A stretch of 64,000 nt of DNA, from contig JAIYAU010000034.1 in NCBI GenBank assembly GCA_027488865.1, positions 62,001-126,000 on the forward strand, read 5' to 3'. The stretch comes from Cytophagaceae bacterium (GTDB lineage: Bacteria > Bacteroidota > Bacteroidia > Cytophagales > UBA9547). This document shows positions 1 to 64,000 of this stretch, piece after piece (the first letter of the stretch is position 1; each line of letters begins with the position of its first letter). The translations under genes were made by a program, and so were the position numbers. The notes beneath the pieces are model-generated. The model saw only the letters and a program-made list of their open reading frames with translations, had not been told where the DNA came from and made no database searches.

Positions 1-378
1 ATCTACACTCGTGCTATCCTCTTCAATACTAGACAGTTGCTCTAGTACCTTCAGCACCGGTTCAATCTCTCTGCGCTTTCGCTCACGCGCGACACGCTTA
101 AATATCTCAAACATATCCTTCTCCGCTTCAAAAAACTCCTTTCTTTCTCCAGGTTTAAGAATTTTTTTGACCAAATCCCAAGTTATCAACTCTCTGATAT
201 TCATATTGGCATTGCCCCTAGAAATACTCAATTCTTCCATAATTTCTTCGGCAGAAAGAGCTTCTGGGGATATCAACAACAAGGCATGTATTTGAGCCAT
301 GGTTCTATTGATGCCCCATTGTGTGGCCAAGGTGCCCCATGTACCTAAAAATTCTTGTTTTCCCTGTTCAAAGTTCAT
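1..378 (-). CDS. GbsR/MarR-family transcriptional regulator (C-terminus cut by window edge)
   Basis: The minus strand is open from an ATG at 378 to the window edge (126 codons), so the C-terminus lies outside. The protein starts MNFEQGKQEF and contains a winged-helix region at about residues 20-75 (ISPEALSAEEIMEELSIS, then an NANMNIRELI recognition-helix-like stretch), followed by a charged helical tail. This pattern fits the GbsR-like branch of MarR regulators, which bind operator DNA as dimers and are usually about 160 residues long. It is divergent from a TSUP permease, and a 10-bp inverted repeat lies between the two genes, so local control of the permease and of itself is a reasonable inference. 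The ligand is unknown. Confidence 0.8.
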   Translation of the reverse strand, partial: MNFEQGKQEFLGTWGTLATQWGINRTMAQIHALLLISPEALSAEEIMEELSISRGNANMNIRELITWDLVKKILKPGERKEFFEAEKDMFEIFKRVARERKRREIEPVLKVLEQLSSIEEDSTSVD

Positions 379-415
379 TTTTGATATTTTACTGATGTAT
401 ACTACAAAAATGATA

Positions 416-451
416 AAATGTTTCATACTTTCAAATATTATTGAAACATTT
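416..451. promoter_or_regulatory. Inverted repeat, candidate operator between regulator and permease
   Basis: Arms AAATGTTTCA (416-425) and TGAAACATTT (442-451) are perfect reverse complements separated by 16 bases. The repeat is 38 bases upstream of the regulator start and 123 bases before the permease start. Two-fold symmetric sites in divergent intergenic regions are typical MarR-family operators; the assignment is inference. Confidence 0.45.
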
Positions 452-573
452 ATATCGTTATTGATAGATTAGAATACCAGATTCTAGTAGTTCCTATCTT
501 AAGTATTTTATAACCAAGGGATTATTTTTGTTACAAATAAACATTTTATTAAACATTTGCATAAATTTGAAAT

Positions 574-1308
574 ATGGACTTTTCGCCCCTATTTTTAATC
601 TTGTTGGCTATTATTGCATTTCTATATGCTTCAGTTGGGCATGGTGGAGCTAGTGGGTATTTGGTCGTAATGGCCATAATGGGCGTTGCTCCCACTGTGA
701 TGAAACCCTCCGCTTTGCTCATGAACTTGGCCGTTTCAGCATTTTCATTTATTGGATTTTATAAAGCAGGATTTTTTAAGCTAAAGCTTTTTATACCTTT
801 CGCAATCGCCAGTATGCCCATGGCTTTTATTGGAGGCAAAATGACGTTATCCGATGATATCTACAAGCAAGTGTTGGCAATATGTATACTCATTTCAATT
901 GTTAGAATTCTGTATCAATTCAAGCAACAACATCAAATAAACCGCCCCATTCCTTTATGGGCTGGTTTAGTTTCGGGTGGCTTCATTGGACTTCTTTCGG
1001 GCATGATTGGTATAGGCGGAGGAATTATTTTAAGTCCTTTAATGCTGGTTATGCGATGGGCCAGTCTCAAAGAAACCGCAGCCGTATCGGCACTTTTTAT
1101 TTTTGTCAATTCTTTATCTGGCCTTTTAGGACAACTTCATAACGGCACAATTCATTTTACCAATCAAATGCATACTTCACTTATGGCAACAATTTTTGGG
1201 GGGCTTTTAGGCGCATTTTTTGGTAGTCAAAAATTTAACACCCCTACTTTACGTTACCTATTGGCAATCGGCCTTACAATTGCCAGTTTTAAACTAGCCT
1301 TTATTTAA
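574..1308 (+). CDS. TSUP family permease (TauE/SafE-like)
   Basis: This 244-residue, almost entirely hydrophobic protein has about eight membrane segments. It shows the internal two-fold repeat of the TauE/SafE (TSUP) family: a YASVGHGGASGY segment near residues 18-29 and a matching GLLSGMIGIGGGIILSP segment near 139-155. Family members move sulfite, sulfonates or other small organosulfur or carboxylate anions across the inner membrane, but the substrate cannot be read from sequence. Length is normal for the family. It is transcribed alone, divergent from the GbsR-like regulator, which suggests regulated export or uptake. No ATPase or binding protein is nearby, consistent with secondary transport. 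Confidence 0.88.
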   Translation: MDFSPLFLILLAIIAFLYASVGHGGASGYLVVMAIMGVAPTVMKPSALLMNLAVSAFSFIGFYKAGFFKLKLFIPFAIASMPMAFIGGKMTLSDDIYKQVLAICILISIVRILYQFKQQHQINRPIPLWAGLVSGGFIGLLSGMIGIGGGIILSPLMLVMRWASLKETAAVSALFIFVNSLSGLLGQLHNGTIHFTNQMHTSLMATIFGGLLGAFFGSQKFNTPTLRYLLAIGLTIASFKLAFI

Positions 1309-1638
1309 TTGCACAATACTCAAAAGAAGCTTAGATTTTAATGTGCATCGACACCAAATAATTTGGCAAAATAACCCAAATAATTAAAATAGAAACTAAA
1401 TTATGCACCCTATATTTACAATTTGAAACATTTTAATGACTTTTGAGTATAATATCACAACGTATAATACAATTATTACGGTTTTAAACAATAACTAAGT
1501 ATCAAATAATCAAGGCAATGCCATTTTTACTTATGTTATTTTGTTGATTTTATTACAAATGCTAAAAATGTACTGATATACAAATAGATATCTTAATTGT
1601 TACATGTAGTTTTGTGGTGTAGATAAATGTGGACGCGT
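1309..1638. other. Non-coding gap after the TSUP gene
   Basis: The 330 bases are very AT-rich with no convincing gene. A short palindrome CCAAAT-a-ATTTGG lies at 1354-1366. The only regulatory signal I can support is the promoter-like box near the right end, annotated separately. No tRNA or insertion sequence is apparent. Confidence 0.5.
1607..1614 (+). promoter_or_regulatory. Bacteroidota -7 box (TAnnTTTG) upstream of small ORF
   Basis: TAGTTTTG matches the Bacteroidota -7 consensus TAnnTTTG exactly and ends 24 bases before the ATG at 1639. No good TTTG lies about 19 bases upstream, so the call rests on one box. Confidence 0.45.
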
Positions 1639-1785
1639 ATGAAACAATTAAACATACTAAAACGAATATTCTTTTTTGAAGAAGACGAAGAAGGTATAGT
1701 CAAACCAATAAGGAGAGAATTAAAATGGAGCTCGTTTAAGATACTCAATTCTAAAATTAAAATAGAACGAATGCATCTATTTTAA
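1639..1785 (+). CDS. Small hypothetical protein, 48 aa
   Basis: An ATG-initiated frame of 48 codons ending TAA encodes a highly charged peptide beginning MKQLNILKRIFFFEEDEEG and ending IERMHLF. It has an acidic patch (EEDEE, residues 14-18) followed by a basic middle (KPIRRELKW). There is no signal peptide or membrane segment. It is too short for most gene callers. Support is the correctly placed TAGTTTTG box upstream and the non-random charge distribution. I do not recognise a family. It could instead be the 5' part of an RNA leader for the next gene, whose ATG is 96 bases downstream. Confidence 0.4.
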   Translation: MKQLNILKRIFFFEEDEEGIVKPIRRELKWSSFKILNSKIKIERMHLF

Positions 1786-1881
1786 CCATCAATCTATTTA
1801 ATGTATTTTTTAAATAATTTAAGTATTTTAACTTTGAATAATTATTTGCGGTATCCTCACCCGAAGATTTAATTATTTAAA

Positions 1882-3057
1882 ATGAAAAATATATTTTTTG
1901 TAGTAATAACATTCTTTTTTTATTGGACTACACCAGCGCTTGTTGGCCAAATTAGTAAAAACACCCAACTAAGTCTCATTACTTGTGGGTCTGGAGAGGA
2001 ATTATATTCTAGTTTTGGGCATTCGGCATTATGGTTTTATGATCGCTCCACAGGGTTAGATAGAATCTATAATTATGGAACTTTTGATTTTAACACTCCC
2101 AATTTTTATTCAAAATTTGTTCAAGGCAGACTACCCTATGCGCTAGATGTAAGCAATATGAACAACTTTATGCAGACTTATTATTATGAGCAAAGGCTTG
2201 TTAAACAACAAGTTTTGGCACTAGATTCAATGCAAAAGAAAAAAATATTTGACTATCTCGAAAATAATCTATTACCCGAAAACAAATATTATCACTATGA
2301 TTTTTTTTATGATAATTGCTCAACCAGATTAAGAGATTTACTTGAAAAATGCACCGACAATCAAATTAGTTGGCAAAATGACCAAGAAAATGCGATTAGT
2401 ATGAGACAATTACTAAACCCAGGCGTTAAAAACATGCCATGGACCACCTTTGGATTCTATCTTACCTTGGGCAATGTAACTGATCAAGAAGCTACTACTC
2501 GAACTAAAATGTTTTTACCTGACCATTTGTTTGAGGCCATCAATGCTGCTACGTTAGCAGGTAAGCCACTTGTAAATATCACCAAGCCTATTTTTGTACC
2601 GGAAAACCCATCCGTGGTTAAACCATCACCTATTACTCCAATAGTTGTATTTACAATTTTGTTGATAGGGATTGTTATAGTTACGGCCTATGAAATAAAA
2701 ACTGGACGCTATCATAATTGGGTTGATAATGTTTTATTTGTTGCCGTGGGAATGTTTGGTATATTTTTAACTTGGTTGTGGCTTGGTACAGATCATAAAG
2801 CAACCAAAATTAACATGAATATTTTATGGGCATTGCCAATTTTTGTTTTATTTCCATTAATATCCAAAAGGATAAAATTACAAGAAATTGAAAAATGGAT
2901 AGTGGGTGTGAGTTTAGTGATTTTAATTCTAGTTTTTTTCTCTTTCGCTTTAATTCAAGAATTTCATGTGGCCGCAAGAATTATCATGTTGATTTTGATA
3001 ATTAGGCTTTTCAAAAAGCTATATCTAAACTATAAGCTACAAAAAAGCGATGTATAA
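1882..3057 (+). CDS. DUF4105 / Lnb-like membrane protein (candidate lipoprotein N-acyltransferase)
   Basis: The protein has 391 residues. An N-terminal signal or anchor (residues 1-22) is followed by a periplasmic DUF4105 domain (about 30-220) with the conserved SSFGHSALWF (His47) and YDNCSTRLRD (Cys146) motifs. About four or five membrane helices fill residues 250-385. DUF4105 is the N-terminal periplasmic domain of Lnb, which I recall being described as the lipoprotein N-acyltransferase of Bacteroides; the Cys/His pair would be catalytic. Lipoprotein genes in the window (9580, 17431, 24774) show that lipoproteins are made. The 3' end overlaps the convergent symporter gene by 21 bases. The domain call is firm; the enzymatic role is inferred. 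Confidence 0.75.
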   Translation: MKNIFFVVITFFFYWTTPALVGQISKNTQLSLITCGSGEELYSSFGHSALWFYDRSTGLDRIYNYGTFDFNTPNFYSKFVQGRLPYALDVSNMNNFMQTYYYEQRLVKQQVLALDSMQKKKIFDYLENNLLPENKYYHYDFFYDNCSTRLRDLLEKCTDNQISWQNDQENAISMRQLLNPGVKNMPWTTFGFYLTLGNVTDQEATTRTKMFLPDHLFEAINAATLAGKPLVNITKPIFVPENPSVVKPSPITPIVVFTILLIGIVIVTAYEIKTGRYHNWVDNVLFVAVGMFGIFLTWLWLGTDHKATKINMNILWALPIFVLFPLISKRIKLQEIEKWIVGVSLVILILVFFSFALIQEFHVAARIIMLILIIRLFKKLYLNYKLQKSDV

Positions 3058-4566
3058 AGACATCGTTATTATAAATATAAAAATCCCCCAAATAAAAACG
3101 AGAAGATTACGCTCAAACTTTATATTATTTTTTTCAGGGATAAGGGGAGGTTCGTTAAGTGGATTAATTAGTGTATAAATAATAGTTATAACCACTAAAA
3201 TCAAAAAAACTATGCCAGATTTATCTAAAAAAGGCATGTTTGGATAAAAATACATGGACAAGACATAAAGAATAGGATTAAGGATCAATACCAAGTTGGC
3301 AGAAATAGGTGGTGATTTTTGTATTATAATGCCTAATATAAAAACCGTGACAATTCCAGGTGCTATCATGCCCCAGAAAAGTTGAATGTACTCATAAATC
3401 CCATCTTTGTAGCCTGCAATAATGGGAGCCCAAAGGCATGCAACCACCACCACTAATAGTGAAAAAACCCTCCCAATTGAAACGAGTGTCTGGTCTTTTG
3501 CTTCTGGCCTTATGTACCTTTTGTAGATATCGAAGGTGAATATCAATGATGCTGCTTGAATTTGAGAATGAAGGGTGCTTAAAACAGCACCCAATAACAC
3601 ACAAAGCTGAATGCCTCTAAAGCCATTTGGCACCAAAATATTCATTAAAAACGGATATGCGTCGTCAGCCTTTTCTAAGCCTCCATCTGCCATAGCGTAT
3701 GCGATAATGCCTGGAATAACAATAAAAAATGGCGTAAGTAATTTGATTGTAGCTGCAAACATTATTCCCTTTTGACCTTCAGAAAGAGATTTAGAAGACA
3801 ACGGGTTTTGCAATATAAACTGGTTGAAACCCCAATAATTAAAGTGCAAAATCCATAAACCACCTAAAAATACTGTTGTCCAAGGTAATGAAGGATCAGA
3901 TGCTGGCAATAATGAATGAAGTTTGCCATGTGACTCTTTCACAAAATTATCAAATCCACCAATATGAATAAAACCTAATATTGTGGTAATAACCCCACCT
4001 GCGACCAACGCCCAACCAAAAATCGTATTAGATTTTACCACGAAGGCCATACCACCGTAACTCACAAGAAATGCAGCCAGTATACCTATAATCCAAACAA
4101 AGTAAATAGGGGCATAACCAAATACACCTGTTATAAGTACCGACCCAGCATAAATAACCGAAGAAATAAGCACAAATGCGTAGGTTATAAGCACAAAACA
4201 GGCCATAATTAACCTTGTGTACTTGTTGTACCTATATTCTAAAAACTCGGGAAGTGTATGAATACCAGCTCTTAGAAACTTGGGAAGAATAAATAAAGCT
4301 ACAATAACCATTACAATAGCCGCCGTCCATTCATAACTAGCTACTGCAAGGCCAATTTTATAACCCTCAGCTGCCATACCCACAAAATGTTCTGAAGAAA
4401 TATTGGCAGCGATAATAGAAATACCTACTACAGGCCAAGTAAGATCTTTACCAGCAAAAAAGTATTCTTCTACACTTGTTGTTGTTTTTTTGGCTGATAA
4501 GGCAATATATAGCATTACCATAACAAAAACCCCCAATACCACAAAGTCTATAACTAATAGTTGCAT
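3037..4566 (-). CDS. Sodium:solute symporter (SSS family), copy 1
   Basis: This 509-residue protein has about 13-14 membrane helices. It carries SSS-family signatures: an EEYFFAGKDL segment after the first helix (about residue 33), the SSEHFVGMAAEGYKIG region (about 57-72), PKFLRAGIHTLPEFLEYRYN (about 95) and the HFNYWGFNQFILQ stretch in the middle. The family uses the sodium gradient to import sugars, myo-inositol, sialic acid or organic acids; the substrate is not predictable here. It is closely paralogous to the next gene (4708-6249), sharing almost the same C-terminus (NNIKFERNL.VFIWGIFI). The two run in the same direction, separated by 141 bases. Confidence 0.9.
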   Translation of the reverse strand: MQLLVIDFVVLGVFVMVMLYIALSAKKTTTSVEEYFFAGKDLTWPVVGISIIAANISSEHFVGMAAEGYKIGLAVASYEWTAAIVMVIVALFILPKFLRAGIHTLPEFLEYRYNKYTRLIMACFVLITYAFVLISSVIYAGSVLITGVFGYAPIYFVWIIGILAAFLVSYGGMAFVVKSNTIFGWALVAGGVITTILGFIHIGGFDNFVKESHGKLHSLLPASDPSLPWTTVFLGGLWILHFNYWGFNQFILQNPLSSKSLSEGQKGIMFAATIKLLTPFFIVIPGIIAYAMADGGLEKADDAYPFLMNILVPNGFRGIQLCVLLGAVLSTLHSQIQAASLIFTFDIYKRYIRPEAKDQTLVSIGRVFSLLVVVVACLWAPIIAGYKDGIYEYIQLFWGMIAPGIVTVFILGIIIQKSPPISANLVLILNPILYVLSMYFYPNMPFLDKSGIVFLILVVITIIYTLINPLNEPPLIPEKNNIKFERNLLVFIWGIFIFIITMSLYIAFL

Positions 4567-4707
4567 AGGACGAATGAGGCAAAAATAGGTTTAATAAAAT
4601 TTTTCATTGAGTAATTTATAGTCTTTTGAAGTGTTTGGTTTTATAAATTAGGTAAATTAAGTGGTTTTACTCATTATATCTGCTTTTAGTTACATTTCCA
4701 TTTTATC

Positions 4708-6249
4708 TTAAATAAAAATCACATATAATGCGATAACTATCAGAATAATAAAAATTCCCCAAATAAAAACCATCAAATTTCGTTCAAATTTAATGTTGTT
4801 CTTTTCAGGCATTTCTTGAGGTGTTAATAATGGTTGGTAAATGGAGATAGCTAGCATAATAGCAATAAGAATTAGAAATGTAAGTGCTATGTTAATATGT
4901 TCAGAGAAATGCGGAAAAACTAAGTTAATGGCTACATAAATTATAGGATTCATCAATAATCCTATAACTCCAGCGAGTGGTGGTGTCTTTGGAGAAAGAA
5001 ATCCAACAATAAAAACTGCCACAATACCAGGAGAAATCACACCCCATATAGTTTGTAGGTATTCATAAATACCTCCTTTAAAAAATTGTACGAAATAATG
5101 TAGATTAGGTGCATAAACACAACATATTAAAATAAGTATGGCTGTAGATATTCTACCCACCATAACCAACTCTTTATTACCTGCTTTTGGGTTTATTATT
5201 GTTTGGTAAATATCCAAGGTAAACAAAGATGAAGCCGAGTTAAACATGTTATTTAATGAAGCCAAAACGCCACCGAATAAGGCTGCATAGGCAAATCCCT
5301 TTAAGCCAGGGGGTAATAATTTTGATAACAATACAGGAAAAGCTTGATTTTCGTGAAGAATATCCTTAGCGTAAAGTTCATAGGCTATAATACCTGGGAA
5401 AATTAATATAAATGCATACACCAAAAGAATAGATGCCGTAAGTAACATACCTTTTTGACCAACAGACAATGTTTGAGATGCAAATGCCCTTTGAGTAGTA
5501 AATTGATTAAAGCCCCAATAAAAAAAATGGGCAATCCACAATCCACCTAAAAAGACTGAAGGCCAAGGCATGTCTTCACTATCAGCAGGTAATATTGCGT
5601 GTAACCGTCCATCAGCCAATTTTGAAAATGTTTCAAAACCACCCATCTTGTTTAAACCAAAAGCAGTAATTAAAAGCATACTGATCATTACTCCTGACAC
5701 AAAAACTAGGTCGGTCCAAACCACAGTAGACAAGCCTCCTCGAATAATAAAAATTGCCGAACTTATACCAATAGCCCAAACAAAATAAATCTTTTCTATC
5801 TTAAAAAATGTTTCAAATGCGAGAGCTCCAGAGTACATCACACTGGCCATGGGCGCCAAAATATATACAACCAAAACAAAAGAACCCATTATAACGCGAG
5901 CAGTTTTGTTATATCGATATTGTAAATATTCCGGTATTGTTGAAATCCCAGCTCTCAAAAATTTTGGTAGGATAAAAAGCGATATTACTACCAATGATAC
6001 CGATGCCAGCCATTGATAACTGGCTATCGCTAGTCCTATTCTAAATCCTTCCCCAGTAATTCCGACGGTCTGTTCGGTAGAAATACCTGTAGCTAATAAT
6101 GCAAAACCGATCACCCACCATGGAAGATTACGCCCAGCTAGGAAATAATCTTCTACAGTATTGGTCTTATGCCATGTTTTAACGGCTATAAAAACTACCA
6201 ATAAAAAGAAAATTCCAAAAGCGACAAAATCGATAAAGGATAATGACAT
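4708..6249 (-). CDS. Sodium:solute symporter (SSS family), copy 2
   Basis: This 513-residue polytopic protein is paralogous to the downstream symporter along its whole length: VEDYFLAGRNLPWW (about 32), STEQTVGITGEGFRIG (about 57), PKFLRAGISTIPEYLQYRYN (about 95), and a shared KNNIKFERNL C-terminal motif. The family performs sodium-coupled solute uptake at the inner membrane. The copies have diverged clearly, so this is an old tandem duplication that probably split substrate preference. It is preceded by a 163-base gap before the FtsX gene, so it may have its own promoter. No sugar-catabolism gene accompanies the pair. Confidence 0.9.
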   Translation of the reverse strand: MSLSFIDFVAFGIFFLLVVFIAVKTWHKTNTVEDYFLAGRNLPWWVIGFALLATGISTEQTVGITGEGFRIGLAIASYQWLASVSLVVISLFILPKFLRAGISTIPEYLQYRYNKTARVIMGSFVLVVYILAPMASVMYSGALAFETFFKIEKIYFVWAIGISSAIFIIRGGLSTVVWTDLVFVSGVMISMLLITAFGLNKMGGFETFSKLADGRLHAILPADSEDMPWPSVFLGGLWIAHFFYWGFNQFTTQRAFASQTLSVGQKGMLLTASILLVYAFILIFPGIIAYELYAKDILHENQAFPVLLSKLLPPGLKGFAYAALFGGVLASLNNMFNSASSLFTLDIYQTIINPKAGNKELVMVGRISTAILILICCVYAPNLHYFVQFFKGGIYEYLQTIWGVISPGIVAVFIVGFLSPKTPPLAGVIGLLMNPIIYVAINLVFPHFSEHINIALTFLILIAIMLAISIYQPLLTPQEMPEKNNIKFERNLMVFIWGIFIILIVIALYVIFI

Positions 6250-6412
6250 TATTTGTTCTGTTATAACTTTATTCTAGCAAAAATTGCTGAGAAAAAGCAT
6301 AGTCCAATAATTATATTTTAAATTAGTTACTACGTATAAAAACCAAAAATGGCTATTACACCGAAGAAGTTTGTTGGTTTCCTATTAATTTCTAACTAAA
6401 ATGAAATTACTT

Positions 6413-7636
6413 TTATAGATTTTCCCTTATAAGAATCTTACTTGCTTTCGCGGATGGACCTATGCAAGACAATAATGTGATTACGATAATAGTAACACAA
6501 GTAAGCAATACATCTGTAGCTTTTACCAAAATAGGATAAGCATCTACAACCGAAGTTTGCATGCCCATAGAAACAAATCCATATTTTGTTTGAAGCCAAC
6601 ATAGCCCCAAGCCAAGAAATAACCCAGAAATGGCGCCAGTTACCCCAATAATAGCTCCGTTGCTAACAAAAATTGCCATAATTGTTTCGCTATTAGCACC
6701 AAGTGATTTTAAAATAGCCACATCTTTCCGTTTTTCAATGGCAAGCATAGTCAAACATAAAAAAATATTAAATGACGCAATCCCTACAATGATGGAAAAG
6801 GTAAGATAAACAAATAGCTTTTCAATTTTAACTGCCTTAAGCAAACTTTCATGTTGTTCATCACTATCATGTACCAAAAAATCTTTGCCTAAAAGTGCCT
6901 TAAGTCTTTGTTTAACCATAGGTTTATCCAACTTGGTTTTAGTTTTTATTTCTAACGATGTTCTTTTGTTTTGATAATTTAACAAGGTTTGGGCAAATGA
7001 AAGAGGTACAAACACATAATTGTCGTCATATTGTTTTTCTATAGCAAACACAGCACTTGGCATAATTAATTGCTGATTAAAGGAATTACTTGGATCAATG
7101 CTAATATTTTTTTTGTTCTTAGGATAAATAAATTGCAAGGGAAAAAGTTGATCCGCTATTACAATCTGCATTCTAAATTGAATGCCTCTTCCTACCACCG
7201 CATAATCAATACTGTCGGCATTCAAAATAAATTTCCCTTGAACTATCATCGAATCAAGTTCTGTTTGGTAGGTAAAATTATCTGAAACACCTTTTACCCT
7301 TACAATCATTTGCCGATCTTTATACTTGAGTAAAGCATTATCCTCAATTATTTCAGATACGTAAGCTACGCCTTCGGTTTTTCTAATATCTGCTAAGGTA
7401 AGGGAGTCTAAAACAAATGACTTTCCAACAGTTGCACTAATTTTTAAATCAGGGTCAAATGTACCATATAATGACCGTAACAAACCCTCCATCCCATTTA
7501 ATGCAGAAAGTACCACTATCAATGAAGCCGTAGCAACGCCTATACCCAACATCGATATAATAGCAATTACATTAATAAAGCCTCGCTTTTTTTTTGAAAA
7601 AAAATATTTTCGCGCTATGAAAAATGACGTATTCAA
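6413..7636 (-). CDS. FtsX-like ABC permease (LolC/LolE type)
   Basis: This 407-residue protein has one N-terminal helix (about 20-45: NVIAIISMLGIGVATASLIVV), a large extracytoplasmic domain (about 45-270) and three C-terminal helices (about 275-400) containing the FtsX-domain stretch MLAIEKRKDVAILKSLGA. This is the MacB/LolCE topology. LolC/E permeases release lipoproteins from the inner membrane with a LolD ATPase; no ATPase gene lies beside it here. The start overlaps the end of rbfA by 4 bases (ATGA), implying translational coupling. It could alternatively be a MacB-like component; LolE-type is favoured by length and by the rbfA neighbourhood. Confidence 0.82.
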   Translation of the reverse strand: MNTSFFIARKYFFSKKKRGFINVIAIISMLGIGVATASLIVVLSALNGMEGLLRSLYGTFDPDLKISATVGKSFVLDSLTLADIRKTEGVAYVSEIIEDNALLKYKDRQMIVRVKGVSDNFTYQTELDSMIVQGKFILNADSIDYAVVGRGIQFRMQIVIADQLFPLQFIYPKNKKNISIDPSNSFNQQLIMPSAVFAIEKQYDDNYVFVPLSFAQTLLNYQNKRTSLEIKTKTKLDKPMVKQRLKALLGKDFLVHDSDEQHESLLKAVKIEKLFVYLTFSIIVGIASFNIFLCLTMLAIEKRKDVAILKSLGANSETIMAIFVSNGAIIGVTGAISGLFLGLGLCWLQTKYGFVSMGMQTSVVDAYPILVKATDVLLTCVTIIVITLLSCIGPSAKASKILIRENL

Positions 7637-8007
7637 TTTTCTTCCTTAGGAGGTGTAGGTGGTATATGAAGGTCATCAATAATTTTAGCCATTTTTATGG
7701 CGTAGTCAGCACTGTCATCGATGTAAAAAATTAACTCTGGTACAATTCTTACATCCTTCCGTATTTTAGCACCTAACAAATTTCGAATGGCTTTGCTTTG
7801 TTCTCTTATTTGGGATAATGTTTCTTCTTTATCATTTGTAAGCATCATACTTAAATACGCCTTCGCTACCCCCAAATCTGGACTAATGGTAACCTTTGTA
7901 ACAGTTATAAATACCTGACCAAACATGCTTTTGGTGTCTCTCTGAAATATTTCTGCAAGCTCCTTTTGTAACAGCCTCGAAAATTTTAATTGTCTTTTGC
8001 TTTCCAT
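7633..8007 (-). CDS. rbfA: Ribosome-binding factor A
   Basis: The 124-residue protein is a single KH-like RbfA domain: ESKRQLKFSRLLQKELAEIFQ at the start, then VTKVTISPDLGVAKAYLSM and a KIRKDVRIVPELIFYIDDSADYA stretch, all family hallmarks. RbfA binds the 30S subunit during late maturation of 16S rRNA and aids cold adaptation. Length is normal. It is the first gene of a two-gene operon with the FtsX-type permease, overlapping it by 4 bases. The start is the ATG at 8007; an overlapping frame reaching 8071 is spurious. Confidence 0.95.
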   Translation of the reverse strand: MESKRQLKFSRLLQKELAEIFQRDTKSMFGQVFITVTKVTISPDLGVAKAYLSMMLTNDKEETLSQIREQSKAIRNLLGAKIRKDVRIVPELIFYIDDSADYAIKMAKIIDDLHIPPTPPKEEN

Positions 8008-8175
8008 TGTATTGCAATATTATGTTTATTTTGCGAAAAATCCGTTGGCAATTTTTAAAGTTTGTGGTCAATCTCTGCTCAATTTAAGTTTATTACCACA
8101 AAATGAATTAATAATGTACATTTAATACGAACTTTGTTAGAAATTAGGAATTATAATATTAACCAATATAAATAA

Positions 8176-9579
8176 TTGATACGATTTTTTAAAATAAATG
8201 ACCCCTTCAGGTTGATATTTTTGGTGGTGTTGCTTTTGGTGATAGGCATATCGGCCATGGTATACCAACTACCTATAACTTACCCTGAATTGAAATATTT
8301 ATTGGTGGGAGAAAAAGTAGCATTAGGCCAACTGATGTATGTTCAAATTTGGGATAACCTTTCTCCCTTTTCTGCAATATTCTTTGGTATTATGTTTAAA
8401 TTATTTGGCAAAAACTTAATAGCATATCACATTATTGCCCTATTGTTAATAGCTATACAGCTATTCCTTTTTGTTTTCATAACCAATAAAAACGAAATAT
8501 TTCCTTCCCGAAACTATTTGTCAGGCTTATTTTATCTAATTGGAATTTTTACTTTTTATGAGTATTTAAGCTTATCACCTGCATTATTATCGGTCACCTT
8601 TATTTATCTATCCTTTCATCTTCTTTTGCAGCAATTTCAACGACACATGTCAGACGAGCATCGCCTTCGATGTGGTTTTTATATAGGCATTGCCACCTTA
8701 TTCTACTTTCCTTCTTGTATATTCTTAGTACTTGTTTTGTTTGTACTTTCTGCTGGTACTAGGCTTACAGGTCGAAGCTATATTTTAATTATTTTGGGCT
8801 TTCTTTTACCTATTATAGTTGTTGGTGTGTTTTTTACTTGGCATCAAGCAGGCTACGATTGGTATTATAGAAGCATTATGGCTTGGTTTTATTTGAGCAA
8901 AAACGCTTACATCACCATGCAAAACTTGCTGTACTTGATGTTGATTCCTTTATCCATTATTGTAATTTCTTCGTTACGCTTGTTTGGAGAGCATCAAAAT
9001 AATATCCAAAACACCTGTAGAACGATTATGTCAATTTGGATTATTTGTGTTGCTGTTATTTATTGGATAGATAGAGAAGTTTCGGCAAATAGTTTGGTGT
9101 TTTTAGTGCCTTTAATAGGATATTTTGGTGGTTATTATTTTTTGGTATTTAAGAAAAAAATGGTGGCGGAAATGATAGTTTGGGTAATTATAATTACCAC
9201 CCTCACCCTATTTTTTAATGATTTAAGCACTAAGCCTCTTTTTGAAAGATTTAATAAAGCTACATTAAATGTTGTTGATGAAAATAAAAGCTATCATCAT
9301 GAACATGTAAAGGTATTGATTATGGGTAGTGGAATTTTCGAATACAACAATAATTCAGTGGCTACCAAATACCTCAATTGGCAAATGGCAAAAGAACATT
9401 TTAATAACTTAGATGATTTTTATATTATTGCACAAATTTATTCAAATATCTATCAGGAAATGCCTGATGTGATATATGACAAAGATAACTTTATGCCCAA
9501 ATTAATGTTGAGAATTCCACAATTAAAAAGGGACTATTTGGCTATGCAAAACAATACTTACTTCAAAATAACACATTAG
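8176..9579 (+). CDS. Polytopic membrane protein of unknown function
   Basis: This 467-residue protein has roughly ten or eleven membrane helices (about 15-350) and a soluble C-terminal region (about 355-467). The start is taken as TTG at 8176, because TAA immediately precedes it in frame, no ATG occurs for 27 codons, and the resulting N-terminus MIRFFKINDPFRL looks like a natural beginning. The pattern of an extracytoplasmic loop after helix 1 (PELKYLLVGEKVALGQLMYVQIWDNLSPF) resembles GT-C type glycosyltransferases and the DUF6427 membrane proteins of Bacteroidota, but I see no decisive catalytic motif. Its TAG abuts the ATG of the DUF4380 lipoprotein, so the two are probably co-translated. 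Confidence 0.7.
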   Translation: MIRFFKINDPFRLIFLVVLLLVIGISAMVYQLPITYPELKYLLVGEKVALGQLMYVQIWDNLSPFSAIFFGIMFKLFGKNLIAYHIIALLLIAIQLFLFVFITNKNEIFPSRNYLSGLFYLIGIFTFYEYLSLSPALLSVTFIYLSFHLLLQQFQRHMSDEHRLRCGFYIGIATLFYFPSCIFLVLVLFVLSAGTRLTGRSYILIILGFLLPIIVVGVFFTWHQAGYDWYYRSIMAWFYLSKNAYITMQNLLYLMLIPLSIIVISSLRLFGEHQNNIQNTCRTIMSIWIICVAVIYWIDREVSANSLVFLVPLIGYFGGYYFLVFKKKMVAEMIVWVIIITTLTLFFNDLSTKPLFERFNKATLNVVDENKSYHHEHVKVLIMGSGIFEYNNNSVATKYLNWQMAKEHFNNLDDFYIIAQIYSNIYQEMPDVIYDKDNFMPKLMLRIPQLKRDYLAMQNNTYFKITH

Positions 9580-10512
9580 ATGCAACGCAGAACTTTCAAA
9601 TTATTTCTTGGAATAGGAATAGTAGTTATTCTATTTTCATGCAAAAAAACCAACGATAGTGTAGCAAAAGAGCAGCTAGATTCGACCTTGGCCACTCTAG
9701 ACACCATTACCTCTGGTGAACTCACACTGGTAATAGATCCACAATTTGGCTGTAGAATAATTTCCTTTCAATTTAACAATGTTGAGATGTTGACACCAAA
9801 AAACGTCAATAATGGTGCATTTGGATCAACTTTTTGGCCTTCACCACAATCTATTTGGGGTTGGCCCCCCATTGCAGAAATAGACACACAATCTTATACA
9901 AAAACTGGCAACAAATATTCGAGTGGAGTTAACTCTAAATATAAATTTTTGATTACCAAAGAATTTAAAGCCAATCAAGATACTTCAATTTCGATAATTT
10001 ATACTATTACCAATAAAAGTGATAGTATTCAAAAAGTAGCTCCCTGGGTAATTACGCGCGTGCCCGCTGGAGGCATTACATTTTTTAAAACTGATGAAAA
10101 AGAAGTTTTTGAAGGAGTTAAACCTTTTGGAGAATTAAAGTTGGTTTCTAATAAGGAATTTACCATATTCAAGTATGATTCTGCCTCAATTGATGATAAC
10201 AAAAAATCTTTCGCATTTGCCAAAACAGGATGGTTGGCACAATTAAACGGCCCATTGATATTTGTAACAAGTTTTCCAAATATTAATAAAACGCAAGCAG
10301 CTCCTAATGAGTCCGAAATTGAAATATATGCCAATCCCAACAAAAAATATATTGAGATTGAAAACCAAGGAGCTTATACCACGCTATTACCAAGTGACAG
10401 CACAACGTATGAAGTAAAATGGTATTTGAGAAACAGATTTAATTCAACTAGTGCTGATGATGAATATTTAAAAGTGGCTCAATTTATTGAGTCTAAAGTT
10501 CAAGCGAAATAA
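9580..10512 (+). CDS. DUF4380-type lipoprotein
   Basis: The 310-residue protein begins with a lipoprotein signal ending ILFSC (Cys21) followed by KK. The mature part is a beta-rich aldose-epimerase-like (supersandwich) domain with the characteristic GSTFWPSPQSIWGWPP segment (about residues 87-102) and a late GAYTTLLPSDSTTYEVKWYLR motif. DUF4380 proteins resemble carbohydrate mutarotases, but their function is not established. The ATG immediately follows the stop of the membrane protein upstream, indicating one operon. A hairpin follows the gene at 10523. Confidence 0.75.
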   Translation: MQRRTFKLFLGIGIVVILFSCKKTNDSVAKEQLDSTLATLDTITSGELTLVIDPQFGCRIISFQFNNVEMLTPKNVNNGAFGSTFWPSPQSIWGWPPIAEIDTQSYTKTGNKYSSGVNSKYKFLITKEFKANQDTSISIIYTITNKSDSIQKVAPWVITRVPAGGITFFKTDEKEVFEGVKPFGELKLVSNKEFTIFKYDSASIDDNKKSFAFAKTGWLAQLNGPLIFVTSFPNINKTQAAPNESEIEIYANPNKKYIEIENQGAYTTLLPSDSTTYEVKWYLRNRFNSTSADDEYLKVAQFIESKVQAK

Positions 10513-10522
10513 ATAAAATAAT

Positions 10523-10557
10523 AAGAGGCGAAATTTCCTTTAAAAATTTCACCTCTT
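10523..10557 (+). terminator. Hairpin after the DUF4380 gene
   Basis: The arms at 10523-10536 (AAGAGGCGAAATTT) and 10544-10557 (AAATTTCACCTCTT) pair over 14 positions with one mismatch and a 7-base loop. There is no U-run after the stem, so it may be a weak terminator or a 3'-end stabiliser between the lipoprotein gene and xerD. Confidence 0.55.
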
Positions 10558-10589
10558 AAATTAATTAAACAATTGCACCGCTAATATTT

Positions 10590-11486
10590 GTGTGGGATTC
10601 AACCATAAAACAATTTAAAAACTACCTTAAACTTGAGCGTTCTCTCTCTGACAACTCCATCGATGCATATCTTCATGATATAACGTTATTTGTTCAATAT
10701 TTAGAAATAAGAAATCTTATTTTAAATCCTGAGGAGGTTAACACTGCTCATATTCAAGATTTTTTGGTGTATGTTAACGAACTCGGCTTGGCTCCGCATT
10801 CTCAGGCGAGAATACTGTCAGGAATTAAGGCCTTTCATAAATATCTTCTCCTTGAAGACATTATTACTAAAGATCCTTCTTTAATCATTGAAGGGCCAAA
10901 ACTGGGCAGAAAACTGCCTGATACATTAAGTTATTTTGATATAGAAAATTTGTTGAATGCCATAGATCATTCTACTGCAGAAGGCACTCGTAACAGAGCA
11001 ATGTTGGAAGTACTCTATAGTTCAGGACTTAGGGTATCAGAATTAGTAGCTTTAAAAATAACAGATACCTATTTTGACATAGGATTGATAAAGGTATTGG
11101 GAAAAGGCAACAAGGAAAGACTCGTACCCATTGGTAGAGATGCAATTAAATTTACCCAAATTTATTTAAATGATGTGAGATGCCACCTTAACATAAAAAA
11201 AGGGCATGAAAATTATGTATTTTTAAATAGGCGTGGTGCTGGACTTACCCGCGTTATGATTTTCACTATTATCAAAGATTTGGCCAATAAAATAATGTTA
11301 AATAAAAAAATAAGTCCACACACCTTTAGACATTCATTTGCTACACATTTAATAGAAGGTGGGGCTGACTTACGTGCAGTTCAGCAAATGCTTGGCCATG
11401 AATCCATTACCACAACAGAAATTTATACCCACCTTGATAACGAATACCTAAAACAAGTGATTACCGACTTCCATCCCCGATCATAG
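10590..11486 (+). CDS. xerD: Tyrosine recombinase XerD-like
   Basis: The 298-residue protein has an N-terminal core-binding domain (about 1-90) and a C-terminal catalytic domain. All catalytic residues are visible: Arg148 (SSGLRVSEL), Lys172 (GKGNKER), His244 and Arg247 (HTFRHSF), His270 (LGHESITTT) and the nucleophile Tyr279 (EIYTH). Length matches XerC/XerD, which resolve chromosome dimers at dif with FtsK. The start is GTG at 10590, with no in-frame ATG nearby. Its 3' end overlaps the convergent small gene by 6 bases. No att sites or transposon genes surround it, so it is the housekeeping recombinase; XerC versus XerD is not settled by sequence alone. Confidence 0.92.
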   Translation: MWDSTIKQFKNYLKLERSLSDNSIDAYLHDITLFVQYLEIRNLILNPEEVNTAHIQDFLVYVNELGLAPHSQARILSGIKAFHKYLLLEDIITKDPSLIIEGPKLGRKLPDTLSYFDIENLLNAIDHSTAEGTRNRAMLEVLYSSGLRVSELVALKITDTYFDIGLIKVLGKGNKERLVPIGRDAIKFTQIYLNDVRCHLNIKKGHENYVFLNRRGAGLTRVMIFTIIKDLANKIMLNKKISPHTFRHSFATHLIEGGADLRAVQQMLGHESITTTEIYTHLDNEYLKQVITDFHPRS

Positions 11487-11852
11487 GTCCTCTGGGTAAG
11501 GAATAAATATAAAATTGGTAAATGACTCCATCACCATGAAGATGCAACAAAACTCATCGGCATCTTTATAAACATTTATAAAATCTTCCTGCTTTTCAAC
11601 ATCAATTAAACCTTTTTGTACAAATTCCTCCATCATTGCGATGTAATAATTCCAAGTGTTTTCCTTTTCACCAATTTTTATTAATAATGCTCCTGTTTGT
11701 AACACTGTTTTTGACATCAAAAAAATAGGATGAGTAGAAATTTTTCTCACCCGCATTTGATATGATGCTTCTTTGAGAAAATCAGCAACTAATACAAAAT
11801 CTTGGGTTATCTTTCCTAAAAATTTGCCATCTAGGGCAGGATCGTTTTCCAT
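11481..11852 (-). CDS. Conserved-looking hypothetical protein, 123 aa
   Basis: The protein is soluble and predicted mostly helical, with no signal peptide or membrane segment. It contains ITQDFVLVADFLKEASYQM near the start and a Tyr/Phe/Glu-rich second half (NYYIAMMEEFVQKGL, DADEFCCIFMVMESF). I do not recognise the family. Codon use looks like the neighbours, and the frame ends exactly at the convergent xerD gene with a 6-base overlap, both favouring a real gene. It is divergent from the ABC exporter operon. No function can be given. Confidence 0.65.
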   Translation of the reverse strand: MENDPALDGKFLGKITQDFVLVADFLKEASYQMRVRKISTHPIFLMSKTVLQTGALLIKIGEKENTWNYYIAMMEEFVQKGLIDVEKQEDFINVYKDADEFCCIFMVMESFTNFIFIPYPEDL

Positions 11853-12011
11853 TGAAATTTTTTTATTTACAAATTTAGAAGTATTCAGTTTCCGTTTATA
11901 TATTTAGTGTTTAATTTGTATATTGTTTATACTTTTATCATAAAAACCAACTAAAGGTTAAACAAAAGCTAATATTGGAAGTTTAACGAACAATGATTCC
12001 ACATAACCCTA

Positions 12012-14231
12012 ATGGAGAAAACTAAAGCACATTTATTAGTAGAGAAGGTTGCTGAACTTATTCATCATAGTTTTAATCCCTTCGAATTTCAAAAAAATGC
12101 GCTACACTTAAGTGACAATAGTGGCAACGAAAACGATATAGTTGCTATCATCAATGAGATGCTTGAAACAGCTAACAAAATTCAAATGATGATGTTGCAA
12201 CACTATGCCACGCCTGAAGAATTTGTGGACATTGTTGGTAGATTTGACTTTCCATTAATCGTTTTTACAAAACAAGAAGGTGAGTACATCCCTATTATAA
12301 TCCATAAAAAGAAAGGCAAAAATTGGATTTTTAAGCTTGAAAAGGGTGAGTTTGTTCATTTACGATTCGATAATAAGATTGTGTCATCCTTGATTACCAA
12401 GTCAGAATTTGGTGAGAAATATGACCGACAAATCGTATTTGTTACCCCAGCCTCTATTAATTCACTCATAAGTCCTAACCTTAGCAAAGATGATTACGCT
12501 GACGATCAAGAATTTAGCCCTATTCGACGTCTAATCAGGTTATTAAGCACCGAAAGAAATGAGATAATATATATTTATGTATATGCCATAGCAATAGGAC
12601 TTATAAGTCTTTCCATGCCTTTGGGTATTCAAGCAATCATTAACTTGATTTCTAGCGGAATGATTATTAATTCCGTCGCACTTCTTATTTCTATGGTAAT
12701 TACGGGTATCCTTGTAGGAGGAGGCCTTCAAATTCTTCAAGTATCAATGGTGGAGATTTTACAAAGAAGGGTCTTCGCAAAAGCTGCATTTGAATTTGCT
12801 TATAGAATACCAAAAGTACGCACAGAATCAGTTCTTAAAGAATATCCCCCAGAGTTGATGAACCGATTTTTTGATATACTAACTGTTCAGAAAGGTTTGC
12901 CAAAACTTCTAATAGAAATATCCTCAGCCATCTTGCAGGTAGTGTTTGGTATTATCCTACTGTCCTTTTATCATCCATTTTTTGTGTTTTTTGGTTTTAT
13001 ATTAATGTTAATACTTTTTGTGTTATTCTACTTTACAGGACCAAGGGGCTTAAAAACAAGTATTTACGAATCCAAATACAAATATAAGATAGCGCATTGG
13101 CTTCAAGAATTGGCAAGAACACTAATTCCATTCAAACTTGCTGGTTTCACCAACTTGCCTTTGCAAAAAATGGACTATTTGCTCAATAACTATTTAAAGT
13201 CTCGAAAAGCACATTTTAGTGTGTTAATGAACCAATATAGTTTTATAATTTTTTTCAAAGCACTTATTACAGGAGGAGTTCTTATAGTAGGAAGTTTATT
13301 GGTGATTGACAAAGAAATTACTTTAGGTCAATTTGTAGCATCTGAGATCGTGATAATCTTGATAATCAATGCTATTGAAAAACTTATCGTAAGTATGGAT
13401 GTGGTCTATGACCTTCTAACAGCACTAGACAAAATCGGGCATGTCACCGATTTGCCTATGGAAAAAGAGCAAGGTGCGGTTATTCCGAGGAGTGAAAATG
13501 AGATAGGTGCTTCGTTAGAAGTAAAAGAACTTCGCTATAAATTTCCTGAAACAGAGCAATACACATTAAAAGAACTAAGTTTCAAAATAGAATCTGGCCA
13601 GAGAGTAGCAATAGCAGGCTCAAGTAATTCAGGTAAATTTACACTTATTAACATTTTAGCGGGAATTTTACATGACTATGAAGGAATTGCCACCTTAGAT
13701 AAACTTTCTTTAAGAGATATAGATATTAACAGTCTAAGAGACAATGTAGGAATGTATGTGTCTGAGGAACATGTTTTTGACGGTACAATATATGAGAATA
13801 TTTCAATGGGAATATCTCGTACGAATATTTACGATGTTATGTGGGCTATTGAACATGTTGGCCTGAGCAAAGAAATAAATGCCTTGAGAAATGGTCTACA
13901 AACGCAGATGGTAGCAGGAGGTAAAGGCTTTTCAAGTACGACAATCAAAAAAATAGCTTTGGCAAGAGCGATTGCTGAAAAACCAAGATTACTTATATTA
14001 AACGATTTTCTTGGCACCCTTGACAAAAATGAGAAACTCAAAATGCTCAATTTCTTGTTTGACAAAACAAATAATTGGACACTAATATGTCTTAGTAACG
14101 ACCCAGCAGTAATGGCCTATTGTGACAAAATTATTTTACTAGACAATGGCTATTTGGCAGCCGAGGAAACTTATGAAAATCTCGTAAGAATCGATTGGTT
14201 TAGAGATACTTTGGGTAAGGACAAAGAATAA
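12012..14231 (+). CDS. ABC exporter of type-I-secretion type with degenerate ATPase motifs
   Basis: The 739-residue protein has the HlyB/PCAT layout: a soluble N-terminal region (about 1-170, possibly a C39-like domain without visible catalytic residues), a six-helix ABC membrane domain (about 185-460) and a nucleotide-binding domain (about 495-739). The NBD fold is clear but its catalytic signatures are altered: Walker A reads GSSNSGKFT (Ser to Phe543 after Lys542); the Q-loop position is Glu585 or Glu586; the signature LSGGQ is replaced by FSSTT (640-644); Walker B ends in Asn664-Asp665 instead of Asp-Glu; the switch His is Asn696. The D-loop GTLD remains. It is the first gene of an operon with HlyD and TolC homologues. 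ATP hydrolysis is doubtful; a partner ATPase or regulatory role is possible. Confidence 0.85.
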   Translation: MEKTKAHLLVEKVAELIHHSFNPFEFQKNALHLSDNSGNENDIVAIINEMLETANKIQMMMLQHYATPEEFVDIVGRFDFPLIVFTKQEGEYIPIIIHKKKGKNWIFKLEKGEFVHLRFDNKIVSSLITKSEFGEKYDRQIVFVTPASINSLISPNLSKDDYADDQEFSPIRRLIRLLSTERNEIIYIYVYAIAIGLISLSMPLGIQAIINLISSGMIINSVALLISMVITGILVGGGLQILQVSMVEILQRRVFAKAAFEFAYRIPKVRTESVLKEYPPELMNRFFDILTVQKGLPKLLIEISSAILQVVFGIILLSFYHPFFVFFGFILMLILFVLFYFTGPRGLKTSIYESKYKYKIAHWLQELARTLIPFKLAGFTNLPLQKMDYLLNNYLKSRKAHFSVLMNQYSFIIFFKALITGGVLIVGSLLVIDKEITLGQFVASEIVIILIINAIEKLIVSMDVVYDLLTALDKIGHVTDLPMEKEQGAVIPRSENEIGASLEVKELRYKFPETEQYTLKELSFKIESGQRVAIAGSSNSGKFTLINILAGILHDYEGIATLDKLSLRDIDINSLRDNVGMYVSEEHVFDGTIYENISMGISRTNIYDVMWAIEHVGLSKEINALRNGLQTQMVAGGKGFSSTTIKKIALARAIAEKPRLLILNDFLGTLDKNEKLKMLNFLFDKTNNWTLICLSNDPAVMAYCDKIILLDNGYLAAEETYENLVRIDWFRDTLGKDKE

Positions 14232-14254
14232 ATTCACTTTTAGTAATTTAACTG

Positions 14255-15637
14255 ATGCTTAATCTATCACAAAACAAAATAAGGGATAAAATTAACCAAA
14301 GTGAGTTATACTCGATGAGTATGATGCATAGTCATAGATTTGGCAGAATTGTCGCTTATGTTGTGTGCGGCATGTTTGGCTTATTCTTTTGTATTATGTT
14401 TTTGCCTTGGCAGCAAAATATATTTTCCACCGAAGGTTCTGTCACCGCACTTTATCCAGAAGATAGACCACAGACCATAGAAACCACTATTGCTGGCCGA
14501 ATAGAAAAATGGCATATCCACGAAGGACAACACGTAAAAAAAGGGGATCAAATTATTACGTTATCAGAAGTCAAGGATAAATTTTTCGATCCAGAACTTA
14601 TCATTAGGTTAAATGAACAGCTTGAGTCAAAAAACCAAGTGATTATAGCTACTCAAAACAAAGTAAAAGCACAAGAAGCACAAATTAATGCCTTACAAAA
14701 TGCTTTCGCCTACAGCCTTGAAAAAGCTAAAAACAAAGTAAAACAAGCTCAACTAAAAAACTATAGTGATAGCACAGATCTAGTAGCCGAAAAAATTAAT
14801 CTGCAAGTAGCTATAAATCAATTTGACAGAAGTGTAAAAATGTACGAACAAGGCGTGATACCTTTGGTTGAATTTGAAAAAAGAAGATTAAAACAGCAAG
14901 AATCAGCCGCCAAACTTGTTTCAATTGAAAACAAATATTTAGCAAGCAAAAACGAATTACTAAACACAAAAATTGAACTAAACTCAATTAAGGCAGAATA
15001 TGCTGACAAAATATCAAAAGCAGAATCAGAAAAAAGTTCAGCAATTGCTTATGGTGCTAATTCAGAAGGTGAATATTCTAAAATCAAAAATGAAATTGCT
15101 AACATCACAATTCGTAATGAGCAATATATCATTCATGCACCACAAAACGGTTTTATAGTTAAGGCCATAAAAGCAGGCATCGGACAAACACTAAAAGAAG
15201 GTGAGGCAGTTGTAAGCATAATGCCCGAATCTCCTACAGTTGCAGCTGAGATATACGTTTATCCCATGAACGTGCCGTTGATAAGTAAAGGTCGTAAGGT
15301 AAGAATTGAGTTTGACGGTTGGCCAGCCTTGCAATTTTCTGGTTGGCCAAGTGTAGCCGTTGGTACATTTGGTGGGCGTGTAGAGGTAATAGATCAAGTA
15401 CCAAGTAAATCTGGCAAATTTAGGCTACTTGTTGTACCTGATGAACACGACGAGCCCTGGCCTAAACAATTAAGAATAGGTTCTGGTGTAAAAGGATGGG
15501 CCATGCTAGATGAAGTACCAATTTGGTACGAGGTTTGGCGTCAATTAAACGGTTTTCCACCTTCGTTAAAAGAGAAACCAACTGAGGTAGAAGGAATTGG
15601 GAAAAAGGGAAGTTCTGATAAATCATCAGATTACTAG
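14255..15637 (+). CDS. HlyD-family membrane fusion (periplasmic adaptor) protein
   Basis: This 460-residue protein has one N-terminal membrane anchor (about 31-51). A lipoyl/barrel-sandwich half-motif follows (IAGRIEKWHIHEGQHVKKGDQI, about 85-106), then a long Lys/Glu/Gln-rich coiled-coil hairpin (about 125-280). The second lipoyl half is IIHAPQNGFIVKAIKAGIGQ (about 292), and a beta-barrel with RIEFDGWPALQFSGWP follows. The C-terminus has VPIWYEVWRQLNGFPP, a motif I associate with one adaptor subfamily. It bridges the inner-membrane exporter and the TolC channel. The gene sits 23 bases after the degenerate exporter and 6 bases before tolC, so the three form one tripartite unit. Confidence 0.9.
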   Translation: MLNLSQNKIRDKINQSELYSMSMMHSHRFGRIVAYVVCGMFGLFFCIMFLPWQQNIFSTEGSVTALYPEDRPQTIETTIAGRIEKWHIHEGQHVKKGDQIITLSEVKDKFFDPELIIRLNEQLESKNQVIIATQNKVKAQEAQINALQNAFAYSLEKAKNKVKQAQLKNYSDSTDLVAEKINLQVAINQFDRSVKMYEQGVIPLVEFEKRRLKQQESAAKLVSIENKYLASKNELLNTKIELNSIKAEYADKISKAESEKSSAIAYGANSEGEYSKIKNEIANITIRNEQYIIHAPQNGFIVKAIKAGIGQTLKEGEAVVSIMPESPTVAAEIYVYPMNVPLISKGRKVRIEFDGWPALQFSGWPSVAVGTFGGRVEVIDQVPSKSGKFRLLVVPDEHDEPWPKQLRIGSGVKGWAMLDEVPIWYEVWRQLNGFPPSLKEKPTEVEGIGKKGSSDKSSDY

Positions 15638-15643
15638 CTACAC

Positions 15644-17074
15644 ATGAAACAAGACAAAACAAATAATCTTGACCTTTTTAAACCCATGTATTGGTGTTTG
15701 TTATTATTTAGTGCTGTATCTTCGTTGTTCGCTCAAAATAAAATATTAACATTTGAGTCATATTACAATCAAGTACTTGAAAATCATCCAATTGCAAAAC
15801 AAGCTAACCTTCTTGATGAAATGGCCAAAATGGAAGTTCGAACGGCAAGAGGAGGGTTTGACCCTAAATTGGATTTAGATTGGAATAGAAAAATATTTAA
15901 AGACACTGTTTATTACGACTACAAAGACTTTGGCCTAAAAGTACCAACTTGGTTTGGTGCTAACCTTATGGCTGGTTTTCAACAAAACGCAGGCAAAAAC
16001 ATTAACCCAGCGGAATTTACTCCATCGGAAGGTCTTTGGTATTTAGGTCTTGATTTTAATATTGTACAAAGTGTCGTAATAGACGAAAGAAGAGCTGTAC
16101 TTAAAATGGCATTGGCCATGAAACAAATTAACGATGCTGAAAAAATTAAAATCATAAATAAAATACTATTAAACGCAGCCAAAGACTATTGGGAATGGTA
16201 TTTTTATTATAACAGATATTTGATTCGTAAAAAAAGCTACCAATTAGCAGAAGCGCGTTACAAAGGAATTACTCAACGTGTTATTGGTGGGGATTTAGCT
16301 CCTATGGATTCTATTGAAGGAAAAGTTACATTACAAGAACGGTACGTTGATCTTCAAGACGCTCTTAATGATTTTCAAAATGCAGCATTGTCAGTATCCA
16401 ATTATTTGTGGACAACAGACCAAGAACCTTTAGAAATTTCAGAAAACACCCTCCCAGAAGATAAAAAGGACTATAATCTAACCAGTGACACCACCTTAGC
16501 TCCTTTATTGGAACATGCTGAAAATAGTCATCCTGAAATCTTAAAATTAAAATTTAAAATTACCCAACTTGAGATAGATAAAAAGTTAAAATTTATGCAA
16601 ATGTTACCTGCGATACAAATCACAGGTAAATACATAAGTACGCCCAATCGCACCTTTGCAAATGATTTAACTTCTGATTATTTTTTAAATAATAACCGTT
16701 TTTATATTGGCGTATTGCAACCACTTTTTTTACGAAAGGAAAGGGGTAAATACCAAATGTCCAAAATCAAAATCGAACAGGCCAGTTTTGAACAAATGAT
16801 GTTAAAACGTGAGATCACCACTAACGTTAAGTCTGCCCAAAACGATGTGGTTACCTACTACCAGCTTATTAGCAATCAAAAAAACATGATTGAAAGTACA
16901 ACAGCTTTATTAAATGCAGAAAAATACAAGTTTGATGTGGGTGAGAGTACGGTTTTTTTGGTAAATAGTAGAGAAACCAAAATGTTGGATAGTGAGGTCA
17001 AATTATTTGATTTAATGGCTAAATTGGAAAAATCTAAAGCTATACTCTTGTGGTCTGCAGGAAAATCCAAATAA
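15644..17074 (+). CDS. TolC-family outer membrane efflux protein
   Basis: The 476-residue protein has a signal peptide that ends near SSLFAQ (about residue 30), after a slightly extended cytoplasmic N-terminus. Two OEP repeats of long alpha-helical hairpins follow (about 45-250 and 270-470), with typical segments such as TFESYYNQVLENHPIAKQANL and AARYKG-type helices. It forms the trimeric outer-membrane duct that completes the tripartite exporter. It starts 6 bases after the HlyD stop. Its end is one base from the convergent yidD. Length is standard for TolC proteins. Confidence 0.9.
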   Translation: MKQDKTNNLDLFKPMYWCLLLFSAVSSLFAQNKILTFESYYNQVLENHPIAKQANLLDEMAKMEVRTARGGFDPKLDLDWNRKIFKDTVYYDYKDFGLKVPTWFGANLMAGFQQNAGKNINPAEFTPSEGLWYLGLDFNIVQSVVIDERRAVLKMALAMKQINDAEKIKIINKILLNAAKDYWEWYFYYNRYLIRKKSYQLAEARYKGITQRVIGGDLAPMDSIEGKVTLQERYVDLQDALNDFQNAALSVSNYLWTTDQEPLEISENTLPEDKKDYNLTSDTTLAPLLEHAENSHPEILKLKFKITQLEIDKKLKFMQMLPAIQITGKYISTPNRTFANDLTSDYFLNNNRFYIGVLQPLFLRKERGKYQMSKIKIEQASFEQMMLKREITTNVKSAQNDVVTYYQLISNQKNMIESTTALLNAEKYKFDVGESTVFLVNSRETKMLDSEVKLFDLMAKLEKSKAILLWSAGKSK

Positions 17075-17075
17075 T

Positions 17076-17285
17076 TTATGGTACAGGATCAAAGCCCTTA
17101 CCACCCCAAGGATGACAAGAACATATTCTTTTAATGGCCAATTTTCCACCTTGAAACGTTCCATACTTTTTAACAGCGTCAATAGTGTATTGTGAGCAAG
17201 TTGGCAAATACCTGCAAGCATTTGGAAAAAATGGTGATAACAAAATTTGATAAACCCGAACTATAAAAATTATTATCTTAACCAT
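17076..17285 (-). CDS. yidD: Membrane protein insertion efficiency factor YidD
   Basis: The 69-residue protein has the family pattern: an amphipathic N-terminus (VKIIIFIVRVYQILLSPFFP), then ACRYLPTCSQYTIDAVKKYG and the C-terminal RICSCHPWGGKGFDPVP motif. YidD assists YidC in inserting inner-membrane proteins. Length and the Cys pattern are normal. In many bacteria it lies in the rpmH-rnpA-yidD-yidC cluster; here it stands alone, convergent with tolC and separated from it by one base. Confidence 0.95.
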   Translation of the reverse strand: MVKIIIFIVRVYQILLSPFFPNACRYLPTCSQYTIDAVKKYGTFQGGKLAIKRICSCHPWGGKGFDPVP

Positions 17286-17430
17286 TACAAATCTTCAATA
17301 ACTTTTAACCTAATTTACCAAATCAATTCAAAATAAGTTCCTTTTTGATTGTTGTTTGTAATATTTTTAAATAGTTTTGAAGATATTCTTTTTATTGTAA
17401 AATTACTCATTTATAATATATTGTAAAATC

Positions 17431-18252
17431 ATGAGAACAATTTTGACATTTATCCCAATCATATTAATTTTTATTCTTAGTGGGTGCTCTAAAAACCAAA
17501 AGCCTTCTAACACAGAGGAAACAGGTGTTGAAACACCTACTGCTGTCTGTAAAATAGACAAATATGACTTTGTAGATTCTACTGAAGAAGCTTTGGTATA
17601 TGATACCCTAAATAGGTTAATAAATTTGGTAAAAATTCAAAACAACCGAAAAGAGGAAATCGATTTCACCTATGACTCTGATGGAAAACTAGTACAAATT
17701 TTTGATAAAGAAGGCTTAGAATACGAACTATATCAGTATGACAAAGTGGGCAACTTGGTTAAAGAATTCATATATGATGATACTATAACTGAGAACAACC
17801 TTAAAGAATATCAGTTGCATCAATACGATAATAAAAATTTGAGAATTGCAACCACTTATTATGAAATAACCGACGAAAATAAAGGAGGCATAGCAAGAGA
17901 AATTGACCAATATACCTATGACACCTTAGGTAATATCATCGAAATATCAACAGAATTGGTTTTAGAAAAAAAGAAATATGTAGAGGCCAAATACGAATAT
18001 TTAAACAAACGTAATAATTACACTTATCCGTTGGCCTATAGTTATTCTCCTGGTCAAAATTTAATTTCTAAGTTTACATTATTTGGCATAAATGGCAAAC
18101 CAACAAGCATTTACACATACAAATACGAATTCAATGAAAAAGGAAATCCTACCAAAGTGCTGACATTAAAAGAAAAACTTGACACCAAAGGCAAAAACAT
18201 TGGAACTGATACAACCTCGGTGCTGTCAGTTGAATATATCAATTGCAAATAA
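17431..18252 (+). CDS. YD-repeat lipoprotein
   Basis: The 273-residue protein has a lipobox LSGC (Cys19). The mature region has at least five YD/RHS-like units: FTYDSDGKLVQIF, YQYDKVGNLVKEF, HQYDNKNLRIATT, YTYDTLGNIIEIS and YEFNEKGNPTKVL, spaced about 25-50 residues apart. Such repeats form beta-hairpin strips in surface proteins of Bacteroidota and carry no enzymatic signature. It has no toxin domain, unlike full RHS proteins. The gene is monocistronic and followed by a strong terminator. It is probably an outer-membrane lipoprotein of unknown role. Confidence 0.72.
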   Translation: MRTILTFIPIILIFILSGCSKNQKPSNTEETGVETPTAVCKIDKYDFVDSTEEALVYDTLNRLINLVKIQNNRKEEIDFTYDSDGKLVQIFDKEGLEYELYQYDKVGNLVKEFIYDDTITENNLKEYQLHQYDNKNLRIATTYYEITDENKGGIAREIDQYTYDTLGNIIEISTELVLEKKKYVEAKYEYLNKRNNYTYPLAYSYSPGQNLISKFTLFGINGKPTSIYTYKYEFNEKGNPTKVLTLKEKLDTKGKNIGTDTTSVLSVEYINCK

Positions 18253-18279
18253 TTAAAACAATTTAAATCGAATTACAAT

Positions 18280-18305
18280 AAAGGCCAATAGAAGTATTGG
18301 CCTTT
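18280..18305 (+). terminator. Strong hairpin terminator after the YD-repeat lipoprotein gene
   Basis: AAAGGCCAATA (18280-18290) and TATTGGCCTTT (18295-18305) pair perfectly over 11 bp with a 4-base loop (GAAG), starting 28 bases after the stop codon. The stem runs directly into CTTTC. Confidence 0.8.
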
Positions 18306-18321
18306 CAAATATAATAACACC

Positions 18322-18846
18322 ATGGAAACAATCATTCTAGACTTTATAAAAATATTGTTGCCGTCAGGCTTGGTACTATACGGGGTATTTTTGATAGTAA
18401 AATCATTTTTGAACAAAGAATTTGAACGAAAACTAGTAGAAATTAAAATTAAAAATACAGAAATAGTACTTCCAATAAGATTACAGGCTTATGAAAGAGT
18501 TTGTTTACTTCTGGAAAGAATATCACCTAACAACTTATTAGTTAGACTAAATAATCCCAATCTTACTAATGGACAACTTCAACAAATTTTAATTTTGAAC
18601 ATAAGAGAAGAATTTAATCACAACTTGTCCCAGCAGGTATATATGTCAGACAATTCTTGGAATATGGTGAAGGTGACAGTAGAAGAGCTTGTAGGTATTA
18701 TTAATTCAGCGGCTGAAACTCTTAACGTTGAAGGCCGAAGCATCGAATTAGCCAAAGCAATATTTGAAATACTAATTCAAAAGAATGAAGACCCATGCAC
18801 TAAGACGTTGAAGTACATTAAATCTGAAATCCAACAGGTATTCTAG
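18322..18846 (+). CDS. Membrane-anchored conserved hypothetical protein (DUF7935-like)
   Basis: The 174-residue protein has one N-terminal membrane helix (about 11-28) and a cytoplasmic helical domain. Recognisable stretches are LPIRLQAYERVCLLLERISP (about 50-70), NGQLQQILILNIREEFNHNLSQQVYMS (about 83-110) and a C-terminal KYIKSEIQQVF. I believe this corresponds to a Bacteroidota-wide family of unknown function now called DUF7935; that name is from memory. There are no catalytic motifs. It lies between the terminator at 18280 and the promoter at 18897. Confidence 0.7.
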   Translation: METIILDFIKILLPSGLVLYGVFLIVKSFLNKEFERKLVEIKIKNTEIVLPIRLQAYERVCLLLERISPNNLLVRLNNPNLTNGQLQQILILNIREEFNHNLSQQVYMSDNSWNMVKVTVEELVGIINSAAETLNVEGRSIELAKAIFEILIQKNEDPCTKTLKYIKSEIQQVF

Positions 18847-18896
18847 TTTAAATTAATATTTTAATTAAAATAATCCAAAAATAAGGTTACTTTTTG

Positions 18897-18904
18897 TATC
18901 TTTG
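18897..18904 (+). promoter_or_regulatory. Bacteroidota -7 box upstream of small membrane ORF
   Basis: TATCTTTG fits TAnnTTTG exactly and lies 60 bases before the ATG at 18964. TTTTTG immediately precedes it, too close to be the -33 element. Confidence 0.5.
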
Positions 18905-18963
18905 CTGGTATATACTCATAGAAATGTTTAAAGGTATATATTAAAGATTTAACTTAGACGATC

Positions 18964-19107
18964 ATGTTTGGTAAGATTCCTGTTCAAATTTCTAAAATAT
19001 TTTTTACTGAAGATTCTTTTGCATTGTTCATGATTATATTTATTCCTGTTACTTTGCTAATAATATACATGATAAGTCTTTTGGTTAAAAAGCTTATTAA
19101 TAAATAA
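18964..19107 (+). CDS. Small single-pass membrane protein, 47 aa
   Basis: An ATG-initiated frame of 47 codons gives a short amphipathic N-terminus (MFGKIPVQISKIFFTEDS), one hydrophobic helix (about residues 20-41) and a basic tail (VKKLINK), the standard arrangement of a small inner-membrane protein with positive-inside C-terminus. It sits between a TATCTTTG promoter box and a perfect 17-bp terminator stem, which together define a transcription unit of about 250 bases. No homologue is recognised. It could be a small regulatory membrane peptide, a toxin-like peptide, or an mRNA-like non-coding RNA. Confidence 0.5.
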   Translation: MFGKIPVQISKIFFTEDSFALFMIIFIPVTLLIIYMISLLVKKLINK

Positions 19108-19141
19108 AAACTAGGTTTTAATAATTGTTTCTGAATTAGAT

Positions 19142-19178
19142 AAAAAAAGGGGTAAGATTGCATCTTACCCCTTTTTTT
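19142..19178. terminator. Bidirectional intrinsic terminator
   Basis: AAAAAAAGGGGTAAGAT (19142-19158) and its exact complement (19162-19178) form a 17-bp stem with a 3-base loop; A-run and T-run flanks give a U-tract on both strands. It ends the small membrane ORF on the plus strand and tsf on the minus strand. Confidence 0.92.
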
Positions 19179-19200
19179 ACGAACAAATTTAACCAATTTG

Positions 19201-20046
19201 TTACCCTCCTATTTGTATTCTTTTAAAAACACTCACAGTAAGACCTTTATTTACTCCATCTAAAAGTTGTGTAATAGTTTTAGAATTATCTTTAACAAAC
19301 TCTTGGTTTAACAAAGTACTTTCTTTATAAAATTTGTTCAGTTTTCCTTGAGCAATTTTTTCCAACATGGCCTCTGGTTTACCCTCAGCACGAGCTTGCT
19401 CTTTTCCAATTTCAATTTCTCTTTCAATGGTGTGTGGATCTACGTCATCCTTATCTAAAGCTACAGGTTTCATAGCTGCAATCTGCATTGCCACATCTTT
19501 ACCTACTTCAGACACCTCAGCAGTGCCAACATTTTTTAAAGCAACCAATACACCTAATTTTCCATTTGAATGAATATAAGGAACAATTTTCTCACCTGTA
19601 ACATTTTCATAGGCTTGAATAACAATTTTTTCTCCAATTTTACCCGTCAATTCTATGATATGTTCACCCAATGCACGTCCGTCAGCCGCAGTAAGCGCTG
19701 CAAGTTCGTCCGCAGTTGTAGGATTTTTCTCAATTGCCGAATCCAAGATGTTTTGAGCAAGATTGCGAAAATCAGCAACTTTTGATACAGGCTCAGTTTC
19801 ACAAGCCAACGCAAGCAATTTACCATTTGTACCGTCAGCACTTACTTGAATAAGAACAATACCTTCGGAAGTGGCATTTTCAGCTCTTGCAGCTGATACC
19901 TTTTGACCTTTTTTTCTTAATAAATCTACCGCAGCCTCAAAGTCTCCATTGGCTTCAGTTAGGGCTTTTTTGCAATCCATCATGCCCGCACCAGTCATGG
20001 AGCGAAGTTTGTTCACGTCTTGTGCAGAAATTGTTACAGTTGACAT
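19201..20046 (-). CDS. tsf: Elongation factor Ts
   Basis: The 281-residue protein has an N-terminal UBA-like domain (about 1-55) with VNKLRSMTGAGMMDCKKALTEA and the core dimerisation domains. It is the nucleotide-exchange factor for EF-Tu, regenerating EF-Tu-GTP during translation. Length is normal for Bacteroidota. It is the last gene of rplM-rpsI-rpsB-tsf, 175 bases after rpsB. That gap contains a hairpin and a TACTTTTG box (20141-20148, minus), so tsf may have an internal promoter. It ends 23 bases before the bidirectional terminator. Confidence 0.97.
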   Translation of the reverse strand: MSTVTISAQDVNKLRSMTGAGMMDCKKALTEANGDFEAAVDLLRKKGQKVSAARAENATSEGIVLIQVSADGTNGKLLALACETEPVSKVADFRNLAQNILDSAIEKNPTTADELAALTAADGRALGEHIIELTGKIGEKIVIQAYENVTGEKIVPYIHSNGKLGVLVALKNVGTAEVSEVGKDVAMQIAAMKPVALDKDDVDPHTIEREIEIGKEQARAEGKPEAMLEKIAQGKLNKFYKESTLLNQEFVKDNSKTITQLLDGVNKGLTVSVFKRIQIGG

Positions 20047-20161
20047 AGTGTTATAAAGTTTTAAAGATTAACTATTAAAAAGCCTTTTGTGTGTAAGGCA
20101 TTACAAATATTTTGCTGAAATACTTATTAAAGCATCAGCACAAAAGTAGAGGTATAAAATG

Positions 20162-20199
20162 AAAATTGAACACTAAAAATAAATTTAATGTTCAATTTT
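20162..20199 (-). terminator. Hairpin in the rpsB-tsf gap (candidate attenuator)
   Basis: AAAATTGAACA (20162-20172) and TGTTCAATTTT (20189-20199) pair perfectly over 11 bp with a 16-base loop. Read in the operon direction, the stem ends in TTTTCATTTT. It could lower tsf readthrough or mark the 3' end of an rplM-rpsI-rpsB transcript. Confidence 0.5.
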
Positions 20200-20221
20200 A
20201 TGTTATTTAATTGTTAAGTAT

Positions 20222-21001
20222 CTAAGCGTCTTCTTTTGAGGAAACTGCAGGAACTCCATCCTCCAAAATCGACTCACTTTCATCGTCCTTGGTCTCTTCG
20301 TCTTTGCTACGTTTTCTTTCTTCCAATGCTTCTTCAATTGCGTTGCTAATAGCTTTTGTAATTACAGCTATTGATTTATAAGCATCATCATTACCTGGTA
20401 TTGGATAATCAACCTGATTAGGATCAGTGTTAGTATCTACAATAGCGAAAACAGGAATGTTTAATCTATGTGCTTCAGCTATGGCAATGTGCTCTTTCTT
20501 AGCATCAACAATAAACAAAGCTGCTGGAAGTCTTGTTAGTTCAGCGATACCGCCTAACAATTTTTCAAGCTTTTCTCTTTCTCTGTTGATCATTAATCGC
20601 TCTCTTTTGGCAAGACTATCAAAAGTTTCATCTTTGATCATCTTATCAATTGAAGACATTTTCTTTAGTGACTTACGCACAGTAACAAAGTTAGTGAGCA
20701 TTCCACCCAACCATCTCTCAGTCACGTAAGGCATTTTAAGTCTCTTTGCTTCTTCAGAAACAATCTCTTTTGCTTGTTTTTTAGTAGCAACAAACATAAT
20801 TTTTCTTCCAGAACGTACTATGTTTTTAATTGCTGCAGTAGCCTCATCAAGACAAGCAACAGTTTTATTTAAGTCGATGATGTGGATACCATTTTTTTCC
20901 ATGAAAATGTATGGAGCCATTTTAGGGTTCCATTTTCTAGTCATGTGTCCAAAATGAACACCTGCATCCAACAAATCTTGATATTCGATTTTTTTTGACA
21001 T
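20222..21001 (-). CDS. rpsB: 30S ribosomal protein S2
   Basis: The 259-residue protein starts [28 protein letters not shown] and carries the S2 signatures [12 protein letters not shown] and [11 protein letters not shown] (about residues 69-105) and [21 protein letters not shown] (about 188-208). S2 binds late in 30S assembly near the neck and is needed for S1 binding. A Glu/Asp/Ser-rich C-terminal tail ([17 protein letters not shown]) extends beyond the core fold, as is common in this phylum. It is the third gene of the ribosomal operon, 23 bases after rpsI. Confidence 0.97.
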
Positions 21002-21024
21002 CCTTTATCTTTCTTAAATATTGA

Positions 21025-21411
21025 CTATCGTTTACTGAACTGGAATCTTCTACGAGCTTTCCTTCTACCAAATTTCTTTCTTTCCACCATACGAGGATCG
21101 CGCGTAACAAACCCTTCTTTCTTAAGAGGAGCTCTAAATTCGTTATCTAATTCGCAAAGAGCACGGGTGATAGCAAGTCTAACAGCTTCTGCTTGACCAG
21201 CGATTCCACCACCTTTTACGTTAACATTAACATCATACTTATTTTCTGCACCTACAAGTGCAAAAGGCTGATTTACTATTGTCTGAAGAATCTCTGAAGG
21301 AAAATATTCTTTCAATTCTCTTTCATTTACAGTAACCGATCCCTTGCCAGACTTGATGTAGATTCTAGCAACTGCGGTTTTTCTTCTACCTATGGTGTTG
21401 GTGATTTCCAT
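21025..21411 (-). CDS. rpsI: 30S ribosomal protein S9
   Basis: The 128-residue protein shows IGRRKTAVARIYIKSGKGSVTVN at the start, GGGIAGQAEAVRLAITRAL in the middle and the basic tail KKFGRRKARRRFQFSKR, whose terminal Lys-Arg reaches the P-site tRNA in S9. Length is normal. It follows rplM by 11 bases, the usual L13-S9 pairing. Confidence 0.98.
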   Translation of the reverse strand: MEITNTIGRRKTAVARIYIKSGKGSVTVNERELKEYFPSEILQTIVNQPFALVGAENKYDVNVNVKGGGIAGQAEAVRLAITRALCELDNEFRAPLKKEGFVTRDPRMVERKKFGRRKARRRFQFSKR

Positions 21412-21422
21412 CGAATCTAATA

Positions 21423-21866
21423 TTAAAATTTGATTTCTTTAGGCTGTTGCGCTTCATGAGGATGCTCGCTACCAGCATAAATATATACATTGTTAAAAAG
21501 CTTTCTGCCTAATCTTGTTTTAGGAAGCATGTGCTTGATGGCATGTTCTAAAACACGAGTTGGATTTTTGGCCATGGTCTCTCTTGGAGTGGCCTCACGC
21601 TGACCTCCAGTATAACCCGTGTGAGTTAGGTAAATTTTCTCATTGAATTTTTTACCAGTAAATCTCACTTTGCCAGCATTGATAACGATAACGTTATCTC
21701 CACAATCTGCATTTGGCGTAAAACTGGGTTTGTTTTTACCACGGATTACCTTCGCTATATTGCTCGCAATACGGCCCACAACCTGATTTTCTGCATCAAC
21801 AATCACCCAGCCTTTTTCAGCTGCTTCTTTGTTGACAAATACGGTCTTATAACTTAACGCGTCCAA
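21423..21866 (-). CDS. rplM: 50S ribosomal protein L13
   Basis: The 147-residue protein has the L13 motifs WVIVDAENQVVGRIASNIAKVIRGK (about 20-44), DNVIVINAGKVRFTGKK and MLPKTRLGRKLFNNVYIYAGSEHPHEAQQP. L13 is an early 50S assembly protein. It is the first gene of the rplM-rpsI-rpsB-tsf operon. A full two-box Bacteroidota promoter lies 57-87 bases upstream of its ATG, and the 5' end of the transcript would begin near a small hairpin. Confidence 0.98.
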   Translation of the reverse strand: MDALSYKTVFVNKEAAEKGWVIVDAENQVVGRIASNIAKVIRGKNKPSFTPNADCGDNVIVINAGKVRFTGKKFNEKIYLTHTGYTGGQREATPRETMAKNPTRVLEHAIKHMLPKTRLGRKLFNNVYIYAGSEHPHEAQQPKEIKF

Positions 21867-21905
21867 TGTATTATCTGTTTATCTTGATTCAATATATGGA
21901 ATATG

Positions 21906-21919
21906 CCCTTGAAAAAGGG
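21906..21919 (-). promoter_or_regulatory. Small 5'-end hairpin of the rplM transcript
   Basis: CCCTT-GAAA-AAGGG on the plus strand is a self-complementary 5-bp stem. The predicted start site, 5-7 bases after the -7 box, falls at the edge of this stem, so the mRNA may begin with it. It could act in stability or L13 autoregulation; this is inference. Confidence 0.35.
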
Positions 21920-21922
21920 ACA

Positions 21923-21953
21923 CAAAGATAGATGTAATTTTTAACTTTGCAAA
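21923..21953 (-). promoter_or_regulatory. Two-box promoter of the rplM operon
   Basis: On the minus strand TTTG (21950-21953) is followed after exactly 19 bases by TATCTTTG (21923-21930). This is a perfect match to the Bacteroidota consensus TTTG-N19-TAnnTTTG. The rplM ATG lies 57 bases downstream. Confidence 0.85.
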
Positions 21954-22024
21954 AATATTTTCAAAAATATCTAATTATTTAATTCTCTGTATAAACAATA
22001 CGTAACTACTGAAGCTCTCAAATA

Positions 22025-22840
22025 TCAAAATAAATAAGAGTATTCCTTTTGGCCTTCAATGGTAACGTACTTACTTAGCTCCATTTGAAAAATCGACCTG
22101 ATTTCGTTACGCTTATTATAAAACTCATTGGCAGAGCTATAGTATTCTGTAAAAAATTGATGGCCTATTTTAATATTAAAAGATTTTGTGATAAACGTAG
22201 ATGTTTCAATAACAAATCTAGTTTGATCAACTTTCTGTATTACGTTATCTCCTCGTAGATTATAAAGATTATTGTTCTTATCCATAAACGAAAGCCAATG
22301 TCCTTCTAACTTACTTGCGATTCTTAGGTTTTTAGATCCAATTTTAACCTTATGGGCCAAACCAAAAACTCCATAAACATCTGTTAATTTATCTGTAGAA
22401 AGAATAATATATTTTATACCTCCTTCTTTAATTACTTGAAGAGAGCGAGCCTTACCAACGTGTATAAAAGATAAATTTATGAATTTGACTGACTCATAAG
22501 GATAACTACTTCGATAATTTATATCACTTCCTTCTCTTACATGTGCCTTACAGATTAAATTCCACTTTTGATTTTCGTTCAAGCTGAAGTTGTAAAACAA
22601 CTCTATAAAGCCACTATTAAAGCCTGGTGAAGCTTTTTTCGAAAGGTAATTAATTAAGTATTCATTAGAACTCAATTGAAAACCTGCAGTTGCACCAAAA
22701 AAGTTTTTATTCGAGAAAAAACGATAATAATTGAATTGTTGAATTGATTCAGGACTATACCAAGTTTGCTTGGTTTGTGAAAAAGCCAATAAATTACTAA
22801 AAATCATTAAAACTATTATCCATTTTTTAATCGAATTCAT
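22025..22840 (-). CDS. Probable outer-membrane beta-barrel protein
   Basis: The 271-residue protein has a signal peptide (about 1-21, ending LLAFSQ). The rest has alternating aromatic/polar strands typical of a small barrel (GFIELFYNFSLNENQKWNLICK, NIKIGHQFFTEYYSS, FQMELSKYVTIEGQKE) and ends in an aromatic residue (YSYLF), as outer-membrane proteins do. I do not recognise a named family. It follows the Na/Pi symporter by 18 bases in the same direction, so the two may be co-transcribed, but no functional link is evident. Confidence 0.62.
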   Translation of the reverse strand: MNSIKKWIIVLMIFSNLLAFSQTKQTWYSPESIQQFNYYRFFSNKNFFGATAGFQLSSNEYLINYLSKKASPGFNSGFIELFYNFSLNENQKWNLICKAHVREGSDINYRSSYPYESVKFINLSFIHVGKARSLQVIKEGGIKYIILSTDKLTDVYGVFGLAHKVKIGSKNLRIASKLEGHWLSFMDKNNNLYNLRGDNVIQKVDQTRFVIETSTFITKSFNIKIGHQFFTEYYSSANEFYNKRNEIRSIFQMELSKYVTIEGQKEYSYLF

Positions 22841-22858
22841 ACTTTAAGTTAAAATTGA

Positions 22859-23956
22859 TTAATAAACTAAAATAAGTAAAAATGGAATAATAAAGAAAAT
22901 AATCGCAATATAAACAAGAAAAAACAAACGGTATTTCTCGAAAAATCGAGCTAAAATTGAAGCAATAGTTACAGTGGTATTTAATGTTTTAGGGATATAA
23001 AAATAAATAATTAATCCTATCACATTAAACAAAACATGAGCTATGGCTACACTAATAGCTGTTTCTGATTTTGAAAATGCTCCAGATAAGGCGGTAAGTG
23101 TAGTGCCCACATTGGCGCCTATAATAAAATTAAATGCACCCTTAAAAGAGATCTTATTGGTAGCTGCCAATGGTACCATAAGAGAGGTGGTCGTGCTACT
23201 TGAATGCACAACAGCTGTGCTTATCAACCCAGTAAAGAATGTTTTATAACGATTTTGAAACAAGGTGGGCTTAAAGATCTTGCTTGAATAGTCCATTAGA
23301 TGATTGTTGAAAAACCAAACTATGAACCTTAAAGAAATATAAAGACCAATGATTGCAACAACTAATAAAATATATGGACTAGTAATGTTAAGTACAATCA
23401 ACTTTTTTACTGGATCTAAAATAGTTTGGATAGGATTTACAGTATTAAAATAACCCGAGCCTACAGCCGTTTTAAGTTGTTTACCTAATACATATGAAAG
23501 ATTGCTAAATAATCCTGATCCTAATTCAATTGAAAAGAAAATAATTGCACAAATTATATTAAAAAGGTGATGCAAAAAAGCAGTTGTAGTTGCTCTCTTA
23601 AATTCAGCGCTCTTATCATAATGTGAAACGGATACAATAAGGCAGGTAAAGGTAGTTCCAATATTAGAGCCAAAAACTATAGGTATTGCGTACTCTAGTG
23701 TTATGGTATTGCTGGCCACCATAACAACTGCAAGTGTGGTTATGGTGGAACTGCTTTGTAGGATTGCAGTTGCTAGTATACCAAAACAAAAGCCAATAAA
23801 AGGATTATTAACTGTCGTTATTAATTTTGAAAGGTACGAGGTGGCTGAAAATTCTAAGGCATATGTACATAGATCCAAGAATAAAACAAAGGCTATGAAA
23901 ATGACAAAAAACAATACAAAAATTCTAATGTATTGACTTATTTCGCCTTTGTTCAA
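22859..23956 (-). CDS. Na/Pi-cotransporter family protein
   Basis: The 365-residue membrane protein has the inverted repeat of the NptA/PhoU-linked family. Each half has a QSSST-like motif (ILQSSSTITTLAVVMVA near residue 65; VVHSSSTTTSLMVPLAA near 255) followed by a GxNxGTT motif (VFGSNIGTTFT near 95; IIGANVGTTLTALSG near 280). These proteins move phosphate with sodium. There is no C-terminal PhoU-like domain, so it is the short form. The start is TTG at 23956, since an in-frame TAA lies ten codons upstream and no ATG occurs between. It precedes the barrel protein in the same direction. Confidence 0.88.
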   Translation of the reverse strand: MNKGEISQYIRIFVLFFVIFIAFVLFLDLCTYALEFSATSYLSKLITTVNNPFIGFCFGILATAILQSSSTITTLAVVMVASNTITLEYAIPIVFGSNIGTTFTCLIVSVSHYDKSAEFKRATTTAFLHHLFNIICAIIFFSIELGSGLFSNLSYVLGKQLKTAVGSGYFNTVNPIQTILDPVKKLIVLNITSPYILLVVAIIGLYISLRFIVWFFNNHLMDYSSKIFKPTLFQNRYKTFFTGLISTAVVHSSSTTTSLMVPLAATNKISFKGAFNFIIGANVGTTLTALSGAFSKSETAISVAIAHVLFNVIGLIIYFYIPKTLNTTVTIASILARFFEKYRLFFLVYIAIIFFIIPFLLILVY

Positions 23957-23982
23957 TTTAATCAGATCAAAAATGCTGACGA

Positions 23983-24144
23983 CTATTTAGCGGCAGTAGA
24001 ATCGCCATAAACCCATTTTTCATCCCTTGCTGGGTCCTTGAACTTAGTAGTATTGTATTTGCTACCACATTGTGTTGCTCCAACAAATGAAATGATGAGA
24101 AAAAGAACAACAAATAAAGCTTTAGTGATGTGATCGTTCTTCAT
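23983..24144 (-). CDS. Small secreted or lipid-anchored peptide, 53 aa
   Basis: ATG at 24144 opens a 53-codon frame (MKNDHITKALFVVLFLIISF...) with a positively charged N-terminus, one hydrophobic stretch (about 9-21) and GATQCGSKY. Cys26 lies where a lipobox Cys would, though ATQC is a poor lipobox. The mature part is short and polar, ending DSTAAK. A TAAATTTG box (24168-24175, minus) matches the Bacteroidota -7 consensus 24 bases upstream. It lies 26 bases before the Na/Pi gene. No family is recognised. Confidence 0.55.
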   Translation of the reverse strand: MKNDHITKALFVVLFLIISFVGATQCGSKYNTTKFKDPARDEKWVYGDSTAAK

Positions 24145-24271
24145 TATAATTTAAAAATTTTGATGTTCAAATTTAGGATAATTTTTATTGAATTAATAAA
24201 ACCACAATTTAATTTATAATTATTCTTAAGAAGTAGGCTTAAGGGATGATGATAAACTAAACCAGTAATGA

Positions 24272-24619
24272 CTACGGTAACTTATTAGCGTCCGTTGGGA
24301 ATACCAGCCACGGTTTAAATGTTTTGGCCTCTTCAAAATCCATAGATGCGTAGGAGATTACTATAACTATATCTCCCACCTGCATTTTTCTAGCTGCTGG
24401 ACCATTCATACATATGGTACCGGAACCTCTTTGCCCCTTAATAATATATGTTTCAAGTCTTTCGCCATTGTTAATATTGAGTACTTGCACTCGCTCGCCT
24501 TCTATCATGTTGGCCGCATCGAGCAAGTCTTCGTCTATTGTAATACTCCCAACATAATTAAGTTCTGCTTGGGTAATTTTTACGCGATGTATTTTTGACT
24601 TTATTACTTGTATGTGCAT
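24272..24619 (-). CDS. panD: Aspartate 1-decarboxylase (pyruvoyl enzyme)
   Basis: PanD makes beta-alanine from aspartate for pantothenate and CoA synthesis. The protein has [20 protein letters not shown] with the self-cleavage site Gly24-Ser25, [31 protein letters not shown] and a [12 protein letters not shown] motif. I chose the ATG at 24619 rather than 24625 because it places the cleavage serine at residue 25, as in E. coli PanD. Total length is 115 residues, normal. It is a single gene, divergent from the M1 peptidase; no other pan gene is nearby. Confidence 0.96.
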
Positions 24620-24773
24620 TATCAATTCTCAAATTTAGCCGCAAAGCTAGTAAAATATTTTACTTGATAGTAATGCTTTTTTCGACTTGGCGAAATACAT
24701 ACCACTAAATCGAATTATAAAACAATATTTGTTAATTTTGTTACTTTAACATTGCATTTATCTCTAATAGAAA

Positions 24774-27278
24774 ATGATTCGTAAATTAATACTCCTTGTT
24801 TTTATATCAACCTGCTTCTTATTTTCTTGTAAAAAAAACAACATCACTAAAAATAATAAGCCCGACAAACCAGAATGGGTATCAAAAAAATATTCCTATA
24901 ATCCATCAAAAACCTTACTGTTTGATTTAATTCACACCAAGTTGGAGGTAAGTTTTAACTGGAGCCAAAGGCAGTTGATAGGTATAGCCACTATTACAAC
25001 CAGACCGTATTTTACCTCACAAGACTCTTTAGTGTTAGATGCAAAAAGCTTTGATATTCAATATGTTAAATTAATTACAAAGGAAAACGAAGTTGAATTA
25101 AAATATAAATATAATGATGTAAAATTGGTTATAGCTCTAAATAAGCCATACCAAAGTATCGATACTTTTACAGTAAAAATTGGTTATGTGGCTAATCCAG
25201 AAAGACGCCAACTATCTGGAAGCGAGGCCATAACCTCAGATAAAGGTTTATATTTCATCAACCATGATGGCACTGACAAGGAAAAGCCTCGCCAGATATG
25301 GACTCAAGGGGAGACCGAGTCTTCATCTTGTTGGTTTCCTACAATAGAAACAACCAATGACAGGATGAGCCAAGAGACTTATATTACAGTAGAAAACAAC
25401 TTCAAAACGCTAAGTAATGGTGTGTTGGTGTATTCGAAACAAAACGAAAATAGCACACGGACAGACTATTGGAAACAAGACAAACCTCATGCGCCATACC
25501 TATTTATGATAGCGGTTGGGGAATTTGCCAAAGTAGAAGAAAGCTGGAAAGACATGGAAGTGAGCTACTATGTAGAAAAAAGTTATGAACGTTATGCCAA
25601 GTCGATATTTGGAAATACACCAGAAATGTTGGAGTTTTTTTCCAATAAACTTGGTTATGTGTATCCTTGGGATAAATATGCACAAGTGGTGGTAAGGGAT
25701 TATGTTTCTGGGGCGATGGAAAACACTTCTGCGGCTGTGTTTATGGAAGCACTACAAATAGACGATAGAGAAAAACTAGACAAAAACTGGGATTTTATAA
25801 TTGCTCATGAGCTGTTTCACCATTGGTTTGGTGATTTAGTTACTTGTGAATCGTGGGCAAATCTACCTCTTAATGAGTCATTTGCCAATTACTCTGAATA
25901 CTTATGGGAAGAATATAAAAATGGTGAAGATGCTGCAGATTATCATCTTCAAAATGAGCATGACGAGTATTTGGGAGAATCAATCTCAAAACAAGAACCT
26001 CTTATACGATTTAATTATGGGGACAAAGAGGAGATGTTTGATAGCCATTCCTATGCCAAAGGTGGATGTATTCTACACATACTTCGAAAATATGTTGGAG
26101 ACGAAGCATTTTTTAAATCTTTATCTTATTATTTGCATCAAAACGCATATAAACCCGTTGAAATTCATCACCTTAGGTTAGCATTTGAACAGATCACAGG
26201 AGAAGATTTAAATTGGTTTTTTAATCAATATTTTCTGGCCCCAGGGCATGTGAATCTAGCAGTTGAGCATTCTTATGAACCAGGTAAAGTGAAGCTTTCT
26301 GTACTTCAAATGCAAGATTCTGCATACTCACCAATATATAAAATGCCAGTGAAGGTGGATATCTGGGTGAATGGTCAAAAAATACAACATAAAATAGTTG
26401 TAGAAAAGTCCTTCCAGCAATTTGAGTTTGCGGCCAGTAGCAAACCAGATTTAGTACTATTTGATGCGGATCATCAGATTGTTGGTACGTCAAAAAATAA
26501 TAAATCCATTCAGGAATTTATTTTTCAATATAAAAATGCAAATAAGTATATGGCTCGATTTGAAGCAATTACGAAACTTTCAAAACACGCTAAAACCGAT
26601 AGTGTTGTTGCAAACTTTATGCTTGGTGCAACCAATGATACATTTTGGTATTTAAGAGAACTTGCCTCTTTGTCTTTGTCAAACTCGCTTATTAAAGATA
26701 GCGAAATCGTAAAAAAAAGATTTAAAGAAATGGCTCTTAATGAGACAAAACCACGAACCAAAGCAAGAGCCTTGTATTTATGCTCTGAATATAAAGATTC
26801 TACTTTGGTTGATGTCTATAAAAACGCCATGAATGATAGCGCGTATTCTGTAGTTTCGGCTGGGCTTAGCTGCTATCTTAAACTGAATCCTAAAGATGCA
26901 GACATCATTTTAAAAAAATATGAATTACTTAATAATAAAGAAATAACAAGTACCCTCGCTGAGTATTATTCCAATAAAAACGATTCTTCAAAACTAGATT
27001 GGTTTGTAAATAAAATAAATAATAATAGTGGTACTGAACTTTACTATTTATTGGCAGATTTTTCAAAGTATTTAAAGAAAATGCCTCCTAGCATACAACT
27101 GGCAGGATTTAAGGTAGTTGAACCGATAGCCAGGAATAATTTTTATTATTGGGTACGATATGCTGCATTTAAATTGCTGAATGAGTTAAAAGAACTGCCA
27201 AACGCCAAAGAAATTATCGAAAACATTAAAAAAACTGAAACAAATCCGAAGTTGATAGAACGCTACAGTAAAATGTAG
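24774..27278 (+). CDS. M1-family metallo-aminopeptidase, lipoprotein
   Basis: The 834-residue protein has a lipoprotein signal (LFSC, Cys19, then KK). The N-terminal beta domain (about 45-235) is followed by the catalytic domain with GAMEN (313-317) and the zinc site HELFHHW (His345, His349) plus Glu368 (LNESF), all intact. The C-terminal half is helical/HEAT-like (about 590-834). M1 enzymes remove N-terminal residues from peptides; this one would act in the periplasm or at the cell surface. A TAATTTTG box (24733-24740) lies 33 bases upstream of the ATG. It is monocistronic. Confidence 0.93.
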   Translation: MIRKLILLVFISTCFLFSCKKNNITKNNKPDKPEWVSKKYSYNPSKTLLFDLIHTKLEVSFNWSQRQLIGIATITTRPYFTSQDSLVLDAKSFDIQYVKLITKENEVELKYKYNDVKLVIALNKPYQSIDTFTVKIGYVANPERRQLSGSEAITSDKGLYFINHDGTDKEKPRQIWTQGETESSSCWFPTIETTNDRMSQETYITVENNFKTLSNGVLVYSKQNENSTRTDYWKQDKPHAPYLFMIAVGEFAKVEESWKDMEVSYYVEKSYERYAKSIFGNTPEMLEFFSNKLGYVYPWDKYAQVVVRDYVSGAMENTSAAVFMEALQIDDREKLDKNWDFIIAHELFHHWFGDLVTCESWANLPLNESFANYSEYLWEEYKNGEDAADYHLQNEHDEYLGESISKQEPLIRFNYGDKEEMFDSHSYAKGGCILHILRKYVGDEAFFKSLSYYLHQNAYKPVEIHHLRLAFEQITGEDLNWFFNQYFLAPGHVNLAVEHSYEPGKVKLSVLQMQDSAYSPIYKMPVKVDIWVNGQKIQHKIVVEKSFQQFEFAASSKPDLVLFDADHQIVGTSKNNKSIQEFIFQYKNANKYMARFEAITKLSKHAKTDSVVANFMLGATNDTFWYLRELASLSLSNSLIKDSEIVKKRFKEMALNETKPRTKARALYLCSEYKDSTLVDVYKNAMNDSAYSVVSAGLSCYLKLNPKDADIILKKYELLNNKEITSTLAEYYSNKNDSSKLDWFVNKINNNSGTELYYLLADFSKYLKKMPPSIQLAGFKVVEPIARNNFYYWVRYAAFKLLNELKELPNAKEIIENIKKTETNPKLIERYSKM

Positions 27279-27338
27279 TAGGTAGTTGCCAAATTATCGT
27301 TTATTACCTTCGAATGGGTAAAATTAAAATAATAACGA

Positions 27339-29276
27339 ATGAAAAAAATCTTTCTTCTAGTTGACTTCATAGGTAACATGGGCTGGAGGTATATTATGTT
27401 TAGAGTTATTTATGCCCTAAAAGTAAAAATTGGCATTTTAAAATGGTATTATCCGACAACTCCATTTCAAAATAACACTATGAGCTTGGCCGATTGGAGA
27501 AAATCAGCACTGCCATTTTTTATAGAATGTAAAGAGGTACTTCCAAAATATAAAATTTCTGAGGAAGCTAGAATAACATTAAATAATGAATATCAATCAT
27601 ATCTAAAAGGAGAATTGACATTTTTTAATGCGAGAAAATTGAACATTGGACTTGATTATGATTGGCTAACAAACCCTTACAATGGAATTAAATACGATTC
27701 AACCACATTTTGGGCAAACATTCCAGATTTAGATCCTATTAAAGGAGATATAAAATATGTTTGGGAAAAGTCAAGATTCTCGTTTTTGTATATGCTTATA
27801 CGATACGATTATCATTTTGATAGTGACCAATCAGAAATGGTATTTAATAATATTGAAGACTGGATTAATAAAAACCAACCCAATTGTGGCCCTAATTATA
27901 AATGCAGCCAAGAAATTTCTTTAAGAGTACTCAATTGGATTTATGCCCTTTACTACTATAAAAATTCGAAAATTCTTACAGAAACATTATTTTTTAAGAT
28001 TCTAAATTCAATTGAGCTACAAATTAAACACGTTGAAACTAATATTGATTTTTCGAGAATCGCTGTAAGAAATAATCATGCCTTAACTGAAACGTTAACT
28101 TTATACCTTGTTGGGCTTTTGTTTCCAAAATTCGCCGATAGCAGCCGTTGGAAGGCCATTGGTAAAAAATATTTTGAACAGGAGGTCGAGTACCAAATAT
28201 ATGAGGATGGTACTTTTTTACAATTTTCTCATAACTATCATCGAGTGGCAGTACAACTTTTTACCTGGGCACAACTTTTAGCTAAAAAAAATAATGAGAC
28301 TTGGAGTGAAAAAGTATTAGATAGATTCACTAAAAGTTTCCAACTACTGCAAGCCAATCAAGATATCAAAACAGGTTATTTGCCAAATTATGGCGCCAAT
28401 GATGGTGCCTTGTTTTTTAAACTAAACAGTGCTGATTATAGAAATTTTTATCCACAACTTAACGCATTAAATTATAGCCTTAACAACCAAACTATTACTA
28501 ATAATTTAGATTGGGTTGAAGACATTTTTTGGTATGGAGCAACGACTATACAAGAACAAACCAAAGTAACAAGCAACTCCTGTATTTCAAAATTTGAGAA
28601 GGGAGGTTTTTATGTGTTGCGAAACACAAATGGTTTTACAGCTGTGAGATGCGGCAGTCATAAAGATAGGCCACAACAAGCTGATAACCTTACAATGGAC
28701 ATTTGGTATGAAGGTAAAAATCTCATAAGAGACAATGGATCCTATATGTACAACACCGACCCAGCGTTGTTAAATTACTTTACTGGAACGGCCTCTCATA
28801 GTACGGTTATGCTTGGCAAACACAACCAAATGCAAAAAGGTGGTAGATTTATTTGGTACTATTGGTCACAGGCTCTTGGAGCAAATACAAGTGAAACTAG
28901 CAGTGATTTAATTTTTGAAGGCAAAATCCAAGCATTTGCACAAATAAAAGAAGGTATTGTGCATTCCAGAAAAATAATGATGCACAAATTACTGCCTCAA
29001 TGGGATATTGAAGATAAGGTTGATTATTCTAAAATAAAAAATAAGAGAACTAATCTTCATGCAAGACAGCTTTGGCACATTCATCCAGACTTTTTTAAAG
29101 ATGGGTTTGAAATTAGCTCAGTGAATGAATATGGCCACTCATTAAATTATGTTACAATTGATGTCTGGCATTCTTCATTTTATGGAGTTAAAGAACAAAG
29201 TAAATGTTTGGTTTTTGAAAATGAAGCTGGCTATTTTTACACTACAATAAAACGTAACAACATCAATGGAAACTAA
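27339..29276 (+). CDS. Heparinase II/III-like polysaccharide lyase family protein
   Basis: The 645-residue protein has the family layout: an N-terminal alpha-toroid (about 100-390) with SRIAVRNNHALTETLTLYLVG and FSHNYHRVAVQLF, and a C-terminal beta-sandwich heparinase II/III domain with KDRPQQADNLTMDIWYEG and GTASHSTVMLGKHNQMQKGG. Members cleave uronic-acid polysaccharides by beta-elimination. No clear signal peptide is present, unlike dedicated scavenging lyases, and homologues often sit in exopolysaccharide loci. It borders the exosortase/glycosyltransferase operon, so a role in making or trimming that polymer is plausible. It overlaps the next gene by 11 bases. Confidence 0.82.
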   Translation: MKKIFLLVDFIGNMGWRYIMFRVIYALKVKIGILKWYYPTTPFQNNTMSLADWRKSALPFFIECKEVLPKYKISEEARITLNNEYQSYLKGELTFFNARKLNIGLDYDWLTNPYNGIKYDSTTFWANIPDLDPIKGDIKYVWEKSRFSFLYMLIRYDYHFDSDQSEMVFNNIEDWINKNQPNCGPNYKCSQEISLRVLNWIYALYYYKNSKILTETLFFKILNSIELQIKHVETNIDFSRIAVRNNHALTETLTLYLVGLLFPKFADSSRWKAIGKKYFEQEVEYQIYEDGTFLQFSHNYHRVAVQLFTWAQLLAKKNNETWSEKVLDRFTKSFQLLQANQDIKTGYLPNYGANDGALFFKLNSADYRNFYPQLNALNYSLNNQTITNNLDWVEDIFWYGATTIQEQTKVTSNSCISKFEKGGFYVLRNTNGFTAVRCGSHKDRPQQADNLTMDIWYEGKNLIRDNGSYMYNTDPALLNYFTGTASHSTVMLGKHNQMQKGGRFIWYYWSQALGANTSETSSDLIFEGKIQAFAQIKEGIVHSRKIMMHKLLPQWDIEDKVDYSKIKNKRTNLHARQLWHIHPDFFKDGFEISSVNEYGHSLNYVTIDVWHSSFYGVKEQSKCLVFENEAGYFYTTIKRNNINGN

Positions 29277-29685
29277 TAACCGAATAAAAAGACTACAATT
29301 CATATTTATAATGATATGCATTAGCCAAGTATTTTGTGGAATTGCAACTTATTTTATTGTTTCTAGCAATCATACGGGATTGCCAACTTATTCATCCTTT
29401 GTAGTTCTTCTACCAGTAGTTGCCATAATTTCAGCGATAGTAGGACAGATTTGGTATCAAAAAGAAACCCAAAATACTAAAGATCAAAATATTGAAATAC
29501 AGCTTGCGAGGTTTGGAAAAGCCTGTTTCATTATATGGTTAAGTGTGGAAATACCTATCATATTAAGTGTAACATTCTATTTTTTAACAGCCGATATAAA
29601 ATTTTTAGCCGCATTTGTGGGCCTGTTTTTTTTATTTTTAACACATTTTCCTACTGAGTCGAAATTTAAAGCTACTTCAAAATAG
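29266..29685 (+). CDS. Small four-helix membrane protein
   Basis: This 139-residue protein has four predicted membrane helices (about 11-32, 42-60, 85-107, 113-130) and a basic C-terminus. It starts inside the last codons of the heparinase-like gene (11-base overlap), indicating coupled translation. It ends two bases from the convergent glycosyltransferase. I do not recognise the family; helix spacing is reminiscent of small membrane proteins found in exosortase and polysaccharide loci, but that is weak. Confidence 0.6.
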   Translation: METNNRIKRLQFIFIMICISQVFCGIATYFIVSSNHTGLPTYSSFVVLLPVVAIISAIVGQIWYQKETQNTKDQNIEIQLARFGKACFIIWLSVEIPIILSVTFYFLTADIKFLAAFVGLFFLFLTHFPTESKFKATSK

Positions 29686-29687
29686 AA

Positions 29688-30728
29688 TTATTTTTCTAGA
29701 ACACTCAAAAATGTATACGCCCAGATTTCTGGCGTGATTTGTTTGGACAATTCCTTACTTCTTTGTCCCATGGTAATCAATTCTTGCTCAGACATGTTCA
29801 TCATTTGTATGAGTTTGGCTTTAAAATCAGATTTAGACTTCGCATCAAATATTTTTCCGTTGTAGCCATGCTTAACAAAAAGAGATGCTGCACCGCATTC
29901 ATTTGTGCTAATTATTGGTAATCCTGCCGCAGCCATCTCGTGAATTACCAATCCCCAAGGCTCATGTGCACTTACATGACAAAAAAAGGATGCATTTTCG
30001 ATATATGGCGTTAATAATGCTGGTTGTAAAAAATCTATGATTTCTATTTGATGTGTCGACTTCAGTCCTGGTTTTAAAGGGCCATTACCAATCATTGTTA
30101 GTGACCAATCCTTATATTCTTCCTTTATTTCATTAAACACATCATATAACCAAAGAGGCCTTTTTATTTCACTAAAACGACCAATATATAATATGTTTTT
30201 TAATGCTTTCTTGCCTTTGATTGGCAAAAAAAGTTCCAAATTGGCACAATAAAGACCCATTATAATTTGATCATTTGAAAACCCAAGTTTTTTTGCATAT
30301 TCAAATTGATATCTCCCAGGTACGAATAAATAATCAAAGATTTTGCCCAGGGCTATAGACAAGGGTATTCTCCCTAAATGTTGTTTTAATGACCCAGTCC
30401 AATGAGTGTCCAATCCTCCAATTAAAATTGAACCATTTTTTCTAAGTTGGTATCCTATTTTTAAATAGTCTTTATCCATCCAACCAGAAATGTACACTAT
30501 GTTTGGATTGAAGGCTTCACAAGTTTTAAGTAATTCTTTATAGGTTAGTATAGACCTTTTAAGATATGTTACATTACCAATTTCTTCTGTTTGAAAAGGA
30601 GTAAGTTTGTTCTTATCCCAATGTACTACGAGAATTTCTACATCCGATGCCTCATTTAATCCCTTAAACCAAGCACTATTGTATCCCATCAACTCTGAAT
30701 ACAAAAAAAGTATTTTTATTTTACCCAT
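29688..30728 (-). CDS. GT4-type glycosyltransferase
   Basis: The 346-residue protein is a GT-B fold enzyme with the glycosyl-transferase-1 domain: ILYIGRFSEIKRPLWLYDVFNEI (about 180-200) and the nucleotide-sugar motif HEPWGLVIHEMAAAGLPIISTNECG (Glu-x7-Glu). It would transfer a sugar from a nucleotide donor onto a lipid-linked glycan at the inner membrane. It is the last gene of the leftward polysaccharide operon and overlaps the preceding glycosyltransferase by 13 bases. Confidence 0.88.
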   Translation of the reverse strand: MGKIKILFLYSELMGYNSAWFKGLNEASDVEILVVHWDKNKLTPFQTEEIGNVTYLKRSILTYKELLKTCEAFNPNIVYISGWMDKDYLKIGYQLRKNGSILIGGLDTHWTGSLKQHLGRIPLSIALGKIFDYLFVPGRYQFEYAKKLGFSNDQIIMGLYCANLELFLPIKGKKALKNILYIGRFSEIKRPLWLYDVFNEIKEEYKDWSLTMIGNGPLKPGLKSTHQIEIIDFLQPALLTPYIENASFFCHVSAHEPWGLVIHEMAAAGLPIISTNECGAASLFVKHGYNGKIFDAKSKSDFKAKLIQMMNMSEQELITMGQRSKELSKQITPEIWAYTFLSVLEK

Positions 30729-31699
30729 ATTGATTGGTATAATTCAAAATATGAATTACAAATTTTATCGATTTTAAATCTTTCTATGTTTTTAAGCCCG
30801 TTATTAACAAGTTCTGTACGTTTAGTTTCATCGTCACAAATGGTCTTAATGGCATCCAAAATATCATTTTCGTTTGTAGGGTCTACCAAAATCGCACCAT
30901 CTCCAGCAATTTCCGGCATTGCGGCCACGTTTGAGGTAATTACAGGCCTACCAACAGCTTGTGCTTCCACTATGGGCATACCAAATCCTTCATAGGTGCT
31001 GGCAAAGTATAATAGATCGCATTTGACATACTCCTCGTATATCTCTTGATAAGTAAGATTGGTTCGGCAAATAAAATTGATATTATATATTTCTAACAAT
31101 CCTAAAGTGATATTTGAAAGTCTGCCAATAAAAACTATTTTACACCTATAATCCTTTACTGCCAAAATTAATTTTTCCACATTCTTATTGTGCCCAGACC
31201 CTATTTGTAGAATTATAGGTACTTCATTTATTTTAAATTTGGGTGAATAATGAAATTCTTTAGGATAAGGATTATAAATAACTTTAATTTTACTTGGGTC
31301 TATCTTGCAACATTTGATAATTCTCTCTTTTGTAAACTCAGAAATACAAGTGATGTTGCCGACTCTATTAAAAGGCAGATCTAACCATAAAAATTTGTAT
31401 ATATGTTTTTTCCAACCCTTCAAGGTATTTTCATAGTGGCCGAGATCATGAACCGTGAGAATTGTATTATTTTTAGGCAAGCCTAAGCATAAATAATTAA
31501 CATCCCCAGTGACATGGTTAATTTTGGAGTTATCCTTAGAAAGCAAAAAAATATTTTTTAAGAGGTTATACTCTTTTATGGTGTAGCTGTGATGGAATTT
31601 TACTCTTTTTTGAAGATTAAGGGTTATTTGTAAAAATAGTTCCTCAATGCTAAAGTTCCCTATTTTTTTATCTCGAGAAAAGAGCCTTACTTCTATCAT
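30716..31699 (-). CDS. GT4-type glycosyltransferase
   Basis: The protein has a GT-B fold with TVHDLGHYE and CISEFTKERIIKCCKIDPSKIKVIYNPYP in the middle and the donor-binding motif YEGFGMPIVEAQAVGRPVITSN near the C-terminus, the standard GT4 signature. I start it at ATG 31699 (MIEVRLFSRDKKIG); an earlier ATG at 31729 would extend the overlap with the exosortase partner gene from 32 to 62 bases. It is part of the leftward operon and likely adds one sugar of the repeat unit. Confidence 0.87.
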   Translation of the reverse strand: MIEVRLFSRDKKIGNFSIEELFLQITLNLQKRVKFHHSYTIKEYNLLKNIFLLSKDNSKINHVTGDVNYLCLGLPKNNTILTVHDLGHYENTLKGWKKHIYKFLWLDLPFNRVGNITCISEFTKERIIKCCKIDPSKIKVIYNPYPKEFHYSPKFKINEVPIILQIGSGHNKNVEKLILAVKDYRCKIVFIGRLSNITLGLLEIYNINFICRTNLTYQEIYEEYVKCDLLYFASTYEGFGMPIVEAQAVGRPVITSNVAAMPEIAGDGAILVDPTNENDILDAIKTICDDETKRTELVNNGLKNIERFKIDKICNSYFELYQSIWVK

Positions 31700-32168
31700 T
31701 GGGTTTATTGAACAAATATATGGTGGCAATTAAAAATAGAGAAAAAAATGGAGTTTGAATAAGATTTTTAATATCTTGAGCTAAGCCATACCCTATATTA
31801 TATGATTTTGAAACTAAAGATATAGATAATAAAAGTAGACATACCAAAATTAAAATTAAATAAAATATTGCAGCTAAGACAACCCATTTTCTAGTACCAA
31901 ATAGTAAGTAAATTGACAATAATGTACTTAAAATGGCAACCGCACTATAATAAATAACTGATATCCAGCGTGGATCATTTTTGGCTGAGGTTTTTAACTT
32001 TTCCATTCCTGTTGGATATTCATATTGTTTTGTGTCTTTCCTTGAATATATATAGGGTTTAGACTCGTCTGTAAAATTTATAACGTAAGCATATCTAATA
32101 TATCCGTTAACCAAGTTGAATATCAAAATTAAGGTTAGTCCAATTTTTCTAGTTAATGAAGAATTCAT
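31668..32168 (-). CDS. Exosortase-associated membrane protein
   Basis: The 166-residue protein has an N-terminal helix (about 8-28), a polar extracytoplasmic loop (about 30-70) and three further helices (about 70-95, 97-118, 137-152). It starts 3 bases after the exosortase stop, the position of the small membrane partner found next to Bacteroidota exosortases (families named XrtF- or XrtX-associated in NCBI). I cannot say which subfamily. It may act with the exosortase on the substrate; the partner's function is unknown generally. Its 3' end overlaps the next glycosyltransferase gene. Confidence 0.65.
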   Translation of the reverse strand: MNSSLTRKIGLTLILIFNLVNGYIRYAYVINFTDESKPYIYSRKDTKQYEYPTGMEKLKTSAKNDPRWISVIYYSAVAILSTLLSIYLLFGTRKWVVLAAIFYLILILVCLLLLSISLVSKSYNIGYGLAQDIKNLIQTPFFSLFLIATIYLFNKPNDRSKALFSR

Positions 32169-32171
32169 CTG

Positions 32172-32702
32172 TTAATCAAATTTTAACCTTGAAAACTTAT
32201 TAACCCAGAAAATCCAAAGAAAAAAAATAAATGAATAAACCAATATCACGAAGGTATATTTGTGATTAAACGCCAAATATTCTGGTTTATAGTATCTTAT
32301 AATTATCAAGAATACTATCCTTAAAATATTGACAATATAAATAGAAACAATTCCGATCAACACCATCACCAATTTATTTTTCCAAAATCCTGGTGTGGCA
32401 ATAACAAATCCAGCAAAAAGAGGATAAAGCACTTGACCATTACAAGCATTTGAAATGCCTAACATTTTGATATTTTCAATACTTACTTGATGGTGTGTAT
32501 TAAACCCATAGGTGTGTGTAGCATCAAACCCTAACAAACGCAATATACTTATAGAATGGTCTGTAACAGTGTTTGTTAGCCATGAATCTGCCAACCCATT
32601 TTCCCTTAAATATAAATCATAAGCAACAAACCAAGCTAAATACATTAATAATGCTTTAGCGAAAAAATGAATGATTTGTTTATTTTCACTATAAATTTTC
32701 AT
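32172..32702 (-). CDS. Exosortase family protein (Bacteroidota type)
   Basis: The 176-residue polytopic protein has about five membrane helices and the full exosortase active site: Cys87 (SNACNGQVLYPLFAGF), Arg128 (NILRIVFL) and His147 (FNHKYTFV). Exosortases are intramembrane transpeptidases that cut a C-terminal sorting signal and attach the protein to a surface glycan. The short length matches Bacteroidota forms rather than XrtA. It lies within a polymerase/glycosyltransferase operon, and its start is 3 bases from the methyltransferase stop. No protein in the window shows an obvious sorting tail. Confidence 0.85.
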   Translation of the reverse strand: MKIYSENKQIIHFFAKALLMYLAWFVAYDLYLRENGLADSWLTNTVTDHSISILRLLGFDATHTYGFNTHHQVSIENIKMLGISNACNGQVLYPLFAGFVIATPGFWKNKLVMVLIGIVSIYIVNILRIVFLIIIRYYKPEYLAFNHKYTFVILVYSFIFFLWIFWVNKFSRLKFD

Positions 32703-32704
32703 TT

Positions 32705-33427
32705 TTATTTTTGGGCTAAGGCAATTATATTTTGGGTAAATATTCCACTTGGATTTCCGGTTTCTATTCCTTTAATTATTTTAATAAAAATCACCACCAC
32801 CTTCCAAGCAATAAATCTAAGAAAAGCAATAAACCCAGAGGGTACAGGACCAGTTGGCTTACAAATAACATTCTTAAATCCTGTATTCTTAAAAACTTGA
32901 TTAAGTGAACTTATTGTATAAGCGCATTCATGGGTGTAATCACCATAAAATATAGATGTGTGGAATAAACCTTGACCGTTTGGAACTTGTATCAAAAAAC
33001 CCCCGCTTGGCGGTAACGATTTATTTACCAATATATTAATTTCAAATACCTCGTCTTTAGTAAAGTGCTCAATTACGTCCCGTGCTATGATCAAATCAAA
33101 GAGTTCGTTGTTGTTTGTTAAATATTGTTTAATATCATTAACGAGCAAATTTTTTATACCAAGATTCTGTCCTACCATTATTTGCTCATTAGACACATCT
33201 ATTCCCTGTGTATTGTTAAAACCCAGTGAATGAAGAAAATAAACAAAAGCACCGTTACCACAACCGATATCTAATATTTTTGCGTTTTTATTAGTTGGTA
33301 GTAAACTGTAAAAATAATATTTCCATGCTGGAAAATTATTTTTTATCTTTTCTAGGGTTTCTTTACCATAAAGTTGTTCGTTATGGTTAGAAACATAGTT
33401 TTGATAAATAACTTCTTTATAGTTCAT
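32705..33427 (-). CDS. Class I SAM-dependent methyltransferase
   Basis: The 240-residue protein has the Rossmann SAM-binding motif ILDIGCGNGAFVYFLHSLG (about residues 48-66), the acidic loop GIDVS and LIIARDVIEHF (post-motif). It is likely a glycan or small-molecule methyltransferase because of its place in the operon, between a CgeB-type glycosyltransferase (4-base overlap) and the exosortase. O-methylation of a sugar or capping of a chain end is a reasonable inference; the substrate is not visible. Confidence 0.85.
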   Translation of the reverse strand: MNYKEVIYQNYVSNHNEQLYGKETLEKIKNNFPAWKYYFYSLLPTNKNAKILDIGCGNGAFVYFLHSLGFNNTQGIDVSNEQIMVGQNLGIKNLLVNDIKQYLTNNNELFDLIIARDVIEHFTKDEVFEINILVNKSLPPSGGFLIQVPNGQGLFHTSIFYGDYTHECAYTISSLNQVFKNTGFKNVICKPTGPVPSGFIAFLRFIAWKVVVIFIKIIKGIETGNPSGIFTQNIIALAQK

Positions 33428-34467
33428 AAAATTTTATTTTCATATAATTTTTGAATTAATAATTGTGCCCTGTTGTCAAGTTTATAATCTTCCCAAGCAC
33501 GCCTTTTTCCGTTTTCGGCTATTTGAATTCGTTCATTATTGTTATTCAAAAAGTAATCTATTTTTGAAACAAGTTCATCTGGAGACCCGAAAAATCCTGC
33601 TTCTTCATTTTCTTTAAAATATTGCAAGGCCTCATCGGTTCTTTCATGTAACAAAAACCCCCCAGCACCAGGAATTTGAAATGTTCTTGAGGTAATTTGA
33701 TCTCCTAAGGAGGAACCTCTTACCTTTTCTGATAGCAACCCTAAGTTAATTTTACTATTACTAATTGCTAATGCAAAAAGATCCCCATTCACAACACTAT
33801 TTTGAATATTGTCAGCTAAATCGCTTTTGGAAGCTTTTTGCCATAAATGCCCCCATATTTTAAGATTAAGACTGGGAAAATCATTTTTTATTTTGCTAAG
33901 ATAATATTCCTTTTTTGGAGACCAAGTTCCTATAAATGAAACATCTGACTGGAAATATGAATGAATATCTATTTTGGGTAGAGGTCGATGTATTTCTGGG
34001 TCAAATCCGTGAGGAATGAAGGTGCTATTTGTAATTCCCAACTGTTGCTTCATATCATATATTCCAAAGGTTTTGGTTGTGAAAATGTGATCATACATAG
34101 GTAAAGTAATAGGCAAAAGATTACCATGTGTGTGGAAACTCACGTCAGGGTAAAAATTTATTATACCAATTCCTTTTGATTTTAGTATTCTGAGTGTCTC
34201 TGGCTGTATAAAAGCGCCCTTATAAATCAAGCAAATATTGGGTTGAAACTGATTTGCAACTTTAAGGACTTGGTGGTTAAAATCCCTTATAAACAAGCCT
34301 CTTCCAAGTTTTGAGATGACCTTTGTTGTAAACGAAATAGCATTTAAAGGAACAAAATAGTTATCATCAATAATCTCTGTGAGATATCCTATTCTTGCTA
34401 ATGCCCTAAATAAAGCACCAGCATCGCTACCTCTCCATAAAGGTCCGATGCATAATATTTTAACCAT
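33424..34467 (-). CDS. CgeB-like glycosyltransferase
   Basis: The 347-residue GT-B protein has a distinctive C-terminal glycosyl-transferase-1-2 (CgeB-like) domain: SKINLGLLSEKVRG, TSRTFQIPGAGGFLLHERT and EEAGFFGSPDELVSKIDYFL. The N-terminal half has LCIGPLWRGSDAGALFRAL and FYPDVSFHTHG. This family is common in surface-polysaccharide and spore-coat loci. It overlaps the Wzy-like gene by 8 bases and the methyltransferase by 4, so the operon is tightly coupled. Confidence 0.83.
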   Translation of the reverse strand: MVKILCIGPLWRGSDAGALFRALARIGYLTEIIDDNYFVPLNAISFTTKVISKLGRGLFIRDFNHQVLKVANQFQPNICLIYKGAFIQPETLRILKSKGIGIINFYPDVSFHTHGNLLPITLPMYDHIFTTKTFGIYDMKQQLGITNSTFIPHGFDPEIHRPLPKIDIHSYFQSDVSFIGTWSPKKEYYLSKIKNDFPSLNLKIWGHLWQKASKSDLADNIQNSVVNGDLFALAISNSKINLGLLSEKVRGSSLGDQITSRTFQIPGAGGFLLHERTDEALQYFKENEEAGFFGSPDELVSKIDYFLNNNNERIQIAENGKRRAWEDYKLDNRAQLLIQKLYENKIL

Positions 34468-35815
34468 TTGATTTCTTTAATATTAGACTAATTGCCAAAA
34501 GCATTAAATATACAGCAATTTGTGTTACTATAAATTGCAAATCGGCACCCAATTGAAAAAAACCTGCTAAAATTAATGTTAACCCAAATCCTGCGCCAAG
34601 TAAATTATTATGATTTCCGTTAAAATCACTAACCAACCAAAATTGGCAGATAAACATTCCAAAAAGAAAACCGCATATAATTAAACCTACAAATCCAAAA
34701 TTCAGGTAAAACTCACCATAAATAGTCATGTTTACAGAATTATTATATTTACCGTACTCATTTTGAATAGCTTGCCCTATTCTTAGAGCAAACCATCCAC
34801 CTTGCTGTATTATAGGCTTTTCTGGCCAAACAAATCTTGGAATAAAAGCAAAGGTAAGATAAAGAAGTGTTTTGCCGTCGTAAAATCCATCCTCCTTTAC
34901 CAACCGTCCTATTTGAGATAACTGATTAATTAAAGAGGCCCTTGCAAATATATCTTGTCGAGCTGGTCCTTCTTCATTTGGTTTATTGCTGTTTTTATTC
35001 TTATTTAATTCATACAATTGTCCTATTCTTGCGTAACCAGTTGAGATCCCGGATCTATTTTCACCAAAAACACTAAAGTAGCTATTCAAATATAGCATCA
35101 AACAAAATAGTAAAATCACATCTACAGTTAAAAAAGATCTGATGGTTCGTTTGGTAGTTAATGTAGCAAAGAGATAAACTACTATAGGCATTATTATGGC
35201 TGATCTCAGATATGAAAATAAGATTGTTTGAAAAGTAATTAAAGACATTACAACTAAGCCATAAACCCTTAAAATTTTTATATCCTCTATAAAAGATTTT
35301 CTAACTACAATAAAAATATAAAATAATGGTAGTAACAAAAATATTTTTTGCAAAGCCCCGGGTAAAGATATAAAACTACTGAAAAATATAAGAAAAGTAA
35401 CTATTATCCCAAAAACGAAATAATTGGCCGAAGAAGGAAGTGAAAATTGTAATTTGGGAACTATTGGACGAAAATTTAGTCCAAAATTAAAACCTAATGT
35501 TACACTTATTACTCCAAGGTAGAAAATTTCCATTGCCAAAACATAATGTTCTGGAATGGAATAGTGAAAATAATTATATGTTAGTGTGTCCTTTTTGTCG
35601 ATGTTTAAGAAAGCATATGTATGGGCACATGAAGTAAGAAGCATTCCCAAATTATAAAATACGATGGGGTTCAAGTTTGAAATCTGATTCTTAGAATAAT
35701 GCTCGAATAAAAACCCCAAACACAACAGGATCTGTGATATGCAAATTATTATTGGATCATTATTAAATACCCCAAAAAGATTTATTGCAAAAGAAATTAA
35801 TATGATAAAATTCAC
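34460..35815 (-). CDS. Oligosaccharide repeat-unit polymerase (Wzy-like)
   Basis: The 451-residue protein has about eleven membrane helices and a large extracytoplasmic loop near residues 240-350 (with ENRSGISTGYARIGQLYELNK and FIPRFVWPEKPIIQQGGWFA), the usual place for Wzy/O-antigen-ligase catalytic loops. Sequence identity among such polymerases is low, so this rests on topology, the RFVWPEKP motif often seen in the family and operon context. It would join lipid-linked repeat units in the periplasm. No wzx flippase or wzz is visible in the window. Confidence 0.75.
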   Translation of the reverse strand: MNFIILISFAINLFGVFNNDPIIICISQILLCLGFLFEHYSKNQISNLNPIVFYNLGMLLTSCAHTYAFLNIDKKDTLTYNYFHYSIPEHYVLAMEIFYLGVISVTLGFNFGLNFRPIVPKLQFSLPSSANYFVFGIIVTFLIFFSSFISLPGALQKIFLLLPLFYIFIVVRKSFIEDIKILRVYGLVVMSLITFQTILFSYLRSAIIMPIVVYLFATLTTKRTIRSFLTVDVILLFCLMLYLNSYFSVFGENRSGISTGYARIGQLYELNKNKNSNKPNEEGPARQDIFARASLINQLSQIGRLVKEDGFYDGKTLLYLTFAFIPRFVWPEKPIIQQGGWFALRIGQAIQNEYGKYNNSVNMTIYGEFYLNFGFVGLIICGFLFGMFICQFWLVSDFNGNHNNLLGAGFGLTLILAGFFQLGADLQFIVTQIAVYLMLLAISLILKKSNG

Positions 35816-35816
35816 T

Positions 35817-36185
35817 TTAAATTTTTGATTTTAAACTTTTTAAAAAGTTAATTACCATATACTTAAGTTCAATTAAATTCGAAACAAATTGTGCAGATAT
35901 ACCTGATTGATATTGAGACAATAATTCAGCTAGCCTACGATCCAAAAATGGCATTCTACCTTCTATGGATCTTGCCATCGCATTACGATCATCATAGTTC
36001 ACGAGATGTGGTAAATGTACACCAAAAAAGGATTCGTTCCATATATCGTCAAGTTTGTTTGTTCTTCCTAATTCAATTCCATTTTTCTCCACCTGTCCTC
36101 TATGTGCCAAAAGCTGATTAGCTCTATTTATAAAAGTGGTACCAAAATGTTGGTCATTACCATAATAAACAGAAATACCACACAT
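35817..36185 (-). pseudogene. Internally deleted asparagine synthetase (AsnB-type) remnant
   Basis: The 122-codon frame joins two separate pieces of a glutamine-dependent asparagine synthetase. It starts MCGISVYYG with catalytic Cys2 and LAHRGQ (the glutaminase N-terminus, about 30 residues). It then jumps to IWNESFFGVHLPHLVNYDDRNAMARSIEGRMPFLDRRLAEL, a segment normally about 300 residues later in the synthetase domain. The C-terminal third is absent and the ATP-binding loop is missing. Full enzymes exceed 600 residues. Start, stop and tight spacing to both neighbours (1 base each) remain, so a small protein may still be made. Such amidotransferases are standard in exosortase/polysaccharide loci. 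Confidence 0.85.
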
Positions 36186-36186
36186 T

Positions 36187-37146
36187 CTAAATCGATTTTA
36201 ACTTAAGATAAACTAAAAAATTTATTGCCAACCAAGTTATTACCATTATTACCAAAACAATATAAACTTTATTCAGCAATTGTGCATATCTGTCCTCATA
36301 TTTTGTTTGATCGATGTAATAGGCATATTTTGGTTGAATCCCCAAGAACATATTAATCATTTGTTGAAATTCCTTAGGTAAAAAGGAGAATTTGTTTGAA
36401 TAATTATCTACCTCATAAACATTATTTCCCAAGGTAAGAGCAATCATCTTAAATGAATTTGGATTATTATAATTATGATTGGTACTTGTAAACTGGTTAA
36501 AAACTATAGAATCTGCAAAATAGTCGTAAAAATAAATTGTATCCTTATCAAGATAGAACTGCTGCATTTCTTCTAGGCTTAGGTTATTTCCTTTTTTGTC
36601 TTTAGCCAATAGCCCAAAATTTACATCAATAAATACCCATTTCTGACTACTGTCATTATAAAAACCGTTAATTGTATGGTAATAAGTATGCACCTCTCTA
36701 ACCTTGAAACCGTTTTTTAACGCCATAGCCAAAAATACTTCAGAAAAATCAGAACAATAGCCATGATTGGTATTGATATTTTCAATTTTATCATTAAGGT
36801 TAATGTATGATCGTGTACTTGTTCCTGTTATTTTTATAGTTTTGGCTATTTTAAGTATTTCAGTTTCGTCAATTAGAAGTTTATATACTTGCACAGAAGG
36901 ATCGATTTTAAAATCATATGAAGCTTTTAAAATAGGAAGAGATGACTTAAACTCAGAAATCGAAACCTTGCTAGAAAACAAGGCAAATCGTAAATCAACT
37001 AATAGTTGTTTATTAGGAAAAACAATAAACAAAAACAGAATACAACCAAGAATAAAAAATAATAGGTTAATGCCTAAAACAATTTTTAAGCTTTTTTTCC
37101 TAACCAAGTTCAAAATAAAAGAAATAATAAGTAAAGAAGAATACAA
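36187..37146 (-). CDS. Membrane protein with transglutaminase-like domain
   Basis: The 319-residue protein has two N-terminal helices (about 3-15, 21-43), a transglutaminase-like cysteine-protease domain and a C-terminal helix (about 292-312). The triad is visible: Cys131 (NHGYCSDFSEVFLAMAL), His157 (HTYYHTINGF) and Asp174 (KWVFIDVNFG). It would sit in the inner membrane, with the domain outside or inside depending on topology. It is the first gene of the leftward exosortase operon, suggesting a role in processing or cross-linking surface material. Exosortase loci often encode a cysteine-peptidase-like partner. Confidence 0.8.
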   Translation of the reverse strand: MYSSLLIISFILNLVRKKSLKIVLGINLLFFILGCILFLFIVFPNKQLLVDLRFALFSSKVSISEFKSSLPILKASYDFKIDPSVQVYKLLIDETEILKIAKTIKITGTSTRSYINLNDKIENINTNHGYCSDFSEVFLAMALKNGFKVREVHTYYHTINGFYNDSSQKWVFIDVNFGLLAKDKKGNNLSLEEMQQFYLDKDTIYFYDYFADSIVFNQFTSTNHNYNNPNSFKMIALTLGNNVYEVDNYSNKFSFLPKEFQQMINMFLGIQPKYAYYIDQTKYEDRYAQLLNKVYIVLVIMVITWLAINFLVYLKLKSI

Positions 37147-37326
37147 ATATACAAATAATATTATTCTACAAAAGTTCTATTTTGTTCTACTACGATGTAA
37201 ATAATATATAATTATTGCCTAGGTTTTGCAATTTTGATAGTAATTAGTAAATTGAGGATTCTATTTTGATTTAATTTGTAAAAAAACAAAGTTTTTTGCA
37301 CTACATACCTTTAAAATGAACCTGTT

Positions 37327-40300
37327 ATGGCAATAAAAGTAGCAATTCGACACAAGACTACATACTTGTACGATCGCTTAGTTGGGATGTCTCCTCACGT
37401 GTTTAGGTTGAGGCCAGCACCACACAGTAGAACACCTATTGAAGGGTATAGCTTTAATATTGAACCGAAAGATCACTTTATCAATTGGCAGCAAGATCCT
37501 TTTGGCAACTATCAAGCGAGAATAGTATTTAATGAAAAAACTACTAAGTTAATTGTTGACGTAGAGGTAATTGCTCGCATGGAGGTAATTAATCCTTTCG
37601 ACTTTTTTGTAGAGGAATATGCAGAAAAATATCCATTTGTATACTCTACCCAATTAAAAAAAGAGCTTGTAGCATATCTTGAAGTGACAGAAAATGGTCC
37701 TTTACTTACAGAATGGCTTAAACAAATAGATCGACAAAAGAAAATTAGAATCGTAGATTTTTTGGTGGATGTTAACCGCAGGGTATCCAAAGAAATTAAT
37801 TATACGATAAGGATGGAACCTGGTGTTCAGACCTGCGAAGAATCATTAACTAAACGACTAGGCTCTTGTAGAGATTCAGCTTGGCTTTTAGTACAAGTTT
37901 TAAGACATCTTGGCTTGGCTTCAAGATTTGTATCTGGTTATTTAGTTCAACTCACTGCCGACGTGAAATCACTGGACGGACCCAGCGGACCTGAAAAGGA
38001 TTTCACAGATCTTCATGCTTGGGCTGAGGTATATATTCCTGGTGCAGGCTGGGTAGGACTTGACCCAACATCTGGACTGTTTGCAAGTGAAGGTCATATT
38101 CCCTTGTGTTGCACACCACATTATGCCAGTGCTGCACCAGTGTCTGGTGCTACTGATATTTGTGAAGTCTCGTTTGAGTTTGAAAATACTGTAACACGTA
38201 TTCATGAGGACCCTAGGGTAACCAAGCCATATACTGATGCACAATGGGAGGACATCTATCAATTAGGCCTTAAAATTGACCAAGATCTATCAGATAGGGA
38301 CGTGAGGATGACCATGGGTGGTGAGCCTACTTTTGTGTCCATCGACAATATGGATGCTCCTGAATGGAATACTGCAGCCGATGGAATGCAAAAAAGAAAA
38401 TTAGCATATGACTTGGCCTTTAGATTGAGAGATCGATTTGCCCAAGGAGGATTGCTACATTTTGGACAAGGCAAATGGTATCCAGGTGAGCCATTTCCAA
38501 GATGGCAATATGGATTGCTGTGGAGAAAAGATGGATGGCCAATGTGGAACAACGCTGCACTTACGGCAAAAGAAGGTCAAACTAATTTCACCTATAAAGA
38601 GGCGGGCATATTTATGATTGAATTGTCTAAATTTTTAGCAGTTGATGAAAAAAATATAACACCAGCTTATGAAGATCCAATTTATTGGATGCTTGAAGAA
38701 GGCCGCGTGCCTATCAATCTTGACCCACTTGATGTAAACCTCAAAGATCCCGTAGAAAGAAGAACATTAGCGCAACATTTGGAGAATGGGCTTAACACGC
38801 CAGTGGGCTTTGTTCTTCCGCTTCATTGGAACTATTGGAATAATTCTTGGATGAGTTGCGAATGGCAATTTAGAAGAAATCACCTTTTCTTAATTCCAGG
38901 AAATTCACCTATTGGATTAAGAATGCCACTTGATTCTTTACCATTTGTAGCTAAAAACAAAAGACTTCAACATGTAGAAAGAAGTCTATTTGAAGAATTG
39001 AAGGCGCTAGACAAATATGAAGATCAAGTTCAAGCAAGATACGGTACCGTATCTACACCTGAAATGCCTAACATGGATACCAAAGTGGATATTAAAGATC
39101 CTGACGAAAGCAATAAGAAAAAGAAGAAAAATCTAGAGGAGGTTGATGATAAAACCCCACTTTTTGACGTAAACGTAATAAGAACTGCAATATCTGTAGA
39201 AGTAAGACAAGGAACACTTTACTTGTTTCTACCGCCGGTTCATTATCTTGAGCACTATGTAGATTTGGTGGCGTCTATTGAAGCAACTGCCGCCAAACTC
39301 AATATGCCAGTAAGAATTGAAGGTTATGAACCTCCAAAGGATTATAGACTTGAGCGATTGGTAGTCTCTCCAGATCCAGGGGTGATAGAGGTAAACATCC
39401 ATCCTGCATCAAGCTGGCAGCAATTGGTTGATAATACTATTGCCTTGTATGAAGAAGCTTATTATTCTAGGTTAGGGACTGAAAAATTTATGGTGGATGG
39501 TCGCCACACAGGTACAGGCGGAGGCAATCATATAACTATAGGTGGCGCAACACCTTATGATAGTCCACTGTTAAGAAGACCCGACCTGCTAAGAAGTTTG
39601 ATAACATATTGGCAGCATCATCCTTGCTTATCTTATCTTTTTTCTGGAAGTTTTATTGGTCCCACCAGCCAAGCGCCAAGAATAGATGAAGCCAGAAATG
39701 AGCGATTGTACGAAATGGAAATCGCCTTTGATCAAGTGCCAGAGCCATCTGGTTTTATACCCTATTGGTTAGTAGATCGTATCTTCAGACATCTACTTAC
39801 AGATTTAACAGGCAATACGCATCGATCGGAGTTTTGCATAGATAAACTTTATTCACCCGACTCTTCTTCTGGTCGATTGGGAATTCTCGAGTTCAGAGGT
39901 TTTGATATGCCCCCACACAAGCATATGAGTCTTGTGCAACAATTACTAATAAGAGGTTTGGTTTCAATGTTTTGGAGAAAACCATACCACAAGAAACTTG
40001 TACGTTGGGATACCGAGTTACATGATAGATTTTTATTACCCCACTTTTCGTACCTGGATATGCAAGATGTGGTACAAGACCTTAATGATTTTGGTTATAA
40101 CTTTAAAATGAGTTGGTTCGATCCGTTTTTCGAATTCAGATTCCCGACATTTGGTAGGATGCAACTAAATTCAGGTGTAGAACTTGAAATTCGTTTTGGC
40201 ATAGAACCTTGGAATGTACTGGGAGAAGAAATGTCAAGCACGGGTACAGCACGATTTGTGGATTCGTCACTAGAACGAGTACAGGTACGAGTGACTGGCT

Positions 40301-40773
40301 TTGTTGAACCAAGATTTGTGCTTACCTGCAATGGTTGTCGGGTTCCGTTAAGAAGTACCAATACCAAAGGAGAATATGTTGCAGGAATACGTTTTAGGGC
40401 ATGGAATCCCCCTTCTGCATTACATCCAACCATAGGTGTAGATGCACCATTGGTGTTTGATATTGTAGACTCTTGGAACGGCAGGAGTGTGGGAGGATGT
40501 ACATATTTTGTATCTCATCCGGGTGGTTTAAGTTATGATGCTTATCCAATTAATAGCTATGAAGCTGAATCTAGACGAATTAGTAGGTTTTGGAATTTTG
40601 GGCACACACCAGAGCTACCAGTATCAGTATCTGTACCGATAAAAATCCAACAAAATGTTTCAAGATTTGTGGCACAGCATAAGATGGAAACCATTTATAC
40701 TGCTCCTAGGGAGTTAATTAATGAAGACTATCCGCTAACCTTGGATCTGCGTAAATATTGGAAAGTAACTTAG
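37327..40773 (+). CDS. Large transglutaminase / DUF2126 protein
   Basis: This 1148-residue cytoplasmic protein has a bacterial transglutaminase N-terminal domain (about 3-85), a transglutaminase core with Cys181 (LGSCRDSAW), His230 (DLHAWAEVYIP) and Asp246 (GLDPTSG), and a long DUF2126 region (about 290-1140) with TMGGEPTFVS and GRHTGTGGGNHITIGG motifs. Homologues of this length usually sit with alpha-E and circularly permuted ATP-grasp genes in a putative peptide-modifying cluster; none is adjacent here. It diverges from the exosortase operon across 180 bases. Function is not established for the family. Confidence 0.9.
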   Translation: MAIKVAIRHKTTYLYDRLVGMSPHVFRLRPAPHSRTPIEGYSFNIEPKDHFINWQQDPFGNYQARIVFNEKTTKLIVDVEVIARMEVINPFDFFVEEYAEKYPFVYSTQLKKELVAYLEVTENGPLLTEWLKQIDRQKKIRIVDFLVDVNRRVSKEINYTIRMEPGVQTCEESLTKRLGSCRDSAWLLVQVLRHLGLASRFVSGYLVQLTADVKSLDGPSGPEKDFTDLHAWAEVYIPGAGWVGLDPTSGLFASEGHIPLCCTPHYASAAPVSGATDICEVSFEFENTVTRIHEDPRVTKPYTDAQWEDIYQLGLKIDQDLSDRDVRMTMGGEPTFVSIDNMDAPEWNTAADGMQKRKLAYDLAFRLRDRFAQGGLLHFGQGKWYPGEPFPRWQYGLLWRKDGWPMWNNAALTAKEGQTNFTYKEAGIFMIELSKFLAVDEKNITPAYEDPIYWMLEEGRVPINLDPLDVNLKDPVERRTLAQHLENGLNTPVGFVLPLHWNYWNNSWMSCEWQFRRNHLFLIPGNSPIGLRMPLDSLPFVAKNKRLQHVERSLFEELKALDKYEDQVQARYGTVSTPEMPNMDTKVDIKDPDESNKKKKKNLEEVDDKTPLFDVNVIRTAISVEVRQGTLYLFLPPVHYLEHYVDLVASIEATAAKLNMPVRIEGYEPPKDYRLERLVVSPDPGVIEVNIHPASSWQQLVDNTIALYEEAYYSRLGTEKFMVDGRHTGTGGGNHITIGGATPYDSPLLRRPDLLRSLITYWQHHPCLSYLFSGSFIGPTSQAPRIDEARNERLYEMEIAFDQVPEPSGFIPYWLVDRIFRHLLTDLTGNTHRSEFCIDKLYSPDSSSGRLGILEFRGFDMPPHKHMSLVQQLLIRGLVSMFWRKPYHKKLVRWDTELHDRFLLPHFSYLDMQDVVQDLNDFGYNFKMSWFDPFFEFRFPTFGRMQLNSGVELEIRFGIEPWNVLGEEMSSTGTARFVDSSLERVQVRVTGFVEPRFVLTCNGCRVPLRSTNTKGEYVAGIRFRAWNPPSALHPTIGVDAPLVFDIVDSWNGRSVGGCTYFVSHPGGLSYDAYPINSYEAESRRISRFWNFGHTPELPVSVSVPIKIQQNVSRFVAQHKMETIYTAPRELINEDYPLTLDLRKYWKVT

Positions 40774-40795
40774 TAATCAATAAGCTTATTGATTA
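40774..40795. repeat. Perfect 22-bp palindrome at the 3' end of the DUF2126 gene
   Basis: TAATCAATAAG is followed immediately by its reverse complement, with no spacer, starting one base after the TAG stop. It could form a short hairpin or be a protein-binding site. Confidence 0.55.
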
Positions 40796-40802
40796 ATTTA
40801 TC

Positions 40803-40867
40803 AACTCTCCAAAAGTTCGAACCATTTACAACATACGATGGAAAGGTTAGTAAACTTTTGGAGGGTT
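40803..40867. terminator. Long inverted repeat between convergent genes
   Basis: AACTCTCCAAAAGTT (40803-40817) and AACTTTTGGAGGGTT (40853-40867) pair over 15 bp with one T-G pair and a 35-base loop that holds a second small AACC/GGTT pairing. It lies between two convergent genes and probably acts as a structured 3' end for one or both. There is no U-tract. Confidence 0.5.
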
Positions 40868-40980
40868 TAATTCCGTAATGAATTCTAGATTTAAAAAACT
40901 TATGCGCAAAAATATTGATAATCTTTTTAACTTGAATGAACCAAGCGGTTATTAAGGCTAATATAACAGTATTTACATTT

Positions 40981-41970
40981 TTATGTTTGTATTACTACGC
41001 CTGCCCAAGAATATCCTACTCCAAATCCCGCTAAAAGTATTGATTGATTTTGTTCAATACATAAATCATCCATAGCGTCCTTTATAGCGATAGGTATAGT
41101 GGAAGAAACAGTATTACCAACCTTCTCCATATATAGCATAAACTTCTCTAATGGAATATCAAGTTTTTTTCTAACATGCTCAAGCATAAAAGCATTAGCT
41201 TGATGAAAAATAAACAAATCGATTTGATCTAGATTTTTATCATTCACTCGCAATGTATTGTCTATTAATTCGGGTATTCTGTCGGCTGTGAAATTAAAAA
41301 TTGCCGAGCCATTCATAAATAAATGTTGATCTCCCTGTTCGGTATTATTTATGTCTTCTGGCTCAATTGGATATCTTAAACCTCCTTTTTTAACAATTAA
41401 TTTGCTTGCTCCTTTTCCGTCTGTTCCATAGCTAAAACCTTGAATTTCTGCAAAACCTTGGGTGGACACCATGGTCGCCGCGGCGGCATCACCAAATATA
41501 GTTCGATTACCTTTATCCATTTTATGAATAAATTTAGAATAGGTTTCTGAAGTAATCAATAAAACGTTTTTAGCTTGCCCAGTACCAATAAGTCCTTTTG
41601 CCAAACCTAATCCATACACATAGCCAGAGCACCCTAGGTTAAAGTCCAACGCACCAGCTGAGGTGGGTATACCAAGCTTATCTTGGACAATACAAGCGGT
41701 GGTTGGTAAAAAATAGTCTGGACTTTGGGTACAAAGTAGTACAAAATCAATTTCCGATGGATCTATCTGATGTTCTGAAAAAAGTTTATTTGCTGCTGCT
41801 ATGGCCAAATCCGATGAAAATGTGTCCCTATTAGCAATCCGTCTTTCTTTTATTCCAACTTTGTTTGCTATCTTTTCAACTGTCCATTCAGGAAATTCTT
41901 TTGCCAATTGTTCATTTGTAACAACTGTATCTGGCAAAAAATAAGATATTGCTTTAATAAACGCCTCCAT
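40981..41970 (-). CDS. 3-oxoacyl-ACP synthase III family protein (FabH-like)
   Basis: The protein has a thiolase fold with the catalytic triad Cys114 (NLGCSGYVYG), His256 (FHQANAFML) and Asn286 (GNTVSSTIP). KAS III enzymes condense acyl-CoA with malonyl-ACP. I start it at ATG 41970 (MEAFIKAISYFLP), the natural beginning for this family; an upstream ATG at 42015 would overlap maeB and add 15 unrelated residues. Length is then 329, normal. It may be a second, specialised KAS III rather than the main FabH, since no fab or pls gene is adjacent. It lies 7 bases after maeB. Confidence 0.9.
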   Translation of the reverse strand: MEAFIKAISYFLPDTVVTNEQLAKEFPEWTVEKIANKVGIKERRIANRDTFSSDLAIAAANKLFSEHQIDPSEIDFVLLCTQSPDYFLPTTACIVQDKLGIPTSAGALDFNLGCSGYVYGLGLAKGLIGTGQAKNVLLITSETYSKFIHKMDKGNRTIFGDAAAATMVSTQGFAEIQGFSYGTDGKGASKLIVKKGGLRYPIEPEDINNTEQGDQHLFMNGSAIFNFTADRIPELIDNTLRVNDKNLDQIDLFIFHQANAFMLEHVRKKLDIPLEKFMLYMEKVGNTVSSTIPIAIKDAMDDLCIEQNQSILLAGFGVGYSWAGVVIQT

Positions 41971-41977
41971 AAAAAAA

Positions 41978-44254
41978 TTATATTTGATTCTTATTTTTAT
42001 ATAGTTGTGCGTCAAGCACTGCTATAGCCACCATATTTACTATTTCTCTTACTGAAGAACCTAGTTGTAGTACATGAACCGGCTTTTTCATTCCCATAAG
42101 AATAGGTCCTATGGCCTCAGCGCCACCGATAGCCTGCAACAATTTATAACCAATATTTCCCGAAGCCAAATCAGGAAAAATGAATGTATTTGCGCCTTTT
42201 TCTGCTAATTCACTAAATGGGTAATTTTCTTGTTGTAGTTCAATATTAACAGCAACATCTGCTTGAATATCACCATCAATTAAAAGATTGGGATATCGTT
42301 CATTTGCCAATTTTGCAACTTTAGCAGCTTTTTCAGGTATTTCACCTTTACTTGACCCAAAATTAGAATATGATAAAATGGCTATGCGAGGTTCTATCCC
42401 TAGTGTTTGCACAGTGCGAGCCGCAAGACCTACAATATCCACCAGCTCTTCCGCAGTTGGGTTTATGTTAACAGTGGTATCTGCAAAAAAGAAAGTACCC
42501 TTGGTAGATGAAATGATGTACATACCAGCTACACGGCTTATTTCCTTCTCTGCCCCTATCACTTGCAAAGCTGGAAGTATTATTTTAGGATAATCTTTTG
42601 TTAAACCTGAAATAAGGGCATCTGCAAGACCCGTTTCTACCATTGCTGCTCCAAAGTAGTTTTTGTCATGCATTAATCTAAAACCTTCTTCAGGAGTTAC
42701 ACCCTTTCTTTTTCTTTTTTCATATAATAATTGTCCAAAATGTCTCATTTGAGACTCATTACTCAAATTGTCGATTATTTCACAACCCGAAATGTCTAGC
42801 TTATATTCTGAGGCAAGATTTTTTATTTCAGCTATATTGCCTAAAAGAATTGGATGCGCAACCCCTTCATCTTGAATAAATTGAGCTGCTTTTAAAATTT
42901 TTATATTTTCTGCCTCGGCAAACACAACCCTTTGTGGATTTCTTTTGGCTATGTTCATAATACGATTCACCAGTTTTTGGTCAATTCCTATTCTTTGTTG
43001 TAGCTCAAGTTCATATTGTTCCCAATCAGTAATAACCAATTTTGCTACGCCTGATTCGCAAGCTGCCTTAGCCACGGCGGTAGATACTACTGTTATTAAT
43101 CTAGGATCCAGCGGTTTAGGTATTAAATAATTTTTTCCAAAGGAAATCTTGTCATCACCATATGCTTTATTTACCATGTCCGGCACAGGCTCTTTCGCCA
43201 AGGCAGCCAGGGCTCTTGTTGCACCTAGCTTCATGGCCTCATTTATTTCTGTGGCACGTACGTCAAGCGCTCCTCTGAATATGTAAGGAAACCCTAACAC
43301 ATTGTTTACTTGGTTTGGATGGTCAGATCGGCCTGTTGCCAAGATTATATCATTTCTTGTATTTATTGCCAACTCATAATCTATTTCAGGCGTAGGATTA
43401 GCTAATGCAAATACAATGGGTTGAGGAGCCATTGTCAATAACATTTCTGGTTTGAGAATATTTCCCACAGACAATCCAACAAATACATCTGCCCCTACAA
43501 TGGCCTCTGCTAAACTAAAATAGGGTTGATATGTGGCAAAATCCATATGTGTAGGATTAAGGTTAAATCGATCCTTGCGGATTACCCCATCCACATCACT
43601 CATAATAATGTTGGTATATTTGGCACCAAGGGCTACATATAGTTTGGCACAGGCTAATGCGGCTGCACCAGCACCACTAAAGACTATTTTGACATCCTCA
43701 ATATTTTTATTAACCAACTCAAGTGCATTGAGTAAGGCAGACGAAGAAATAATGGCTGTACCGTGTTGATCATCGTGCATTACGGGAATATTCATTCTCC
43801 TTCGTAATTCTTGTTCTATATAAAAACACTCAGGCGCCTTTATATCCTCCAAATTTATACCCCCAAAGGTCGGTTCAAGTGAAGCGACGATATTTACAAA
43901 TTGATCTGGATCGAGACAATTAATTTCTATGTCAAAACAATCTAATCCAGCAAATTTCTTGAACAACACTCCTTTTCCTTCCATAACAGGTTTAGAAGCA
44001 TCGGGACCAATGTTGCCAAGACCTAGAACAGCCGTTCCATTAGTAATAACCCCTACTAAATTGCCTTTGGCAGTATATTTGTAAACATCATCAATGTTAT
44101 TGGCTATTTCTTTACAAGGTTCTGCGACACCGGGAGAATAAGCAAGAGCAAGGTCGTTTTGAGTACTCAGCATTTTGGTCGGGATTACCTCAATTTTACC
44201 CGGCTTACCCATTGAATGATAGTTAAGGGCATCTTCTTTTCTGATTTTCGACAT
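41978..44254 (-). CDS. maeB: NADP-dependent malic enzyme with phosphotransacetylase-like domain
   Basis: The 758-residue protein fuses an N-terminal malic enzyme (about 1-420: [38 protein letters not shown] as NAD(P)-binding motif, [15 protein letters not shown]) to a C-terminal phosphate acetyltransferase-like domain (about 430-755: [46 protein letters not shown]). It converts malate to pyruvate and CO2 with NADPH; the PTA domain is regulatory in characterised homologues. Length is standard. It is followed closely by the FabH-like gene, for which it could provide NADPH. Confidence 0.95.
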
Positions 44255-44304
44255 TATATTATGAGAATGCTAAACTTATTTTATAAATAATTAATAATTT
44301 ATTG

Positions 44305-45069
44305 TTACCAATCTCCACTGGAACCACCGCCACCAAAACTACCTCCACCGCTATCGCTGTAATCACTATAATCACTATAACTACTTGAGCTATCGCTATA
44401 TGAGCTATCGCTATAAGAACCGAAAGAACCTGGATAATACGTACTACCAGAAGAATAGGTACCACCACTGTAGGTAGTTTTCCTGTTTCTAAAAATATAA
44501 ATTATAATAAAAATAATTATTCCAAAAATGATAAATAAATTAAACCCATCATCTTTTGATTTTTTTTCTTTGGCTGTGATACCTTCCTTTTCTGATACAA
44601 TTTGCACAAAAAGCTCATTAAGCGCCTCATCAAAACCAGCATAATATAATTGTTGTTTAAAATTGGGCTTCAATAGTTCATCTTCAATAGCTTTACACTC
44701 TAGATCAGTTATACGAGATTCAAAACCATACCCAACTTCAATACGCATCTTGCGATTTTGGATAGCTACAAGAATGAGCAAACCATTATCTTTACCTTTT
44801 ATACCAAGTTGCCACTTTTGCGCCCACCTTTGTGCTAAGTCAGCTATTTCATCTCCATCCAATGAAGGAATTACAACAATTGCCACTTGTGCGGTAGTTG
44901 TATCCTCAAAACGCTTTATTTTTTCTGTCAATATCAGTTCTTCTTGGCTAGTAAGGATGTCTGCTATATCTGTTACTGGAGTAAAACGCGAAGGTCGCTC
45001 AGGAATCTCTACACCATACAGAGCTACCTGCATGGTTAAAACTAAAATAATAAAATATAGCTTTTTCAT
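44305..45069 (-). CDS. TPM-domain protein with Ser/Tyr/Asp-rich tail
   Basis: The protein has a signal peptide (about 1-20), a TPM domain (about 30-160: VTDIADILTSQEELILTEKIKRFE, NGLLILVAIQNRKMRIEVGYGFE), one membrane helix (about 180-195) and a low-complexity tail of YSD and SSS repeats ending in GGGGSSGDW. This is the YgcG/TPM architecture. I start it at ATG 45069 (MKKLYFI), which begins a proper signal peptide; the ATG at 45084 would add five residues. TPM domains occur with LemA in many bacteria. The Gly/Ser-rich end is typical of the family. Confidence 0.85.
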   Translation of the reverse strand: MKKLYFIILVLTMQVALYGVEIPERPSRFTPVTDIADILTSQEELILTEKIKRFEDTTTAQVAIVVIPSLDGDEIADLAQRWAQKWQLGIKGKDNGLLILVAIQNRKMRIEVGYGFESRITDLECKAIEDELLKPNFKQQLYYAGFDEALNELFVQIVSEKEGITAKEKKSKDDGFNLFIIFGIIIFIIIYIFRNRKTTYSGGTYSSGSTYYPGSFGSYSDSSYSDSSSSYSDYSDYSDSGGGSFGGGGSSGDW

Positions 45070-45096
45070 ATTGATAAGTAACATTATACAAGGTAG

Positions 45097-45546
45097 TTAA
45101 CGGGAAATTTCATTGCTCAATTCATTTGTATCGTCTTCTGCAAGTGGAAAGAACTTTTTTAAATATACACCAGTGGAGATAATACCTTGAGTAATACCTT
45201 TCAGAAATTTATTATTTTTAAAATCAGCGGAAATTTGTTCTTTTATTTCGTCCCAAAAATTGTCTGGAACAACTTTATTAATTCCTTCATCAGCAACTAT
45301 CGCGAACTTTTTATTGGTGGGAGCAATATAAAACAGTACGCCATTCCTATCTTTAGTATGATGCATTTCCAAATCAATAAATTTTTTTGCTGCAACTGCA
45401 AAAACATCTGTTGGGATTTCATTATCTATATGTACACGTATTTCTCCCGAAGTTGCCTTTTCGGCCTGAGCTATGGCTTCCACAATCTTTGCTTCATCAT
45501 TTTTTGAAAGATGAAAACCCTTTTTAAATGGTGATAACAAGTTCAT
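45097..45546 (-). CDS. TPM-domain protein, short form
   Basis: The 149-residue protein is a TPM domain without signal peptide or tail: DEAKIVEAIAQAEKATSGEIRVHIDNEIP at the start and GVLFYIAPTNKKFAIVADEGINKVVP in the middle. It precedes the longer TPM gene by 27 bases. In many Bacteroidota the order is lemA-tpm-tpm; here no lemA precedes this gene (155 non-coding bases separate it from the CHAT gene). Function is not established. Confidence 0.85.
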   Translation of the reverse strand: MNLLSPFKKGFHLSKNDEAKIVEAIAQAEKATSGEIRVHIDNEIPTDVFAVAAKKFIDLEMHHTKDRNGVLFYIAPTNKKFAIVADEGINKVVPDNFWDEIKEQISADFKNNKFLKGITQGIISTGVYLKKFFPLAEDDTNELSNEISR

Positions 45547-45701
45547 ATTGAATTGGTTAAATCATTTACCAAAAATTTCATAAAACAGGATCAGTTGCTT
45601 TATTTGAAAATTACCACAAGCTAATAAATAAATTTATTATTCAATTAAAAACTATTTAGACGGGATTCAAATTTTAAGAAATCTATTAACTAAATCATTT
45701 G

Positions 45702-48700
45702 TTATTTCCAGTCTCCTTGTAGAATAAATGGAGCCCAATAGTAAGGATGCCTATATTTAGAATTTTGAGTCAATTTTATTTGCGCATCTCTAAACGCTTC
45801 TGCAATACTCATTTTGCCCATGTTACTATAGAACCCAGACATTAAAGTGGCTGTTGCTTCATCGTTAACAGGCCAAAGGCTAGCGATCACAGCTTTGACA
45901 CCATTATCAAAAAAACCTGTAGCAGGACTAATTGGAACTTCGGAGTCACTGCTCATGGCACTATTACAAGCAGATAGAATAACCAAGTTAAGATGGTTCA
46001 TCAATTCGAGACCCCATAAATCTTGTAAAGAAAGGTTCCCATCTTCACCTTTGGACAAATTTTTGGCCATAGTAAGGTATGATTCCTCAGGATTGGTATA
46101 GTTGAGGTTACCATGTGTAGCAAAGTGAGCTATGTTATATTCCGTTCCTAAGTTTTTAGCTTTATCTTCTGAGGCTTCACTTCTAATAAAAACTTTGGCG
46201 TCTGGATATGATTTTTGAATTAAATTAACCTCTTTTTCCGATGCAGGCAACGACTCATCAGGATTTCCAAAGGCTATTATTTTAACTTTACTTGAATCTA
46301 TCTTTTCAGTATTCAGCATTTTATAGTCTTTGGTATAAAAAATGGTATAATTTTCGATTAGAAAATTAAAATTTCCATTATTTAAGGTTTTACCAAGTAT
46401 TTGAAATGGCAAAAAGTGTAATTTATCCGCAGGCATTATAGCGAGTTTAGTTTTGTATTTGATAGCATCTTGAATGGGTGCAATCAAATAACTATAGGCC
46501 TTTTCTAGAGTCTTTAAAAATGGATCACTTTGTTTAGGTGCTATAAACGGTTCTGCTCTTTTTTCAGCCGCTGATTGTTCTGTAAGGCTGTTTTTAATGT
46601 TCCCAGTATTGAGTTTGGCGTTGTTTCTTATATAAGTAATTAGTTTACCTAGTTCGGCATTACTCACGGTAACAACCCTTGCCACGGCAGAGTCACTTGT
46701 TGCAACAAATATAAATAGTTGATTTTCGCCAGGTAAATAAGAAACCAAAGCCATATCTTTAGGAATTTTACCTCTGTTTAGCCTTAAATCAATATATTTA
46801 TCTGCATCTACTCTTATGTTTTTCCTTACAAAACTCACATATTCGTTTGACGCAATGTTCTTAGTTTTTTCTAATTTTTCGATTTTTATAACATCTTGCT
46901 CGTGTGAGGGTTTACTTTTCTCTAAAATCAATTGTTTCTCCAACCCTTCTACCTTAGCAAGCTTGGTTATAGATTCCTCCCTTTCTTTATTTTTATTGCT
47001 GTTTTCGTAGTTAATTTTTACATTTTTAAATCGGGCATTTTGATCTCCTAAATTGTTTTTTTCAATATATTCCAAAGCACCATCTATGTCATTCATTTTT
47101 AATAGCACTTCTATCAAACCTTCATACACCTTCATTTTGGTATCACCAGAAGAAAAAAGCTTTTGTGCAGCCTCGCCACCCGTAATGCGCGATCTTATTT
47201 TCTCAATTATTTCAACAGCACTTTTCAGATAAGTTTTTGCTTTTACAAGTTGATTTTTATCCTTACTAATGCAACCCATGATGTAAAGCGCCTCCCAAAG
47301 GTAAAAATCAGAGCCAATTTTTTCTGAAATAAGGATAGTTTGCTCTGCAAAAGGAATGGCCTTGTCTGGTTGGTTTGATTCATAATATAACCTCGCCTGC
47401 AGCCTGTTAACGGCAGCAAGGTGCTCTTGAAGTTTAATATCATTTAAAATAGCTAATGCTTTATCGAGGTAAACAGCTGCTTCTGGATAGCGCTTTTGCT
47501 CAAGTCGAATTTCACCAAGTTTTTCTAAGGCGGAAGCTTGCCCACGCTTATTTTCGCTTTTTTGAGATATTTGTAAACTGTTTTGAAGGTAAGGAATTGC
47601 TTCTTCATAGCGCTTAAGCGAGATAAGGCACTCACCAACATTTGAAGAGGCAACTGTAAAATCCTCTCCAAGATCTTGTATTTTTACACGAATGTCGTAT
47701 CCAGCTTTATGACTTTCGTAACTTTTCTGAAAATCCTGTTGATAAAAGTAAAATCTACCTTTTGTATTATAGACTCCAGCTGTGACTAGGTTGAAATTTA
47801 ATAATTTATAAATACTGTCGGTTTTGTTGAGATAATATTCAGCCTCCTTATAGTTGCCAAATGATATCAAGTTATTACTCATTGCATGATAAACGTCCCC
47901 AATTCCAAAGACATTATTCTTAGATTTATAAATTATTAAGGCTTTTTCTAAAAGATCCATCCCTTTACGATAGTCACCATTTATAACATATTCAATCCAA
48001 GCTTTAGATAAACACACAGAAGCCACAATTTCAAGATCTGGAATTTTTTCAGCCAAATCATTGGCCTCGTCATAATGCTTGATAGCTTCATCAAATTTGG
48101 CCTTGCTAGTGAGAAAATTACCAATTTTTATTTTTAGCAAGGCTATTTTGGCTAAATCGTTTACCTTATTGTAGTATGCTAGGGCTTTATTTATTTCTGT
48201 AATGTACTCGGTAAGTTTGCCCTTAACATCGTAGATTTCCGCTAATTTTTCATAACAAAATGCCGTCATTTGTTCATTCTTAGTTTCCTTACATAGCTTC
48301 AAGGCCTCGATAAAGTATTTTTCTGCTTCTGGAAAGTTATTATCGGCAAAACTCGTTATGGACCCTACGTTAACCAATGCATAGACCAGATTATAATAAT
48401 CATTTAGCTGTTTTCTTATTGCGAGAATCTCGTTGTAGTACTTCTTGGCAGAGGAATAGTCCAACTTTTTCCAATATAGGCCTGCTATATCTTCCAAAGT
48501 GTAGGCATAGGTGCTTTGATCAGTTTTATCCTTTTGATAATCAGCAACATATTTGTAGTGTTGAATGGCTAAAGCGATGTTGCCTTGATTGACATATATT
48601 TTTGCAACATTACCATTAAGGGTTGCGGCTTTGTCTCCTATGTTAGCAGATCGAAATACAGCTATTGCTTTATTATAATTCACTATCGCACTATCGTATT

Positions 48701-49559
48701 GGCGTATTATGTCATATTCATAGCCTATGTTCCAATAAGTGTTGGCAATTTTATCTGGACTTTTGCTTAAGTAGGCCCAAGGTAGTGCTTTAAGGTATGA
48801 GCCAATGGCCTCTTCATGTCTACCCAATTTTTGATAATCAATTCCAATATTGTTGTACATGGTAACTACATAACCATAATTACCTGCTTGTTCATAAAAC
48901 TTGGCGCCAAAAGAATAGTTAGTTATTGCTGAATCGTAGTTTAATAATGCCTCGTCACTTTCCGCCAAAAACCAATACATAAGTGCTGAATTTTCAAAGT
49001 CTTTATTATACTTGTAAATTTCAAGTTGTTTCATACGAATGACCTTAGCCTGCTTCCATTGTTTTTGGGCAGTGAGCATGGGCACCACATTTGTATAACA
49101 GTAAGTGGCAATGCTGGTGTCTAGAATTTGGTCTGCCATATTTGCCCCAGTCAAAAATGCATTTATTGCTTTTGAAGTATCTTGGTTTACAACAAGATAC
49201 AGCTTACCTAAACCAGCCAAGCAAACTATATGTTTTTCCGGCCAAGGATTCTTTTGGAGAATCTCATTTGATACTTCATAATTTACTATAGCTTTTTTGA
49301 AATTTTCTAAACTCCATAAAACATCTGCTGCCTCTATTAGAAAAAGTGCCTTTAATTTTGGAGTTTCTGTCATTTTTGATGAAATACTCACCCCCTTGTC
49401 TAGTGCTATAAGTGCCTCGGCAAACTGTTTATCTGCCTTAAGATTATACGCCTTTTCGAGCAAGTTCTCAAGTTCGGCCATTTGTGTTGATTCTTGTGAA
49501 AACACCTGCAACTGAGCTAAAAAAGCCAACAAAAACACTAGAAAAACAGCTTTATACAT
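45702..49559 (-). CDS. Secreted TPR-CHAT domain protein
   Basis: The 1285-residue protein has a signal peptide (about 1-22, ending LQVFSQ), about fifteen TPR-type repeats (about 30-780, for example AIVNYEVSNEILQK, AITNYSFGAKFYEQAGNY), a charged coiled-coil linker (about 830-900) and a C-terminal CHAT domain (about 985-1285). CHAT is a caspase-like protease fold; the catalytic dyad is present as His1149 (AHFATHG) and Cys1198 (LSACNSA). Cytoplasmic CHAT proteins occur in defence and death pathways. This one would act outside the inner membrane, and its substrate is unknown. It is monocistronic. Confidence 0.92.
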   Translation of the reverse strand: MYKAVFLVFLLAFLAQLQVFSQESTQMAELENLLEKAYNLKADKQFAEALIALDKGVSISSKMTETPKLKALFLIEAADVLWSLENFKKAIVNYEVSNEILQKNPWPEKHIVCLAGLGKLYLVVNQDTSKAINAFLTGANMADQILDTSIATYCYTNVVPMLTAQKQWKQAKVIRMKQLEIYKYNKDFENSALMYWFLAESDEALLNYDSAITNYSFGAKFYEQAGNYGYVVTMYNNIGIDYQKLGRHEEAIGSYLKALPWAYLSKSPDKIANTYWNIGYEYDIIRQYDSAIVNYNKAIAVFRSANIGDKAATLNGNVAKIYVNQGNIALAIQHYKYVADYQKDKTDQSTYAYTLEDIAGLYWKKLDYSSAKKYYNEILAIRKQLNDYYNLVYALVNVGSITSFADNNFPEAEKYFIEALKLCKETKNEQMTAFCYEKLAEIYDVKGKLTEYITEINKALAYYNKVNDLAKIALLKIKIGNFLTSKAKFDEAIKHYDEANDLAEKIPDLEIVASVCLSKAWIEYVINGDYRKGMDLLEKALIIYKSKNNVFGIGDVYHAMSNNLISFGNYKEAEYYLNKTDSIYKLLNFNLVTAGVYNTKGRFYFYQQDFQKSYESHKAGYDIRVKIQDLGEDFTVASSNVGECLISLKRYEEAIPYLQNSLQISQKSENKRGQASALEKLGEIRLEQKRYPEAAVYLDKALAILNDIKLQEHLAAVNRLQARLYYESNQPDKAIPFAEQTILISEKIGSDFYLWEALYIMGCISKDKNQLVKAKTYLKSAVEIIEKIRSRITGGEAAQKLFSSGDTKMKVYEGLIEVLLKMNDIDGALEYIEKNNLGDQNARFKNVKINYENSNKNKEREESITKLAKVEGLEKQLILEKSKPSHEQDVIKIEKLEKTKNIASNEYVSFVRKNIRVDADKYIDLRLNRGKIPKDMALVSYLPGENQLFIFVATSDSAVARVVTVSNAELGKLITYIRNNAKLNTGNIKNSLTEQSAAEKRAEPFIAPKQSDPFLKTLEKAYSYLIAPIQDAIKYKTKLAIMPADKLHFLPFQILGKTLNNGNFNFLIENYTIFYTKDYKMLNTEKIDSSKVKIIAFGNPDESLPASEKEVNLIQKSYPDAKVFIRSEASEDKAKNLGTEYNIAHFATHGNLNYTNPEESYLTMAKNLSKGEDGNLSLQDLWGLELMNHLNLVILSACNSAMSSDSEVPISPATGFFDNGVKAVIASLWPVNDEATATLMSGFYSNMGKMSIAEAFRDAQIKLTQNSKYRHPYYWAPFILQGDWK

Positions 49560-49766
49560 AAAATCTTGTTTACAACCAATTTCACCATTGGCACCTAATC
49601 AAATATTAGAAGTATCGTACAGCAAAAATCGCCACCTCGTTAAAACATCAAATTACAGAAAGTTTCTCATTTAAATAAAAAGAACATCTATTGGCCAAAT
49701 TAACAAATATAAATCAATAAATACCTGAGGAAACAATCTATTCCACCAAAAAATAAGTTTTAAGAA

Positions 49767-52700
49767 CTATATTTCGTCCACTTCTTCTGGTTTTGTTATA
49801 TTAGTATAATTAGCTGTAACAAAATTACACCAAGTACAATCCTCTTTTCCGCAACCTTTGGTAAACTCATGTGATTTTATCTTTTGCCACGTTTCCTTCA
49901 TTTGTTTTTTTACGAAATCAATACCATCCACGGTAACCACAATCTTGTGTTTTACAAACTGGTTTTCGTTTTTACTCTTTTCTAAAAAATCAATCTCTCC
50001 AGACACCATATCCCAGTCTTTGTTTTTATCATTATCTATCAAAATTTTATAGAACATGATTTGTCTCCAATAGTCACCACCTAAAGGATTTTTATGGTCT
50101 GGCTTATTTAACTTCTCTTTTGTCTTATAATTATCTGGTTGCCCGGTTTTGTAATCTACAACGTTGCACTCATTATTTTTGTTAGGAAATTCTACCTTAT
50201 CAATTTTTCCGGTAAGGGGTATGCCATTCCATGCCGCTTGATTTACATTATACTCTATAGACACAATTTTTGCCCAACGATTTACATACTGGTCATATAA
50301 TTCTGGAAGCAACTTATGACCGTATTCGGATCTGTATTTGAAATCCTTTTCAGTAAATTGAGCATAATATCTTATCATGCCTTTGTCGAATAACGACAAG
50401 AGTTCTTCTTTGGCAGGAAACTGGTCTTGATTTTTTTGCATTAATCTGAAGAAATTTTCTAAGGCATAGTGTATAGCACTTCCAAAGCCCATGCTAGGAT
50501 TTTTGGCAGTAGGCACATGAAGGATATATTCAAAATAAAATGCTAAAGGACAAGCAAGGTATTTATTTAAGGCAGAAGCACTTAATCTGAAGTTTTTCAA
50601 AACTTCATCAATATAGGTTTTTTCCACCGTAAGACCACTAATATCTGGTGGCAACAATGTTTGGATAGTATATTCTGCCATTTCAACGTTATCTAAAGCA
50701 CGTTGTTGAATTTTTATTGGCAACTTATCCAATATTTCTTGAATGTACAGGGACACTGAAGTTTCCTTCTCTTTATTGTCTTTATTATATTTTATTAGGG
50801 AATAGCCAAGGTGTAAATGTTGCTTAGCCCTTGTAATAGCAACATAAAATAGCCGTCTTGTTTCTTCTATCTTGTTTTCTTTTACCTCTTTATCAATATT
50901 GTCTGGTAAACTAAATTCTAGACTTGGAGAAGCCTTTTTTTCCCAATTGTCCTGAACACAATTTATCATGAATACATGTTTAAACTCTAAGCCTTTACTT
51001 GAGTGAGCTGTGATAAGTTTAATCCCTGGTTCGGCCTTATAGATTTTAAGTGTACTAATTATCAGTCCATTATCATTCATTTTTTTAATAGTTTCTAAAA
51101 AATCGCCAATACTTAATCTTGGCAATCTTTCGGACTCGGCTTTTAAAAAATCAAAAAAACTTGTAAGGACTTGTAATTGCCAAAGTTTTTCTTTTTCTGG
51201 TAACTTCATTAAAACAGCATAGATACCCGATTGTAATAAGATTTTTTCAAGGAGTTCTTGCAAAATTAAATTTTGACTGTATTCTAGCCATTGAGTTAAA
51301 AGTTGACTCAATTTGGAAATAGTAGAAGCTTTATATAGCCCAAGCCTAAATAATTTTTCTGGGCTTCCAATAACTAACCTCCAAGGTATTTTATTACTTC
51401 TACACTCCCGAACTATGGCCGCTACATCGTGAACATCAACTTTAAAAAAGTCAAAATGCATCAACTCAAACAACAAGTATTCAGCGGTGTCGGTTCTGTC
51501 TGTTTCTTCATATAAATATTGTAATATTGTGAGCAATTTTAATATTAACGGTTCTTCCAGTACATTTATCCCCTTTTTAGCATTAAATGGTATTTTCCTA
51601 TGCTCCAATACCCTAATGATATTATTTACTTCCTTATGTACGTGATAAATAATCGCAATTTCATTTAAGTTTTCTCCTTGTTCACGTAGTAGTTCTATTT
51701 GTTTTACAATGTCAGCATCTTGATGCCAAGTGTTTTGATATTCTACAACCTGAACAGGTTTTCCCTCATCTAGGTAAGCTGGTAATGCAGCTTTAAGCGT
51801 TTTGTCCAATCCTACGCCATCATTAACCAACCTATCTGTATTATTGTCAATCACCGCTTTTGCTGCATTTAAAATAGTTTGGGTTGAACGATAGTTTTCT
51901 GTAAGATATACCTCTGTAAGTCCTACGTTGGCATATTTATTTCTAAACTTCCTAATATTTTCTACATTAGCTCCTTGAAATCTATAAATTGCTTGGTCAT
52001 CATCACCCACCACAAATACGTTAGGACTTTCTTGTTCCCAATATGAAGCTAATAATTGTACAATTTGATTTTGAGCTCCATTTGTATCTTGAAACTCATC
52101 CACCAAAATATATTGAAATTGTTCTTGATAACGTAATAGAAGAAACTCCTCTCGGTCAAATGCCTCTACTACCCACCTTATCATATCTTGAAAATCATAT
52201 CTACGCTTTTTTACCAATAATTTATTATAATTATCAAACTCTATTGCTGCAGCCTTTAATTTAGCCATTATTTCATGCGCCTTGGCAATCTCCTTTTCCT
52301 TCAAATCTCCCTTTTGGTACTGTCTGCCTGTCTTGCTATCAGTGTATTTACGTTGATATCTATATTCCTCTTTAAATGGCAATTCTGGTAAAATTTCCTC
52401 AATCTTGGATATAATAAACTCCGAAGTCCAGTTTTCTTGTTTCATCAAGTCAAATTGACTTTTAAGTTGCTTACGCATCATATACACATCGCCCGTATAT
52501 TTTTTCAAGATATGGTTATTGTCAAAACCATCTATTAATTCGTGTAAAACATCTATTAATTCAAGGTCGGATATAGCTTGCATCTCTCTTCGGCCAAAAT
52601 ACTGCCCGTTTTCTTGAATAACCATGTTGCAAAAACTATGAAAAGTGTGGATATGCACTTTATAGGCATCAGGACCAATAAACTTGACCAATCGTTCTCG

Positions 52701-52919
52701 CATGGCCACCGTACCTGCATCCGTATAAGTTAAGCATAAAATATTATATGGTTGTGCATCGGTATCCATTAAAATCTTACCAATTCTAGCTGATAAAATT
52801 TGAGTCTTACCAGTTCCTGGTCCAGCAATTACTAAAACAGGGCCTTCTATTTGATTAACGGCTTGTCTTTGTGCTTCGTTTAGTTGGCTAATCACCTCCT
52901 CAAATGCTGAATTAGTCAT
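49767..52919 (-). CDS. UvrD/Rep-like helicase fused to a PD-(D/E)XK nuclease
   Basis: The protein has a superfamily 1A helicase core: Walker A AGPGTGKTQ (about 32-40), YILVDEFQDTNGAQ (motif II), GDDDQAIYRFQGA (motif III), RLFYVAITRAK (motif VI). The C-terminal domain has VDYKTGQPDNY, typical of RecB-like nucleases, and an AddB-style iron-sulfur cysteine set (ACP in LACPLAFYFEYI plus CGKEDCTWC). It is likely a single-chain DNA end-processing helicase-nuclease. I start it at ATG 52919 (MTNSAFEEVISQL); the ATG at 52967 adds 16 residues with no family support. It is monocistronic, with no partner addA-type gene. Confidence 0.9.
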   Translation of the reverse strand: MTNSAFEEVISQLNEAQRQAVNQIEGPVLVIAGPGTGKTQILSARIGKILMDTDAQPYNILCLTYTDAGTVAMRERLVKFIGPDAYKVHIHTFHSFCNMVIQENGQYFGRREMQAISDLELIDVLHELIDGFDNNHILKKYTGDVYMMRKQLKSQFDLMKQENWTSEFIISKIEEILPELPFKEEYRYQRKYTDSKTGRQYQKGDLKEKEIAKAHEIMAKLKAAAIEFDNYNKLLVKKRRYDFQDMIRWVVEAFDREEFLLLRYQEQFQYILVDEFQDTNGAQNQIVQLLASYWEQESPNVFVVGDDDQAIYRFQGANVENIRKFRNKYANVGLTEVYLTENYRSTQTILNAAKAVIDNNTDRLVNDGVGLDKTLKAALPAYLDEGKPVQVVEYQNTWHQDADIVKQIELLREQGENLNEIAIIYHVHKEVNNIIRVLEHRKIPFNAKKGINVLEEPLILKLLTILQYLYEETDRTDTAEYLLFELMHFDFFKVDVHDVAAIVRECRSNKIPWRLVIGSPEKLFRLGLYKASTISKLSQLLTQWLEYSQNLILQELLEKILLQSGIYAVLMKLPEKEKLWQLQVLTSFFDFLKAESERLPRLSIGDFLETIKKMNDNGLIISTLKIYKAEPGIKLITAHSSKGLEFKHVFMINCVQDNWEKKASPSLEFSLPDNIDKEVKENKIEETRRLFYVAITRAKQHLHLGYSLIKYNKDNKEKETSVSLYIQEILDKLPIKIQQRALDNVEMAEYTIQTLLPPDISGLTVEKTYIDEVLKNFRLSASALNKYLACPLAFYFEYILHVPTAKNPSMGFGSAIHYALENFFRLMQKNQDQFPAKEELLSLFDKGMIRYYAQFTEKDFKYRSEYGHKLLPELYDQYVNRWAKIVSIEYNVNQAAWNGIPLTGKIDKVEFPNKNNECNVVDYKTGQPDNYKTKEKLNKPDHKNPLGGDYWRQIMFYKILIDNDKNKDWDMVSGEIDFLEKSKNENQFVKHKIVVTVDGIDFVKKQMKETWQKIKSHEFTKGCGKEDCTWCNFVTANYTNITKPEEVDEI

Positions 52920-53360
52920 ATGAATTCTATATAAATACCAAATCAAATATAAAGTTTTTGAAATCAATTATAGATAGACGGAATAAATAGTTGATTCTAG
53001 AGATATATAACAACCAGTAAAATTCTACTAATCAACCAATTGAACTACAAGAAGAGATGGAATAATAAATAAGAAATGGTAATATTTAAAATATTACATT
53101 CAAAAAGTGTCACCAGAACCGAATTGGCGTCACATATTGATTAAAGCTAGAATCCATAATTCCAGTACCCCTATAAAAGTTTAATATTTATTCGAATTTT
53201 ATGCCAAATAGTTCAAACCTATTCAGGTTCATAGCTTAAACTATTCCTTTAATAAATCCATGTTAAATATTAATCAACTATGAATAAAGATAAAATGTGT
53301 TTAGAAATTGAATCCAAGCACAATACCTAATTGCAAATATTACAGATAAATGCAAATTGC
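52920..53360. other. Non-coding gap upstream of the helicase gene
   Basis: The 441 bases are AT-rich with no convincing ORF. A palindrome GTAATATTT-a-AAATATTAC lies at 53079-53097. A short minus-strand tail resembling an outer-membrane protein C-terminus (53301-53342) is too short to support. Together with the fossil to the right this looks like decayed gene space. Confidence 0.5.
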
Positions 53361-53625
53361 TTATTCTTTAATAAGTTTTTGGTTAAATACTTTGGATTCG
53401 CTTTTCAACTGAAGATGATAAATACCTTTAGACAATATTGGCTTTAATAGGATTTACCTCAGCAAGTGTAAATGCACTTCCTGTGTATTTTTTAAATTGG
53501 GGGAAAGGAAAATTAGGATTACCCGAATTAATGTTGATAGTGACTTGTGCAATTGTCACATTTAAAAATAAGCAAGCTGTAATTAGTAAAGCTAAACGCT
53601 TCACTGAAGTTAATAAATTGAACAT
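53361..53625 (-). pseudogene. Fossil of a T9SS-secreted protein: signal peptide and sorting tail only
   Basis: The minus strand from ATG 53625 encodes a signal peptide (LALLITACLFLNVTIAQ) and a mature start VTININSGNPNFPFPQFKKY, then stops at 53428. In another frame the same stretch ends ILSKGIYHLQLKSESKVFNQ KLIKE followed by TAA at 53361. That is a classic end of a type-A T9SS sorting domain (GIY.L.L....KVF..KL...). Start and tail are thus present but almost the whole body is gone and the frame is broken near the join. The N-terminal INSGNPNFPFPQF motif recalls secreted glycan-active enzymes of Bacteroidota; which family is not certain. Confidence 0.8.
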
Positions 53626-53775
53626 CTAATAATGAAGTAGTAGTGTCTTTAATACTTCTAGATATTAAAATAGTAACCAGTTATTGTAACTTAGTTATAT
53701 AAAGTATAACTATATCGTAATTAATAGCATGATCTCTTAAAAAATTCGAGATAGGTTAATCTTGACAAACATCTA

Positions 53776-56007
53776 TTAATGTGACAATACTTTAATCTCT
53801 AATCTACGATTCAAGGCACGTCCTTCAGGGTTATCTGAGCCATCAGGATTCACATTCGGCGCAATTGGTTGTGATTCTCCAAACCCTATAGCTGTAAGAC
53901 GTTTTATATCAATGTTTCTGTCAACTAAATAATCCATCACTATATCTGCACGTCGTTGAGATAGATTTAAATTATATTCTTCTGACCCTTTACTATCACA
54001 ATGGCCAGAAATTTCAATCTTAATTTTAGGATATTTGTTTAAGAAATTATAGAGCACTTCTAACGCGGGCTTAGAGCTAGGTTTAAGCTTATCAGAATTT
54101 GGTTCAAAAGACAAATTATCTAAAACCAATTTTTCTTGATCAACCATTTTATTAGCGTCGGTATTACTGGTCAATTTAAGCCTTTTAATCTTTAAAGTAT
54201 CCAAGGTTGGACTTTCTTTATGTGCAATTAGTTCAATTCTCGCCGAGTCGGTGCGCAACGAACTAAGAAGTAAACGTTTAGAAATATAGTTTTCCTTTTG
54301 AGCCAAGAGCACATACTGTTTGCCCTTTTCTAACACCAGTTTAAATTCTCCATTTTGGTTGCTAGTGTCTTGCCATTGAACATATTCTTTCAAAGAAACA
54401 AAAGTGGTGTCCCCTGAAGTTGCTAGCTTATCATATTGCTTTTTCTTGATAAACCCAACTGCTGCAAATGGGATTTTATTCGTTACTTTAACAGAATCAG
54501 TATTTACTTTGATTTTTGTTTCTTGCAATCCTGTTTTTAATAACTTCACCGTATCAGACACACTTGAAGTATCTGTTTTATAGACCTTTTCCAATTGATA
54601 TTCGAATGTTTTCCCATTTAAAATATACTTTTCTGGATCCCTTTCTTTAAAATAATAAATATCATCGCAACAGGTTTCGCTGTGTAATGCAATACCGCCA
54701 GGCCTATTGCTTACCATATAGCCAGCTTCTTCGTCAAAACTCTTTTTATGCACTGGTACGTAATATGTATCGTCATAAGATGAATTAATTGGGTACATTA
54801 AATTTTCAGGCTTTGTCCATTTATTATCCTTACCTTCTGATTTAAATACGTCAAATCCTCCAAACCCAAAATGGTAATTAGAACTAAAATACAATTGACC
54901 CTTTTCATTGTCATAATATGGTGTAACCTCATCTCTTGTGGTATTGATTTTATTGCCACAATTAATAGGTTTTTTAAATTTTCCAGGAGAAATCATTTGT
55001 GTAAACCAAATGTCCTTACCCCCTTGCCCTCCTGGTCGGTCGGAGGAGAAATATAGTACAGTAGTGGAAGTAGCAACGCCTTTTTTACTCTTTTTTACCG
55101 AAGATTGAAATGTAGGTTGTGTGGTATTAAAATCATTAAAATTAACATTTGACACTTTTTTTGCCTTATGTTGTTTTATTTTGTCATGGTCATACTCTAC
55201 ATAATAAAGGTCACAAACAATTTTATTGTCACGATCAGGCTTACATCTAGTAAAATAAAAATAACGCCCATCAGGGGACAAAACACCATTTGCAGTATGT
55301 TCATAGTTGGTGTTATATTCATTCAATTCTATAGGAGCAGACCATGAATTGTCTTGTCTAACTGTTTCAAATAGTTTAACAGAATTAAAATGATTGTCTT
55401 CATGACCATATTGAATAATTGAGTCATTTGGTAATGACGCAAAAATCAGCGTGTCATGATGAATAGGAAATGGCGAAAAATCACTGTAAGCTCTATTCAT
55501 ATTACCCAACAACCTCGTGGCCTTATGCCCTGTACTATCTTCATTAAGAAAGGTTTTTACCCATTCACAAGCATTTAACTCATTTTTATTCCACTTTGGT
55601 AAATCTTTCAACTTTGGATTTTTAGCCTTTATCTTCGAAAATTTAAGAAAAGCCTCTTGAGCTTCATCGTATTTCATTCTAGATTTCAGCACTTCACCTA
55701 AGTAAAATAAAGCCTCTGGATGCTTTTTATACTCTTTGTTAGAAGTATATCGTATCAAAAATTTTTCAGCATTTTTATAATCTCTAGTAATATAAAATGC
55801 ATTCGCCAACTTAAATACTACTTCTTCGTTTCCGGGCTGGGCTTTATCATACTGTAAATATTTTTCTATGGCGTTATAATAACTCCTTTGTTCCATCAAT
55901 TTATCAGCAATCTTAAGCTGTCTTTTTTGTTCAGTGGTTATTGCTTGATTCTGTGCCAATAAGAAGGAGCAAACAAAAGTTATTATTAATATTAAAAACC
56001 TTACCAT
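53776..56007 (-). CDS. PorE-like OmpA family protein (TPR, PD40, CRD, OmpA)
   Basis: The 743-residue protein has a signal peptide (about 1-18), TPR repeats (about 25-115), a WD40-like PD40 propeller (about 175-440, for example SPDGRYFYFTRC, YFSSDRPGGQGGKDIWFTQ), a carboxypeptidase-regulatory-like segment (about 510-600) and a C-terminal OmpA peptidoglycan-binding domain (about 630-743: ISGHCDSKGSEEYNLNLSQRRADIVMDYL). This exact order matches PorE, a T9SS component that anchors to peptidoglycan. It lies downstream of PorP/SprF and a type-B-sorted adhesin, spaced 27 bases. It is either PorE itself or a paralogue dedicated to this adhesin. Confidence 0.88.
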   Translation of the reverse strand: MVRFLILIITFVCSFLLAQNQAITTEQKRQLKIADKLMEQRSYYNAIEKYLQYDKAQPGNEEVVFKLANAFYITRDYKNAEKFLIRYTSNKEYKKHPEALFYLGEVLKSRMKYDEAQEAFLKFSKIKAKNPKLKDLPKWNKNELNACEWVKTFLNEDSTGHKATRLLGNMNRAYSDFSPFPIHHDTLIFASLPNDSIIQYGHEDNHFNSVKLFETVRQDNSWSAPIELNEYNTNYEHTANGVLSPDGRYFYFTRCKPDRDNKIVCDLYYVEYDHDKIKQHKAKKVSNVNFNDFNTTQPTFQSSVKKSKKGVATSTTVLYFSSDRPGGQGGKDIWFTQMISPGKFKKPINCGNKINTTRDEVTPYYDNEKGQLYFSSNYHFGFGGFDVFKSEGKDNKWTKPENLMYPINSSYDDTYYVPVHKKSFDEEAGYMVSNRPGGIALHSETCCDDIYYFKERDPEKYILNGKTFEYQLEKVYKTDTSSVSDTVKLLKTGLQETKIKVNTDSVKVTNKIPFAAVGFIKKKQYDKLATSGDTTFVSLKEYVQWQDTSNQNGEFKLVLEKGKQYVLLAQKENYISKRLLLSSLRTDSARIELIAHKESPTLDTLKIKRLKLTSNTDANKMVDQEKLVLDNLSFEPNSDKLKPSSKPALEVLYNFLNKYPKIKIEISGHCDSKGSEEYNLNLSQRRADIVMDYLVDRNIDIKRLTAIGFGESQPIAPNVNPDGSDNPEGRALNRRLEIKVLSH

Positions 56008-56034
56008 AATTATACACTTTATAATAACACTAGA

Positions 56035-57066
56035 TTAAAAAATTCCACAAGGAACTGTAAAGTCACTAGGATGATTGCGTCTTAACAATCCAAAATAATT
56101 CAATGAAAATTCATAAGCACCAACAGGCCTTGCAACTGTACCTTCGGCTCCTTTAGCATTTTTAAGGCTTGAGGCAGTAGCATCATAACTAAATCTACAA
56201 TCGATTGACTTGTATCGTGCACCAACTACAAAAATTGCTGCATCTTTGGCTCGCATAAATAATCCACCAATTAATTGTGTGTTAATTGCAGCGTTAAGTT
56301 CGTAGGTTAAAATAGCGCCCATGTTTAACATATAGGCTGAAGATTGTCTCATATACAAGGCTTGTGGAGATAAAATAAGTTTACTTCCTAGTCGCTGATT
56401 AACTCCAATATTATATACACCTCTTGTTCCTATTTTATTTCCTACATTATTGTATAGTGATTCCTTGGGTTGTTGAAGTTGATAAAAGGATAAACCAGCA
56501 ATAAAATCTGTTTTATCTGATAAAATGAAATTATAGAATGCTCCTATTTGACCATCAAAATAAGCACTCCTGTCATTATCAATATTCTCCAAAGAAGGCA
56601 ATGAAGAATTATACAAAAAATCTTTGTATTGATTTGAAAACTGAAGATTCGTGAGATTATATGACTTTTGTGAATAGCCAAGTTGTATACCTAGCGATAA
56701 CCTGTGTCTTCTTTGTAAATCCAACATTCTATGGTACGCTCCTGAAGCATATATTGCAGAAGTTCTTATTGTTCCAGCAGCTAAATTATCTTGAAACAAC
56801 ATAATACCTGCCCCAATTTTGTCCTTTTTTAACCAACGGCTTTTGAAGTTTAAATCAGCGCCAAATGCTGATGTAATAAACTCTGAATTAAGTGCAGACC
56901 ATTGTCTTCTGTGATTGATGGTGGCCCTTATATCCTCTTTAAATCTTCCTGTGTTTGCAGGATTAACTACTAACGGAGCAGAGAAAAATTGTGTAAATTG
57001 ATAATCCTGCCCATAACTTACAACAGATGAAAAGACTATACAAATTATAAAAAACAGATGTTTCAT
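56035..57066 (-). CDS. PorP/SprF family outer membrane protein
   Basis: The 343-residue protein has a signal peptide (about 1-19), then QDYQFTQFFSAPLVVNPANTGRF, the family's hallmark start, and a beta-rich barrel body with HRRQWSALNSEF, ASGAYHRMLDLQRRHRLSLGIQLGYSQ and LSFYQLQQP. SprF proteins are needed for surface display of SprB-like adhesins carrying type-B sorting domains, and PorP is a T9SS outer-membrane part. It sits between the adhesin and the PorE-like gene in one operon, the typical order for a substrate-specific SprF. Confidence 0.93.
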   Translation of the reverse strand: MKHLFFIICIVFSSVVSYGQDYQFTQFFSAPLVVNPANTGRFKEDIRATINHRRQWSALNSEFITSAFGADLNFKSRWLKKDKIGAGIMLFQDNLAAGTIRTSAIYASGAYHRMLDLQRRHRLSLGIQLGYSQKSYNLTNLQFSNQYKDFLYNSSLPSLENIDNDRSAYFDGQIGAFYNFILSDKTDFIAGLSFYQLQQPKESLYNNVGNKIGTRGVYNIGVNQRLGSKLILSPQALYMRQSSAYMLNMGAILTYELNAAINTQLIGGLFMRAKDAAIFVVGARYKSIDCRFSYDATASSLKNAKGAEGTVARPVGAYEFSLNYFGLLRRNHPSDFTVPCGIF

Positions 57067-57094
57067 AAATCTAAAAATATTTAAGGTAAAAGGT

Positions 57095-60000
57095 TTATTT
57101 TATAAGTGTAACATTTCTTTTAAAATTGAATTGCTTATTGTACTTCCCCTTTGCTTTGACATGCACAACATAAACCCCAATTTCTTGATCCACACCATTT
57201 AATTTACCATCCCAAGTTGCCTTTACATCGTTTCCACCGTCAAAAACTAATTGACCCCACCTATTGAAAATTTTAAAAGTTTCAAGCTCAGGTATTAATT
57301 TATAAATAAGCGAAAGCTGGTCGTTTTTGCCGTCGTTGTTAGGGGAAAAGGCAGTTGGCAAATCTAAACGTGTATCTGTATCTACAATTTTGGTTAAAGA
57401 GTCAACACACCCTTTGTCATTGGTCACGACTAAAGTGACTGGATATCTTTGAACCCCTGCAAAGGTATGCAGTGTATTTATTGGTGTAGTATAACTTTCT
57501 TTTGTGCCATCACCAAAATTCCAATCAAACTTAATATTGTTAGAACCTATCCCACCAGATAAGTTTTCAAACTCAACATTTACACCTTGCTCTGCTAACA
57601 ATGAATCAAATTGAAAATTTGCAAGAGGTGATTGTTTTGAAAAAACACTATCACTATCTGTGAATGAACATTTTGGTGTATTAACGGTCAAAGAAACTTT
57701 ATACTTGCCACCTAGTTTATACAGATGTTTGGGATTCTTTTCTGTTGAGGTTGTTCCATCTCCAAAATCCCAAAGTAAAGAGGTAATTATAGTATCTTCC
57801 GGTAAAATACCACTACCTATGAACTTGATCGAACTAGTAAATGAGGTTTCTTTATTATTGGCACATACGGAGTCCGAATTAATTGTTACTAGTGGTGCTG
57901 GACGAGAATATAATATGGTATCCAAAGCCGCTCTGCATTCTTTAAAACGGTTAAAAATAGGATCCAAGTCACGATTAACAGTGTAGACTTTTATTGGTAC
58001 ATTGCCTCCAAATGGAACTACAATACCCCTAGAGATAGCATCCCCTGCCGATTGATAATTTGACTCTTCAATAATATTATTCCCAACGGATATTCCCCAG
58101 GTTTTTGCAAAACTATCTTGAGGTTTTATTATAAATGGCACAGGTTCGTTTTGACACACCGTGTTCATTTCAACTTTAGGTTTTAAATTACCGTTGGCTA
58201 TATCTTGAACTTCTATATCTGCGTATACACACCCATTTACGTCTGTAGCAATTACGTGTAAGTCATACGATACAGCAGTTAAATCAATAGCTTTAAAACG
58301 AACCGTGTCACCAGTTGCAGTTTGAACAGGTGTTGTAAAAATAGGCGTCTTTGGTGTACCTCCAATAGAATTTCGTGGTGCTAAAGTCCATATAACAGAA
58401 CTAAGTTTGACCTCCGAATTTCCAACATTAGCATTTTTAAAAAACTTAAACTCCAATGAATCACTTACACAATACCTAGAGTTGAATATATCGCCCTTAA
58501 ATTCAGGTTTGATGTCAGTTGTAATTGGATTATTTGTAACGTATTTACAAACATTGTCATTAATAACCATGCCCGTATGTCTATTATAGGTGGCTTCAAA
58601 ACTTATGCTAGCCGTGGTGTTGGTAGTATAAATAAAATCAATTTCCTTAGAAGAATTTTGATCACCTTTAACGACCGACACATTAGGACTACCAAAAAAC
58701 CACCTTACCCCGCTCACATTGTTAAAAGTATTTGGAACACTTTCCACGCTGGTTGCGGATAAAACGTCTGTAGCACAAATTGAGGTAGTAAGTACATTAG
58801 GCGTTAAACTAAATATATCTTTTATATAAGTATTGTAAACAACATTAGTAAATGTATTGTCACAATCATTATTATCAATTGCCTTTAGGCTAACAATATA
58901 ATTGTTGGGTTGGGCATAAAGATGCGAAACTGGATTCTTATCGGTTGTGATAAGTTTTGGACTTCCGTCACCAAAATCCCATTCAAATTGTTTAAACGAG
59001 CCTGCGGTAGATGTATTAAAAAACTTCATAGCATTACCTGCTTTACAAACAGTATCGTATTGAAAACTAGCGACAACAGGAAAGTTGATGGTTATGCTGG
59101 AATCATGTTTACAACCATATTTATCTTTAAATTCCACAATATATGGACCTGCCTTATTAGCCGTAATTTGTTTAACACTACCAGTTATTGGAACAGTTAA
59201 TGGAGTATTCCAACTATAGTTTTCTCCTCCATTGGGGTTCTGAAGAATATTAGTGACGAGTAAAGTATCTGGTCTATTACAAATTAAATCAAACCTACTT
59301 AAGGGTGTAAGCTCTTTGTTGGTAATTTCAACCTTAGGATTTGGATAAATTTTTATTTTAATAGTAGTACTATCTAAACAACCTGCAAGGGTAATTATTG
59401 AATAACCAATTGAGTAAGTACCAGTATCTAAGGAACTTAATTTTAAGCTGTTACCGCCAAAAAATGGGAATCCAATGATCGGATAAAATAACTGCTCTTT
59501 GTACTTTTCCAAGTTGGTTTTATTATAAATACTGTCAAAAGACCAAGTTGTTAAAAATGCACCACATGTTAATCCTTTATAATCCGTTATATCTGTTATA
59601 TGATTACCGTCTATTATCTGACAAGAATCTAGGCGACTAAGTTTTAATTGAGGTTTTTCACAAATTTCAATGGCTGACTTTACTGTAGCTGTACATCCAA
59701 CTTCGTTTGTAACGGTGAGAGAATTTGAAAACAGACCTGGTTTGTTATATATATGTTTTACCACTGTGTCATTGGTTACCAAATTAGGAGTGCCATCTCC
59801 CCACTCCCACGTTCTACTCGTTATTGATCCTATATATGATATGGACGAATCTTTGAAAACTACATCGCGTCCAAGACAATATGTAGAATCTTTAAAATAT
59901 GCTTCTAAACTCGAATTTAATCTAACACTACTAGACGATTTACAACCGTTAACATCCTGTATAGTCAAAAAATAAGATCCAATGGCTCTTGTTTTTACAA

Positions 60001-61351
60001 TTGTATCAGTAATGTTTGCAAAACCATTTGGCCCGCTCCAAGTATATTTAAACGGACGTTTACCTTTTATTGCACTTGGTTTAATTTCAGAATCCTTATC
60101 ACAAGGAATTCTAAAATCTGACCCTAAGTTAAAAACAGGTGGCGCCACCACTTCTAAAGTAAAAGTTTGTTGTTTTGTTTCTACCGTAGGACAGCCGTCA
60201 TCAGTAGCTTGAACAACAAAAGTAGTAATACCAGTATCTGCCAAAGTTATGGTCTTAAAAAACCATATTTCATCGGTTTTTCCTCCACCCGTAGTACCGA
60301 AAGACCAACCTGATTTAGATATTGATATTGCAGATAAAAATACATTTTGATCTGCATCAGGATCAGAGGCAGTTATTCCAAAATTTACCCTGTCTAAAAA
60401 ATCTCCAACACATGCAGTAATTTTAAAATTATTTGTGGAACCCTTAATACCACTTATGACTGGTTTTTTATTAGCACAAGAAAAAGAATTTATTTGAAAT
60501 GCCCTAGAGGTATTCCCTATTACAACACCTTTTCTAATTTCTTTTACAACTACCTCTGTTAGACCAATATCATTTATTGTAGAAGGATTTAGATTTATTA
60601 CCCCTTTATTAGTAATTGAAATTCTATTTACTAGATTCATTGGTCTGGTACTATCAAAACCAGCTGCATAATTAACTTTATCTCCAATATTTCCTAGAGG
60701 AGTCCTAAGTGAATACATTAGACTATCTCCATCAGCGTCTCTAGCCAGTAAGTTGTAAGTATTATTACTACCTACACATGATGTAAATAATGGACTTGAC
60801 CCAAAAACAGGTGAACTATTTTGGTTAATTTGTAAATTATTAATATTTGTTTCTACAAAGTATGGTTCACTAAAAATAGAAATGAAATTTTTAATGTTTC
60901 TTGTTCTAAAATCTTGACGCCAAAACAGTTTCCAATCTTTGGCCTTAGGCTGCGTAGATAAATCCAAAACTCCCCTATAAGTATATTTTTTTACACCTCG
61001 CTCAAGACCCGCAGAACATTTCGTAATTACCTTTTTACAAAAAATAGGGACTTCTTCTCCATTGGTAATTTTTGAAACTACAAAAAATCTAAAATCATTG
61101 TCTCTGACACCAATATTTAATGAGTCTGACCGATAGTTTAGCGTTAAATTAGATATTTGATCAAGAGCTACAGTAGATCCACATTCAGTGAATACTGTTA
61201 AGGTTACTTGATATTGTTGGGTGCCTACAATTTGTTCATAAGACAAATCTGCCGCAGTTATAAAATCAGGATTACCAACTTTTTGACCATTAACAAAAAA
61301 CAGGCTAGTCGTAAATAATAATGTCAATAATATTTGAAATCTTCTCCTCAT
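57095..61351 (-). CDS. PKD-repeat adhesin with type-B (gliding-motility-type) C-terminal sorting domain
   Basis: The protein has 1418 residues from ATG 61351; an ATG at 61399 would add 16 residues ahead of a good signal peptide, so I reject it. After the signal peptide (about 1-22) come beta-sandwich domains. At least four PKD motifs are visible (EWGDGTPN, EWDFGDGSPK, LLWDFGDGTTS, DWNFGDGTKE). The C-terminus carries the gliding-motility-associated/CHU_C domain: PTAFSPNNDGKNDQLSL, FKIFNRWGQLVFDGG and GVYVVHVKAKGK. It would be exported by T9SS and attached to the surface. Its own SprF and PorE-like proteins follow. A two-box promoter lies upstream. Confidence 0.92.
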   Translation of the reverse strand: MRRRFQILLTLLFTTSLFFVNGQKVGNPDFITAADLSYEQIVGTQQYQVTLTVFTECGSTVALDQISNLTLNYRSDSLNIGVRDNDFRFFVVSKITNGEEVPIFCKKVITKCSAGLERGVKKYTYRGVLDLSTQPKAKDWKLFWRQDFRTRNIKNFISIFSEPYFVETNINNLQINQNSSPVFGSSPLFTSCVGSNNTYNLLARDADGDSLMYSLRTPLGNIGDKVNYAAGFDSTRPMNLVNRISITNKGVINLNPSTINDIGLTEVVVKEIRKGVVIGNTSRAFQINSFSCANKKPVISGIKGSTNNFKITACVGDFLDRVNFGITASDPDADQNVFLSAISISKSGWSFGTTGGGKTDEIWFFKTITLADTGITTFVVQATDDGCPTVETKQQTFTLEVVAPPVFNLGSDFRIPCDKDSEIKPSAIKGKRPFKYTWSGPNGFANITDTIVKTRAIGSYFLTIQDVNGCKSSSSVRLNSSLEAYFKDSTYCLGRDVVFKDSSISYIGSITSRTWEWGDGTPNLVTNDTVVKHIYNKPGLFSNSLTVTNEVGCTATVKSAIEICEKPQLKLSRLDSCQIIDGNHITDITDYKGLTCGAFLTTWSFDSIYNKTNLEKYKEQLFYPIIGFPFFGGNSLKLSSLDTGTYSIGYSIITLAGCLDSTTIKIKIYPNPKVEITNKELTPLSRFDLICNRPDTLLVTNILQNPNGGENYSWNTPLTVPITGSVKQITANKAGPYIVEFKDKYGCKHDSSITINFPVVASFQYDTVCKAGNAMKFFNTSTAGSFKQFEWDFGDGSPKLITTDKNPVSHLYAQPNNYIVSLKAIDNNDCDNTFTNVVYNTYIKDIFSLTPNVLTTSICATDVLSATSVESVPNTFNNVSGVRWFFGSPNVSVVKGDQNSSKEIDFIYTTNTTASISFEATYNRHTGMVINDNVCKYVTNNPITTDIKPEFKGDIFNSRYCVSDSLEFKFFKNANVGNSEVKLSSVIWTLAPRNSIGGTPKTPIFTTPVQTATGDTVRFKAIDLTAVSYDLHVIATDVNGCVYADIEVQDIANGNLKPKVEMNTVCQNEPVPFIIKPQDSFAKTWGISVGNNIIEESNYQSAGDAISRGIVVPFGGNVPIKVYTVNRDLDPIFNRFKECRAALDTILYSRPAPLVTINSDSVCANNKETSFTSSIKFIGSGILPEDTIITSLLWDFGDGTTSTEKNPKHLYKLGGKYKVSLTVNTPKCSFTDSDSVFSKQSPLANFQFDSLLAEQGVNVEFENLSGGIGSNNIKFDWNFGDGTKESYTTPINTLHTFAGVQRYPVTLVVTNDKGCVDSLTKIVDTDTRLDLPTAFSPNNDGKNDQLSLIYKLIPELETFKIFNRWGQLVFDGGNDVKATWDGKLNGVDQEIGVYVVHVKAKGKYNKQFNFKRNVTLIK

Positions 61352-61396
61352 AATTTTAGGTCGAAAAATTGGTGTTATTCTTATTACGTAGATTGA

Positions 61397-61428
61397 CAAA
61401 CATAAAAAAATTACAATTCAGTAGCAAA
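61397..61428 (-). promoter_or_regulatory. Two-box promoter of the adhesin-PorP-PorE operon
   Basis: On the minus strand TTTG (61425-61428) is followed after 20 bases by TATGTTTG (61397-61404), close to the Bacteroidota consensus TTTG-N19-TAnnTTTG. The adhesin ATG lies 46 bases downstream. Confidence 0.75.
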
Positions 61429-61518
61429 GAACTTATATGATATTTATGTTAATTTTGAGGAGTTTCATCAAATATTCATAAATATATAACTATTCGATGA
61501 AAATATTTAATTTATACC

Positions 61519-62886
61519 ATGTCAAAAATTAAGTCTTCGTTCTTTTGCCAAAGCTGTGGACATCAGTCGCCCAAGTGGCTTGGCAAGTGTCCTTCATGTA
61601 ATGAATGGAATACATATGTTGAAGAGCTAATTCAAAAAGAAGAAAAACAAGGGCATTATGTTTCTTCCTCCTTAAGAATAGCTGCCAAACCCACCCCAAT
61701 TCATCAGATTGTTTATAATGAAACCCAAAGAATTGACTCAAAAGATACTGAACTTAATCGTGTATTGGGTGGTGGCATTGTACCAGGTTCGATAGTGCTT
61801 GTGGGCGGTGAGCCTGGCATTGGTAAGTCCACATTAATGCTTCAAATTGCCATAAGCCTTGGAAATTACAAAGTATTATACGTGAGCGGTGAAGAAAGCG
61901 AGCAGCAAACAAAAATGCGTGCTGAGCGATTGGGGATAGAAAGCCAAAATTGTTATTTACTAGCAGAAACAAATACCCAAAATATTTTTAAACAAATTGA
62001 AATTTTGCAGCCGTCATTGGTGGTAATAGATTCAGTGCAAACCTTACAATCATCTTTTATTGAATCTTCTGCAGGCAGTATCTCACAGGTAAGAGAATGT
62101 ACTGGTGAGTTTTTAAAATATGCCAAAGAAACTGGTACACCTGTTTTTTTAATTGGGCACATTACAAAAGAGGGTACACTCGCAGGACCAAAAGTTTTAG
62201 AACATATGGTCGATACAGTACTCCAATTTGAAGGAGACCGGCATTTGTCCTATAGAATTTTGCGAACGATTAAAAACCGTTTTGGTTCCACTTCAGAGCT
62301 AGGAATCTATGAGATGACTGGCAAAGGACTTAGGGAAGTTAATAATCCATCAGAAATATTGATTTCTCAACGGGACGAGGCACTAAGTGGTACAACCATT
62401 GGTGCTTCTATTGAAGGCAATAGACCGCTTTTAGTAGAAATTCAATCGCTTGTGAGCCCAGCTACTTATGGTACACCTCAAAGAAGTTGTACAGGTTTTG
62501 ATGCAAAAAGATTAAATATGCTTTTGGCAGTCCTTGAAAAACGAGGAGGATTTAGATTGGGTGTTCATGACGTTTTCTTAAATATTGCAGGAGGTATTAA
62601 AATTGAAGATCCAGCTATAGATTTGGCTGTTTGCGCCTCTATATTATCAAGTTATGAAGACATATCTATTTCTAACCACGTTTGTTTCGCAGCGGAAGTA
62701 GGATTAGGTGGAGAGATAAGAGCAGTTCATAAAATCGAAAATAGGATTTCTGAAGCCGAAAAACTTGGATTCAAAGAAATCTACATTTCAAAATATAACA
62801 AAAAAGGTCTTGACCTTTCGGGTTTTGCAATTAAAATAAACCCTGTTTCTAAACTGACTGATGTGATAGAGGGCTTATTTGGATAA
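61519..62886 (+). CDS. radA: DNA repair protein RadA (Sms)
   Basis: The 455-residue protein has an N-terminal C4 zinc finger (Cys10, Cys13, Cys24, Cys27), a RecA-like ATPase with Walker A GGEPGIGKST (about 96-105), the KNRFG motif (252-256) unique to RadA, and a C-terminal Lon-like domain (about 275-455). RadA promotes branch migration during recombinational repair. Length and all motifs are normal. A TAATTTTG box at 61450-61457 lies 61 bases upstream. It ends one base from the convergent rhomboid gene. Confidence 0.97.
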   Translation: MSKIKSSFFCQSCGHQSPKWLGKCPSCNEWNTYVEELIQKEEKQGHYVSSSLRIAAKPTPIHQIVYNETQRIDSKDTELNRVLGGGIVPGSIVLVGGEPGIGKSTLMLQIAISLGNYKVLYVSGEESEQQTKMRAERLGIESQNCYLLAETNTQNIFKQIEILQPSLVVIDSVQTLQSSFIESSAGSISQVRECTGEFLKYAKETGTPVFLIGHITKEGTLAGPKVLEHMVDTVLQFEGDRHLSYRILRTIKNRFGSTSELGIYEMTGKGLREVNNPSEILISQRDEALSGTTIGASIEGNRPLLVEIQSLVSPATYGTPQRSCTGFDAKRLNMLLAVLEKRGGFRLGVHDVFLNIAGGIKIEDPAIDLAVCASILSSYEDISISNHVCFAAEVGLGGEIRAVHKIENRISEAEKLGFKEIYISKYNKKGLDLSGFAIKINPVSKLTDVIEGLFG

Positions 62887-62887
62887 T

Positions 62888-63502
62888 CTAATGCAACAAA
62901 CTTGATATTTGTTCTACAAAATTGATGAGAACACGTGGAAATATAATCACACCTGCTATCAAACCAAACAAAGCACCAAACAAATGGGCATCGTGACTAA
63001 TGTTGTCATATTGGTTTTTGGACATCCAATAAGAATAACCCATATATAAAACGCCCATTACTACCGCTGGCATTGGAATAAAATACAATCGAACCTCGGA
63101 TGTTGGAAAAAATAATATTACCAAAAAAATTACACTTGAAACAGCACCAGATGCCCCAAGTGCGCGATAATTATAATTATCTTTTTGTTTAAAAAACACT
63201 GGTAAATCAGAAGCTACAAGGGCTACTAAATAAAAAACAAGAAATGCAAATTTACCAATAGGGCCAAAAATTTGTTCAAAAATTGACTCTGCGACCTCGC
63301 CAAAACTAAATAAAGAAAACATATTTAGCCCTAAATGAAGATAATCAGCATGTATGAAGCCTGAAGTTAAAAATCGATGGTATTCATTTTTACGCTTCAT
63401 GGTGTAAGGCTCCAGCATCCACCTATACATAATATCCGCATTATTCCAAGCATAAAAACTTGCGGCAACTGTAACTATGATAATTATAAGTGTAATGGAC
63501 AT
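62888..63502 (-). CDS. Rhomboid family intramembrane serine protease
   Basis: The 204-residue protein has six membrane helices and the rhomboid active site: the nucleophile Ser118 in ALGASGAVSS and His173 in HDAHLFGALFG, with HADYLHLGLNMFSLFSFG (about 51-68) supplying the conserved His/Asn of helix 2. Rhomboids cut membrane proteins within the bilayer. Length is that of a minimal bacterial rhomboid without extra domains. It converges on radA. Its substrate is unknown. Confidence 0.93.
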   Translation of the reverse strand: MSITLIIIIVTVAASFYAWNNADIMYRWMLEPYTMKRKNEYHRFLTSGFIHADYLHLGLNMFSLFSFGEVAESIFEQIFGPIGKFAFLVFYLVALVASDLPVFFKQKDNYNYRALGASGAVSSVIFLVILFFPTSEVRLYFIPMPAVVMGVLYMGYSYWMSKNQYDNISHDAHLFGALFGLIAGVIIFPRVLINFVEQISSLLH

Positions 63503-63584
63503 TTTTTTTGATTAAAGAAGTACAAAACAGGCAGTTTTATTTGAAAAGAACAAATAATCGACTATTATTAATTAAAAAGTCATT

Positions 63585-64000
63585 TTATTTTTTTGTAATT
63601 CTAAATTCAACACGTCTATTTAATTTTCTTGTTTCCTCTTTTGCATTGCTGGCGATGGGCTGTGTTTGTCCATAACCTTTGCCTGTAATTCGCTTCGCAT
63701 TAATTCCTTTAGAAATACAATACTTTTTAATGGCTTCCACCCGCTCTTCCGATAAAATTAAATTTTTATCAGGTTCTCCTTGGTTATCAGTGTGGCCTGC
63801 CAATTCTATTTCCAATGCAGGCTTTTTCTTTAATAAAGCAATCATCCTATCAAGCTCTGGGTAAGATTCAGGCAACAAGACTGCCTTACTTTGCTCAAAA
63901 AATACATTATTTAAAGCCACTTTTTCACCGACTTCAATAGGCACTAAATAAACATTAATTTCTATTTCTTTATAACTATGCACCTTTGAAACATCAATAT
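63585..64000 (-). CDS. OmpA-domain protein (N-terminus cut by window edge)
   Basis: The frame is open from the right window edge to the stop at 63585, so the N-terminus lies outside; the GTG at 63983 is not its start. The visible 138 residues hold a complete OmpA peptidoglycan-binding domain: LNNVFFEQSKAVLLPESYPELDRMI, LAGHTDNQGEPDKNLILSEERVEAIKKYC and GKGYGQTQPIASNAKEETRKLNRRVEF. Such domains anchor outer-membrane proteins to the wall. The preceding stretch (EIEINVYLVPIEVGEKV) resembles the linker of PorE-like or CarboxypepD-OmpA proteins. Confidence 0.88.
   Translation of the reverse strand, partial: IDVSKVHSYKEIEINVYLVPIEVGEKVALNNVFFEQSKAVLLPESYPELDRMIALLKKKPALEIELAGHTDNQGEPDKNLILSEERVEAIKKYCISKGINAKRITGKGYGQTQPIASNAKEETRKLNRRVEFRITKK

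Follow-up and report, generated by a model that had tools for sequence, protein, structure and literature searches.

The closest described systems to the locus reported here are the type I secretion exporters HlyB, PCAT1 and LssB, with which it shares the order of a C39-like domain, a transmembrane domain (TMD) and an ATPase domain (NBD), the overall fold and an operon with HlyD and TolC. A second point of comparison is provided by the heterodimeric exporters TmrAB and TM287/288, in which Walker B and other catalytic residues of one subunit are replaced but one consensus site is retained via the cognate partner. As to transport without ATP, SbmA is a proton-driven transporter with an ABC-type membrane domain, for which loss of the NBD and of the coupling helices has been proposed, and its NBD-bearing relative YddA already has part of the glutamate ladder (PMC13316013). 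The NBD-less membrane domain of LmrA (LmrA-MD) has been reported to be proton-coupled, its dependence on the pH gradient requiring the TM6 carboxylate E314 (PMC2704374, PMC6155054). The case for a natural evolutionary series in which a primary transporter becomes ATP-independent has so far been argued mainly from the comparison of SbmA with YddA and from the engineered LmrA-MD. In the open-access literature we found no description of ATPase-less HlyD/TolC ABC systems; a paper on TolC coevolution in Flavobacterium johnsoniae concerns a different pump (PMC10197871).

The stretch of DNA analysed here, hereafter the window, comprises 64,000 nucleotides from a Cytophagaceae bacterium and contains a three-gene operon, the features of which are listed in Table 1. 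Among curated models the 739-aa product of its first gene scores best against those for bacteriocin and type I secretion exporters, yet far under the cut-off in every case (TIGR03796, 172.9 vs 853.3 bits). An AF2 model built from 36 aligned family sequences has high confidence (pLDDT 83.5), and its best Foldseek matches, which extend over nearly the whole length, are PCAT1 (9azl, E 2.6e-31) and HlyB/D (8dck, TM 0.73/0.77); the degenerate NBD (pseudo-NBD) thus retains the NBD fold, as had been supposed in the preliminary description of this DNA. The type IV exporter membrane domain of HlyB, PCAT1 and LssB is present, as is their C39-like N-domain, though the latter is confined to proteins of the ~740-aa length class and is missing from ~570-aa relatives. 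Unlike these exporters, the family falls far below the curated cut-offs, has no working ATPase site and, in one clade, lacks the NBD altogether. We propose that it is a tripartite exporter (ABC-fold protein, HlyD and TolC) of PCAT/HlyB stock which operates without ATP hydrolysis of its own, most likely by means of an ion-gradient-driven membrane domain, a reading to which we assign a probability of roughly 55%. On one side of the operon, a gene on the minus strand (11481-11852) separates it from that of a XerD-like recombinase and encodes a 123-aa protein without a Pfam family; on the other, a 69-aa ORF just downstream of tolC (17076-17285, minus strand) looks by eye like YidD, a membrane protein insertion factor.

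Table 1. Features of the exporter operon and their positions in the window (aa, residues of the 739-aa protein)
Feature	Position	Strand	Basis
739-aa ABC-exporter-like protein (C39-like N-domain, membrane domain, pseudo-NBD)	12012..14231	+	ORF; PF00005 67.5 bits (NBD); AF2 model
N-terminal domain, aa 1-165, in place of the HlyB/PCAT1 C39-like domain	12012..12506	+	whole-length alignment to 8dck and PCAT1; length classes
Type IV ABC transmembrane domain, aa 166-488	12507..13475	+	sole domain left in TMD-only clade
ICL2 coupling helix region, aa 366-384 (E366, R369, F374, K375, G378, L382)	13107..13163	+	column frequencies; models
Glu445 in TM6 (GQFVASE), near-invariant, candidate ion-coupling carboxylate	13344..13346	+	
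Glu456 in TM6, 11 residues (three helical turns) past Glu445	13377..13379	+	
Pseudo-NBD, aa 489-739	13476..14228	+	Pfam; alignment with relatives
Degenerate Walker A GSSNSGKFT, aa 536-544 (G536, G541, K542, F543, T544), lysine kept, Phe543 for Ser/Thr	13617..13643	+	
Q-loop position, Ser584 where Gln expected	13761..13763	+	ABCB1 alignment
Signature motif lost, FSSTT for LSGGQ, aa 640-644	13929..13943	+	
Walker B Asp-Glu lost, Asn664-Asp665	14001..14006	+	
Switch histidine lost, Asn696	14097..14099	+	
HlyD-type periplasmic adaptor, second gene of operon	14255..15637	+	PF16576/PF13437; TIGR01843 below cut-off
TolC-family outer-membrane channel, third gene of operon	15644..17074	+	PF02321 122.8 bits

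Alignment of the 739-aa protein with canonical exporters (including ABCB1) and with its relatives bears out what had been read from the letters alone for Walker A with its Phe543, the signature motif, Walker B and the switch position; a D-loop-like GTLD is seen, and both partner genes, hlyD and tolC, are intact downstream. Two statements need qualification. The claim that the ATPase domain has lost every catalytic signature is a slight overstatement, since the P-loop glycines and the lysine remain. The Q-loop was said to carry Glu in place of Gln; this is off by one residue, as it is Ser584 that faces the Gln while Glu585 adjoins it, but Gln is absent either way.

The same losses recur throughout the family. 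Within the family group a complete or almost complete homologue occurs in each of the 10 genomes (that of the window is one of them), always without the catalytic set. Of the 291 genomes in the window's order, 225 contain a family match and, with deeper-branching relatives included, so do 99 of 392 genomes across the phylum; organisms with a homologue include Chitinophaga, Flammeovirga, Pontibacter, Hymenobacter, Spirosoma, Larkinella, Algoriphagus, Roseivirga, Salegentibacter, Polaribacter and Saprospiraceae. Our comparison set of 196 sequences contains 162 NBD-bearing ingroup proteins, mostly from Bacteroidota, and an outgroup of 18 deeper-branching relatives in the phylum. Among the 162, the complete catalytic set and an exact LSGGQ are found in none, the Walker B Asp-Glu in one and the aligned switch His in one other, and the GK of Walker A is kept in 154. 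The substitutes vary by lineage (ND, ED, DD, KD or DN in Walker B; N, S, D or K for His). In the outgroup, Asp-Glu (17/18), His (14/18) and Walker A GK[ST] (18/18) are mostly kept while the signature is weakened, for example to LSTGQ or LPxGL, and the signature therefore seems, from this alignment, to have eroded before the other sites. Near-canonical relatives, which by the preliminary description would have marked this copy as decaying, exist solely in deeper-branching lineages, and judging from the aligned residues the loss of the signature, the catalytic Glu and the switch His is class-wide and ancient.

In the light of this distribution, recent pseudogene decay of the window copy, which the preliminary description had argued against, is hardly credible. 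A decayed second copy, a TMD remnant with a frame of 233 aa, does lie elsewhere in the same genome, but the frames are intact in all family-group relatives, which have the same losses, the losses extend through the class, and the NBD is under purifying selection in related pairs; we have rejected decay on these grounds. The pseudo-NBD dN/dS amounts to about 0.015-0.15 (Nei-Gojobori) in close pairs elsewhere in the family with dS below about 1.3, most pairs being saturated and the window gene having no close enough relative. Such low values imply that the retained pseudo-NBD has some role, which by its residues would not be ordinary catalysis, and the earlier notion of a conserved pseudo-ATPase is well matched by the family survey. 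One might object that the pseudo-NBD still hydrolyses ATP in an unconventional or residual manner with other residues, such as a conserved S/T-N-D-P and Asp665, and the low dN/dS, the frequent retention of the Walker A GK and the conservation of some replacement residues, e.g. [ST]-N-D, would all be in keeping with this. We nevertheless consider it very improbable, because the replacement residues differ among lineages, because the homologues of sphingomonads lack the P-loop Lys as well, and because one clade has no NBD with which to hydrolyse anything.

In the members of this clade, found in several genomes, Larkinella and Spirosoma among them, the homologue is a frame of 334-367 aa that stops just past TM6. 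Those tested with Pfam match PF00664 without PF00005, one of them scoring just under the PF00664 cut-off, and HlyD and TolC follow in all 16 TMD-only loci inspected singly (L105-L117, L262-L264). In a tree of the membrane domain the outgroup falls on one side of a branch with support of 100, and the TMD-only proteins, which come from four family groups and two orders, form one clade (support 100) nested within the pseudo-NBD proteins. Since the proteins from the second order join the same clade, a single loss followed by transfer fits the tree; repeated independent losses of the NBD were considered and rejected when these proteins were added. A search with the family NBD returned no family-type NBD in any of the 12 TMD-only genomes searched, the hits being generic ABC proteins with E values no better than 8e-28, against 2e-160 in the positive control genome. 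We also rejected the possibility of a split NBD gene, as none was found near the TMD gene or elsewhere in the TMD-only genomes searched and the operon contains no NBD gene; the two matches to another NBD nearby (L107 and L109) are not part of the operon, being at least 3 kb away from the TMD gene. Frames, domain matches and tree together show that one nested clade has dropped the whole NBD and kept its operon.

These observations also bear on the two proposals of the preliminary description, that the protein pairs with another ABC half or that the system is powered differently, of which the second has fared better. ATP power could in principle be supplied in trans, the degenerate half either joining a canonical ABC partner, in the manner of TM287/288 and TmrAB, or borrowing a free NBD. 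Degenerate sites are indeed common in heterodimeric exporters, the P-loop Lys is kept in most Bacteroidota members, and the genome of the window encodes four other PF00664 exporters. The latter, however, are unlinked, MsbA-sized half-transporters, the sampled loci contain no second exporter gene and no linked partner NBD, and no cognate partner comparable to those of TmrAB and TM287/288 was found here. Furthermore, as both the P-loop-side and the signature-side motifs are degenerate, neither composite site of a heterodimer would be complete. Power in trans is likewise difficult to reconcile with a clade that has lost the NBD and with it coupling helix 2, and the dedicated HlyD-TolC operon suggests a self-contained system, so that we regard this alternative, an unlinked partner of the NBD-bearing members included, as unlikely. 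A 597-aa half-exporter (L003; G000:C24), with Walker B Asp-Asp and with LSGGQ and His intact, may belong to an ordinary heterodimer as its degenerate half.

In ABC exporters the coupling helix of ICL2 docks the NBD. Its columns are well conserved in the NBD-bearing members of the family (E366 92%, R369 96%, F374 98%, K375 93%, G378 84%) and are eroded in the TMD-only clade only, while ICL1 (280-294) is invariant there despite the missing NBD; residues 371-376, a short helix in the full-length model, are coil in the TMD-only model. The membrane domain is the better conserved part of the protein. Identity is higher for the TMD than for the NBD in every one of 13,041 ingroup pairs (mean 0.53 vs 0.34) and in 74% of outgroup pairs, and MsbA-like control exporters of the window's order (7 sequences, 21 pairs) show hardly any difference between the two domains (0.72 vs 0.73). 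Within TM6, a Glu stands at position 445 in 177 of 178 ingroup proteins (the exception has Asp), in 17 of 18 outgroup proteins and in all eight sphingomonad proteins, but ComA and PCAT1 have Asn there. Glu456 is kept in 98% of pseudo-NBD, 87% of TMD-only and 83% of outgroup proteins and not in the sphingomonads. As Glu445 is also present in the outgroup, which probably still uses ATP, it did not arise with the loss of the NBD, and its role may be structural rather than ion-coupling.

The operon itself is similarly stable, with both HlyD and TolC downstream in 120 of the 132 loci with enough sequence. This stability, the dispensable NBD and the invariance of ICL1 and other non-catalytic TMD columns would also suit what we see as the main rival reading, a passive or non-transporting platform in which the membrane domain would anchor and gate HlyD-TolC, either for export out of the periplasm or to form a passive conduit. 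Yet the TMD keeps the full six-helix exporter fold, its whole helix core is conserved beyond what an anchor would seem to need, and invariant charged residues lie within TM6, and so we consider a platform rather improbable. In 48 of 110 loci, among them L059 (7703-8413), the gene of a TetR-family protein (PF00440) immediately precedes that of the exporter, mostly at -4 to +20 nt and often with a 4-nt overlap. The window's genome yielded no such regulator at the sensitivity used. Its adjacency in many relatives suggests inducible efflux of a small molecule, lipid or peptide. It is the only widely recurring neighbour; no conserved substrate-like neighbour was found across the loci.

Given that the ATPase site has been taken apart, and in one clade removed, while operon and membrane domain are conserved, the independence of the pump from an ATPase of its own is well supported by the sequence comparisons, and the loss of ATP handling across lineages means that another way of powering or operating it would be needed. 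In the ion-driven mechanism that we favour, a homodimeric membrane domain would work by alternating access and act as a secondary-active transporter coupled to an ion gradient, with Glu445 and perhaps Glu456 serving as the protonation or Na+ site, and would push the substrate into the HlyD-TolC conduit. The retained pseudo-NBD would be structural or regulatory and may bind nucleotide via the P-loop Lys without hydrolysing it. Ion coupling is proposed because of the precedents of SbmA and LmrA-MD and because of the near-invariant TM6 Glu445, with Glu456 three turns on. The likeness to LmrA-MD consists in the TM6 carboxylate, Glu445 and E314 being matched by helix and not by residue alignment; natural LmrA, on the other hand, has a functional NBD, its NBD-less form is engineered, and it is not part of a tripartite system. 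The comparison with SbmA/BacA (SLiPT) is mixed: an ABC membrane domain without an NBD is found in the TMD-only clade, but the window protein keeps its pseudo-NBD, and in that clade coupling helix 2 is lost while ICL1 is kept; Glu445 and Glu456 are compatible, by sequence only, with proton coupling via a glutamate ladder as in SbmA. SbmA, however, is a peptide importer, whereas here the best folds are PCAT1 and HlyB, the operon is that of a tripartite HlyD-TolC system and pseudo-NBD intermediates survive. Seven TMD-only members, which match PF00664, gave no match to the SbmA-type family at E up to 1. Because of this, and because of the other closest folds and the other gene context, we propose that the family works like SbmA but is not a member of the SbmA family.

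That these proteins constitute an undescribed class of HlyD-TolC exporters, ion-driven via an ABC membrane domain and representing an independent natural conversion of a primary into a secondary transporter, is a more tentative proposition, for which we would put the odds a little short of even. If it is true, the whole series from a near-functional NBD via a pseudo-NBD to no NBD is still alive in Bacteroidota, with a pseudo-NBD branch in sphingomonads, and the question of whether ABC membrane domains transport without ATP becomes directly testable on many natural proteins. The family would also point to a further envelope-spanning export route. Most of the annotated records that we examined name its members 'ABC transporter ATP-binding protein', which is a misleading label.

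The sphingomonad branch comprises the same three-gene operon on plasmids of Novosphingobium, Sphingobium, Sphingomonas and Croceicoccus. The eight members examined (L271, from Novosphingobium pNL2, L273 and L275-L280) lack the Walker A Lys, the signature, Asp-Glu and His and keep the TM6 Glu. In the unrooted tree they cluster with the near-canonical relatives (support 99) and not with the pseudo-NBD proteins of Bacteroidota. As the root is not fixed, one loss or two are both possible, and we have not taken the sphingomonad degeneration as a proven second event. Some sphingomonad homologues are annotated merely as 'transmembrane domain-containing'.

A few divergent or damaged copies were seen as well. 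A member from a Gemmatimonadetes MAG (L198) keeps the switch His but has Glu for the Walker A Lys and lacks Asp-Glu; it is possibly an intermediate or the result of a transfer. The remnant in the window's genome (G000:C36:400165-400770) is TMD-only and 37% identical, its match beginning only past the first two helices; it has no HlyD/TolC neighbour, is close to a contig end and lies ~0.25 kb from an ORF that by eye resembles an IS200/REP-type transposase. In two further genomes the family gene is broken into two frames (L120 in G176:C1, with parts ~1.8 kb apart, and L098 in G160:C112), probably by insertion or frameshift.
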